44,380 nt of DNA, from NCBI RefSeq assembly GCF_003003775.1, contig NZ_PVWJ01000032.1, positions 1 to 44,380 of the forward strand. Reading direction: 5' to 3'. Under the pieces are notes generated by a model. That model was not told where the DNA came from. It was given only the letters and a program-made list of their open reading frames with translations, and ran no database searches. Made by a program: the position numbers and the translations under genes. This document shows, piece by piece, positions 1-44,380 of the stretch (position 1 is its first letter; every line of letters begins with the position of its first letter). This DNA comes from Merismopedia glauca CCAP 1448/3. Its GTDB lineage: Bacteria; Cyanobacteriota; Cyanobacteriia; Cyanobacteriales; CCAP-1448.

Positions 1-926
1 CTAAAGCTTTTGATATCTATCGTTCGCGATTTGCGGAATTCTTAGCAATTTCTCTCAAGGCAACCACCTGGCTCGGTATTCCGTTTTTGGTGCTGCTAGC
101 GGGTGGGGTGATAATTGCTTCTATGGCTCTAGCTGCCTCTCAAGGTTCTAATCCTGAGTCTGTGGTCTTTACCATAGCGGGACTAGGAGTATTGCTGGTA
201 GTTATTTATTTTGCTCTTCTCATCTTCTGTGGTGCTAAAAGTTTTACCAATGAAGCTTTGATTGCTCGTCTCAGCTTTGGCGATCTTTCTTTGAAACCGG
301 AAACTGTTAAAACAGGCTGGGAACAGATTCGGCGGCGAATGTGGCATATTTGGTTAGCTAGGTTTATGGTGGGGGTAATTATCTGGGCGGCTAGTGTTGG
401 GATCTCACTAGTAAGTGGATTTTTGGTGGGCTTACTCACCTTAATTTGGCGCGAACCGCTTTTAGCTCGATTGCTGGGTGATATTTTAGAGCTACTTGGC
501 TATGTGATACAGCTTTGGCTTTCTGCACGGTTTTTAATCCCAGATCTATCAGTGGCGATGGAACAAATCCCTGGGGATGAAGCAATTACTCGCGCCTGGA
601 ATCTATCTCAGGGGAAAGATTTCTTGATTATGGCAATCGTCTTTGTGGCTGGTTTAATGGCTTTTCCAGCATTTATCGTTAGCGTACTCCCATTTTTCAT
701 ATTTTTAGTGACGAACCCCGCTCTTTGGGCGATCGCCCCCGATACTTTTAGTAATCCAGAAGTTTTGAGTCAAAATCTTCCGATCTGGCAAAACGCGATC
801 GCCCCAGGGTTATTTTGGCTGACCATCTCTCTCCTACTTGCCAGTTGTCTAACTCTTTTATACATTCCCTTCTGGCAAGCACTGAGAGCCGTAATTTATC
901 ACGATTTAACAGCTAATCGCACATAA
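1..926 (+). CDS. Polytopic membrane protein, 5' end outside the window
   Basis: The reading frame is open from base 3 to the TAA at 924-926 without an upstream stop, so the gene starts before the window; the TTG at 87 is not its start. The product is strongly hydrophobic, with about six predicted membrane spans separated by short polar loops and a basic stretch (around 300-350, WEQIRRRMW) between two halves. It resembles conserved cyanobacterial membrane proteins of unknown function, broadly like the DUF975 or glycerophosphodiesterase membrane-domain type, but I cannot place it firmly. It converges on the glycosyltransferase gene with only seven bases between the two stops. No function is proposed. 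Confidence 0.75.
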   Translation, partial: KAFDIYRSRFAEFLAISLKATTWLGIPFLVLLAGGVIIASMALAASQGSNPESVVFTIAGLGVLLVVIYFALLIFCGAKSFTNEALIARLSFGDLSLKPETVKTGWEQIRRRMWHIWLARFMVGVIIWAASVGISLVSGFLVGLLTLIWREPLLARLLGDILELLGYVIQLWLSARFLIPDLSVAMEQIPGDEAITRAWNLSQGKDFLIMAIVFVAGLMAFPAFIVSVLPFFIFLVTNPALWAIAPDTFSNPEVLSQNLPIWQNAIAPGLFWLTISLLLASCLTLLYIPFWQALRAVIYHDLTANRT

Positions 927-933
927 CTAGAGC

Positions 934-2199
934 TTAGTAAACCTCTAGGGGCTTCAAGGTTTGACTAACCAAACAGGTAGTATAAAGCTGGCTTAATTTG
1001 ACTGCTACTCCCGACCAACTAAACATTTGTTCTACCCGTTGACGAGCGCGATCGCCTAATTGCTGACACCATTGAGGATGAGTCAAAATGCGATCTATTG
1101 CTTTAGAAAAAGCTATGGCATCTTGGGGAGGACATAATAACCCAGTCATTTCTGGGACAACAGTAAACTGTAACCCACCGACATCACTAGCAACGACAGC
1201 CGTGCGACTAGCCATTGCTTCAATGGCGACTAAACCAAAAGGTTCGTAATGACTAGGAACTACGCAAATATCAGCCGCAGCGTAGTAATGAGGTAGATCG
1301 GCATCATCAATTCTACCGGTAAAGGTAGTAATCTCCCTTAGCTTTAACTCATTGACGATCGCTTCAATCCTTTCTCTTTCCAATCCGTCAGCTTGTCCTG
1401 GGCGGCTACCGCCACCGATAATAAGTTTGAGTTTACCATCGCCGCGTAATTGAGAATGAGCGATCGCCCGCACTAAGGTTTCTATTCCCTTGCGAGGATC
1501 GAAGCGTCCCACATAAAACACGACTTGACTGTCACTAGAAATCCCGATCTTTTCCCTAGCTACAGCTTGGCTAACTTGACCAAAGCGACTAATATCCGTA
1601 CCACAAGGGATGATATCTATTTTACCCTTGAGGGAGACGAGCGATCGCATATGTTCTTTTTCTTGGGGACTGGTAGCTACAATCCTTTCGGCTGTCTCCA
1701 AAACTAATTTTTCTGTGTTTAACCTAGTTTTTGCGATCGCGGGAATACTACTAACAGACTTATACTTTACCGCTCCTAAAGAATGATAAGTATGAATTTG
1801 TTTGATATTTTGCCGCTTTTTGAGTTCCATTCCTACCCAAGCTGACATCCAGTAATTGGTGTGAACTAACGGATATTCAATCCCTATTTCCTGCTGAAAT
1901 GCTAAAAACTGGTCGATAAACTCAGGCAAATACTCAAATAAATGATCTCTAGGAATAAATTCTTCAGAACCAGCCGTTAGGCGAATTGTGCGGCAATTAG
2001 GAGTATGCTGCACGATTTTAGGATCTGTAGCGTTGGCTTTGCGAGTAAACATATCTACCTGCCAACCTAAAGCACCTAAAGCTTCACCTACATTACGCAC
2101 ATAAACATTTTGTCCTCCAGCTTCTTCCTTACCAACTTCTATCGCTGGATCTCCGTGAACAGAAATCAGGGCAATGTGTTGAGATTTTGGTTTAACCAT
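934..2199 (-). CDS. GT4-family glycosyltransferase (sucrose-phosphate-synthase-like)
   Basis: This is a soluble GT-B fold glycosyltransferase of family GT4, which moves a sugar from a nucleotide-sugar donor to an acceptor. The N-terminal acceptor half begins with HGDPA and the GGQNVYV motif shared by sucrose synthases, sucrose-phosphate synthases and related cyanobacterial enzymes. The donor half has FYVGRFDPRKG and the E-x7-E signature EPFGLVAIE. The frame can be extended to a TTG at 2223, but that TTG overlaps the AGGAGA ribosome binding site, so the ATG at 2199 (MVKPKSQH) is preferred. At about 420 residues it lacks the phosphatase-like C-terminus of long sucrose-phosphate synthases. The exact substrate cannot be read from the sequence. 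Confidence 0.85.
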   Translation of the reverse strand: MVKPKSQHIALISVHGDPAIEVGKEEAGGQNVYVRNVGEALGALGWQVDMFTRKANATDPKIVQHTPNCRTIRLTAGSEEFIPRDHLFEYLPEFIDQFLAFQQEIGIEYPLVHTNYWMSAWVGMELKKRQNIKQIHTYHSLGAVKYKSVSSIPAIAKTRLNTEKLVLETAERIVATSPQEKEHMRSLVSLKGKIDIIPCGTDISRFGQVSQAVAREKIGISSDSQVVFYVGRFDPRKGIETLVRAIAHSQLRGDGKLKLIIGGGSRPGQADGLERERIEAIVNELKLREITTFTGRIDDADLPHYYAAADICVVPSHYEPFGLVAIEAMASRTAVVASDVGGLQFTVVPEMTGLLCPPQDAIAFSKAIDRILTHPQWCQQLGDRARQRVEQMFSWSGVAVKLSQLYTTCLVSQTLKPLEVY

Positions 2200-2508
2200 A
2201 GCTTTAATATTGATTCTCCTCAACTACTGTCTCTAGCAGCATTAGAGGCGATTGCCAGACAGAATTGAAACTATGATAAGTTAATCGCCTTAGTTACTTG
2301 AGTGTCAACTCAATCTTACCTTTAAGAGCGAAATTCCCCAATCGCTCTGAAGATAGAAACTGAACTTTCTTTGATTTAGTTTTTTTGGTGATTTTCTCAA
2401 GCAGCTATCTTTCTAAAGTTTGAGAAATAGTGGCTTAGAGGTCTATTAGGTCAGCTTTTCTGGAGTTATTAGAGAATTTTGACGATCTCAATCTTCGGAT
2501 TTAAATGT
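2200..2508. other. Intergenic region between the glycosyltransferase and tRNA-Ser
   Basis: No open frame with coding character is seen. Two small inverted repeats are present: TTGAG/CTCAA at 2298-2313 and AGAGCGA/TCGCTCT at 2325-2348. The region must hold the promoter of the minus-strand glycosyltransferase; I could not fix it to a clear -35/-10 pair. Confidence 0.5.
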
Positions 2509-2537
2509 TTGCTTCATTAGATCGTATGGGGTATAAT
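2509..2537 (+). promoter_or_regulatory. Sigma70-type promoter of tRNA-Ser
   Basis: A perfect TATAAT (2532-2537) lies 15 bases before the tRNA. TTGCTT (2509-2514) sits upstream with a 17-base spacer. Position and spacing fit a stable-RNA promoter. Confidence 0.65.
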
Positions 2538-2552
2538 CGATAAGCATCGCTT

Positions 2553-2644
2553 GGAGAGGTGGCTGAGCGGTCGAAAGCGACGGATTGCTAATCCGTTATA
2601 CGGCAGGTAACTCCGTATCGAGGGTTCGAATCCCTCCCTCTCCG
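2553..2644 (+). tRNA. tRNA-Ser(GCT)
   Basis: The 92-base sequence folds as a class II tRNA. The acceptor arm GGAGAGG pairs with CCTCTCC (2637-2643) and the discriminator is G2644. The D-loop reads GGCTGAGCGGTCGAAAGC. The anticodon stem ACGGA/TCCGT encloses TTGCTAA, giving anticodon GCT, which reads the serine codons AGC and AGU. A long variable arm (TACGG...CCGTA) and the T arm GAGGG-TTCGAAT-CCCTC follow. CCA is not encoded. An overlapping open frame at 2585-2782 is spurious. Confidence 0.97.
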
Positions 2645-2839
2645 TTCCCACAGGTTTTTTCACGGCTGGAGCTTGGGCTTTTTTCCATTTATCATTCTCC
2701 TCCTCCTAACATCATTAAGCACTACCAGAGGTTCAAACCTTTTAGATATACTCCTCTTTTTTGGATATTATCGGAGTACTAAAAAATAATTCCCAAATTT
2801 GGAATCGAAACAGATTTGGGGGAAGAGGAGTGGAAAAAA

Positions 2840-4108
2840 ATGGACAAAAAATCTCAACGCAGCGCTTGGTTAGCCACAATAACTTCTTTAACTCTATTAA
2901 CTACAGGATGTCCAGATCCTAATGCACCGACTAGTTCTCCAGGATCTACTAGTTCTACCAACACTTCGGCTAGCAGCAATACAGTTAAGATTATCTCTAG
3001 CTTTCCCCTGACAGGTAGTGCTGTAGGTCAAACTAAAACTATTGTCAATGGAATCGAGCAAGCATTAGCAGAGACTAATTCTAGTGTCTGTGAAGGCAAG
3101 TTAAAGATTGAATACGAATCTTTAGATGATGCTACCGCAGCTAGTGGAAAATGGGACCCAGCTAAGGAAGCCGAAAATGCTAATAAAGCGGTTTCCGATC
3201 CGAATGTAGTGGCATACATTGGTACTTTTAACTCTGGTGCGGCAAAAATCTCAATTCCCATTTTGAATCAGGCTAACCTAGTCATGGTGAGTCCTGCTAA
3301 CACCGCAGTCGGTTTAACCAAAGCTGGTGGAGAGCCAGGAGAACCAGATAAATACTATCCTACAGGTAAGCGTAATTATGCCCGTGTAGTACCTGCTGAT
3401 GACTTGCAGGGTTCTGCTGGTGCTAATTGGGCAAAATCTTTGGGAGTTAAGAAAGTTTATATCCTAGATGACCAAGAAGTATATGGTAAGGGATTGGCAG
3501 ATGTTTTTGAAAAGACAGCCAAAGAAATTGGCTTGCAAGTTTTAGGACATGAAGGGATAGATGCTAAAGCCAGTGATTACAAAGCTTTGATGACTAAAAT
3601 CAAGGCTTCAAGCCCAGATATGATTTATTTTGGGGGAATTACGCAAAATAATGCGGGGCAACTCATTAAAGATATGCGTAATGTGGGCATGACACCAGAA
3701 AAAGTCAAATTTATGGGACCAGATGGCACATTTGAACAAGCACTCATTGATGCTACTGGAAAGGATGCAGAAGGAGTGTATGCGACATTTGGTGGTGTTC
3801 CTCCCAAACAACTAACTGGTGCGGGGAAAACTTGGTACGAAAACTATAAAAAGAAATACAAATCTGAACCAGAACCATATTCAGCCTATGGGTATGAAGC
3901 AGCCAAAGTCGTAATTAATGCCATCGATAAAGCTTGCAAAAAAGATCGTGAAGTTGTGCGTGACGGGGTTTTAAGTACCAAGAATTATCAAGGAATCTTG
4001 GGTACTTGGAGTTTTGATGCCAATGGTGACACTACTTTAACCACACTATCCGGGAATGTCGTCAAAAATGGGAAGTGGGAGTTTGTAAGTGTACTCAAAG
4101 CACAATAG
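2840..4108 (+). CDS. Branched-chain amino acid-type ABC transporter substrate-binding lipoprotein
   Basis: This is a periplasmic binding protein of the Leu/Ile/Val (LivJ/NatB-like) type I fold, which delivers an amino acid or related ligand to an ABC transporter. The ATG at 2840 follows a GAGGAG ribosome binding site; an upstream TTG at 2816 precedes that site and is rejected. The N-terminus (KKSQRSAWLATITSLTLL) is a lipoprotein signal ending TTGC at about residue 26, then a Ser/Thr-rich linker. The mature part starts with KIISSFPLTGSAVG, the usual ligand-binding opening. Later segments YIGTFNSGAAKISIPILN and VSPANTAVGLT are typical of the family. No permease or ATPase gene lies beside it, so the partner must be encoded elsewhere. 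Confidence 0.88.
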   Translation: MDKKSQRSAWLATITSLTLLTTGCPDPNAPTSSPGSTSSTNTSASSNTVKIISSFPLTGSAVGQTKTIVNGIEQALAETNSSVCEGKLKIEYESLDDATAASGKWDPAKEAENANKAVSDPNVVAYIGTFNSGAAKISIPILNQANLVMVSPANTAVGLTKAGGEPGEPDKYYPTGKRNYARVVPADDLQGSAGANWAKSLGVKKVYILDDQEVYGKGLADVFEKTAKEIGLQVLGHEGIDAKASDYKALMTKIKASSPDMIYFGGITQNNAGQLIKDMRNVGMTPEKVKFMGPDGTFEQALIDATGKDAEGVYATFGGVPPKQLTGAGKTWYENYKKKYKSEPEPYSAYGYEAAKVVINAIDKACKKDREVVRDGVLSTKNYQGILGTWSFDANGDTTLTTLSGNVVKNGKWEFVSVLKAQ

Positions 4109-4124
4109 ACTTCCTGCGGAAGTC
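4108..4124. repeat. Hairpin at the end of the binding-protein gene
   Basis: GACTTCC (4108-4114) and GGAAGTC (4118-4124) form a perfect 7-bp stem with a TGC loop, starting at the last base of the TAG stop. It has no T-run. Degenerate AGGGGTT heptamers follow at 4125-4143. It could protect the 3' end or weakly terminate transcription. Confidence 0.5.
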
Positions 4125-4208
4125 AGGGGTTAGGGGTTAGGGTATGGGGAATCAGATTTTCTTCCTTGTCCTCCCCGTCCCCCTTGTCCCTCTCACTCCT
4201 GACTTCAG

Positions 4209-4616
4209 CTATATCTCTTGCACTGGTAAAGGCTCCCAGAGTTCCCCATATTGCTCTTTAAGGGCTGACCAAGCTTCTACTTGACCCTCTTCATATTCAC
4301 CTGGTTTACCCCACTGTAAAAAGGCACTGAGAGCGGGTTGTTGATTTTCATCTAAAAAGCGAATAGCGTAGGTAGTAAAGTTACCTCGCTTGGCTTCACC
4401 TGTTTCAAACTTCACCTGTTTAATGGCATCCATGTTCAAGTGAAATTCAAAGCCTTCCGTATGCATATTGGCATATTTACCTTTAGGTAACTCAGCATAA
4501 AATAGCTTTTGAATTGAACCTCTAGCTTCCAAAACCGCAGCGCTACTAGTGACAATTAGGCGTAAGGTTTTGAGGGATTCGCAAGCTTCTAAAAATTCTT
4601 TGAGAGTAGCAGTCAT
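4209..4616 (-). CDS. ChuX/HutX-like haem-utilisation family protein
   Basis: A soluble protein of about 135 residues, starting MTATLKEFLEACESLKTLRL. The core SIQKLFYAELPKGKYANMHT followed by FEFHLNMDAIKQVKFETG resembles the ChuX/HutX branch of the HemS-like fold, which binds haem or a haem-like ligand in other bacteria. The assignment comes from remembered similarity to cyanobacterial proteins carrying this name. I see no single diagnostic haem ligand, so it may be a related family of unknown role. The ATG at 4616 is chosen over a TTG at 4664. It stands alone, between two plus-strand genes. Confidence 0.6.
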   Translation of the reverse strand: MTATLKEFLEACESLKTLRLIVTSSAAVLEARGSIQKLFYAELPKGKYANMHTEGFEFHLNMDAIKQVKFETGEAKRGNFTTYAIRFLDENQQPALSAFLQWGKPGEYEEGQVEAWSALKEQYGELWEPLPVQEI

Positions 4617-4983
4617 GATGGACACGATTAAATTAACATTTGTTGTCCCATTTTCTCTTGTCAAAGGGATAAAAAGTTGTCAATTGCCGAATTTATACTA
4701 CTTTCGATCCCAATTCTTGAAAGTAGAGACGTTGCATTGCAACGTCTCTACACACCAATTATCTAGCCCAACAAAATGAAAATGGTATTATTTACCTGCT
4801 GCCGATAGTAGCCAATACACCCTTTCTAGGAAACGCCATCCTAGAAACGGGAATAGTTGGTCAAGAAATAGCCAAAAAGCTAGGTGGTGCAAGACTCCAT
4901 CGCTACACTCGAAAGATTTTTTGAGTTAATTTGAGAGGCTGATAACATTTTGACAATTTGCTGCTATGCTGAATGGTTGATTA
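4617..4983. other. Intergenic region with a palindrome and an orphan reading frame
   Basis: This stretch contains a 29-bp palindrome (4723-4751), listed separately. A plus-strand frame is open from about 4757 to the TGA at 4922-4924 and encodes roughly 55 residues with protein-like composition (LLPIVANTPFLGNAILETG, then AKKLGGARLHRYTRKIF). It has no usable start after the palindrome. It may be a gene remnant cut by the palindromic repeat, or chance. Confidence 0.4.
4723..4751. repeat. Dispersed 29-bp palindrome, copy 1
   Basis: GTAGAGACGTTGCA and its exact reverse complement TGCAACGTCTCTAC are separated by one base. It shares 14-bp arms and much of its sequence with the palindromes at 17021-17049 and 38634-38662. 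All three lie outside genes. Confidence 0.85.
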
Positions 4984-5382
4984 TTGTCAACTAAGACCAT
5001 TGAGGAGGTCATTATTCCCGAACAACTAACCCTGACAGTCAGCCTGCGAGGCACCCGTGAAGTCCAGGAAAAATACCAATTGTTTCGCTTGACGGGTTTA
5101 TTAGATGCATTTTCTGAGCCAACTTTCCGCAAAGTGGTAGGAAAGTGTATCGATGATGGTCCTTACCATGTGATTTTGGATCTGTCTAAAATTGACTTTG
5201 TTGATAGTTCTGGATTGGGAGCATTAGTCCAACTAGTCAAGAAGGCTCAAACCTTAAATGGAAGCTTGCAAATAGTAACTAATGCTAGAGTCACCCAGAC
5301 GGTTAAACTAGTCCGTTTAGAACAGTTTCTGTCATTACAGCCTTCCGTAGATGCGGCTTTGGAAAAGGTAAAAAACCAGTAA
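4984..5382 (+). CDS. STAS-domain protein (anti-sigma factor antagonist type)
   Basis: This is a single STAS domain. Such proteins bind and release anti-sigma factors or other partners depending on phosphorylation of a conserved serine. The signature LDLSKIDFVDSSGLGALVQL contains that serine in the DSSGLG loop. The start is unusual. The only canonical start after the upstream in-frame TGA is TTG at 4984, with no clear ribosome binding site. A perfect GAGGAGG at 5002-5008 lies inside that frame and points to ATT at 5014 (or 5011), giving IIPEQLTLTVSLRGTREV as the first residues. I keep the longer frame but consider the ATT start at least as likely. The mini-RNase III gene follows 56 bases later. 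Confidence 0.85.
   Translation: MSTKTIEEVIIPEQLTLTVSLRGTREVQEKYQLFRLTGLLDAFSEPTFRKVVGKCIDDGPYHVILDLSKIDFVDSSGLGALVQLVKKAQTLNGSLQIVTNARVTQTVKLVRLEQFLSLQPSVDAALEKVKNQ
5002..5008 (+). promoter_or_regulatory. Strong ribosome binding site facing ATT codons
   Basis: GAGGAGG matches the anti-Shine-Dalgarno sequence. It is followed by TC, then ATT (5011) and ATT (5014) in the STAS frame, with no ATG, GTG or TTG at a proper distance. It suggests a rare ATT start, as known for infC. Confidence 0.5.
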
Positions 5383-5438
5383 ATTTATCCTTCGAGTTAT
5401 CGCTCTCTCACAGCTAATTACTTATATAGACGAAATAG

Positions 5439-5897
5439 TTGACTATTCCCGAAAGTGGAGCTTTAAAACTAACTAATTTAACTCATGATTTCGCCTTAGC
5501 TAGACTCAGGGCGTTAAATGAGCAGATACTTTCTGGCTCAGCGATCGCTCAACTATCACCAGCGACGTTAGCTTATATTGGAGATGCGGTCTTTGAACTA
5601 TATATTCGTACCTACTATTTATTACCACCCCAGCGACTGCACAGTTATCATAATCTGGTAGTCACTTGTGTGAGAGCCGAAACTCAAGCTGAGTATTTAA
5701 ACTCTCTGCAACCATACTTAAATGACCTAGAAGCGGAAGTAGTACGGAAGGGACGCAATGCCGCTCATGGCTCCCCAAAACGCCTAAATCCCAAGATTTA
5801 TCAGCAAGCTACCAGTTTTGAAGCTTTGATGGGTTATCTTTACTTGACTAACCCCCAGAGATTAGCTGAACTTTTAGATAAGTTAAAACTAGATTAA
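5439..5897 (+). CDS. mrnC: Mini-ribonuclease III
   Basis: A stand-alone RNase III catalytic domain without a double-stranded-RNA-binding domain; the family matures 23S rRNA. The motif [23 protein letters not shown] holds the conserved acidic catalytic residue. Later [14 protein letters not shown] and the C-terminal EALMGYLYL helix are characteristic of MrnC. The length of 152 residues is normal for cyanobacterial members, which carry a slightly longer N-terminus. Translation appears to start at TTG 5439, since no in-frame ATG precedes the domain; no strong ribosome binding site is visible. The next gene, rlmB, also acts on 23S rRNA and begins 28 bases downstream, so the pair is probably an rRNA-maturation operon. 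Confidence 0.92.
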
Positions 5898-5925
5898 CTC
5901 ACTTACCAACCCGAAAAATTTACCC

Positions 5926-6999
5926 ATGTCCGACCGAAAACCAAAGTTGCGCTCTACTAGCAACTCTAGTCGTCCAGATCGATCGCCCGTTCCTAGAGAT
6001 GGCGCTCCCCGCCGTACTGGGCGCTCTAGCCCTGCTCGTGGTGCTAAAAGCGATTTTGCTCCCCGTGGTGGTAAAGGTGACTTCTCACCCCGCAGTAGTA
6101 GCGATTCTGGAAGACACAGCCCTAAGACCGATCGCCCTGATAGTTCCTTTAAACCTAGAAAAAGTATTCCTCCACGGGCGATCGAATCTGTCAATCGGGT
6201 TGAAGCCTTGCCAGTTAACGAACCAACAGAAGAGTCAACCGATCTGATCTACGGGCGACATCCAGTTCTAGCAGCGTTGGAAGGCGAACGCCATCTCAAT
6301 CGGATCTGGATTTTACCAAGATTACAATATCACCCACAATTTCACTCCTTGCTAGCTCAAGCCAAATCTAAGGGAACTGTAATTAATGAAGCAGAACCGC
6401 GCCGTTTAAGCCAGATGGTTGATGGAGCCAATCACCAAGGGGTAGTGGCTCAGGTGGCTCCCTATGCTTATTTGCAGCTTTCAGAACTGATTCAACGGGC
6501 TAAATCTGCTACCGAAAATCCAGTGATTGTCGTCGGCGATGGAATTACCGATCCTCATAACTTGGGAGCCATTATTCGCACGGCTGAATCCTTGGGCGCT
6601 CAAGGGATGGTGATTCCTCAAAGGCGTTCTGTGGGAATTACTTCCGCAGTTGCTAAAGTTGCGGCTGGTGCTTTAGAAACTTTCCCGATAGCCAAAGTTA
6701 TCAATCTCAGTCGCGCTTTAGAAGAACTTAAAGACGCTGGTTTCTGGATTTATGGCACAGTGGCTGATTCTGGTAAACTGCTACACACCCTAGAAATTTC
6801 TGGACCTGTAGTATTAGTGGTAGGTTCCGAAGGAGAGGGATTGGGTTTATTAACTCAAAAAAAATGTGACTTTTTAATTTCTATTCCTCTAACTGGGAAA
6901 ACTCCCAGCCTCAACGCTTCGGTAGCTGCATCGATGTGTTTATACGAAGTTTATCGTCAGCGTTGGTCGAACCGAGTGCAATTACGCGCCTTTTCTTAA
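5926..6999 (+). CDS. rlmB: 23S rRNA (guanosine-2'-O-)-methyltransferase RlmB, TrmH family
   Basis: A SPOUT-class methyltransferase that uses S-adenosylmethionine to methylate the 2'-O of a guanosine in 23S rRNA. Residues about 105-180 form the substrate-binding domain ([20 protein letters not shown]). The catalytic knot follows with [29 protein letters not shown] and [21 protein letters not shown]. The first 95 or so residues are low complexity, rich in Arg, Ser, Pro and Gly with repeated short RG-type segments, and are predicted to be disordered; a basic tail of this kind could aid RNA binding. The ATG at 5926 opens this tail. It is probably co-transcribed with mrnC. Confidence 0.93.
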
Positions 7000-7160
7000 G
7001 CCAGTGCGATCGCATTGAAGTGAGGCAATATGCGATCGCCAGCACACTTTTTGATGTTATATAAAGATATATAAAGATGTGTAACATCACATAACAAACT
7101 GTAAATAGTTAAAATAAACCAAAGATATTTCACCAAGATAGGAGTTTGGGGCACAAAAAT

Positions 7161-7445
7161 ATGAAAGAGCAGTTAATTAACATTCTCGATCTTGTCGGAC
7201 TTGCCTGGTGGGTAGAAATAGTCACAGATCAGCCTAAATGCACTTACTACTTCGGTCCTTTCCTCAATGCTCAAGAAGCTCATGAAGCTAAAACTGGTTA
7301 CTTTGAAGACCTCCAAGCTGAATCTGCTCAAGGAATCAAGATGGTTGTTAAACGTTGTAAACCTACACAACTAACAGCTTGCGATGACTTGGGGGAGAAT
7401 GTTAACGTTACTGCCCCATCTACCTTGAATACCCAGTTATTGTAG
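7161..7445 (+). CDS. DUF1816 protein
   Basis: A 94-residue protein matching DUF1816, a family largely limited to cyanobacteria and of unknown function. The recognisable features are the aromatic LAWWVEIVT, then YYFGPFLNAQEAHEA and KRCKPTQLT. It has no signal peptide or membrane segment. The ATG at 7161 is preferred over TTG 7146, which is almost in contact with the AGGAG at 7140-7144. It appears to be transcribed alone: 161 bases with two HIP1 sites separate it from rlmB, and the next gene is on the other strand. Confidence 0.8.
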   Translation: MKEQLINILDLVGLAWWVEIVTDQPKCTYYFGPFLNAQEAHEAKTGYFEDLQAESAQGIKMVVKRCKPTQLTACDDLGENVNVTAPSTLNTQLL

Positions 7446-7470
7446 TAACGGTAGGGTGGGATTGCCCACC

Positions 7471-8274
7471 CTAGAAACCTTGGTTTATGAGCCAGTTATC
7501 GATGTCTGAAAGCACCAAATCGGGAACTTCCCAAGGGAATAAATGGGCAGTATTGGGGTAGCAGCACCACTGGCTATTGGGTAAAGCTTGGGCTGTGTGT
7601 TGGCTAGAAGCAGCAATGATATGGCGATCGCATTCCCCAGCTAAAACGAGACAGGGGCATTGAATTGCAGATATATCTGATAAACGATTGTAACCCGCTT
7701 TAATAGCCGTATTTAAAGCATTTGTGGCATAAGATGAAGTTTTGAGGTAAGCAGCAACGGCATCTTGAGCAATGTAGCGATAAGCCGTAGCATGATGTTG
7801 TTGAATCAGGTGGCGGAAGAGCGATCGCTTGCCAAAAGTTTTGATATTCCACTCCCAAGCGGGAAATAAGCGATTTAATATCCCTGCAATCCCAGTATAT
7901 AAGTTATCTTGCCAGGTAATGCGGGGATGGTCGCTCCAAGGACGCGCTGCGGTAGCAATTAAAATTAGCCCTTTGACCTTTTCTGGACGCTTCAAAGCTA
8001 ATTCCATTGCCAAAATTCCACCCAAAGACCATCCTAGTACCAAACAGTTGTTAATTTGGAGGCGATCGAGCAAGTCTTCTAAATCTGTTAAATGATCTGA
8101 CATCACAAACTTACCATTAGTCTTGCTTTTGCCATAACCCCGTAGATCTGGGGCGATAGTTTGGAATTTTCGAGATAAATGGTTTGTAAACACAGACATA
8201 CTCTGACTCGAACCTGGATGTCCGTGGAGACAAAGAATCGGCAAACCTTTTCCTTTAATTTCATAGTTAAGCAT
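7471..8274 (-). CDS. Alpha/beta hydrolase
   Basis: A soluble alpha/beta-hydrolase fold enzyme of 267 residues. The oxyanion-hole segment is LHGHPGSS near residue 18. The nucleophile elbow GWSLGG places the catalytic Ser at 83. The likely acid is Asp216 (AGECDRH) and the likely base His244 (NTAHLFPWE), so the triad is complete. The general layout fits carboxylic ester or epoxide hydrolases and haloperoxidase-like enzymes; the substrate is unknown. The ATG is at 8274. It lies 48 bases downstream of the lipid kinase gene on the same strand and may belong to a three-gene unit starting at 10057. Confidence 0.88.
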   Translation of the reverse strand: MLNYEIKGKGLPILCLHGHPGSSQSMSVFTNHLSRKFQTIAPDLRGYGKSKTNGKFVMSDHLTDLEDLLDRLQINNCLVLGWSLGGILAMELALKRPEKVKGLILIATAARPWSDHPRITWQDNLYTGIAGILNRLFPAWEWNIKTFGKRSLFRHLIQQHHATAYRYIAQDAVAAYLKTSSYATNALNTAIKAGYNRLSDISAIQCPCLVLAGECDRHIIAASSQHTAQALPNSQWCCYPNTAHLFPWEVPDLVLSDIDNWLINQGF

Positions 8275-8322
8275 ATTCAGGACTTACTCAAAGACACCAT
8301 AGGTAGGGTAAGCTGCAATTTG

Positions 8323-9201
8323 TTAATCAAAATTTGCTACAAAAACCTGCAAAGCATGAGGAAGAACTCTAAACCTAGCGGGAGTTTTAGTAGTTTTTTC
8401 TCCATCAGTATTGATGGGATGTGGTTTGCGAGTGTGAATTTCAATATCTTTACCTTGAATCAAACGGACACTATCACCAGTGGGAGATTTACCCAAGAAG
8501 GCTGCTGGAAGTAAGGGGAAAATTTGCCACCAATGTTGCATTTCTATACTTTGCAAATCTAATCTTTCATCATCTATTGTGGCATCATCGGCAATGACTA
8601 AACCACTGCCATAATAACGCCCGTTAGCAATAGTAATTTGGAGTGTTTTGGTTTCTATAGATTGGTTATCAGCATAAATATCCACCCAAAAAGGTCGGAC
8701 TGTCGCTAATACTTGTAAAGCTGTAATAATGTAAGCAAATACACCCCAATGTTTTTTTAATCTCTGAGAAACTCGACGATTAACTTCTGCACTTAATCCC
8801 AAACTAGCAATGTTTAAAAAATAGTGTCCGTTCACCCAACCAATATCGATTAACTGGCTTTTACCTCTAGCAATTATTTGACAAGCTTGTGGAATAGAAT
8901 TAGGAATTTTTAGCGTCCGCGCCAAGTTATTAGCAGTTCCTAATGGGAGGATTCCTAAAGGTAATTCAGTGTCTAATAAACCTTCTATGGCAGCATTGAT
9001 ACTACCATCCCCACCTCCAATAATTACCAAGTCAATTTGTTGATGATATTGGCGAATAATTTCTGAATATTTCGGGGCATATGTGCCATCTTCTACTACT
9101 ACTTGTAATCCTAATTTTTGTAAATGGTCAGTTGCTTGAGTTACAGCATTTTTACCCTGTCTAGCATGAGGATTTACTAGTAGTAATGCTCGCTGATTCA
9201 T
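8323..9201 (-). CDS. Diacylglycerol kinase-family lipid kinase (YegS/BmrU type)
   Basis: A member of the diacylglycerol/sphingosine kinase catalytic family, which phosphorylates a lipid hydroxyl with ATP at the membrane surface. The N-terminus ALLLVNPHARQGKNA, the nucleotide-binding GGGDGSINAAIEG and PLGILPLGTANNLARTL are diagnostic. The second, beta-sandwich domain (from about residue 130) keeps LNIASLGLSAEV. Its 292 residues are standard for the family. The lipid substrate cannot be inferred. It sits between a membrane-anchored helical-repeat protein and an alpha/beta hydrolase on the same strand with gaps of 55 and 48 bases, which suggests joint transcription and possibly a lipid-related role for the hydrolase. 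Confidence 0.92.
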   Translation of the reverse strand: MNQRALLLVNPHARQGKNAVTQATDHLQKLGLQVVVEDGTYAPKYSEIIRQYHQQIDLVIIGGGDGSINAAIEGLLDTELPLGILPLGTANNLARTLKIPNSIPQACQIIARGKSQLIDIGWVNGHYFLNIASLGLSAEVNRRVSQRLKKHWGVFAYIITALQVLATVRPFWVDIYADNQSIETKTLQITIANGRYYGSGLVIADDATIDDERLDLQSIEMQHWWQIFPLLPAAFLGKSPTGDSVRLIQGKDIEIHTRKPHPINTDGEKTTKTPARFRVLPHALQVFVANFD

Positions 9202-9256
9202 TGAGTTAGATTTAAAGAGAGCAACCGTAGTTGAGTCTATTATGACCGTAAAAGGA

Positions 9257-10057
9257 TCAATCCTGTTTAGGAAGTGTAATAGTTAATTGTCCTTCAGGTG
9301 AAATATTGACTTTTCCTCCCAGGCGTTGAATTTCTCTAATTGCGCGATCGCGAGTGCGTTTATCTACTGCACTTCTTAGCACAATTTCCCAATTACCCAC
9401 TTGAGCAATTTTACTAGCAGGATTACGGGCTAAAAAGTCAGCACTTGCTTGAGAAATCTCAGCGAAGTTACGGCTTTCATCATCTGAATACTGTCTTGCC
9501 CATTCTGTGGCTTTGGCGAACGACTTTTGCGCTGTTTTGCCATCCCCTAAATATAGCAGTTCATCCAGCCCTTTGTAGCGCCAGATATAGTAAGCTCGAT
9601 CTGGAACCTTGGGGGAAACCGACTTTAGCCCTTCATTCATCAAAGCGATGGATTTTTCTGGCATTCCTAAGTATCCAGCCACACTCGTAGATAAATAGAA
9701 ATAAGGGTATAGAAACTTGGGATCTCGATTTATAATCGTATCAAAGTAATCTGGGCTATTTTGGTATCCTGTCACATCTCTAGCGTTTTCATCCCCAAAA
9801 TACTGGACAAACTGCAAAAAAATCCAATCCGCAACCAAATTATCAAATCCAAAGCCTGGTACTTTCTGCCAAAGTTGTAAACGCTGTTTATCTGCGGCTG
9901 TCTCTCTTTTGAGTACTTCTGGGGTGTTGAGAGAATCTCCAGTTCTGAGTTTTTCTAATCGCGGTGTTTGGAGTTGGACAACTGCGACAAAACACGAGAC
10001 AGCGACAACAGAAGCCCAAACAGATTGACCAATTTTGAAAGGAATTGAGCTAGTCAT
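9257..10057 (-). CDS. Membrane-anchored helical-repeat protein of unknown function
   Basis: I do not recognise a named family. Residues about 10-28 (QSVWASVVAVSCFVAVVQL) form one membrane segment, followed by a mostly helical extracytoplasmic region. TPR-like helix pairs occur around PYFYLSTSVAGYLGMPEKS and the segment ending TAQKSFAKATEWA. The tail is a short domain ending in GGKVNISPEGQLTITL. Similar proteins appear to be conserved in cyanobacteria. The ATG at 10057 is chosen; the TTG two codons upstream is not needed. It is the first gene of a likely unit with the lipid kinase and hydrolase. Confidence 0.75.
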   Translation of the reverse strand: MTSSIPFKIGQSVWASVVAVSCFVAVVQLQTPRLEKLRTGDSLNTPEVLKRETAADKQRLQLWQKVPGFGFDNLVADWIFLQFVQYFGDENARDVTGYQNSPDYFDTIINRDPKFLYPYFYLSTSVAGYLGMPEKSIALMNEGLKSVSPKVPDRAYYIWRYKGLDELLYLGDGKTAQKSFAKATEWARQYSDDESRNFAEISQASADFLARNPASKIAQVGNWEIVLRSAVDKRTRDRAIREIQRLGGKVNISPEGQLTITLPKQD

Positions 10058-10178
10058 GTTCAATTATGTATAGAATCGGGTATGACAAGAATCATGAAAG
10101 AGGCGATCGCTTTTGCTTCTAAGTGGGTAAGTTAAACTTACCCCCACCTAGATAGATATTATCTGACTCATAACAAGT

Positions 10179-10556
10179 ATGTCTCAAACTTCTTCTCGCA
10201 AACCTTTACAAAAAATCTTAGTGTTAGTGACTGGTTTTGCTTTCATCGCTTCTAGCATTTTTGGGGTGGTGAGTATGTTTAATCAATCACAACCAGATCC
10301 ACAACAAACTCAAAATGCTCAGTCATCCCAAATAACTCAATTAAAACAACAACAGCAAGGTTTTGAAAGTGTCTTAAAGCGGGAACCCAACAACGAGACA
10401 GCTTTGCAAGGTGTTGCTCAAATTAAATTAGAGTTAAATGATTATAAAGGAGCAATTCCTTATTTAGAAAAGTTAGTTAAATTAAATCCTAACAAACCTA
10501 GTTATCAGGCTTTATTAGCACGAGTTAAACAAGAAGCAAGTAACAAAAATAAATAA
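10179..10556 (+). CDS. Small membrane-anchored TPR protein
   Basis: A 125-residue protein with a basic N-terminus and one membrane segment at about residues 12-32 (KILVLVTGFAFIASSIFGVV). A Gln-rich linker follows, then roughly two tetratricopeptide units between 50 and 115 (ALQGVAQIKLELNDYKGAI, YLEKLVKLNPNKPSYQALLA). TPRs make protein contacts, here probably on the periplasmic or lumenal side. The partner is unknown. It precedes the large glycosyltransferase fusion by 49 bases and may be co-transcribed with it. Confidence 0.8.
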   Translation: MSQTSSRKPLQKILVLVTGFAFIASSIFGVVSMFNQSQPDPQQTQNAQSSQITQLKQQQQGFESVLKREPNNETALQGVAQIKLELNDYKGAIPYLEKLVKLNPNKPSYQALLARVKQEASNKNK

Positions 10557-10605
10557 ATTGCTGTAAGTTACTAGTCCAAAATTATATATTACCACAATCA
10601 ATTTT

Positions 10606-13600
10606 ATGAGTCAGACAAACCAACCTCAAATAGAAAATATTATTCCTCCTGAAATCAAAAACGATGATTTTTATACAGCTATTGAGCGACTTAGCAGAGA
10701 AGAAAATATTAAAACTATTTTAGAGATAGGCTCTTCCTCTGGAGGTGGTAGTACAGAAGCTTTCGTTAAAGGAATTCTCCAAAATCCTAATAAACCATTA
10801 CTTTTTTGTATGGAGATTTCTAAAACCAGATTTTCTCTTTTACAAAAAACTTATCAAAACTATGATTTTGTCAAATGCTATAACGTTTCTTCTGTTCCTT
10901 CGAGTAGTTTTCCACAACCGCACCAAGTTATAGGTTTTTATCAGAATTATCACACTAATCTTAATAGCTATCCACTCCAAACGGTACTGACATGGTTAGA
11001 ACAAGATTTAGACTATCTTAAATCATCTCAAGTTAACGAAAATGGGATTGAAGAGATAAAACAAACAAATAAAATAGAAACTTTTGATTTGGTTTTGATA
11101 GACGGCTCTGAATTTACTGGAGAAGCTGAACTTCAGAAAGTATATGGAGCTAAATATATATTACTTGATGATATTAATACATATAAAAACTATTTTAATC
11201 ATAATCTTCTTCTCAAAGATAATAACTATCAGATAATTGCTCATAATCCCACCACTCGTAATGGGTTTTCCATATTCAAAAGGGTTGATCCTAAAAACTT
11301 TGAATTCGGGCAAGAAAAAGCAGAACAGTTATTATTGAGAAATTTAGTTAAAGAAGGGATGACAGTATTCGATGTGGGTGCTAATCTCGGAGACTATTCT
11401 ATATTATTAAGCCAATTAGTTGGTAAAGTTGGTAAAGTTTACGCTTTTGAACCTACATCATCGATTGTTGATAAATTCCGGCAACGTGTCAATCAAGCAA
11501 ATATTAACAATATTTATATTTTTCAAAACGCTGTATTTTCAGAAGATAATCAGATAGAGTTTAATGAATTTTCTGAAGAGTACTCGGTATGGAATAGCAT
11601 TGGAAAGCCACAAATGTTAGATCCATACGAGGGTAAAAGTATCGTCCCCATAGTTAAAACTGAAATTGTTGATGGCATTTCCTTAGACTCTTTTTGTAAA
11701 AGACATAATCTTGAAAAAATTGATTACTTGAAAATTGATGTTGAAGGTGCTGAAAGTGATGTTTTACAAGGAGCAAGTGATTTACTAAGTAAGCAAGCTA
11801 TCAGCTTTATTCAATTTGAAATTTCGCAGAAAATGCTAGAAGGATTAAATAGAAAAGCTAAACAAACTTTTGATATCTTAATTCAAAATGGCTATGAGTG
11901 TCATCGAATTGAAAGTAATGGCTTGATTGGCGAGTTAGTTAATGACTCAGAATCGTTTTATGAAAACTACATAGCATTTAAAAGTTTACCAGTTCAATTT
12001 TTTACTATAGTTTTGAATGGAGAACCATTTATTCAGTATCACATTGACATTTTTAAACAGTTACCCTTTAAATGGCATTGGCATATTGTTGAAGGGGTAG
12101 CTGACTTAAAACATGATACAGCTTGGAGTTTAAAACTTGGTGGCGATATCAGTGATGAACTTCATTCTCAAGGGAGAAGTAACGATGGAACGACTGAATA
12201 TCTGGATGAATTAGTTAAACAATATCCAGAAAATATTACTATTTATCGTCAGCCAGAAGGAAGCTTTTGGGATGGTAAAAAGGAGATGGTAAACGCTCCT
12301 TTGGCTAATATTAAAGAGGAATGTTTATTATTCCAAATTGATGTAGATGAGTTATGGACAGTTGAACAATTATGTACCGTTAGGTATATGTTCATTAACA
12401 ATCCAGAAAAAACCGCAGCTTTTTATTGGTGCTGGTATTTTGTCGGGGAAGATTTACTAATAAGTACGCGCAACTGTTACGCTCAAAATCCTCAACAGGA
12501 ATGGTTGCGTACCTGGAAGTATAAACCAGGAATGGTGTGGGCGGCTCACGAACCTCCGATTTTAGTTGAACCTTTACCAAATGGTGAATGGAAAAATGTA
12601 GCAGCTACTAACTGTTTTTCGCATCAAGAAACTGAAGAGAAGGGTTTAGTCTTTCAACATTTTGCCTATGTAATGCCTAAACAATTGCAGTTTAAAGAGC
12701 AATACTATGGTTATAAAAATGCTTTAGCTTCCTGGAATGGTTTACAAGAGCAAAATCAATTTCCCGTGTTATTGAGGCAGTTTTTGCCTTGGGTAGGGGA
12801 TAATACGATGGTTGATAAAGCTCAATCTTTAGGGATTTCACCGATCGCTCGCCAACAAGATGAGAGAAATTGGCATTTTGTGCAACCAGAAATGCCTGTA
12901 AAAATTCAGCCTCGACAGCAACAATTAGAACCGAAAATAGTAGTCGATGGCGTGTTTTTCCAACTCTATAATACGGGAATAGCTCGTGTTTGGAAATCCC
13001 TGTTAGCTGAATGGGTGAAAACTGGTTTTGCTAACCATGTGGTAGTACTAGATCGAAATAACACAGCACCGAAAATACCAGGCATTTGGTATCGTACTAT
13101 CCCTGCATATAGCTATGATGATACCGAAAGTGATCGCCAGATGCTACAGCAAGTATGTGATGAAGAAGGTGCAAGTCTCTTCATTTCCACCTACTATACA
13201 ACTCCTCTGACTACACCTTCTGTCTTCATGGCGTATGACATGATTCCAGAGGTGATGAAATGGGATTTAAATCATCCTATGTGGCGAGAAAAGCATCATG
13301 CAATTCAACACGCTAGTAGCTATATTTCTATCTCGGAAAATACAGCCGTAGATCTAGCCAAGTTTTTCCCCGATGTGGCTTTAGAATCTATTACTGTAGC
13401 TCATTGTGGAGTCCAAATTGGTTTTACACCAGCTACAAATGAGGAAGTTAATAACTTTAAACACAAATATGGAATGCGTCACCCATATTTCATGTTAGTG
13501 GGAACAAGTGGTTATAAAAACGCAGACTTATTCCTTAAAGCTTTTGCACAATTACCGACTAAAACCGCTTTTGATATTGTGTTGACCGGAGCAAGTTCTT

Positions 13601-14379
13601 TAACCGATGAACATAGAAACTATACTGCTGGTTCCACAGTTCACATCTTACAACTAAGTGATGCCGAACTAAGGTTAGCCTATAGTGGGGCTGTAGCTTT
13701 AGTCTATCCTTCCAAGTATGAGGGCTTCGGCTTACCAGTTTTAGAAGCACTTGCTTGTGGATGTCCAGTAATTACTTGTCCAAATGCTTCAATTCCTGAA
13801 GTATCAGGTGAAGCAGCTTTGTACGTTCAGGATGACGATGTTGATGCTATGGCTAACGCACTTTGTGAGGTGCAAAAACCAACCATTAGAAACTCTCTAA
13901 TTTCTGCTGGTTTGCTACAAGCAAAAACTTTCTCCTGGTCAAAAATGGCAGATAAAGTTAGTTCAGCTTTGATCGATACGACCTTATCACATCTCAATCT
14001 CAACCAGAATAACCTAATTATCTTCCCCGATTGGTCGCAACCAGAAGAAGAATTAGGAATGCAATTGATGCAGGCTATTAATTATGTTGCCTCTAGTTCT
14101 GAAAAAGAACAAACAACCTTGTTAATTGATATTAGTAATACCTCTGAAGAAGAGGCAAACTTAATGTTATCGAGTGTGGCGATGAACTTGCTGATGGAAG
14201 CAGAATTAGATGTGTCAGAAGGACCAGAAATTTCCTTGGTAAGTAACTTGAGTTCAATTCAGTGGGAAGCTTTATTACCCAAAATTCAACGGCGCATCAT
14301 CTTAGAACATGATAACCCTGAAGCGATCGCCCAAGCCCAAGCTCAACATCTCCCTACCCAAACCTTAACTGCTAAGTAG
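10606..14379 (+). CDS. Multidomain methyltransferase / glycosyltransferase fusion
   Basis: A 1257-residue soluble protein that seems to join five modules. Residues 1-225 look like a class I methyltransferase-type fold (TILEIGSSSGGGST, later FDLVLIDGSEF). Residues about 236-455 are an FkbM-family methyltransferase (VFDVGANLGDYSILLS, KIDYLKIDVEGAESDVL). Residues about 460-770 resemble a glycosyltransferase-like domain with an acidic DVDELW motif. Residues about 785-1150 are a GT4 glycosyltransferase (NTGIARVWKSLL, MLVGTSGYKNADLFLKAF, YEGFGLPVLEALACGCPVI with the E-x7-E pair). The last 105 residues (FPDWSQPEEELG onward) form a further small domain. The likely role is building and O-methylating a surface glycan or glycosylated product; this is inference. 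The first third is visibly more AT-rich than the neighbouring genes. Confidence 0.82.
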   Translation: MSQTNQPQIENIIPPEIKNDDFYTAIERLSREENIKTILEIGSSSGGGSTEAFVKGILQNPNKPLLFCMEISKTRFSLLQKTYQNYDFVKCYNVSSVPSSSFPQPHQVIGFYQNYHTNLNSYPLQTVLTWLEQDLDYLKSSQVNENGIEEIKQTNKIETFDLVLIDGSEFTGEAELQKVYGAKYILLDDINTYKNYFNHNLLLKDNNYQIIAHNPTTRNGFSIFKRVDPKNFEFGQEKAEQLLLRNLVKEGMTVFDVGANLGDYSILLSQLVGKVGKVYAFEPTSSIVDKFRQRVNQANINNIYIFQNAVFSEDNQIEFNEFSEEYSVWNSIGKPQMLDPYEGKSIVPIVKTEIVDGISLDSFCKRHNLEKIDYLKIDVEGAESDVLQGASDLLSKQAISFIQFEISQKMLEGLNRKAKQTFDILIQNGYECHRIESNGLIGELVNDSESFYENYIAFKSLPVQFFTIVLNGEPFIQYHIDIFKQLPFKWHWHIVEGVADLKHDTAWSLKLGGDISDELHSQGRSNDGTTEYLDELVKQYPENITIYRQPEGSFWDGKKEMVNAPLANIKEECLLFQIDVDELWTVEQLCTVRYMFINNPEKTAAFYWCWYFVGEDLLISTRNCYAQNPQQEWLRTWKYKPGMVWAAHEPPILVEPLPNGEWKNVAATNCFSHQETEEKGLVFQHFAYVMPKQLQFKEQYYGYKNALASWNGLQEQNQFPVLLRQFLPWVGDNTMVDKAQSLGISPIARQQDERNWHFVQPEMPVKIQPRQQQLEPKIVVDGVFFQLYNTGIARVWKSLLAEWVKTGFANHVVVLDRNNTAPKIPGIWYRTIPAYSYDDTESDRQMLQQVCDEEGASLFISTYYTTPLTTPSVFMAYDMIPEVMKWDLNHPMWREKHHAIQHASSYISISENTAVDLAKFFPDVALESITVAHCGVQIGFTPATNEEVNNFKHKYGMRHPYFMLVGTSGYKNADLFLKAFAQLPTKTAFDIVLTGASSLTDEHRNYTAGSTVHILQLSDAELRLAYSGAVALVYPSKYEGFGLPVLEALACGCPVITCPNASIPEVSGEAALYVQDDDVDAMANALCEVQKPTIRNSLISAGLLQAKTFSWSKMADKVSSALIDTTLSHLNLNQNNLIIFPDWSQPEEELGMQLMQAINYVASSSEKEQTTLLIDISNTSEEEANLMLSSVAMNLLMEAELDVSEGPEISLVSNLSSIQWEALLPKIQRRIILEHDNPEAIAQAQAQHLPTQTLTAK

Positions 14380-14424
14380 ATATACTCAAAGTAAGTGGCT
14401 GGAAATACAGAACATCATATCATC

Positions 14425-14480
14425 AGCTTGATCCCCATGAGGTAATCGTTACGAAAGATTGGGGGATTGAGCTTTTTTTT
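14425..14480 (+). terminator. Rho-independent terminator after the fusion gene
   Basis: AGCTTGATCCCC (14425-14436) pairs, with G-T wobbles, with GGGGATTGAGCT (14462-14473), and an eight-T run follows (14473-14480). The long loop of about 25 bases is unusual, but stem plus T-run is clear. It isolates rbcL from upstream transcription. Confidence 0.75.
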
Positions 14481-14711
14481 GAGAATAAATTCAACATTTT
14501 GTCAAAAAATGTTACGAAATTATTCTTCATAATAACAACTTATAAAAATCTTCAAAAGATCTGAAGTTTAACTTATGACATTCCTGATATATTGAGGATT
14601 GTCTGGTTCAGTTGCACGAGTCGAGGTAACCCCGATCCCAAAGAAAATTGGAAGGCAACCGAACCAACGGAGACTAAAATTTAGACAATTAATCCCTCAG
14701 GTAAGGAAGAC
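14481..14711 (+). promoter_or_regulatory. rbcL promoter and structured 5' leader
   Basis: The AT-rich part to about 14600 should hold the promoter; a TATATT at 14588-14593 is a possible -10, with no convincing -35. Downstream, GGTTCAGTTGC (14605-14615) can pair with GCAACCGAACC (14655-14665), leaving one A-C mismatch in 11 positions, and the enclosed bases contain CCAA/TTGG (14638-14650). The ribosome binding site is AAGGAAG just before the ATG. The fold suggests a long leader that could act in mRNA stability or translation control. Confidence 0.5.
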
Positions 14712-16142
14712 ATGGCTTACTCTCAAACCAAAACCCAAGCCAAAAGCGGGTATAAAGCTGGGGTACAAGACTATCGCCTGACGTACTACACGCCAGACTA
14801 TACACCCAAAGATACAGATGTTTTGGCAGCTTTCCGGGTTAGCCCTCAACCTGGAGTTCCTCCAGAAGAAGCCGGTGCTGCTGTAGCAGCAGAGTCTTCC
14901 ACCGGTACTTGGACAACAGTGTGGACAGACCTATTAACCGACCTAGATCGTTACAAAGGTCGCTGCTACGATATCGAACCAGTACCTGGTGAAGATAACC
15001 AGTACTTCTGCTTCGTTGCCTATCCTCTAGACTTGTTTGAAGAAGGCTCCGTCACCAACATGTTGACCTCAATTGTAGGTAACGTGTTTGGGTTTAAAGC
15101 CCTGCGCGCTCTTCGTTTAGAAGATATGCGTATCCCAGTTGCTTACTTAAAAACCTTCCAAGGACCTCCTCACGGGATTCAAGTTGAGCGCGACAAACTG
15201 AACAAATACGGTCGTCCTTTGTTAGGTTGCACAATTAAGCCTAAATTAGGTCTATCTGCCAAGAACTACGGACGCGCCGTTTACGAGTGTCTGCGCGGCG
15301 GTTTGGACTTCACCAAAGACGACGAAAACATCAACTCTCAGCCATTCATGCGCTGGAGAGATAGATTCTTGTTCGTTCAAGAAGCCATCTCCAAAGCTCA
15401 GGCTGAAACTGGGGAAATCAAGGGTCACTACCTCAACGTAACTGCCCCTACCTGCGAAGAAATGATGAAACGGGCTGAATTCGCCAAAGAAATCAAAACC
15501 CCAATCATCATGCACGACTACCTCACCGGTGGTTTTACTGCTAACACCACCCTGGCTAAATACTGTCGCGATAACGGTCTGCTGCTCCACATCCACAGAG
15601 CTATGCACGCCGTAATCGACCGTCAAAAAAATCATGGTATCCACTTCCGTCTGTTGGCTAAATGCTTGCGGATGTCTGGTGGCGACCACCTCCACTCTGG
15701 AACCGTTGTCGGTAAACTAGAAGGGGAAAAAGGCATCACTATGGGCTTCGTAGACTTGATGCGGGAAAACTACATTGAGCAAGATCGCTCTCGTGGTATC
15801 TTCTTTACTCAAGACTGGGCTTCTATGCCTGGAGTCTTCCCCGTGGCTTCTGGTGGTATCCACGTTTGGCATATGCCAGCTTTGGTGGAAATATTTGGCG
15901 ATGACTCTTGCTTACAGTTTGGTGGTGGTACTTTGGGTCACCCTTGGGGTAATGCTCCTGGTGCAACCGCTAACCGCGTTGCCTTAGAAGCTTGCGTTCA
16001 AGCTCGTAATGAAGGTCGTAACCTGATGCGTGAAGGCGGCGACGTAATTCGCGAAGCTTGCAAGTGGTCTCCTGAATTGGCTGTTGCTTGCGAACTTTGG
16101 AAAGAAATCAAGTTCGAGTTTGAAGCAATGGATACCCTCTAA
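14712..16142 (+). CDS. rbcL: Ribulose-1,5-bisphosphate carboxylase/oxygenase large subunit (form IB)
   Basis: The catalytic subunit of Rubisco, which fixes CO2 onto ribulose 1,5-bisphosphate; in beta-cyanobacteria it is packed in carboxysomes. The 476 residues are the normal length. The N-terminus ([17 protein letters not shown]) is form IB. Catalytic elements are intact: TIKPKLGLS (Lys176), the carbamylated Lys202 in [11 protein letters not shown] with the metal ligands Asp204 and Glu205, loop 6 (GKLEGEK) and [16 protein letters not shown]. Codon use is more C-ending than in neighbouring genes, as expected of a highly expressed gene. rbcX and rbcS follow on the same strand, and an inverted repeat lies in the gap to rbcX. 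Confidence 0.99.
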
Positions 16143-16149
16143 ATAGGTT

Positions 16150-16196
16150 TGAGTTTTGAGTTCGGAGTGGTAGATTTACTCATAACTCAAAACTCA
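16150..16196 (+). repeat. Inverted repeat between rbcL and rbcX
   Basis: TGAGTTTTGAGTT (16150-16162) and AACTCAAAACTCA (16184-16196) are perfect 13-bp complements with a 21-base loop. It is well placed to stabilise the 3' end of rbcL mRNA or limit read-through into rbcXS. The TGAGTTT units also resemble dispersed cyanobacterial heptamer repeats. Confidence 0.75.
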
Positions 16197-16222
16197 TAAC
16201 TTCACATAGCTGGGGTCGTGGC

Positions 16223-16627
16223 ATGGATTTAAAGCAAGTTGCCAAGGATACGGTTAAGGTAATCAATAGTTATTTGACTTATCAAGCCGTGCGGATTATC
16301 ATCGGTCAGCTAACAGAAACTAACCCGCCTTTAGCCTATTGGCTGAGTAACTTTTCTGGTCAAGACAAAATCCAAGACGGAGAAGCTTACATCCAAGCAT
16401 TACTCAGAGAAAAGCAGGATTTAGCTTGGCGGGTCATGACAGTTAGACAGCATTTGGCAGAAGAAGTTACTGATTTTTTGCCAGAGATGGTACGCACTAA
16501 CATTGCAGAAGCAAATATCGAACATCGCCGCCAGCACTTGGAAAAAATTGCTCAAATTGTTGCTGTTGAACCCAGCCACGAAGAATTTAAAACTTCGCCC
16601 AACGACTCCGAAAATCAAGCTCCTTAA
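16223..16627 (+). CDS. rbcX: Rubisco assembly chaperone RbcX
   Basis: RbcX is a small helical dimer that clamps the C-terminal peptide of RbcL and promotes formation of the RbcL8 core. The protein begins MDLKQVAKDTVKVINSYLTY and contains the conserved groove helix YQAVRIIIGQL and the NPPLAYWL loop. The charged helix FLPEMVRTNIAEANIEHRR near the C-terminus supplies the peripheral RbcL contacts. The length of 134 residues is normal. Its position between rbcL and rbcS is the standard cyanobacterial order and supports co-transcription. The variable tail after residue 115 is probably disordered. Confidence 0.97.
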   Translation: MDLKQVAKDTVKVINSYLTYQAVRIIIGQLTETNPPLAYWLSNFSGQDKIQDGEAYIQALLREKQDLAWRVMTVRQHLAEEVTDFLPEMVRTNIAEANIEHRRQHLEKIAQIVAVEPSHEEFKTSPNDSENQAP

Positions 16628-16665
16628 TTAAGAGCTAGAGCCAACCTCAATTTATTACAAATACC

Positions 16666-17001
16666 ATGAGAACTTTACCCAAAGAGCGTCGTTTTGAAAC
16701 TCTCTCTTACTTGCCACCCCTGAGCGATGCTCAAATCGCCAGACAGATCGAATACATGATCGATCAAGGCTATATTCCTGGGGTTGAATTTACTGAAGAT
16801 TCCAGTCCCGAACACCACTACTGGACTTTGTGGAAGTTGCCTTTATTCAACGTTTCTTCTGTGAACGAAGTTTTGAACGAAATTAAAGCTTGCCGTTCTG
16901 AATATAGTAGCTGCTACATCCGCGTTGTCGGTTTTGACAATATTAAGCAGTGTCAAGTTCTCAGCTTCATCGTTCACAAGCCTAACCTTAGCAGATACTA
17001 A
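16666..17001 (+). CDS. rbcS: Ribulose-1,5-bisphosphate carboxylase small subunit
   Basis: The small subunit caps the RbcL8 octamer to form L8S8 Rubisco. The sequence starts [19 protein letters not shown] and contains [25 protein letters not shown] and the C-terminal [20 protein letters not shown], all standard for cyanobacterial RbcS. Its 111 residues are of normal length. It starts 38 bases after rbcX. The gene is followed by a 29-bp palindrome at 17021-17049 rather than by an obvious T-tailed terminator. Confidence 0.98.
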
Positions 17002-17020
17002 ATGAAGTCAGAAGTCATTC

Positions 17021-17049
17021 GTACAGACGTAGCAGTGCTACGTCTGTAC
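17021..17049. repeat. Dispersed 29-bp palindrome, copy 2
   Basis: GTACAGACGTAGCA and TGCTACGTCTGTAC are exact 14-bp complements around a single G. It is identical to copy 3 (38634-38662) except for the centre base, and related to copy 1 (4723-4751). It lies just after rbcS, where it could act as a 3' stabilising structure. Confidence 0.9.
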
Positions 17050-17156
17050 AGAAGTCAGAGGTGACTGTAGAGGTCTGATTTCTAGAGATGAAAGGAAGAG
17101 GGAAATTACCCTTTTCCTTTTTATTTTGCCTAAATTTACCAACAGGGAGGAAGAAA

Positions 17157-17870
17157 GTGCATCTATTAATTCCAGCAGCAGGTATGGGTAAACGGATGGG
17201 GAGTCAGCGCAATAAACTGTTTCTTCCTTTGCAAAAGCAACCCATCTTGGCTTGGACATTAATTGCAGCTTCTAACGCGATCGCAATTGACTGGATTGGG
17301 ATTATCGCTCAACCCTATGACTGGGAAGATATTCAAGAAATACTAGATAGTCTTAATCTATCAAAACCAGTTCAATTGATAGCTGGGGGAGATACTCGTC
17401 AAGGCTCAGTTTATAACGGTTTACAGGCTTTACCTGCCAATGCGGTTAAAGTCTTAATTCACGATGGTGCTAGGTGCTTAGCTACTCCCGAACTGTTAGA
17501 TCGCTGCGCTCGTGCTTTCGATACTTGGCAAGGTTTTGTGGCAGCTATCCCTGTGAAAGATACTATTAAAATCGTGGATGCAGATGGCGCGATCGCCTCT
17601 ACCCCAGATCGCTCTCAACTTTGGGCAGCGCAAACACCCCAAGGCTTTGATGTACAGCTACTTAAAGAATGCCATAACCAGGGTAAGCAATCGGGTTGGG
17701 AAGTCACTGATGATGCCGCTTTGTTTGAAAAATGTGGTTTAAAAGTCGGAATCGTGGAAGGAGAAGAAACTAACCTCAAGGTAACTACCCCCGTCGATTT
17801 GGCTCTAGCTGAATATATCTTGCAGCAACGTAACTTAGAATCCGGTAATAAACCTCTAATTAGTTCATAA
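17157..17870 (+). CDS. ispD: 2-C-methyl-D-erythritol 4-phosphate cytidylyltransferase
   Basis: IspD transfers CMP from CTP to methylerythritol phosphate, the third step of the MEP isoprenoid pathway that feeds carotenoids, the chlorophyll tail and quinones. The nucleotide-binding start LLIPAAGMGKRMGSQRNKLF, then GGDTRQGSVYNGL, VLIHDGARCL, AAQTPQGFD and VTDDA are all family signatures. A plus-strand frame can be extended to an ATG at 17088, but the added residues are not conserved-looking. A strong GGGAGG (17145-17150) lies seven bases before GTG 17157, which I take as the start, giving a normal length of 237 residues. Confidence 0.95.
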   Translation: MHLLIPAAGMGKRMGSQRNKLFLPLQKQPILAWTLIAASNAIAIDWIGIIAQPYDWEDIQEILDSLNLSKPVQLIAGGDTRQGSVYNGLQALPANAVKVLIHDGARCLATPELLDRCARAFDTWQGFVAAIPVKDTIKIVDADGAIASTPDRSQLWAAQTPQGFDVQLLKECHNQGKQSGWEVTDDAALFEKCGLKVGIVEGEETNLKVTTPVDLALAEYILQQRNLESGNKPLISS

Positions 17871-18174
17871 ATAATTATTAACTAACTTTTTAGCAAGATT
17901 TTCTTGCATTATATACATATATATGCTATATTATTGATATAAGTTCAATTAAAATTAAAAATTAGATTGGACAAATATACCTAGCTGCTGTTGCTCCAAG
18001 AGGGGTGGTGGGAGCTATGTTTTGCCTTTTATTTCAGGACTTACGCACAACTAACGAAAAACCAACCATTTCAACCCCCGAAGATCCCCCTAAATCCCCC
18101 TTTTTAAGGGGGACTTGCGTAAGTCATGTATTTTTAAAAGCGTAGGATGGGCAATCTCGATCCAGCCTTGAAGG
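17871..18174. other. Intergenic region rich in small repeats
   Basis: This convergent gap after ispD holds a GCAAGATTTTCTTGC hairpin (17893-17907), an AT-rich run, and an element bounded by GACTTACGCA (18038-18047) and TGCGTAAGTC (18116-18125), with CCCCCTTTTTAAGGGGG (18096-18112) inside. No coding frame is evident. Confidence 0.55.
18038..18125. repeat. Small repeat element with 10-bp inverted ends
   Basis: The ends are exact complements, 88 bp overall, and the centre contains a C5...G5 palindrome. No target-site duplication is visible. It resembles short repeats common in cyanobacterial intergenic DNA. A partial likeness to one end (CAGGACTTACTC) occurs at 8279-8290. Confidence 0.5.
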
Positions 18175-19278
18175 TTAAACAGCCAGGAAAGTTCGTTCCC
18201 AGAACCAAAAAATTCCGATAGCGATGACGCTAGCAGAGAGAAAATAGCGCAATTTTAATTGCCAAGCAGGTTTGACTAACTTTTGGATTAAAATAAAAAC
18301 TGTAGAAACTATCAAGATTTGACCAATTTCTACGCCTAAATTGAAACTAGCTAAAGATAGCGGTAATTGAGATGGTGGGATATTAATTTCTGTAAGGATT
18401 CCAGCAAATCCTAATCCATGAACTAACCCAAAGACGAAAGTAATTAACCAACGTCCTTTAACATCTTTGCGCCAGAAGTTTTCCGCAGCCACGTAAACTA
18501 TGGTGAGAGCGATCGCACTTTCTACCAAACGGGGTGAAATCGTGACTAGATTGAGGACTGCCAAAGATAAAGTAATTGAGTGAGCGATGGTAAAAGCCGT
18601 AACTATCTTCAGTAAATAATTAATTCCCCCTCCCAAAAGCAACAAACTCACCAGAAACAGAACATGATCGTAACCTGTGAGAATATGTTCGATTCCCAAC
18701 CCCACAAAGTTACCAACTTGTTGCCAAACTGAAGATTCAGAAATACTTTTCTGGGAAAATAGCCGATCTGTTGGGGTGAAAATTCTTTGTTCTACCTTTC
18801 CACCCTGCAAAATTGTCGCCACACAACGGGCTGTAGATACATTTGGGACGAAGAGATTGTAATCTATTTTTAATCCTTGGGCTGGTTGGAGCCAAGCATA
18901 AGTCAAAATCAGGGTACTGTGAGTCGTACCTTGAGCCTTGAGATTGGCTGGGAGATTTCCTATATCTGTCGGTTTGATAGTTAGAGTTGGTGTTTGACGG
19001 TTATCATCAGTCAATTGGATGCGATCGCTCAAAAACCCTTGTAATTCTGCTTGATGCTTTTGCACTTCTGATGAGGATAGCTGTCCATCTTTGTTATCAT
19101 CGGCTGTGGCGACTAATCCCGTTGGAAAAGTCAGAGTCATTTGGGTTTGGGTGTCTTTGACTACGATTTCAGCTACCGACAGATCTGCCCAATGAGCCTG
19201 AGATGGAGTTGCAGAGGCGATCGCAATTAATAAAGCTCCAAAAAAGGATATAAGATACCGATACCATTTCCGATTCAT
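18175..19278 (-). CDS. HupE/UreJ-like membrane protein with a periplasmic EF-hand
   Basis: A 367-residue protein with a signal peptide (cleavage likely after SQA, residue 28). A soluble extracytoplasmic domain follows, with a perfect EF-hand loop at residues 60-71 (DDNKDGQLSSSE: ligands at 1, 3, 5 and 12). From about residue 190 there are six or seven membrane spans. The membrane part carries GIEHILTGYDHVLFLVSLLLL, TAFTIAHSITLSLA and FGLVHGLGFAG, the His/Asp motifs of the HupE/UreJ_2 family. Some relatives of that superfamily move nickel or cobalt; the substrate here is unknown. It ends a minus-strand cluster with a TPR protein and two DUF4331 proteins. Confidence 0.85.
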   Translation of the reverse strand: MNRKWYRYLISFFGALLIAIASATPSQAHWADLSVAEIVVKDTQTQMTLTFPTGLVATADDNKDGQLSSSEVQKHQAELQGFLSDRIQLTDDNRQTPTLTIKPTDIGNLPANLKAQGTTHSTLILTYAWLQPAQGLKIDYNLFVPNVSTARCVATILQGGKVEQRIFTPTDRLFSQKSISESSVWQQVGNFVGLGIEHILTGYDHVLFLVSLLLLGGGINYLLKIVTAFTIAHSITLSLAVLNLVTISPRLVESAIALTIVYVAAENFWRKDVKGRWLITFVFGLVHGLGFAGILTEINIPPSQLPLSLASFNLGVEIGQILIVSTVFILIQKLVKPAWQLKLRYFLSASVIAIGIFWFWERTFLAV

Positions 19279-19300
19279 AAGCTGTTTTTATTAAGAGTAA

Positions 19301-19428
19301 GGAAGAAGGAAGAAGGAAGAAGGAAGAAGGAAGAAGGGGAAGAGATAGAACTGTAGGTTGGGTTGATGTTGGGAAACCCAACAGATGAAGTCAGAAGTCA
19401 GAAGTCAGAAGTCAGAATTCAGAAGTTA
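19301..19428. repeat. Two heptamer tandem repeats
   Basis: GGAAGAA is repeated five times without error at 19301-19335. GAAGTCA is repeated four times at 19387-19414 and twice more in degenerate form to 19428. Both are short tandemly repeated heptamers of the type known from cyanobacterial intergenic DNA. They fill the gap between the TPR and HupE-like genes. Confidence 0.9.
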
Positions 19429-19471
19429 AATATTCAAACCCAATCAACAATCAACACCCAACATAAGAGTT

Positions 19472-20848
19472 TTAATTCAATACTGACAATCCCACACCCA
19501 AACCCGATGCTTGTTCAGCTTGGCGATCGAAAGTTGGATCTGTTTGTTTGACTTTTTCTAGGTAGTTAGTAGCGGCTTGCTGTTTACCTAAAGCTTGAGA
19601 AATAGTAGCAGCGCGTTGAAAAATTGATGGATCTTTGACTCCAGATTTAATAGCAGTATTAATGGCTGTTTCTGCTTCTTGCCAGCGCTTAGCACTCCCC
19701 AAAGCCCACGCCCATGTATCTAGAGTTTCCGCATCTTGACGGTTTTTGAGTTCTGTTTGCATCAGGGAAACCGCTTCTTGAATATCTTTGGGGTTACCTC
19801 TTTCTAAGAGCAATTGAGCTAATTCTCTCTGATGTCCAAATCCAGTTAAATCCTGACGCAATCTAGTTTCAGCTTGGTTGCGTAAGGCTTGGGCTTCTTG
19901 AGTTTTACCTTGTAAATCTTTCACCCGCGCCATCGCTCGCAGCACTACATGATCGTAGATGGTAGGGGATTTTTGTAAGGTGAGGTAGATTTGGGAGTAG
20001 AGTTTTTCTGCTTCCTCGTAGCGTCCTTGACGAATTGCTAATTGAGCTAAGTTAAGTAATCCTGGGGGATATTGGGGCAAAATACGGAGTGATTCTTGAT
20101 ATAGCTCCTCAGCTTCTTTCAGTTTGCCTTGTTTATAGTACAGCCTCCCTAGCAAGGTTCTCGCCCAAACCGAACTACCAGTTTCCTCTGGTTCTTCAAG
20201 AGCGATCGCTTGTTGCAAATCTTGCAACGCCGCTTCGTCTTCACCTGTGGATACTTCTACCAATCCCCGCAGGGTGAGGTTACCTAAACTGGGTATTCTG
20301 TTAACTAGGGCATTAGCTGCTTGTTTAGCTTCACTCAATTCACCTAATGCTAGGTTTGCTGTCACTAACACGGGAAGAGTATTTTCACTTTTGGAGATGG
20401 GTTTAACTAGATTTAGAGCTTGTTTGAAGTCATGTCTGGCTAACGCAACTCGTGCTAAAGTTGCGATCGCTGCTTCATTATCAAAGGGCATTTTAGCTAA
20501 AGATTGCTGGGCTGTATTCTCAGCTAAGAGATACCAACTCGCTTCTCCGGTAGCCCGTGCCATTTTCAGGTATGTTCCGGCTAAAAATGCTTGATTCAGA
20601 GCGCTTTCTGGATCTTGAGCGATTTTCTTTTGATAAAAAGCAATTTCTTTTTCTAAACGAACGGTATTGGTTCCAGGTGACGAAGCTTCAAAGGGGTAAC
20701 GATAGGGACTATTACCTGATTTCTGACTAAAATAAGGAATAGCGATAAGAGCGATCGCCACTAGTGGTAAAGCAACTAAACCTATTTTCTTAAACCTTCG
20801 ATTAATAGTTTTTTGGGGTTTGGCTGGCGAATAATTAGCTGTATTCAT
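19472..20848 (-). CDS. Membrane-anchored tetratricopeptide-repeat protein
   Basis: A 458-residue protein with one N-terminal membrane segment at about residues 25-42 (IGLVALPLVAIALIAIPYF), so it is tethered to a membrane with its body outside the cytoplasm. Multiple TPR units fill the remainder, for example YYKQGKLKEAEELYQESL and LAIRQGRYEEAEKLYSQIY with the typical A8/G/A20 pattern, ending near LGKQQAATNYLEKVK. TPR superhelices scaffold protein complexes. The gene lies between DUF4331 and HupE-like genes on the same strand, which suggests that it holds those exported partners together; that is inference from position. Confidence 0.85.
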   Translation of the reverse strand: MNTANYSPAKPQKTINRRFKKIGLVALPLVAIALIAIPYFSQKSGNSPYRYPFEASSPGTNTVRLEKEIAFYQKKIAQDPESALNQAFLAGTYLKMARATGEASWYLLAENTAQQSLAKMPFDNEAAIATLARVALARHDFKQALNLVKPISKSENTLPVLVTANLALGELSEAKQAANALVNRIPSLGNLTLRGLVEVSTGEDEAALQDLQQAIALEEPEETGSSVWARTLLGRLYYKQGKLKEAEELYQESLRILPQYPPGLLNLAQLAIRQGRYEEAEKLYSQIYLTLQKSPTIYDHVVLRAMARVKDLQGKTQEAQALRNQAETRLRQDLTGFGHQRELAQLLLERGNPKDIQEAVSLMQTELKNRQDAETLDTWAWALGSAKRWQEAETAINTAIKSGVKDPSIFQRAATISQALGKQQAATNYLEKVKQTDPTFDRQAEQASGLGVGLSVLN

Positions 20849-20872
20849 AGTTATCTCAATTTTTATGTTTGA

Positions 20873-20930
20873 CCTCTCTCCTGCAAGGAGAGAGGCTTTT
20901 GCCCCTCCCTCTCCTCTTAGGAGAGGGAGG
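20873..20930. repeat. Double perfect hairpin between DUF4331 and TPR genes
   Basis: The first stem is CCTCTCTCCT/AGGAGAGAGG (20873-20895, GCA loop). The second is CCTCCCTCTCCT/AGGAGAGGGAGG (20904-20930, CTT loop). Neither has a T-run on the transcribed minus strand. They probably block exonucleases or adjust expression between the two genes, and may be members of a common cyanobacterial repeat. Confidence 0.8.
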
Positions 20931-20944
20931 CTGGGAGGGAGAGG

Positions 20945-22180
20945 TTAATTCGGTAAAGCCAAATATGGGAAACTAGGAACTAGAGGATCGTGTCCTTGGG
21001 CGGGATTTCCTGGCGTACCATTATAGGAAACATTATCAGTCGTAACTGCGCCATTAGTCAGGACGCTGAAGGTAATATCGACTACATCATCTAACAGTTT
21101 CCGCCCCCGAATTGGGCTACCTTTAGCATTAAGAGCGTTAGCATAACCACTAGGCCCTGTAGTATCAATCCGCATCACATCTGGAAGGAAGGCGTTAGCT
21201 AAAGCTATGGCGCGAGAATCAGGATTTCCTAGAGCTTTGAGGGTTTTTAAGGCTTCAGCGCGGACGGGTGCTGCGGCTGGACTTAAATCCTGGCTGGGAG
21301 GAATTTGGTTGAAAGCGTTGAGGAAATCGTTAGTAAAGATCAAGCCTTCGTTAACTGCTGGTCTACCCAATCGTTCAAACTGTTGAAAAGAGCCATTTGG
21401 TTGTTTAACAGAAATAGTCTCCCACACATCAAAGGTAGTGACATTAGTTCCTGTCTGCAAAAATGAACGAGGGACGCGGACGACTATGGTATTAACGTTA
21501 TAGTCTTTAGCAAAGTCAACTGCTGTTTGAGGGGAACGGAAGGTTGTAGTTTCAGGTAAGGGAAGATTGATGAAACCTGCTTTCTTTAATAGAGTGGCGC
21601 GTACAGCAAAGAAGCGAGTCACGTCAAAGAAGAAAGGATCTTCTCTCAATCCAGCAAAAACCCTCAGAGTAGAACCACCTAGATTGATACCGTTTACGGT
21701 GGGGGTGGTAGCTTTCTTTAATGGTGTGGTATAAATTGGTTGTCCGCCAATTGTTTGATTGGTAGTAGTTACAGCACCGTTACGAATGCTACTAACTGAT
21801 AACTTCTGACGACCAAAACTATCTGGGGCGGAAAATTGGAAGCGGAGAACCACATTGTTAGCACCTGTGGGGGTAGCATCTTTGTTAGTTACTTGGGTGA
21901 CGTGAAAATCGTATGCTGCATTGCTACTGAAGTAGTATTGTTGACTAGGAAGCGATCGCGGATTGGTATTCATCACGAAAACTAAGTCTTGCGCTGAAGC
22001 ATTGGGGTTTTGATCTTTTTCCCTAAATACATACAAATCCGTCAAACTCAAATTTCGCCCTTTGCCATCTACTTCTCCATCATCATGATCTGATGCTTTT
22101 AAGGCATTTGGTAGAAATGAAACGCTGCTGACTAGAGTTAGAGCGATCAAACTAAATCCAAGTAACTTTTTGGGGTTCAT
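20945..22180 (-). CDS. DUF4331 protein, paralogue A
   Basis: An exported protein of 411 residues in the DUF4331 family, whose function is unknown. A signal peptide covers about residues 1-29 (LIALTLVSSVSFLPNALKA). The mature part opens with the acidic SDHDDGEVDGKGRNLSLTDL. Other conserved blocks are YVFREKDQNPNAS, VFAGLREDPFFFDVTRFF, VVRVPRSFLQ and the end HDPLVPSFPYLALPN. The pattern of acidic residues and glycine turns suggests a beta-rich domain that may bind a metal ion, which I cannot prove. It is clearly a duplicate of the gene at 22385-23596, and lies between that gene and the TPR gene. Confidence 0.88.
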   Translation of the reverse strand: MNPKKLLGFSLIALTLVSSVSFLPNALKASDHDDGEVDGKGRNLSLTDLYVFREKDQNPNASAQDLVFVMNTNPRSLPSQQYYFSSNAAYDFHVTQVTNKDATPTGANNVVLRFQFSAPDSFGRQKLSVSSIRNGAVTTTNQTIGGQPIYTTPLKKATTPTVNGINLGGSTLRVFAGLREDPFFFDVTRFFAVRATLLKKAGFINLPLPETTTFRSPQTAVDFAKDYNVNTIVVRVPRSFLQTGTNVTTFDVWETISVKQPNGSFQQFERLGRPAVNEGLIFTNDFLNAFNQIPPSQDLSPAAAPVRAEALKTLKALGNPDSRAIALANAFLPDVMRIDTTGPSGYANALNAKGSPIRGRKLLDDVVDITFSVLTNGAVTTDNVSYNGTPGNPAQGHDPLVPSFPYLALPN

Positions 22181-22266
22181 TGTTTTTGTTTATATGTAAA
22201 TAAAGTCTTGAAGTTGTGAAAGCACGACAAATTGAGAAGGTAGATGGGGTTTCTAACTTCTGTGCA

Positions 22267-22284
22267 AACGTTCTAGAGAACGTT
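22267..22284. promoter_or_regulatory. Palindromic candidate operator upstream of DUF4331 paralogue A
   Basis: AACGTTCT (22267-22274) and AGAACGTT (22277-22284) are perfect 8-bp arms with a two-base centre. It lies 87 bases upstream of the start at 22180. Symmetry and place suit a dimeric regulator, but no known operator matches with confidence. Confidence 0.35.
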
Positions 22285-22384
22285 CCTAAAAGGGAATCGT
22301 AGAGGACATCGTAGTGAAAGTAACCTATCTAGCGGAATACGAATGCTCTATTCTTTAAAGACTTCTCACTTCCGCTTAGCGTTA

Positions 22385-23596
22385 TTAGTTGGGTGGTGCT
22401 AGGTAGGGAAAATCGTTTGATAGCGATTGATGACCACTACCACCAGCATTGGGACCTTCGTAAGAAACGTTATCGCTCTTGACGGCTCCATTAGTCAGTA
22501 CAGTTAAGGTAGTGTCAATTACGTCATCTTTAATCAGACGACCTCTCACTGGGCTACCCTTAGCATTTAATGCCTTACCATAGCCACTAGGCTGAGATGT
22601 ATCAATCCGCATCACATCAGGGAGAAATGCACCCACTAGCTCTCCTACCCGTTTCTCGTCGTTACCTAAAGCCTTGAGAGTGGCTTGGGCTTCACCAAAA
22701 ATAGGTGCTGCGGTGGTAGCGGCTGGTTCTTTTCCAGCTAAAGCATCGGCTTCAAAGGCTGGATCGACGCTATTGAGAGCATTTAGAAAGTCATTGGAGA
22801 CGATTAAGCCTTCGTTAATTCCTGGACGAGCTAAACGTTCTACTTGCTTGTATTTGCCATTGTTATCAGCTAGGGAAATCGTTTCCCACACGTCAAAAAC
22901 GTTGGTTTTATTGAAGGCATTTAACAGGTTGGTAGGAACGCGCACAACTATAGAATTGACGTTGTAACCAGCAGCGAAATCATATCCTGGGCTACGGAAG
23001 CCGACTTTGGGACCAAAACCAGCTAAACCAGCCCGAACGCGGAAAAACTGCTCGACATCAAAGAAGAAGGGATCTTCTCTTAAACCTGCAAACACCGAGA
23101 TTTTAGAGTTAGCCACCGACATTTCATTAACTATCGGTTCGGCGTTCAAAACTGTGGTAACGTGTCCTGGGGATTTGAATGTTTTCCCGTCTTTAATCAG
23201 GGTAGCGGTAATCCGTTGCTGTCCCTTTTGGTTGGGTGCGCCAAATTCAAACCGCAACACCACATTTTCTTTCCCTGTCACGGGTGCATCTACATTGGTG
23301 ACGCGAGAAATTTTGAATTCATAACGGGCTTTGGTACTGAAAAAGTATTGCTGACGGGGTAGCGATCGCGGATTGGTATTCATAATTAATACCAAATCGT
23401 CTTCTTTAGCGTCAGGATTTTGGTCTTTTTCTCTAAAAACGTACAAATCCGTCAGATTCAGATTGCGCCCTTTGGTTTCTACTTCCCCATCATCATGATC
23501 GGAAGCTTTGAGATATTGAGTCGAGAATCCAACCCCAGTGCTTAGGGCGATCGCTATTAGCAGTAAACTGGAATTAATTAGGTTTTTTATCTTCAT
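22385..23596 (-). CDS. DUF4331 protein, paralogue B
   Basis: An exported protein of 403 residues in the DUF4331 family. The signal peptide (LLLIAIALSTGVGFSTQYLKA) is followed by SDHDDGEVETKGRNLNLTDL, nearly the same as in paralogue A. Further shared blocks are YVFREKDQNPDAKEDDLVLI, VFAGLREDPFFFDVEQFF, VVRVPTNLL, NAKGSPVRGRLIKDD and the C-terminal FPYLAPPN. The two proteins align end to end, so they arose by tandem duplication and have diverged mainly between these blocks. It is the first gene of the minus-strand DUF4331-DUF4331-TPR-HupE cluster. Function is unknown. Confidence 0.88.
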   Translation of the reverse strand: MKIKNLINSSLLLIAIALSTGVGFSTQYLKASDHDDGEVETKGRNLNLTDLYVFREKDQNPDAKEDDLVLIMNTNPRSLPRQQYFFSTKARYEFKISRVTNVDAPVTGKENVVLRFEFGAPNQKGQQRITATLIKDGKTFKSPGHVTTVLNAEPIVNEMSVANSKISVFAGLREDPFFFDVEQFFRVRAGLAGFGPKVGFRSPGYDFAAGYNVNSIVVRVPTNLLNAFNKTNVFDVWETISLADNNGKYKQVERLARPGINEGLIVSNDFLNALNSVDPAFEADALAGKEPAATTAAPIFGEAQATLKALGNDEKRVGELVGAFLPDVMRIDTSQPSGYGKALNAKGSPVRGRLIKDDVIDTTLTVLTNGAVKSDNVSYEGPNAGGSGHQSLSNDFPYLAPPN

Positions 23597-23785
23597 ATCT
23601 ACCTTTTGCCACTTAATGCATCATCAGCCAAGTTATTTGTTCAGCTTTAGAAAGTAATATCAGTTTTATTACTGTTGACTATTTTGGCTGGACTTGTTAT
23701 CTAATTTCTAGTCCAAAAGCTGCTCATTTTCTACTCACTTTTGCAAAAGTTTTCATTGCAAATTTGACATTTATGTTGATGCAGA

Positions 23786-24616
23786 CTACACAAAGTGTTG
23801 CTCGGTAGCATCATTTGCGGGAAATAGGCATTCAATCCGCAGTTCTTGAAGGGTTATATCGTAGGGAGTGCCTAATGTGGCGATCGTTGAGAAAAATTGC
23901 CAGTTTAGCTCCTCTCGCTGGAGATGAATGGTGAGGAGTAAGGTGTTTTGTGCGGCTCGATTTGAAGTCTGCCAAAGATCGGAAACACCAGCATAAGTCA
24001 TCAGTTCGTTAAACAATAAAGTTGATTGTTCGCTCTCGCCAAGTGAGTTGGCTTCTCGATGCACCCGTTCTAGTAAATGTGGGGCGAATTCCTCCCAATT
24101 GGAAATAAATGGACGTAATCCTTGGGAATGAAATACTACTCGCATCAAGTTGATTTTGCCCTCAATGCAAAAGAGGTTTTGTAACCTGTCTGGATTGATA
24201 AAAGCAGTCAGAAGTCGATTAGCTCCCTCATTAGTGAGGAGTAAATTCCAGTAGCGATCCACGACAATTGCAGGTAATGGTTCTTGCTGCTTCAGCATGA
24301 AATCAAGAGCTTTGCGAACCGAGATCATTTCAGGAGCGGATAGATCGGTTTCTGTGTGAATGGGGGCAAATCCCACCGCCGTTAACATCAGATTTTGTTG
24401 TCTCAAAGGAATTTCCAGAACCGCCGCTAACTCCAGAACCATGTTGCGACTGGGTTTAGCTCGCCCTGATTCCAGAAAGCTGATGTGTCTTTGGGAAACT
24501 TCACTGGTGATGGCTAGATCGAGTTGACTCAATCCACGGCGATCGCGCCATTGTCTCAGAAGTGTTCCGAAGGAATGAATTGCGCTGGAACTAGATGCAG
24601 TTAAAGATTGTGTCAT
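23786..24616 (-). CDS. XRE-family regulator with MmyB-like ligand-binding domain
   Basis: A 276-residue DNA-binding regulator. Residues about 15-75 are a helix-turn-helix of the XRE/Cro type (FGTLLRQWRDRRGLSQLDLA, SEVSQRHISFLESGRAKPS). The remainder matches the MmyB-like ligand-binding domain, a PAS-like fold found in many bacterial regulators (PAIVVDRYWNLLLTNEGANRLL). The ligand is unknown. It is divergent from the DUF2834-GFA genes, with 106 bases between the starts, so it may control them as well as itself; it also lies upstream of the DUF4331 cluster on the same strand. Confidence 0.9.
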   Translation of the reverse strand: MTQSLTASSSSAIHSFGTLLRQWRDRRGLSQLDLAITSEVSQRHISFLESGRAKPSRNMVLELAAVLEIPLRQQNLMLTAVGFAPIHTETDLSAPEMISVRKALDFMLKQQEPLPAIVVDRYWNLLLTNEGANRLLTAFINPDRLQNLFCIEGKINLMRVVFHSQGLRPFISNWEEFAPHLLERVHREANSLGESEQSTLLFNELMTYAGVSDLWQTSNRAAQNTLLLTIHLQREELNWQFFSTIATLGTPYDITLQELRIECLFPANDATEQHFV

Positions 24617-24722
24617 AGCGAGACGGTTGGAGAAAGGTATTTATTTGATTACCTCTGAGGTAATTGTTTTTATTATCTTCCTTTGGCACGATCGTGACAT
24701 ACCAACTCACGAGCCACAAATC

Positions 24723-25079
24723 ATGCTGAAGTCAACTAATGTCTCTGCAACCAACTCGTTTAACTTGATGAAGCTCTTATATTTACTACTCGCGATCGCT
24801 GGTTCCATTGCTCCTTGGTTCTGGTTGCTCCAAGATCCAACTGCTCTAGTTTCTCCTACGTTATTTTTCCAAAAAGCATTTGCCAATAATATTGCTATTG
24901 CTCTGACAAATGATTTGCTAATTTCTGCTGTTGCCTTCTTTTGCTTGGCGTGGATGGAATTGAAACGGTTGCGAGTTTCTCGCTGGTGGATGCTCGTCTA
25001 TATCGGGTTGACTTTTGGTGTTGGGCTTTCTTGTGCTTTGCCATTTTTTCTCTATCGCCGAGAATTGAGTAATAAATAA
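24723..25079 (+). CDS. DUF2834 small membrane protein
   Basis: A 118-residue protein with about three membrane spans (LLYLLLAIAGSIAPWFWLL, DLLISAVAFFCLAWMELKRL, LVYIGLTFGVGLSCALPFFLY), matching DUF2834, a family of unknown function. The final YRRELSNK is cytoplasmic by the positive-inside rule. The frame continues upstream to TTG 24627 through non-conserved sequence, so the ATG at 24723 is preferred. It faces the XRE regulator and precedes a GFA gene by 51 bases, which suggests co-transcription. Confidence 0.75.
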   Translation: MLKSTNVSATNSFNLMKLLYLLLAIAGSIAPWFWLLQDPTALVSPTLFFQKAFANNIAIALTNDLLISAVAFFCLAWMELKRLRVSRWWMLVYIGLTFGVGLSCALPFFLYRRELSNK

Positions 25080-25130
25080 AGTTTTAGGCGAATTTTTGGG
25101 ATCAAATCTTAACTAAATCAGGTATTTACT

Positions 25131-25562
25131 ATGAAAGCACCTTTTACTGGCGGTTGTATATGCGGAGCAATCCGTTATGAATGTTTAGCAGAGCCAATTT
25201 TAATGGGGAATTGTCACTGTCGAGATTGTCAGAAAGCAACAGGAACTGCATTTGCTGCTGCAATCCTCGTACCGCGCAATGCACTCACCATTACAGGAGA
25301 TGTCAAGTACTACGATGTTCAGGGTGATAGTGGGGGTATTGTCAGTCGGGGGTTCTGCCCGATTTGCGGTTCTCGCTTATTTGGCAAACCGCCGATTCCT
25401 GAACTCATGGGTATCTTAGCAGGTAGCCTTGACGATCCCAGCGAGTTTCAACCAGTAATGGATTTTTATACAGCCAGCGCCCAACCGTGGGATTATATGA
25501 ACCCAACTTTGCCCAAGTTTGCTAAGCTACCGCCACCTAATAACGCCGTTGCCTCAAACTGA
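25131..25562 (+). CDS. GFA-family (glutathione-dependent formaldehyde-activating-like) protein
   Basis: A 143-residue zinc-binding protein. The family signatures are GGCICGAIRYE, GNCHCRDCQKATG and GFCPICGSRLF, which supply the structural and exchangeable zinc cysteines. The name comes from a protein once proposed to join formaldehyde with glutathione; most members, including this one, have no proven reaction. It lies 51 bases after the DUF2834 gene. Regulation by the divergent XRE protein is plausible. Confidence 0.9.
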   Translation: MKAPFTGGCICGAIRYECLAEPILMGNCHCRDCQKATGTAFAAAILVPRNALTITGDVKYYDVQGDSGGIVSRGFCPICGSRLFGKPPIPELMGILAGSLDDPSEFQPVMDFYTASAQPWDYMNPTLPKFAKLPPPNNAVASN

Positions 25563-25647
25563 ATTAGTGAATATAAAGCGCTACATTATTTGATGCGATC
25601 GCCTTCCTCCATCTGTAAAAATAGAATCATTGGAGGTTTTATCAATA

Positions 25648-26154
25648 ATGCTGATGAATCTGCGTCTCGCGACTTTGGCTGATTTGGATCTGCTGCGGTA
25701 CTGGGATGAAAAACCCCATGTCGTTGCCTCAGATCCTAACGATGACTGGAACTGGGGCATAGAACTTAGTCGCACCCCCGACTGGAGAGAGCAATTGATT
25801 GCTGAGATTGATAATCGTCCCATCGGATTTATCCAAATTATCGATCCAGCCCATGAGGAGAGTCACTATTGGGGGGATGTCGCCGCAGATCTGCGCGCTA
25901 TTGACATTTGGATTGGAGAAGAGACGGATTTAGGCAAAGGCTATGGCACCCAAATGATGAAACAGGCGATCCGCCGGTGTTTCGCAGATCCCACTGTGAG
26001 TGCTATACTCATCGATCCCCTAGCCAGCAATATCCGCGCTCAACGCTTCTATGAACGGCTAGGCTTCCAATATAGCGATCGCCGATGGTTTGGTGCAGAT
26101 GACTGCTTTGTTTATCGCCTAAACCGAGCCGATTGGGATGATATTCCTGAGTAG
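25648..26154 (+). CDS. GNAT-family N-acetyltransferase, AAC(6')-like
   Basis: A 168-residue acetyl-CoA-dependent acyltransferase. RLATLADLDLLRYWDEKPHV opens the domain, IDIWIGEETDLGKGYGTQMM is the acetyl-CoA binding strand and loop, and SNIRAQRFYERLGFQ closes it. The DPNDDWNW segment and overall layout resemble the aminoglycoside 6'-N-acetyltransferase branch and iron-siderophore relatives, but chromosomal cyanobacterial members have no shown antibiotic role. The ATG at 25648 stands 11 bases after TGGAGG (25631-25636); the upstream TTG overlaps that site and is rejected. The substrate is not predictable. Confidence 0.87.
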   Translation: MLMNLRLATLADLDLLRYWDEKPHVVASDPNDDWNWGIELSRTPDWREQLIAEIDNRPIGFIQIIDPAHEESHYWGDVAADLRAIDIWIGEETDLGKGYGTQMMKQAIRRCFADPTVSAILIDPLASNIRAQRFYERLGFQYSDRRWFGADDCFVYRLNRADWDDIPE

Positions 26155-26255
26155 GAAGCTTTACAGATTTGGGAAGAAATCATAGCAGTACTTAGACAAA
26201 GTACCAATGCTAGGTATGATTTAACTGCGTATATAAGTCATGCCAAAAATCAGCC

Positions 26256-27620
26256 ATGCGGATACTTTTCGTTTCAGCAGAAGCCGCCCCAATCGCTAAA
26301 ATTGGGGGGATGGGAGATGTCGTCGGTGCTTTACCTAAATATTTAAGGAATATGGGGCATGATGTGCGAATTTTCTTGCCCTATTACGGGTTTTTGCCAG
26401 ACAAGATCGAAATTCCTACGGAACCTGTTTGGTGGGGATCTGCGATGTTCCAAAAGTTTGCTGTCTACGAAACCGTATTACCAGGAACAGATGTTCCTCT
26501 TTATTTGTTTGGGCATCCCGCTTTCGATCCCCGTCGGGTTTATGCTGGAGAAGATGAAGCTTGGCGGTTTACTTTCTTTTCTAATGGTGCGGCGGAGTTT
26601 TGTTGGAACCATTGGAAACCAGATTTGATTCACTGTCATGATTGGCATACAGGGATGATTCCGGTGTGGATGCATCAATCGCCAGATATTAAGACTCTAT
26701 TTACCATCCATAATCTAGCCTATCAAGGACCTGGACGAAGCTTCCTGGAAAAAAATACTTGGTGTCCTTGGTATATGCAAGGAGATAATGTAATGGCGGC
26801 AGCGATCCAATTTGCCGATCGCGTTAATACTGTTTCTCCCACATATGCTAGACAAATTCAAACCCCAGAATATGGGGAAAAGATGCAAGGTTTATTATCT
26901 TTTGTCAGTGGGAAGCTATCTGGAATTGTCAACGGAATTGATACAGAAGCTTATAACCCTGCTAACGATAAATATCTAGCGTCAAATTTTACCGTTGAGA
27001 CGATAGAGAAACGCATAACCAATAAAATTGCACTGCAAGAAGAAGTTGGTTTAGAAGTCAATAAAAATGCTTTCTTAGTCGGAATGGTGAGTCGAGTTGT
27101 CGAACAAAAAGGGTTCGATCTGATTTTGCAAATTCTCGACCGATTTTTATCTTACACTGACGCGCAGTTTGTGTTGCTAGGTACGGGCGATCGCTATTAT
27201 GAAACTCAATTTTGGCAAATGGCTTCTCGTTATCGCGGTCGTCTCGCCGTCTATTTACTCTATAATGAATCCCTATCTAGACGGATTTATGGTGGTTCTG
27301 ATGCATTTTTAATGCCAAGTCGCTTTGAACCTTGCGGAATCAGTCAAATGCTAGCGATGCGTTATGGTTCCATCCCTATTGTGCGCCGCACTGGTGGTTT
27401 GATTGATACAGTTTTCCATCACGAACCTACTCCTCAAACAGGTACGGGCTATTGCTTCGATCGCTACGAACCCCTAGACCTCTATACTTGTATGATTCGC
27501 GCTTGGGAAGGCTATCGCTATAAAGAACAATGGCATAGTCTCCAAAAAAGAGCCATGAATATGGATTTTAGCTGGGAAAAATCGGCTCTGGAGTATATTA
27601 AATTATACGACTCTATCTAG
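26256..27620 (+). CDS. glgA: Glycogen synthase, GlgA2-type
   Basis: A GT5 glycosyltransferase that extends alpha-1,4-glucan from ADP-glucose in storage glycogen. The N-terminus [22 protein letters not shown] has the KxGG donor-binding motif. It matches the cyanobacterial GlgA2 form (sll1393-like in Synechocystis) rather than GlgA1, which has KAGGLGDV. The GT-B core includes [40 protein letters not shown] and [10 protein letters not shown]. Length, 454 residues, is slightly short of other synthases but complete at both ends. It appears to be a single-gene unit; no glgB or glgC is nearby. Confidence 0.93.
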
Positions 27621-27714
27621 GCACAAGAGTTTTAGATAATTTCAATCTTGTTTCTTACTTGCGAAATTAGACTTTTTGTGTTTGAAGTAACTAATAGTAA
27701 TTTGAAGTAATAAC

Positions 27715-28206
27715 ATGAAGTCTGGAATATTTTTGGGTAGCGTTTTGAGTTTAGCTTCGACACTGGCTATAGCTACTCCAGGATTAACTGCTAATTCTCC
27801 CGCAGAGTTGTTGCGTAAACCACCAAATAATAGCTTTCCTGTCTCAGTCAAGTCAGGTAAATGTCCCAAAAATGTGAAGCTTTGGACTCATGTTCGCGCT
27901 TATGAAGGTGGTGGAGAGTGGACGGTAATTGCCGATACTTTAGCGATCGCTAGTCCTGCTACATTGGTTTCAGGTAATAAAAAAGTTGCCGTATTTCGCG
28001 CTACCCTCAAACCAGCTTTTAAATCTTGTCGAGGTGTCGCTGTCTCTTCAGAAGAAGATTTGAATCTCTACAAATTTGAGTTTCAAGGTGGTAGGGTGAT
28101 TTTCCGCGTCAATTTACCTAAAGATACTCCCAGCAATCCTTCGGCAATTGTCCAAGCTAGAAGAATTAAGGGTCGTCCTTTGGTAAGATGGGCGATCGCT
28201 GATTAA
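27715..28206 (+). CDS. Secreted protein of unknown function
   Basis: A 163-residue protein with a clear signal peptide (MKSGIFLGSVLSLASTLAIA, cleavage probably near residue 25). The mature part is basic and looks beta-rich; it includes two cysteines (KSGKCPKN and FKSCRGV) that could form a disulphide in the periplasm, and FEFQGGRVIFRVNLPKD near the end. I do not recognise a family. It may be related to small cyanobacterial proteins of similar composition. It stands 94 bases after glgA and before a repeat-rich gap. Confidence 0.75.
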   Translation: MKSGIFLGSVLSLASTLAIATPGLTANSPAELLRKPPNNSFPVSVKSGKCPKNVKLWTHVRAYEGGGEWTVIADTLAIASPATLVSGNKKVAVFRATLKPAFKSCRGVAVSSEEDLNLYKFEFQGGRVIFRVNLPKDTPSNPSAIVQARRIKGRPLVRWAIAD

Positions 28207-28500
28207 TTAAGGCAGAAGGAAGAGGGAAGAAGGTAAATTGTAGGGGCGGGTTTAGCAAGCAAATTCAGGCGAAGCGATTTATCTTAAACAAAACCCGCCC
28301 TCTTCCCAGTAAATTCAGGCGAAGCGTTCGCGCAGTGTGCTGGAAGCATATTGATATCAAACAAAACCCGCCCTCTTCAGATATATACGGTGCAACAGAT
28401 CGCTCTATTCAACGATCTAATTTGTTTTTCTCTTCGGAAGCACAACTAGAGATTGATAATTTTTAGTCCTTTCAACTACCTTTTTCAGTTGATCCCTCTT
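28207..28500. repeat. Repeat-rich intergenic region upstream of ppsA
   Basis: AAATTCAGGCGAAGCG occurs at 28261-28276 and 28311-28326. AAACAAAACCCGCCCTCTTC occurs at 28286-28305 and 28359-28378. With GTAGGGGCGGGTTT at 28240-28253 these make a palindromic GGGCGGGTTT/AAACCCGCCC pair with a partial duplication. A related but shorter copy lies at 38528-38590. No coding frame is seen. Confidence 0.8.
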
Positions 28501-28538
28501 GGTCGAAAAGATAATTTAGCTATTTTTATATATTGAAA

Positions 28539-28566
28539 TTGAAAAATTATGATATAATGATATAAT
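28539..28566 (+). promoter_or_regulatory. Candidate ppsA promoter
   Basis: TTGAAA (28539-28544) and TATAAT (28561-28566) are 16 bases apart. A second overlapping TTGAAA (28533) and TATAAT (28553) pair has a poorer 14-base spacer. The leader to the ATG would be about 230 bases, leaving room for regulation; no known riboswitch is recognised in it. Confidence 0.5.
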
Positions 28567-28803
28567 CGATCCTGGATTTAGCAACTATTAGCTTAAATTG
28601 TCACAAAATCTGAATTAGATCCTCACAAAAGATTAAGAGTTAGCAACTTTTGACCCAAGAGCGAAGCGCGATCGCTAAACTTGAAATATACCGAATTCAA
28701 TTAACTAACAATAAGTCAGAAACAGACCATAATTTATCATCTGACTGGTGCAGAAGATTATTTCAAATCAATTAAATCCCCAAGGTTTGTGGAGGGAATA
28801 GAT

Positions 28804-31800
28804 ATGACTATGGTAGCTCAAGCCACCTCTGCTTTGTCATCTCAAGATCGAGCTTTAATTCTTTGGTTTGATGAAGTGGGAATCGCTGATATTCACCTAG
28901 TAGGCGGGAAAAATGCCTCATTAGGCGAAATGATCCGGCAGTTGGCAACTGAAGGGGTGAATGTCCCGATGGGGTTTGCTACCACGGCTTTAGCTTATCG
29001 TTATTTTATTGAAAAAGCAGGTTTAGAAACGGAATTACGTCAGCTATTTGCCGATCTAGATGTTGACGATATGCAGAATTTGCGGCAAATTGGACAGAAA
29101 GCGCGATCGCTAATTTTGCAAACTCCCTTTCCTGAAGATCTATCAGCAGCGATCGCTCAAGCTTATACTGCTATGTGCGATAAATATGGCATCGATATGG
29201 ATGTAGCCGTCCGTTCTAGCGCTACGGCTGAAGACTTGCCAGATGCCAGTTTTGCGGGTCAACAAGAGACATTTTTGAACGTACAGACAGTAAAAGGGGT
29301 GCTAGAGGCTTGTCATAAATGCTTTGCCTCTATTTTTACCGATCGCGCTATCTCATATCGCCAAGCAAAAGGATTTGACCATTTTGAGGTAGCTTTATCA
29401 GTCGGCGTGCAAAAAATGGTGCGATCTGACTTAGCCTCATCCGGTGTCATGTTTTCTATCGATACCGAAACCGGATTCAAAGATGCTGCCTTAATTACCG
29501 CCGCCTATGGATTGGGAGAAAATATCGTCCAAGGTGCAGTCAATCCAGATGAATATCTAGTCTTCAAACCCACCTTAAAAGATGGATTTTGCCCAATTTT
29601 AGACAAACGGTTGGGAACCAAAGAAATTCGGTTAGTTTGCGATGTGGGTGGTTGCAAAATTACTAAACAAGAGAAAGTCCCCCTCGAAGAACAGCAACAA
29701 TTTGCCCTTAATGACGCAGAAATCCTCCAACTCGCCAAATGGGCGGTAGTAATTGAAAATCATTATAGCCAAGTGCGGGGAACCTATACCCCAATGGATA
29801 TTGAGTGGGCAAAAGATGGGCTTACCAATGAGCTATTTATCGTCCAAGCCCGCCCCGAAACCGTCCAATCTCAGAAAAGTCAGCAGATTTTAAAGAGTTA
29901 TCACCTGCAAGGACAAAGTGAAGTTTTAGTGACAGGTAGAAGTGTCGGAGAGGCGATCGGTCAAGGGAAAGCCCGCGTTATCTTAGATGCTAGCAAAATT
30001 GACCTATTCCAGCCAGGAGAAGTTTTAGTCACATCTAGAACTGACCCCGACTGGGAGCCTATCATGAAGAAAGCCAGCGCTATAGTGACAGATCAGGGTG
30101 GTAGGACATGTTTTGAGGGTGACACCAAGGTATTAACTAATCGAGGTTTTCTCGGTTTACGAGAAATTTACGAACAAGGTCATGAAGGATTAGTTACTTT
30201 ATCTTTAAATATCCAAACCCACAAAATCGAATGGCAACCAATCCTAGATTCAATGCAAAGGCGATCGCAATTCATTGGAGTTAGTGTCTCTCAAAGTGGC
30301 AAAGTTACTGATAATATCCTTCGCCTCACTCCCGATCATAAAATGATTAATCTGAGAGAAGGAAAATATGTCAAAACTGAAATTCAAGAGATGCTATCTG
30401 AAGAGGAAATGGTAGTTATCTCTCAAAATATTCCTGAATTGACTAGTGGAAAATCTTCAGCAACTAAACTTGCATATTTGTTAGGTGGGTTATTAACTGA
30501 TGGTTCTATTTACAAAACTCGAACTCACGGTGAAGTTCAGTTCATTCAGAAAGATATCCCAGAAAAGCAAGAATTTATTAGAGTGATGAATGAAAACATC
30601 ACTGAAATTTATGGTAAATCATTTGTGCCATGTCTCAAACAAAAGTCTAGTGGATATATTCGGGGACAATTAGTAGTAGGAGAAGCCACCGCTTATCGAC
30701 TTTATTCTAAACAAGTAGCAGAAGATTTGTACGATAAGAAACAAAGTATTGTCGAGTTTCTGATCGACAGTTCTAGTGAAGTAGCATATCACTTCTTAGG
30801 TGGAGTTATAGATGGAGATGGTTGTTTCTTTAACAACAGAATCAATATTTATGTATCTAATGAATTACTTTTGCAAGCGATCGCAGTAGCTTGTTTGAAA
30901 ATTGGGATTGTTCCTCAAGTAACTAACAATCGCCACATATATCACGTTCAATTAGTCGAGAAACTATCAGAAATTTTGCAATTTACTTGTAGAGTTACTG
31001 GAGAAGTCAGAAGCAGAAAGATCCAAACTCGATTTTTTGCTACCAGGCAACTGTTTGATAATAATGTTACTGGTCAAATTAAGTTGAGGAGAGACAACAA
31101 TTTCCTGATTTCTGACCGACAACTCAGTCAAATGGGTCAGTTTCAAGACTTAGTGGCTGGAGATATCAGGATGCAAAGGGTTATTCCTGTTGAGTCAAAA
31201 ACACCTGGCGATGTCTATAACATTACGGTAGCTGAACATCATAACTATATCGTCTTCACCAGTAAATACACTCCTGTCGTAGTATGTAACTGCCACGCCG
31301 CGATAATAGCCCGTGAGATGGGAATTCCGGCTATAGTCGGCTGTGGTAATGCTACAGACATCCTCAAAACGGGTCAAGAAGTCACCATATCTTGTGCAGA
31401 AGGAGATGAAGGCAAAGTCTATACAGGTTTACTTCCCTTTGAACTTCAAGAAATTGCCTTAGAAAACCTTCCCCATACCCGCACCAAAATCATGATGAAT
31501 GTGGGGAATCCAGAAGAAGCTTTCCGCTTATCAGGGATTCCTAATGATGGGGTAGGATTAGCCAGACTAGAATTTATTATTGCGAACCATATCAAAGTTC
31601 ATCCACTGGCACTATTGCATTTTGATGAGTTAGAAGACGAACAAACTCAAGCAAAAATTGCTCAGTTAACCCATCTTTATCCAGATAAATCTCAATACTT
31701 CGTTCAAAAACTCGCCCAAGGTGTCGCTAGGATCGCCGCAGCCTTCTATCCTAATCCAGCGATCGTGCGTTTGAGTGATTTCAAATCGAACGAATACGCT

Positions 31801-32421
31801 AACCTGTTGGGGGGACAGCAGTTTGAACCCAAAGAGGAAAACCCGATGCTAGGGTGGCGGGGTGCATCTAGATACTACGATCCGCTTTATAGAGAAGCTT
31901 TTGCCCTGGAATGTCACGCTATCAAGCAAGTTAGAGATGAAATGGGTTTAACTAACGTAATTCCCATGATTCCATTTTGTCGCACCCCCGATGAAGGGCG
32001 TAAAGTAATTGCTGAAATGGCAAAACACGGTTTAGTCAGGGGAGAAAATGGCTTAGAAGTTTATGTAATGTGCGAGTTACCCAGTAACGTGATTCTCGCT
32101 GACGAATTTAGTCAGGTTTTTGATGGTTTTTCGATTGGTTCCAACGATTTAACCCAATTAACCTTGGGTTTAGACCGAGATTCTGCCTTAGTCGCCGATA
32201 TCTTTGACGAACGTAACCCCGCCGTGATGAGAATGGTTGAAATGGCGATCGCCACCGCCCAAAAATATCACCGCAAAATCGGCATCTGCGGTCAAGCACC
32301 CAGCGATTATCCTGAATTTGCCCGTTTCCTAGTAGAAAAAGGGATTAACTCCATGAGTCTCAATCCAGACTCAATTTTGAAAACCTTGCTGGAAGTAGCT
32401 AAAGTGGAAGCAGAATTTTAA
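28804..32421 (+). CDS. ppsA: Phosphoenolpyruvate synthase precursor containing an intein
   Basis: PpsA converts pyruvate, ATP and water to phosphoenolpyruvate, AMP and phosphate in gluconeogenesis. The N-terminal ATP-binding domain has VGGKNASLGEMIRQL and VRSSATAEDLPDASFAGQQET. The phosphohistidine swivel domain should read GGRTCHAAIIARE, but here a 394-residue intein separates GGRT (up to residue 435) from CHAAIIARE (from residue 830). The C-terminal barrel has FDGFSIGSNDLTQLTLGLD and the catalytic CGQAPSDYPEFA. Without the intein the protein is 811 residues, normal for cyanobacteria, so the enzyme works only after splicing. The ATG at 28804 follows GGAGGG by seven bases; GTG 28789 is rejected. 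The Uma2 gene converges 13 bases downstream. Confidence 0.97.
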   Translation: MTMVAQATSALSSQDRALILWFDEVGIADIHLVGGKNASLGEMIRQLATEGVNVPMGFATTALAYRYFIEKAGLETELRQLFADLDVDDMQNLRQIGQKARSLILQTPFPEDLSAAIAQAYTAMCDKYGIDMDVAVRSSATAEDLPDASFAGQQETFLNVQTVKGVLEACHKCFASIFTDRAISYRQAKGFDHFEVALSVGVQKMVRSDLASSGVMFSIDTETGFKDAALITAAYGLGENIVQGAVNPDEYLVFKPTLKDGFCPILDKRLGTKEIRLVCDVGGCKITKQEKVPLEEQQQFALNDAEILQLAKWAVVIENHYSQVRGTYTPMDIEWAKDGLTNELFIVQARPETVQSQKSQQILKSYHLQGQSEVLVTGRSVGEAIGQGKARVILDASKIDLFQPGEVLVTSRTDPDWEPIMKKASAIVTDQGGRTCFEGDTKVLTNRGFLGLREIYEQGHEGLVTLSLNIQTHKIEWQPILDSMQRRSQFIGVSVSQSGKVTDNILRLTPDHKMINLREGKYVKTEIQEMLSEEEMVVISQNIPELTSGKSSATKLAYLLGGLLTDGSIYKTRTHGEVQFIQKDIPEKQEFIRVMNENITEIYGKSFVPCLKQKSSGYIRGQLVVGEATAYRLYSKQVAEDLYDKKQSIVEFLIDSSSEVAYHFLGGVIDGDGCFFNNRINIYVSNELLLQAIAVACLKIGIVPQVTNNRHIYHVQLVEKLSEILQFTCRVTGEVRSRKIQTRFFATRQLFDNNVTGQIKLRRDNNFLISDRQLSQMGQFQDLVAGDIRMQRVIPVESKTPGDVYNITVAEHHNYIVFTSKYTPVVVCNCHAAIIAREMGIPAIVGCGNATDILKTGQEVTISCAEGDEGKVYTGLLPFELQEIALENLPHTRTKIMMNVGNPEEAFRLSGIPNDGVGLARLEFIIANHIKVHPLALLHFDELEDEQTQAKIAQLTHLYPDKSQYFVQKLAQGVARIAAAFYPNPAIVRLSDFKSNEYANLLGGQQFEPKEENPMLGWRGASRYYDPLYREAFALECHAIKQVRDEMGLTNVIPMIPFCRTPDEGRKVIAEMAKHGLVRGENGLEVYVMCELPSNVILADEFSQVFDGFSIGSNDLTQLTLGLDRDSALVADIFDERNPAVMRMVEMAIATAQKYHRKIGICGQAPSDYPEFARFLVEKGINSMSLNPDSILKTLLEVAKVEAEF
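30109..31290 (+). mobile_element. Intein with LAGLIDADG homing endonuclease inside PpsA
   Basis: The intein runs from Cys (codon 30109) to Asn (codon 31288-31290), with Cys+1 at 31291. Block A is CFEGDTKVLTNRGF. Block B is LRLTPDHKMI, with the usual T-x-x-H. Two dodecapeptide endonuclease motifs are present: LAYLLGGLLTDG (intein residues 121-132) and FLGGVIDGDG (229-238). Block F is VYNITVAEHHNYIVF. Block G is VVVCN, where the penultimate residue is Cys in place of the common His. The insertion point is the phosphohistidine motif of PpsA, a highly conserved site and so a typical homing target. A HIP1-type CGATCG-containing site inside the intein (30259-30266) hints at long residence in cyanobacteria. 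Confidence 0.96.
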
Positions 32422-32434
32422 CCTCAAGATAATC

Positions 32435-33028
32435 TCACCTCAAGCAATCAAAAATATCGCCCACAGTTAATTTTATAACTGATGCAAATTCTGGCAGAGG
32501 AAGGCTGGCTTTAGTTTCATCAATTATCCTCAATTCCGAGCCAGACTGACAGACGAGAATAGATCGCTCTTCTGGATCAATTAACCATCCCATCTGCGAG
32601 CCATGTTTAAGGCAATGAGTGATGTTTTTTAAGACTTTGGTGGTACTTTGAGCCGGAGAAAGAATCTCAATCGTCCAGTCAGGGGCAGTAGTAAAATTAT
32701 TAGCAATATCTCCGCTTTCGGTGCGAGGAATTCTGGAGTTTTTGAAGACAGCTATGTCAGGAACAATCGATCTATTAGCAAAAGTACACCGTAATTCGGG
32801 AAATGGGGTGGCGATTCCAGTTTTTTTCAAGGCTAAAGTGAGCATAACAATGATTTCAGCTTGAATAATACTGTGTTGTCCCTGTGGCATGGGTTTTTGA
32901 ATAATTTGCCCATCAAAGTATTCGCTAGCAGGTTTCGTCTCTGCTAATTCCAGAAACTCTTCTAGGGTGATGGGTTTGCTTGGAGTTTGAACCACTGGTA
33001 TTTTTGCTCTAATCTGAATGGCGATCAC
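32435..33028 (-). CDS. Uma2-family putative endonuclease (DUF820)
   Basis: A 197-residue member of the Uma2/DUF820 family, which is greatly expanded in cyanobacteria and has a PD-(D/E)xK-like nuclease fold. It shows the usual order TLEEFLEL, EYFDGQIIQKPMPQGQHSII, SIVPDIAVF, PDWTIEILSPAQST and MGWLIDPEERSI. The candidate catalytic residues are the Asp of VPDIAV and the Glu of IEILSP. Biological role is unknown; many copies probably ride with mobile DNA. Translation appears to start at GTG 33028, with no strong ribosome binding site visible. It converges with ppsA and lies downstream of ilvB on the same strand with 36 bases between. Confidence 0.9.
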   Translation of the reverse strand: MIAIQIRAKIPVVQTPSKPITLEEFLELAETKPASEYFDGQIIQKPMPQGQHSIIQAEIIVMLTLALKKTGIATPFPELRCTFANRSIVPDIAVFKNSRIPRTESGDIANNFTTAPDWTIEILSPAQSTTKVLKNITHCLKHGSQMGWLIDPEERSILVCQSGSELRIIDETKASLPLPEFASVIKLTVGDIFDCLR

Positions 33029-33064
33029 TGCTGCTATAGGCGATCGCCCTTCCTTCTTTTATAT

Positions 33065-34927
33065 CTACAATTTAGTCCCACATTCCGGACAAAAATTGTT
33101 GCTATTGACGGTTTTTGCCCCACAACAATTGCAATAGATCAGTTCGGCTAAGGTTTGGACTGGTGGGCGTTTGGGCAACCCTACCATTTGAGCATTGCTC
33201 TTTCCAGGAGGAACCATAGGGTAGCAATTCTCATCTCGTTTGACTCGCACCTCTAGGATGACTGGGCAATCTGCGGCTAACATTTCAGCTACAGCATCTG
33301 GCAGGTCTTCTTTCCGTTCTACCACCATCCCCTTAATACCATAGGCTTGGGCTAGCAGGATGATATTGGGCATTCCGACTTCCATATTAGAAGAAGAATA
33401 CCGCTCTTCATAGAAAGCCTCTTGCCACTGGCGCACCATTCCTTGCCAACCATTGTTTAAAATCACGGTTTTCACGTTGATTTTAAATTGAGCCAGAGTT
33501 CCCAATTCTTGCAAATTCATCTGGAAACTGGCATCGCCACTGACGCAGATTACCTGGGCTTCAGGTACAGCAACTTTAACACCCATTGCGGCAGGAACGC
33601 CAAAACCCATCGTTCCCAATCCACCGCTAGTAATCCACTGACGGGGACCATTTTTTAGGAATTGGGCTGCCCACATTTGATGTTGCCCTACATCTGTAGT
33701 GTAGTATGCATCTGGGGCTTGATTTGCCAGTTCAACGATTACCTGCTGGGGAGAAATCGCATCGGGGTAATCAGACACTTGTAGAGGATAGTCTTCTCGC
33801 CAGCGATCGATTCTGTCTCGCCAAGCTTGGGTTTGAGATGGTTCCCCATAAACCCCAATTTCATGACAGCGACGGAGTAAATCCATCAAAACTTGCCGTA
33901 CATCTCCCACAATTGGGACTTGTGGGGCGCGGTTTTTACCGACTTCAGCCGGATCGATGTCGATGTGAATTACCTTAGCGCGGGAGGCGAATTCATCTAA
34001 TTTACCCGTCACGCGATCGTCAAATCTCGCACCGACAGCGATTAATAAATCGCACTCACTCACCGCAAAATTAGCGTAAGCAGTGCCATGCATCCCCAGC
34101 ATCCCCACCGCTAGGGGATGTTTCTCATCAAAAGACCCTTTCCCCAATAGGGTGGTGGTAACGGGAATTTGGAACAATTCAGCTAATTCTTTGATTTCGG
34201 CATGGGCACCAGAAGCGATCGCCCCACCACCGATATAAAGTAGGGGTTGATGACTTTCTTTAATTAAATCTAAAGCTTGACTAATTTGCCGAGGATTACC
34301 CTTATTTGTCGGGCGATATCCGATTAATCTGACCGTTCCAGGTTCGACAGGAATATAATCAAATTCTGCTAATGCTACATCTTTAGGGACATCGATTAAT
34401 ACAGGTCCTGGACGACCGCTACTGGCGATGTGGAAAGCTTCGCCGACAATTCTCGCCATATCTCTAGGATCGCGCACTACATAGGAGTGTTTGACGATGG
34501 GTATAGTAATCCCATAAATATCAGTTTCCTGGAAAGCATCGGTGCCGATCGCTGCTAAGGGAACTTGTCCTGTCACAATTACCATCGGAATCGAGTCCAT
34601 TTGAGCCGTAGCAATACCAGTGACTAAGTTGGTTGCTCCGGGTCCTGAAGTCGCAAAACACACGCCTACTTGCCCTGTAGCTCTAGCATAACCATCTGCG
34701 GCGTGGGCTGCGCCTTGCTCGTGTCTAACCAGAATATGACTAATGCCGCCTTCGGCTTCTGCACGATATAATTCATCATAAATCGGCAAAATTGCGCCGC
34801 CTGGATAGCCAAAGATATGCTTCACTCCATGACGCTTCAAACTATCGATCAGGGCAAAACCACCCGTGCGTTGGTTACTGGCTTTGGGGGTGTCTGCTTT
34901 GGGGGGTAAGCTTCGGGAACGCACCAT
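33065..34927 (-). CDS. ilvB: Acetolactate synthase large subunit with C-terminal Cys ribbon
   Basis: The thiamine-diphosphate enzyme that makes acetolactate or acetohydroxybutyrate, the first common step of valine, leucine and isoleucine synthesis. Domains are in the standard order: the pyrimidine-binding domain ([15 protein letters not shown], catalytic Glu in [19 protein letters not shown]), the central FAD-related domain ([12 protein letters not shown]), and the pyrophosphate-binding domain ([15 protein letters not shown]...VILNN). The last 25 residues add four cysteines in two C-x2-C pairs (599/602 and 613/616, ending CPECGTKL), a rubredoxin-like zinc ribbon not needed for the classical reaction. 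Start ATG 34927; the adjacent TTG is not required. The small subunit gene ilvN is not nearby. Confidence 0.95.
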
Positions 34928-35230
34928 CAACCTAAAACCTCAAAAAATAGCTCGGTTTATATTATTAATTTTGTATCCTATGATGCCCGATCCCCAATAA
35001 TTTTTCAGTCTAGTATTGATACCGATTGATTAATTGTCAAGATTACAAAGCAAAAAGCTGTGGGGTGTGGGGGAATAAATGAAGATTATCTGGGTATTGT
35101 CGCCCCAATACGGTTCGGTTAGACCAAAATTACCATGTTCAATTGACGAGACACTGCGGTATCTAAACTGTTAATCAAGGTCATGGAGAGCTTATCCGAA
35201 CCGTATTGATTGTCGCCCAGTCAGTTTACG
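34928..35230. other. Intergenic region between ilvB and the YkgJ gene
   Basis: The first 120 bases are presumably the minus-strand ilvB promoter and leader. The rest holds the 103-bp MITE described separately. No coding frame was seen. Confidence 0.55.
35096..35218. mobile_element. MITE with 13-bp terminal inverted repeats and 10-bp target duplication
   Basis: The element is 103 bp (35106-35208). Its ends are CAATACGGTTCGG (35106-35118) and the exact reverse complement CCGAACCGTATTG (35196-35208). It is flanked directly by ATTGTCGCCC at 35096-35105 and 35209-35218, a 10-bp direct repeat, which is what transposition leaves behind. There is no room for a transposase, so it would be moved in trans by a full-length element with similar ends. 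A duplication near 10 bp is compatible with IS4-like transposases, among others. Confidence 0.85.
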
Positions 35231-35593
35231 TCAATCTGAGTTATCTAAATCAACTTCTTCAGCAAAGCGAACCATCTCTGGACTATCTTCTCCATAAACT
35301 CCATCAATCTGCTGACAGCAGCAATCTATGGCAAAATCATTGACTTCTTCGGCTTCAATCCCGTAAAGACGTTGAAAGATGTTAGCCTCGACGCGACAAA
35401 AACTGGGGCGATCGCTATAAATCTTACATTCTCTGGTTGCCTGGTCATAATTGATGCACCAGCCATCCTCACCTACCAAACCCAAGTAAATCTGCAACTC
35501 TTCTGGAGAGAGGTAAGTATCAAGATCGGGGCGATCGCTTGGATCTAACTGACAGCAAGCACCACAATTTTTCACGCATTTCCAAGTTGCCAT
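35231..35593 (-). CDS. YkgJ-family cysteine-cluster protein
   Basis: A 120-residue protein of the YkgJ/UPF0153 family, thought to bind zinc or an iron-sulphur cluster through conserved cysteines. Visible motifs are KCVKNCGACC, GWCINYD, CKIYSDRPSFC and the C-terminal DCCCQQ. The biochemical role is not known. The start is taken at ATG 35593 (MATWKC); a longer frame from TTG 35620 adds nine unconserved residues. It follows the HxlR-receiver gene on the same strand with a 49-base gap, so they may share a transcript. Confidence 0.87.
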   Translation of the reverse strand: MATWKCVKNCGACCQLDPSDRPDLDTYLSPEELQIYLGLVGEDGWCINYDQATRECKIYSDRPSFCRVEANIFQRLYGIEAEEVNDFAIDCCCQQIDGVYGEDSPEMVRFAEEVDLDNSD

Positions 35594-35642
35594 CAATAGA
35601 TTCCCACTTAACCAACTCAATCTTAGAACTTTCTCAAGTCCA

Positions 35643-36356
35643 TTACATGGCTAACTTGCTAGTTAAACTAGCGATCGCTGCTACTAATTCTCCAAATTCA
35701 ACAGGTTTGGTTAAATGAACTGAAAATCCGGCTCTTAAAGCTTGTCTGCGCTCTAAATTATCGGCTTTAGTCAGAGCTATCGCTGGAAGTTGTCGATCTG
35801 AATGGCTTTCTAAGGCTCTAATTCGTTCAATTACCCCGAAACCTTCATTATTGTCCATTGCGGTATCTATGATTAAGATATCAGGTTGCTGTTGCTGAAA
35901 CTGTACCATTGCCTCAGATACTGACGTGGCGATCGCAACTTGAGCATGGCGAATGTCTAACGGCGATCGCAAAGATTTGCCTAAATCTAGTTTACTGACG
36001 ATCAGAACCCGCAATCCGCCTAAATTCAACACGCCAGATTCAAACCCAGTCAGATGATTTTTGCCCCATTCACACATTAATTCTGTAATTGGAGTTAGGG
36101 TTTCACCATAGGGTGTCAGAGAATATTCCACCCGTCGAGGAGTCTCTGGATAAGCTTCTCGACTAACTAAGCCAACTTCTTCTAATTCCCGCAACTGTTG
36201 GGTTAGAACTTTGGGCGTAATTCCTGAGACTAACTGTTTTAACTCTCCAAAACTCTTGGCATCTCGTCTCAACCACCACAAAATAACACATTTCCATTTG
36301 CCGCCAATTAGGGCGATTGTCACTTCGATTGGACACAAATAAGTATGTTCCGGCAT
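35643..36356 (-). CDS. HxlR-type regulator fused to a degenerate receiver domain
   Basis: Residues 1-105 are an HxlR/MarR-like winged helix: CPIEVTIALIGGKWKCVILWWL, then FGELKQLVSGITPKVLTQQL and RRVEYSLTPYGETL. The Cys at position 8, before PIE-x-T-x3-IGGKWK, matches the redox- or electrophile-sensing cysteine of YodB-type regulators. Residues about 114-235 fold like a CheY receiver: VLIVSKLD, DILIIDTAMDNNEG (Asp164), IALTKA (Thr196) and HLTKPVE (Lys217). The usual acidic pair after the first strand is replaced by Ser121-Lys122, so metal-dependent phosphorylation is doubtful. The fusion of HxlR with a receiver is rare in my knowledge. It is divergent from the DJ-1/SMP-30 gene, 242 bases away, its likely target. 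Confidence 0.9.
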   Translation of the reverse strand: MPEHTYLCPIEVTIALIGGKWKCVILWWLRRDAKSFGELKQLVSGITPKVLTQQLRELEEVGLVSREAYPETPRRVEYSLTPYGETLTPITELMCEWGKNHLTGFESGVLNLGGLRVLIVSKLDLGKSLRSPLDIRHAQVAIATSVSEAMVQFQQQQPDILIIDTAMDNNEGFGVIERIRALESHSDRQLPAIALTKADNLERRQALRAGFSVHLTKPVEFGELVAAIASLTSKLAM

Positions 36357-36598
36357 ATGGCTATTTAAATCGAAGACAATAGCTATTTAAGAAGTTTCAT
36401 CTTGATATTTGATTCCTTAGTCTTGAAAAACTCCTCAATTAATACCAGAGCTATGGTTATATGACTAGAAAGCTGAACTATTAGTATCCATTTGGTAACT
36501 AATCAATATCTGTGCTAGCTTATTGACAACAAAAACCAGTTTATCGGCTCCTAATTCTAAAAAGTCGAGAATATTACCTTCTTAGTGGCTCAAAAGTT
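36357..36598. promoter_or_regulatory. Divergent promoter region of the HxlR and DJ-1 genes
   Basis: GCTATTTAA occurs twice in direct orientation at 36360-36368 and 36382-36390, a 22-base period, which is about two helix turns, near the HxlR start. ATTAGT (36480-36485) and ACTAAT (36498-36503) form an inverted pair closer to the DJ-1 gene. Either could be an operator. Core promoters were not assigned. Confidence 0.35.
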
Positions 36599-38179
36599 AT
36601 GTCAACAGAGGTGAAAAACGTGAGTAAAGTTTTGATTGTAACCACAAGCCATGACCATTTTGAGGGAGCTAATCCCCATCCTACAGGGGTATGGCTGGAA
36701 GAATTTGCCGTACCGTATATGGAACTTTTGCACAACGGGGTTGAAATAACCGTCGCTAGTCCTAAAGGGGGATCTATGCCAATCGATCCTCGCAGTCTTC
36801 CGACTCCAGAACAAGATAAAGCTTGGCAAAGGGCGATCGCAGCCTCAAAACAAACCACTCAGCTATCAAAGGTCAGCGCTACCGAATTTGATGCTATTTT
36901 TCTACCTGGTGGTCACGGTCCTATGTTTGACCTACCCGATAATTCAGATTTACAGCAATTACTCAGAGAGTTTCATGATACCGGAAAGATAATCGCGGCG
37001 GTGTGTCACGGTCCTGTAGGGTTAGTTGGTGCAACTCTATCGGATGGGACACCGTTGGTTAAAGATAAAGTCCTCACTTCCTACACTAACTCAGAGGAAA
37101 TAGCCGTCAAACTAGATAAAGAGGTTCCGTTTAGTTTAGAGGAGCGTTTGCGAGATCTGGGGGCAATTTTCATTGCTCATGAAGATAAAGCAGATCACGT
37201 TGAAAAAGATGGCAAACTGATTACAGGACAAAATCCCAATTCCAGCGCCAGTATCGCTCGTGCTTTGGTTGCGGCTTTAAATCAACAGCTTCCTGCCATT
37301 TTTGAGCGCACGCTGGAGGCGATCGCACCTGCTCAGATTGTAGCGGAATTTCCCGTTAATACCTTTCTCGAAAATCTGGCGATCGCTCCAGATGGAACTA
37401 TCTTTATTACCAGCTATGAAGATGGTAAAGTCTACCGCATGACTCAAACTGGCGAACTGACCGATTTCGCCAAGGTGGAGGGTAATATGGCGGGGATTGT
37501 TATTGAACCCACTGGAGATTTGCTGGTAGCAGCAACCCTTAAGGGTAAAGAACCGACAATCTGTCGTATTCAACCTACAGGCTCAGTGGAGCGAATTTTA
37601 ACTCTACCAGAAGCTATTTTCCTCAATGGCATGACCCATTTACAGGGGAATCTTTATCTAGTAGCGGATTCCTACAAAGGGGCGATTTGGGCTGTAGATG
37701 CGATCTCTCAAACAGCACGAATTTGGCTGGAAGATCCGCTCCTAGCTCGTTCGGACGCGAGCAATCCTTTTCCAGCCGTGAATGGGATTAAGATTTACCA
37801 AAATGCTCTTTTTGCTTCTAATACCCAGCGTCAACTCTTAATTCGCATTCCTTTAACCGATGATGGCGCACCAGGAAAACCAGAAGTATTTTTAACCAAT
37901 GTCAATCTAGATGATTTTGCCTTTGATAATCTTGGTAATTTGTATGGCACTACCCATGTTTACAATAGTGTGATTCGGATTTCACCGACAAAGGAAATTA
38001 CCACCATTGCTAAAGCTGAACAGGGGATGACTGGTAATACCGCCGTAGCCTTTGGGCGAACATCGAACGACAACACGAGTATCTATATCACCACTAATGG
38101 AGGAATGTCGTTACCCCCATCAACTGGAGTAGAACTAGCCAAAGTTGTGCGATTAGAAGTTGGTGTTCAAGGAGAATAA
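36599..38179 (+). CDS. DJ-1/PfpI protein fused to an SMP-30-like beta-propeller
   Basis: A 526-residue two-domain protein. Residues 1-228 are of the DJ-1/PfpI class, closest to Hsp31 or glyoxalase III-type members: VLIVTTSHD, GVWLEEF (conserved Glu), DAIFLPGGHGPMFDL and AAVCHGPVGL, with the nucleophile Cys136 followed by His137. Residues about 245-526 are a six-bladed propeller of the SMP-30/gluconolactonase/strictosidine-synthase-like kind, with repeated IAPDGTIFITSYEDGKVYRM, LNGMTHLQGNLYLVAD, and FDNLGNLYGTTHVYNSVIRI. There is no signal peptide, so it is cytoplasmic. The pair could remove reactive aldehydes and hydrolyse lactones. This is inference from domains. A YciI gene begins two bases after the stop. 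Confidence 0.9.
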   Translation: MSTEVKNVSKVLIVTTSHDHFEGANPHPTGVWLEEFAVPYMELLHNGVEITVASPKGGSMPIDPRSLPTPEQDKAWQRAIAASKQTTQLSKVSATEFDAIFLPGGHGPMFDLPDNSDLQQLLREFHDTGKIIAAVCHGPVGLVGATLSDGTPLVKDKVLTSYTNSEEIAVKLDKEVPFSLEERLRDLGAIFIAHEDKADHVEKDGKLITGQNPNSSASIARALVAALNQQLPAIFERTLEAIAPAQIVAEFPVNTFLENLAIAPDGTIFITSYEDGKVYRMTQTGELTDFAKVEGNMAGIVIEPTGDLLVAATLKGKEPTICRIQPTGSVERILTLPEAIFLNGMTHLQGNLYLVADSYKGAIWAVDAISQTARIWLEDPLLARSDASNPFPAVNGIKIYQNALFASNTQRQLLIRIPLTDDGAPGKPEVFLTNVNLDDFAFDNLGNLYGTTHVYNSVIRISPTKEITTIAKAEQGMTGNTAVAFGRTSNDNTSIYITTNGGMSLPPSTGVELAKVVRLEVGVQGE

Positions 38180-38181
38180 GG

Positions 38182-38499
38182 ATGCGATTTGCACTCCAAT
38201 GCCTCTTAGCAGAAAATACTGATGAGAAGCGGGTAGCTCTCAGAAGTAAACATCTGCAATATATTGAAGCTAACAAAGAGCGCATTTTCTGTGGTGGACC
38301 AACAATTAATTTAGATGGTCAACCTGAAATGATGCTGATTATTCTTGATGTAGCCAATCTCTCTGGTGCCCAAGATTTTATTGAAGCAGAGCCATACAAT
38401 CAAGCTGGAGTATTTGCACAAGTTGTCATTAGCGAATGGCGGCAAATATTACCAGAATCTGAACCAGGGGCACTATTGCGGGAGATAAATAGCAATTAA
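38182..38499 (+). CDS. YciI-family protein
   Basis: A 105-residue alpha/beta ferredoxin-like barrel protein of the YciI family, related to muconolactone isomerase-like and chlorophenol-related enzymes. The conserved part RSKHLQYIEANKERIFCGGP contains the characteristic His, then MLIILDVANLSGAQDFIEAEPYNQAGVF. Family members often act on small cyclic or chlorinated compounds or are uncharacterised. The start ATG is two bases after the preceding stop, so the two genes are translationally linked and probably serve one pathway. It is the end of the divergent module; the kinase gene converges on it. Confidence 0.9.
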   Translation: MRFALQCLLAENTDEKRVALRSKHLQYIEANKERIFCGGPTINLDGQPEMMLIILDVANLSGAQDFIEAEPYNQAGVFAQVVISEWRQILPESEPGALLREINSN

Positions 38500-38527
38500 G
38501 TAGTCAAACCAAATTAATTACGCTTTG

Positions 38528-38590
38528 TAGGGGCGGGTTTTTCCAAAAGTCTAACTAGCAAAGATTTTAAGCTCAAATCAAATCCGCCCT
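38528..38590. repeat. GGGCGGGTTT-type dispersed repeat, second site
   Basis: GGGCGGGTTT (38531-38540) and AAATCCGCCC (38580-38589) form a 10-bp inverted pair with one mismatch. The flank TAGGGGCGGGTTT matches that of the element at 28241-28253. It lies in the convergent gap between the YciI and kinase genes. Confidence 0.7.
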
Positions 38591-38633
38591 CCTCTGGGGA
38601 GTTATAGCAGTACGCATCAAGTTTAGGACTTCT

Positions 38634-38662
38634 GTACAGACGTAGCACTGCTACGTCTGTAC
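38634..38662. repeat. Dispersed 29-bp palindrome, copy 3
   Basis: GTACAGACGTAGCA and TGCTACGTCTGTAC around a single C, the same as copy 2 apart from the centre base. It lies between convergent genes, where it may serve as a bidirectional 3' hairpin. Confidence 0.9.
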
Positions 38663-38694
38663 GACTGACTTTTGCTATATACTTTATTGCCAGA

Positions 38695-41600
38695 TTAGGA
38701 AGGTAATTGAACATAAAAAGTAGCACCTGCACCAGGTTTACTTTCTGCCCAAACCTTTCCACCGTGACGGTGGATAATGCGTTGAACAATGGATAAGCCG
38801 ATCCCAGTGCCTGGAAACTGTTGTTTTGAGTGCAGACGTTGGAAAGCGCCAAAGAGTTGATCGGCATATTCCATCTGGAAGCCAACGCCGTTATCCTTGA
38901 CCAAAATTATTCCCTCTGGTGTGGATTTAATTTCTATTCTGGCAGTTTCTGAACCATTGCGGCTAAACTTGATGGCATTACTAATGAGATTGACAAACAC
39001 CTGTTGCAATAAGGTAGGATCTCCGATCGCAGTCGGTAAATTGCCAATTTCAAATTCTACAGGATTGTCCGTACCTGTGTTTGGAGCGGCTAAATTGATG
39101 GCTGTTGCTACCAATTGTCGCAAGTCTACAGGTTGAAGGACTAATTCCCGCCGTCCAATCCGCGATAGGGTGAGCAACCCGTCGATCAATTCCCCCATCT
39201 TTTGGCTACTTCCCTCAATGACTTCTAAATAGTGAGCCACTTTTTGGTCATTAAGAACTTGGTTAGCATCTAGTCGTTGGCGCAGAGCATTAACAAACCC
39301 GTGCATATGCCGTAAAGGGGCGCGCAGGTCGTGGGAAACTGAGTAAGAAAATGAGTTAAGTTCTTGATTAGTCGCTTCTAATTGAGCAGTACGTGCCATG
39401 AGGTTCTGGCGGGCTTCGATTAGTTCGGTAATGTTACGGGAAGTCCCAATTAGGGCGTATACTTCTCCATTCGGACGCTTGAGGGGGATTTTGTAGGTAT
39501 CCAAATACATGGTTCCGGTGGGGAGGGCAAAAGATTCTTGGAGGTGCAAGGTTTCTCCTGACTCAAACACTTGAAGATTCTTTTCGGTAAAGTGGGCGGC
39601 ATTTTCTGGGGGAAAACATTCAAAAATCGTTTTTCCCTGGACATATTGGCGATCGCTGAAGTTGGCGGTGGCGAGACGTTCGTTGCAGAAGACAATCTTC
39701 ATTTCTTCCCGATTGACCACAAAGATGTAATCGGGCAAAGCATTGATAAAGGTGAGCAATTCAGAGGTACGTTGGTCTACCAACGCTTCTAAATTCTGAT
39801 TTTGCTTCTCTAGGGCTTGATTTAACTGCTGGATTTCTAATTCTGCTTCTTTGCGATCACTAATATCTGTATGTGTCCCCAACATCCGCAGGGGATTGCC
39901 CTCTTCATCCCAAGCGATAATCTTGCCTAGGGAAAGAATCCATTTCCAGTCACCAGTTTTTGTCTCTTGGCGGAATTCTACTCGGTATTCTGGGATTTCT
40001 TGGTTAATATAAGCTTGATAGATCGCTGCTACAGGTTTGCGATCGTCGGGGTGCAGCCTTTCAATCCATCTGCCATTGGTTTCCTGAAATTCTGCCGGAT
40101 TGTACCCTAGCATCAGAGCATATTCATCATTAACAATTGCCTCACCTGTCTGAATATTGAGGTCATAAAGTCCTTGGTTGGCAGCACTTAAGGCAAGGCG
40201 CAGGCGTTCTTCATTGTCACGTAGGGCTGCTTCGGCAACTTTGCGATCGCTGATATCGGTAATTGTGCCCACATAACCAATAATCTGTTTATTGACATCA
40301 TATTCGGCGATTGCTTGACCAAAAAACCAAGAAAAAGTTTTATCTGAACGCTGGAAGCGATATTCCTGCTGAAAGGGTCGGTTTTCTATGGCAGCACGAT
40401 CCCACTCGGCAGCGACGCGATCGCGATCTTCAGGGTGTAGTCCCTTCGTCCAGCCCATTCCAGCCGCTTCTTCGGGGCTAAGTCCCGCAATCTGACTCCA
40501 GCGATCGTTAACATACAGGCAGTTGCCAACAGCATCAGTGCGGAAAATCCCTACTGGAACAGCTTCAGCTAGGGAAGCATATCGTCGTTCGCTGGACTGT
40601 AATTCTGTCTCAGCCTGCTGGCGTTGGAGCGTATTGAGTAAAATTTCGGCAAAAATTTGCAGAAGTCGAATATTGTCATCTGTCCAATTGTGTTCTTGAT
40701 GGAAGGAAGCAAAGCCTAAAAAGCCAAACACTTTCTCCTGATTAACTAGGGGAATGATGAGAGATGATTCGATCTGAAATTGCTGTAAGCTTTGTCGATC
40801 GATAGCGGCTTCTACAGGGAGATTGGCAAGACTAGGAATATGGACAATTTCTCCTCGATGTAAGATCGCCGTTGCCCAAGGAAATACCTGATTGGGTAGG
40901 TTTTGAGTGTTTTGGCGTTGCGGAGGAAGACCATCAGCGACCCATTCGTGAGTCATGCTATGTGTGGCTTCGGTATCTGAGTATTGGAAGATGTAGCTAG
41001 TATCTACCTGAGTAAATTCCCCAATCTCTTGCAATGCTTGGTTGATGCTGTGGGTCAGGTTTTCGGAAGAGCAGGGCAAAAAACGGCTGGAAATACTAGC
41101 AATCAGGCGATCTAACTCAATTTGAAATTGCAGGGCAGCTTCTACCTGTTGTCGTTCTGCTAGTTCAATTTCTGCTTGTTGATAGGCAGCAGCTTGCTGA
41201 AGGGCGATCGCTAGCTGAGTCGCAATCTGTTGCAATAATGCCGTTTCGCCTGTTTGCCATTGCCGAGGCGCTTGACTTTCAATTGCACTCAGCATTCCCC
41301 AAACGGTTTCCCCTTGGACGATTGGGACGAGGATTTTGGCTCGGATCTGCAACTGTTCCAGGAACTCTTGATGGCAATCGCTCATCTCAGTAGTGTAGAT
41401 GTCTGGCACCACCAGAATGCGTTCGTTCCAATAGGTAAGCCGATTGGGGGTAAAACAGGTATCTTCTACCTGTCTCCCCAGGTAAGAGGGCTGGTTGCTG
41501 GCTGCCGATTCTGCCACGGCGATCGTACTCCAATCTGGTTGAAACTGCCAAATCGCCACGCGATCGCACCCTAAAAGCGAGCGTACCTCGGTCACAGTTG

Positions 41601-42267
41601 TATCCAGGATCTCCTGCCAATTCAGGGAAGATCGAATGCGATTAGCGATCGCAGCTACCAAGCGTTCTCTAGTTACCTGTGTCTCCAATTCGGCAGTCCG
41701 TGCTTGTATTTCTTGTCCCAGTTCAGCGTTACGAGTTTCCAGCCATGCCAATTTTTCTGCTTCCCAACGAGACTCTTTCTCTTGCAGTGACTCCACCAGT
41801 TTGTATGATTCTTCTAGGGGGCGCAGGAGTTGCCACAGGCTTTCGTAAGTCACAATGCCCATGATGCGATCGCTTTTACTATCATCTACAACTGGGAGGT
41901 GATGCAGGTGATGAGTTTGGAGTAGATTGAGGGCAGAGAAGACATCAGTGAATTCTGAACGGCGCAAAGTCATGACGGGCTGTGTCATCACTTGGGCGAT
42001 CGCTACTTCTGCCAATGGCAATCCTTGGGCACTCAGACGCACTACATCCCGTTCGGTGAAGATCCCTACCAGATGCTTTTCCTGTACTACTAGGACGCAA
42101 CTAGCGCCAATTTGGGCAAAATAGCGATCTGCTGATAATGAACGGGTAGCGCGGGCAGCATTCATCAGGGCGATCGCTTCTGTCACCGTGGTTTCTGGGG
42201 TAACGATGGGTGGAGTGGGGGCGATCGCGGCTTCTAGCTTAATCTCTGTTAAGGAAAAGGATGACAT
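38695..42267 (-). CDS. CBS-GAF(cyanobacteriochrome-like)-GAF-PAS3 sensor histidine kinase
   Basis: An 1190-residue soluble hybrid sensor without membrane spans. Residues about 12-150 are two CBS domains, which usually bind adenosine nucleotides. A charged coiled coil follows to about 200. GAF1 (about 203-358) has both bilin motifs of cyanobacteriochromes: DTCF at 269-272 (DXCF type) and DCHQEFLEQL with Cys298-His299. GAF2 (about 383-548) has neither. Three PAS/PAC units follow: 563-680, 690-810 and 838-950. HisKA holds the phospho-acceptor His979 in SVSHDLRAPLRH; the ATPase domain has NLISNAIKFS, VKDNGVGF and GTGIGLSI. There is no receiver domain, so a separate response regulator is expected. 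It lies 195 bases downstream of the symporter gene on the same strand. Confidence 0.92.
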   Translation of the reverse strand: MSSFSLTEIKLEAAIAPTPPIVTPETTVTEAIALMNAARATRSLSADRYFAQIGASCVLVVQEKHLVGIFTERDVVRLSAQGLPLAEVAIAQVMTQPVMTLRRSEFTDVFSALNLLQTHHLHHLPVVDDSKSDRIMGIVTYESLWQLLRPLEESYKLVESLQEKESRWEAEKLAWLETRNAELGQEIQARTAELETQVTRERLVAAIANRIRSSLNWQEILDTTVTEVRSLLGCDRVAIWQFQPDWSTIAVAESAASNQPSYLGRQVEDTCFTPNRLTYWNERILVVPDIYTTEMSDCHQEFLEQLQIRAKILVPIVQGETVWGMLSAIESQAPRQWQTGETALLQQIATQLAIALQQAAAYQQAEIELAERQQVEAALQFQIELDRLIASISSRFLPCSSENLTHSINQALQEIGEFTQVDTSYIFQYSDTEATHSMTHEWVADGLPPQRQNTQNLPNQVFPWATAILHRGEIVHIPSLANLPVEAAIDRQSLQQFQIESSLIIPLVNQEKVFGFLGFASFHQEHNWTDDNIRLLQIFAEILLNTLQRQQAETELQSSERRYASLAEAVPVGIFRTDAVGNCLYVNDRWSQIAGLSPEEAAGMGWTKGLHPEDRDRVAAEWDRAAIENRPFQQEYRFQRSDKTFSWFFGQAIAEYDVNKQIIGYVGTITDISDRKVAEAALRDNEERLRLALSAANQGLYDLNIQTGEAIVNDEYALMLGYNPAEFQETNGRWIERLHPDDRKPVAAIYQAYINQEIPEYRVEFRQETKTGDWKWILSLGKIIAWDEEGNPLRMLGTHTDISDRKEAELEIQQLNQALEKQNQNLEALVDQRTSELLTFINALPDYIFVVNREEMKIVFCNERLATANFSDRQYVQGKTIFECFPPENAAHFTEKNLQVFESGETLHLQESFALPTGTMYLDTYKIPLKRPNGEVYALIGTSRNITELIEARQNLMARTAQLEATNQELNSFSYSVSHDLRAPLRHMHGFVNALRQRLDANQVLNDQKVAHYLEVIEGSSQKMGELIDGLLTLSRIGRRELVLQPVDLRQLVATAINLAAPNTGTDNPVEFEIGNLPTAIGDPTLLQQVFVNLISNAIKFSRNGSETARIEIKSTPEGIILVKDNGVGFQMEYADQLFGAFQRLHSKQQFPGTGIGLSIVQRIIHRHGGKVWAESKPGAGATFYVQLPS

Positions 42268-42462
42268 AGGTACAACCAGAAAAATTCATGCCCTTTAGCT
42301 CACGGATTTAGGCTCTTTTATTATAGTTGGGGTCAATGTCTGAGCGATTGGATAACTGGAAAAGTAACAGGGATAGATCTGAACTTATCTAGTTGGAAAT
42401 TGATTCCTCCAGTGAGAATTAAATTCTAGCAATCGCTACTAGAATTTAACTATCTCAAACTC

Positions 42463-44154
42463 CTAAAGTACGTGTTTTTCGTCTAATTCTTCGAGTGCAG
42501 GTAGTTCGTCTCCTGGCATTCTTAATACTTCTACCATTTCTTGAACTTCTAATGGCGGAGGTGCTGTAAATCGGGACACGATTAGGGTAACGATAAAGTT
42601 AATTACCATGCCTAAAGTGCCAATTCCTTCGGCTGAAACTCCAAAAAACCAAGGTTGCATTCCATAGAATTTCACGCCAGCAATATAGACGATGGTAAAG
42701 CCTAGACCTGCAATCATACCAGCGATCGCGCCTTCTCGGTTGGTGCGTTTGTCGAAGATGCCTAAAATGATAATGGGGAAGAAACTGGCTGCGGCTAAAC
42801 CGAAGGCAAAAGCTACTACTTCTGCCACAAAACCAGGGGGGTTCACCCCAAAAAAACCGGCAATGGCGATCGCAAATCCTACCATCACCCTTCCTACCAT
42901 AACTCGATTGCTTTCAGAAGCCCCAGGGTTAATCATCCTATAGTAGATATCGTGGGCTACAGAACTAGAAATTACTAGCAACAATCCAGATGCAGTTGAT
43001 AAAGCAGCAGCTAAACCACCTGCGGCAACCAATCCAATCACCCAAGGGGCAAGTTTGGCAACTTCTGGGGTAGAAAGGACGATAATATCTTTATCTATTT
43101 CAATTTCGTTGGTGGCTTTATTTGGGGTTAACTCAACTTTGCCATCTCCATTTTTGTCTTTAAAACTCAATAATTTAGTGTTTTCCCACTTTTTTACCCA
43201 ATCTAGTTTCTGTATCTGTTCTATGGTTTGCCCGTTTAAGCTATTAATTAAATTATAACGAGCAAACGTTGCTAAAGCTGGTGCGGTGGTATAAAGTATC
43301 GCAATCATCAGTAATGCCCAGCCAGCCGAAAATCTAGCCGCACGGACATCGGGAACGGTGTAAAATCGGACAATTACGTGGGGTAATCCTGCGGTTCCTA
43401 CCATCAAAGCGATGGTGGTAAACAGGACATCTAGCATTGATTTTGTGGCAAAAGGCTGGGTATATTCTTTAAATCCCAGATCCGTTTGGATTTGGTTGAG
43501 TTTGGGAACGATATCGCTAAAAGTGAAGGATAATTGGGGAATTGGGTTTTTGGTTAATAGCAAAGAAATAGCTATCGCTGGAATCAGATAAGCTACGATC
43601 AAAATCCCATATTGAGCTACCTGGGTCCAGGTAATTCCCTTCATTCCTCCCAAAACCGAGAAAAAACCGACTATAACCATGCCGATGATGACACCCGTAC
43701 TGACATCTACTTGCAGAAAGCGGCTGAAAACAATTCCGACTCCCCGCATTTGCCCAGCTACGTAAGTCATGGACACGAATAAAGCTGCCAATACAGCTAC
43801 CACGCGAGCTATATTAGAATAGTAGCGATCGCCCACAAAATCGGGGACGGTATACTTCCCAAACTTGCGTAGATATGGGGCTAATAGCAACGCTAGCAGC
43901 ACGTAACCGCCAGTCCACCCCATGAGGTAAATCGAACCGTCGTACCCCGCAAACGAGATAATCCCCGCCATTGAGATAAACGAGGCTGCTGACATCCAAT
44001 CTGCCGCCGTCGCCGCACCATTAGCTAGGGCTGGAACCCCCTGCCCCGCGACATAAAAGCCTTTACTATCTTTAACGCGAGACTGCCAGCCAATATAAAG
44101 ATATAAAATAAAGGACAGACCAACCAGTATTATAGTCCAAACTTCGGCTGACAT
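42463..44154 (-). CDS. Sodium/solute symporter large subunit (VC_2705-type)
   Basis: A 563-residue member of the sodium:solute symporter (SSS) family with about 13 membrane spans, acting in the cytoplasmic membrane. ADWMSAASFISMAGIISFAGYDG and the helix VSMTYVAGQMRGVGIVFSRFL are typical of acetate/ActP and VC_2705-like members. Residues about 301-360 form a large hydrophilic loop with DKNGDGKVE, an EF-hand-like sequence lacking the final Glu ligand. The ATG directly follows the TAG stop of the DUF4212 gene, as expected for the two-subunit form of this transporter. The solute is not known; acetate or another small organic acid is most likely by family. The C-terminus is the acidic LEELDEKHV. 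Confidence 0.93.
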   Translation of the reverse strand: MSAEVWTIILVGLSFILYLYIGWQSRVKDSKGFYVAGQGVPALANGAATAADWMSAASFISMAGIISFAGYDGSIYLMGWTGGYVLLALLLAPYLRKFGKYTVPDFVGDRYYSNIARVVAVLAALFVSMTYVAGQMRGVGIVFSRFLQVDVSTGVIIGMVIVGFFSVLGGMKGITWTQVAQYGILIVAYLIPAIAISLLLTKNPIPQLSFTFSDIVPKLNQIQTDLGFKEYTQPFATKSMLDVLFTTIALMVGTAGLPHVIVRFYTVPDVRAARFSAGWALLMIAILYTTAPALATFARYNLINSLNGQTIEQIQKLDWVKKWENTKLLSFKDKNGDGKVELTPNKATNEIEIDKDIIVLSTPEVAKLAPWVIGLVAAGGLAAALSTASGLLLVISSSVAHDIYYRMINPGASESNRVMVGRVMVGFAIAIAGFFGVNPPGFVAEVVAFAFGLAAASFFPIIILGIFDKRTNREGAIAGMIAGLGFTIVYIAGVKFYGMQPWFFGVSAEGIGTLGMVINFIVTLIVSRFTAPPPLEVQEMVEVLRMPGDELPALEELDEKHVL

Positions 44155-44361
44155 CTATTTATTTCTCCTATTTAAGCCATATTTGCGGTCTATTTTGTCC
44201 ATTTGGATTGCGTAGATAAAAATTAAGGCGACAAACACGTAAATAGAACCTTGCTGCGCCATCCAAAAACCAAAGGGTAAATTGCCGATTCGGAAACCGT
44301 TCAACGGTTCGACAAAAAGAATACTAAAGCCCAAAGAAACTAATGCCCAAACAATCAGAAG
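44155..44361 (-). CDS. DUF4212 symporter small subunit, N-terminus missing
   Basis: The small subunit of the DUF4212/SSS two-part symporter. About 68 residues are left, with two membrane spans around the conserved VEPLNGFRIGNLPFGFWMAQQGSIYVFVALIFIYAIQMDKIDRKYG. Its TAG stop touches the ATG of the large subunit, so the two are translationally coupled. The gene has no true start here: the apparent start codon and residues YKRQ (44362-44376) are translated from sequencing adapter. The real N-terminus, perhaps 15-25 residues, lies beyond the contig end. Confidence 0.93.
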   Translation of the reverse strand, partial: LLIVWALVSLGFSILFVEPLNGFRIGNLPFGFWMAQQGSIYVFVALIFIYAIQMDKIDRKYGLNRRNK

Positions 44362-44380
44362 CTGTCTCTTATACACATCT
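44362..44380. other. Sequencing-adapter contamination (Nextera/Tn5 mosaic end)
   Basis: CTGTCTCTTATACACATCT is the 19-base Tn5 mosaic end used in Nextera libraries, read outward at the contig end. It is not part of the genome. It is also responsible for the artificial start of the DUF4212 frame. Confidence 0.98.

Follow-up and report, generated by a model that had tools for sequence, protein, structure and literature searches.

The stretch of DNA analysed here (the window; 44,380 nucleotides of Merismopedia glauca CCAP 1448/3, contig NZ_PVWJ01000032.1) carries a forward-strand gene at 36599–38179 for a 526-amino acid protein in which a DJ-1/Hsp31-type domain is fused to a beta-propeller. The reading frame has an ATG start and is uninterrupted throughout. 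The DJ-1_PfpI profile (PF01965) matches residues 1–229 (1.2e-17; about 36599–37285), and the SGL/SMP-30 profile (PF08450) matches the C-terminal half (residues 230–526; about 37286–38176) with a score of 31.6 bits, the cut-off being 26.3. Among solved structures, the closest in sequence are 1u9c (residues 10–229; 4.9e-67) and 2p4o (residues 231–525; 2.1e-99). On the same strand, a YciI-family gene (38182–38499, 105 amino acids; PF03795, 2.2e-12) begins two bases after the fusion stop codon, as the earlier note had reported. Divergent from both, across a 242-bp gap, lies a reverse-strand gene for a 237-amino acid HxlR regulator with a C-terminal degenerate receiver domain (35643–36356; HxlR 3.4e-30, Response_reg 3.1e-14), and the intergenic region holds an operator-like imperfect palindrome, TTAGTATCCATTTGGTAACTAA, at 36481–36502 (no strand assigned). 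The combination of fusion, YciI, and divergent HxlR is not a chance arrangement.

The window's genome (5.2 Mb in 254 contigs) has a single full-length copy of the fusion. Homology scans of the order, the class, and a named-genome collection, the last of which detects close relatives only, found the fusion in 11 cyanobacterial genomes including this one, and its cyanobacterial range is to be read within that limit. The other carriers are Phormidium LEGE 05292, Acaryochloridaceae RU_4_10 (where a frameshift splits the gene within the DJ-1 part), Lyngbya HA4199-MV5, Nodosilinea nodulosa PCC 7104, Stenomitos rutilans, and five further genomes. A frameshift or assembly artefact as the source of the fusion is ruled out by the identical junction in the 10 other genomes. 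No full-length fusion was present in the plasmid or phage collections, so it does not appear to be plasmid or phage cargo. Conservation of the gene set elsewhere was the check that the earlier note had set beforehand, and the genes are indeed kept together in other genomes: YciI lies directly downstream of the fusion in nine of the 11, and an HxlR-receiver gene accompanies it in three.

The ten aligned fusions are 57–73% identical to the window's protein, and E35, C136, H137, E166, E258, N343, N395, and D438 are invariant among them. At the junction, the native N terminus of the propeller (LPPIF) directly adjoins the DJ-1 C terminus, as would be expected if the stop codon between two neighbouring genes had been lost. 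Most propellers of this family stand alone without a DJ-1 domain. In a tree of 42 propellers the fusions form a group within which three propeller-only members are nested, a pattern compatible with the DJ-1 part having been gained once and lost at least twice; the DJ-1 part is absent in L036/L037. The DJ-1 tree agrees with a single origin at weak support (64/56), and overall the sequences are consistent with derivation of the conserved fusion from a single event. One of the three propeller-only members, L005:1343-2406, is a visibly decaying copy: the DJ-1 part is cut to 36 codons and is in a different frame from the propeller, which is intact. Beside it lie a transposase-like gene and a hydrolase gene that is itself truncated.

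The DJ-1 domain has the features expected of a glyoxalase III/Hsp31-like protein, which is how the earlier note had classified it: in addition to the family match, there is a Cys-His pair at the nucleophile elbow, C136-H137 (codons at 37004–37009, forward strand), with E35 and E166 as acidic partners. C136, H137, and E166 are invariant across 25 aligned DJ-1 proteins, and E35 is invariant or nearly so. Aligned against Candida glyoxalase III (4lru), C136, H137, and E166 fall on Cys, His, and Glu, the last of which we take to be the Glu of the triad. The Cys-His-Glu site and the overall alignment are shared with Candida Glx3, yeast Hsp31, and bacterial DJ-1 proteins of the 1u9c type; the window's domain differs in its fusion to a propeller, and its activity is putative. 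The closest stand-alone relative found in the homology scans is a Hymenobacter protein with 62% identity.

The propeller is six-bladed, and its own model has a pLDDT of 95.3. The full-length model, built with ten sequences, has a mean pLDDT of 76.9 and a pTM of 0.59, and its DJ-1 half is weak, so no arrangement of the two domains is claimed. The propeller model superimposes on 2p4o with Z 51.0 and 0.8 A over 297 residues at 52% identity. This structure is that of NPUN_F0524 from Nostoc punctiforme, which its depositors labelled a putative lactonase of the SMP-30/gluconolactonase family; it is like the window's propeller in fold and sequence, whereas it stands alone. No publication naming NPUN_F0524 was found in the open-licence literature. 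The next best structural matches are the fungal proteins EupfF (Z 35.9; 283 aligned residues, rmsd 2.6) and PycR1 (Z 35.3), ahead of the lactonase RPA3624, Drp35, DFPase, and SMP30 (Z about 29–30). EupfF (1.1e-10) and PycR1 (3.9e-9) are also the only good phmmer matches besides 2p4o and the only characterised ones, and they have the NGI(K/R) and DDF motifs and a conserved Glu in common with the propeller. They are thus its closest characterised structures, but they differ in identity (23–24%) and in their origin from fungal meroterpenoid clusters.

All 42 aligned propellers keep four residues of metal-ligand type, E258, N343, N395, and D438, unchanged. In hhalign comparisons E258, N395, and D438 are matched to the invariant Glu, Asn, and Asp of canonical SGL proteins; N343, although invariant, was not placed opposite the second Asn. 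On these alignments an SMP-30-type metal site is likely. By profile score and by its six blades the domain falls within the SMP-30/gluconolactonase group, and by its nearest structural and sequence neighbourhood it falls beside the hetero-Diels-Alderases EupfF and PycR1. The fused propeller described in the earlier note as "lactonase-type" is therefore present and matches SGL, but lactonase is only one of several activities of this fold and the hetero-Diels-Alderases are nearer; lactonase activity is possible as one option among others. A related propeller in Puia dinghuensis (Bacteroidota; L068:6034-7434), which is divergent from an HxlR gene, is C-terminally fused to a bacterial-type (truncated) globin domain and is a second, independent fusion of the propeller.

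Spacing between the fusion and YciI is 2 bp in the window and three other genomes; the two genes overlap in one genome, and in the remainder a few tens of bases separate them. In Phormidium and at L077 an Abhydrolase_10-type (alpha/beta-hydrolase) gene takes the place of YciI. The nine fusion-linked YciI proteins have an invariant H24, the His of the family's dyad. The dyad Asp is presumably the D of the DPY/DPF motif, which reads EPY (E70) in all nine. The YciI-family protein TftG, a 5-chlorohydroxyhydroquinone dehydrochlorinase, uses a His-Asp dyad (PMC7641849). PF03795 and the conserved His24 are common to the window's protein, HI0828, and TftG, whereas EPY in the window's protein and its eight counterparts contrasts with DPY/DPF of the HI0828/TftG type; TftG-like catalysis is possible, and a chlorinated substrate is not implied.

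Three HxlR genes are present in the window's genome. C8 of the divergent regulator is invariant in 14 aligned HxlR proteins, although it is a weak sign of sensing, the Cys being near-universal in the family. Formaldehyde sensing by B. subtilis HxlR depends on Cys11 and Lys13, and HxlR/DUF24 relatives sense electrophiles via the corresponding N-terminal Cys (PMC7835342). The window's protein reads C8-P9-I10 with no Lys, which rules out formaldehyde sensing by a Cys-x-Lys crosslink. The earlier note had a "thiol-sensing regulator" facing the enzymes; the HxlR-receiver protein is in that divergent position, but the sensing label was overstated, its basis being the conserved Cys only. The acidic pair is absent from the receiver in all ten HxlR-receiver proteins and the Lys is retained in about half; phosphorylation is therefore doubtful and phosphorelay control through this domain is unlikely.

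The HxlR-receiver gene is divergent from the fusion in the window and at L077 and lies two genes off in Nodosilinea. At the other fusion loci the adjoining regulator, where seen, is AraC or LysR, and because these are found in most of them an obligatory partnership of HxlR with the fusion is ruled out. HxlR genes, with or without the receiver, also face propeller-only genes or their neighbours (L007, L041, L048, L057, L063, L067, L070, L102, and Puia). With only three HxlR genes in a 5.2 Mb genome this recurrent adjacency is not chance, although the loci are related by descent.

A common sequence, RGYAWCYATTWGGTAACNA, occurs in 11 of 12 HxlR-facing intergenic regions that are otherwise dissimilar. 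In the window it forms part of the TTAGTATCCATTTGGTAACTAA inverted repeat, in which 7 of 9 arm positions match. The only exact match to the motif in the window's genome is at 36483–36501. There is also a single site with one mismatch, upstream of a second HxlR gene (L131, contig C30); that gene faces genes which by inspection are nitroreductase-like and pirin-like. Across 388 genomes of the class, 21 exact sites were found, one per genome, compared with 4 for a reversed control. Sixteen lie directly beside HxlR, three beside module genes, and two in unrelated places. The motif was built from 12 loci, so that 11 of the 21 sites are independent of its derivation, and nine of these 11 adjoin HxlR or module genes. 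No copy is present at any AraC- or LysR-type fusion locus, and neither an HxlR gene nor the motif was found in eight of the 11 fusion loci. We infer from this distribution that the palindrome at 36481–36502 probably functions as an operator.

Genes beside motif sites elsewhere encode an aldehyde dehydrogenase, an alpha/beta hydrolase with an SDR, and SnoaL with an F420-type reductase; by inspection, further neighbours are an NmrA-like gene, an AraC gene, and a VOC gene followed by a propeller. In the last case (L153:1501-3017) the motif is upstream of the VOC (glyoxalase-fold) gene, a non-homologous glyoxalase-type partner replacing DJ-1. At 39 propeller loci the commonest neighbours are ABM-domain genes (26), SDR (11), LysR (11), AraC (9), and HxlR (8), and there are also F420-type NADP reductases (6) and YciI (4, every one with the fusion). 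An old yellow enzyme-family gene is nearby at L125.

We consider the locus most probably an inducible, HxlR-controlled operon for detoxification of reactive electrophiles, carbonyl and/or quinone-like, with a probability of roughly 0.55 on the basis of sequence. This is the best reading because the gene set is conserved, HxlR faces propeller-only relatives with a common motif, and aldehyde- and carbonyl-type enzymes lie under that motif. The HxlR-family regulator, with its conserved N-terminal Cys, would bind the palindrome between its own gene and the fusion, and its modification by an electrophile would change transcription of the fusion and YciI. The DJ-1 domain, with its Cys-His-Glu site, would act on a reactive carbonyl in the manner of glutathione-independent glyoxalases or deglycases, and the propeller, with its SMP-30-like metal-ligand set, would together with YciI convert later intermediates, for example a lactone, an enol, or a quinoid product. 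The inducer, the kind of substrate, the sequence of reactions, and any serial action of the two domains are predicted parts of this scheme. Motif-linked or neighbouring ALDH, SDR, F420-type NADP reductase, ABM, SnoaL, alpha/beta hydrolase, VOC, and old yellow enzyme-family genes count in its favour, as do the invariant site residues of both domains, YciI downstream in nine of 11 loci, trees that agree with one origin of the fusion, and electrophile sensing by HxlR/DUF24 relatives. Against it count the eight fusion loci without HxlR and motif, the EPY motif of YciI, and the missing formaldehyde-sensing Lys. The inducible carbonyl module of the earlier note is partly supported, by the conserved set, the common motif, and the enzymes under it, but HxlR is not an obligatory part, AraC or LysR being present in most fusion loci. 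Its suggestion that successive steps are held in one polypeptide was a guess that fared worse: most propellers work without DJ-1, and the domain appears to have been lost in two or more lineages.

The same neighbours are also compatible with catabolism, and the main rival, which we rate as considerably less probable, is that the module degrades one particular cyclic or aromatic compound (perhaps an aldehyde, a lactone, or a phenolic), with the propeller serving as lactonase or hydrolase and with HxlR, AraC, and LysR responding to the substrate rather than to general stress. The closest stand-alone DJ-1, from Hymenobacter, lies in a cluster that looks catabolic (L065:3396-11547), with genes for an alpha/beta hydrolase, SDR, metallo-hydrolase, SnoaL, UbiX, UbiD, and ALDH. 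That genome also has a propeller, in a different cluster that includes a near-identical SnoaL gene, and homologues of the ALDH, hydrolase, and SnoaL genes also adjoin cyanobacterial propellers and the fusion. Interchange among three regulator families points the same way. On the other hand, no ring-opening or downstream pathway genes could be recognised alongside the window's fusion, and companions that differ among genomes are a better fit to broad defence than to one fixed pathway. An unlikely alternative is that the fusion has no coupled function and that independent carbonyl-repair and lactone-hydrolysis enzymes were simply joined by loss of a stop codon. The abutting LPPIF N terminus, the absence or decay of the DJ-1 part in L036/L037 and L005, and the many propellers without DJ-1 would all be explained; however, both active-site sets are invariant in ten of ten aligned fusions from several families, and YciI remains attached.

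It is less likely still that the propeller performs hetero-Diels-Alderase-like chemistry, with dehydration to a quinone methide followed by cycloaddition, in an operon that makes or modifies a secondary metabolite. EupfF-type enzymes form a quinone methide by dehydrating a tropolone alcohol, and cycloaddition follows (PMC9503010). Their structural lead over the lactonases, DFPase, and SMP-30 and the common motifs speak for such chemistry, but the identity is low, inspection recognised no biosynthetic scaffold genes around the fusion loci, and the regulator is of the stress type. A long shot of about the same standing is that the propeller belongs to a prokaryotic hetero-Diels-Alderase-like branch handling quinone methides or similar electrophiles, that its fusion to DJ-1 in this lineage would let one polypeptide generate or trap a reactive species, and that the HxlR-pseudoreceiver would control a mix-and-match cyanobacterial regulon.

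For the electrophile operon there are partial precedents. In E. coli, operons of the nemRA-gloA type combine a regulator with glyoxalase-type and reductase enzymes; the window's module is alike in pairing a regulator with a glyoxalase-type enzyme, whereas the regulator and enzymes are unrelated. B. subtilis HypR, YodB, and HxlR and S. aureus QsrR resemble the window's regulator in the HxlR fold, the N-terminal Cys, the divergent or neighbouring enzyme operon, and a palindromic operator-like site. The window's protein differs in its degenerate C-terminal receiver and, from the formaldehyde-sensing HxlR, in having no Lys two residues after the Cys, and its locus has DJ-1, propeller, and YciI enzymes in contrast to the nitroreductase or azoreductase of those systems. 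All component families are known; the fusion, the operon, and the operator are without description in the open-licence literature searched, where we found neither the domain combination, nor HxlR with cyanobacteria and quinone, nor a described cyanobacterial HxlR regulon. The locus offers a conserved enzyme fusion that apparently arose once, with a concrete predicted operator for a cyanobacterial HxlR regulon. It also connects the 2p4o propeller family, structurally solved but functionally uncharacterised, with enzymes of electrophile type, so that the function of this family can be put directly to the test.

Convergent with the YciI operon, a reverse-strand gene at 38695–42267 encodes a large multidomain sensor histidine kinase with CBS-, GAF-, and PAS-like regions by eye; there was no sign of its conservation with the fusion. 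Between the operon and the kinase gene, a consensus scan alone picked out a 14-pair hairpin (TGTACAGACGTAGCA...TGCTACGTCTGTACG) followed by a short T-rich stretch (38633–38663, forward strand), which could be the operon terminator or a dispersed repeat.
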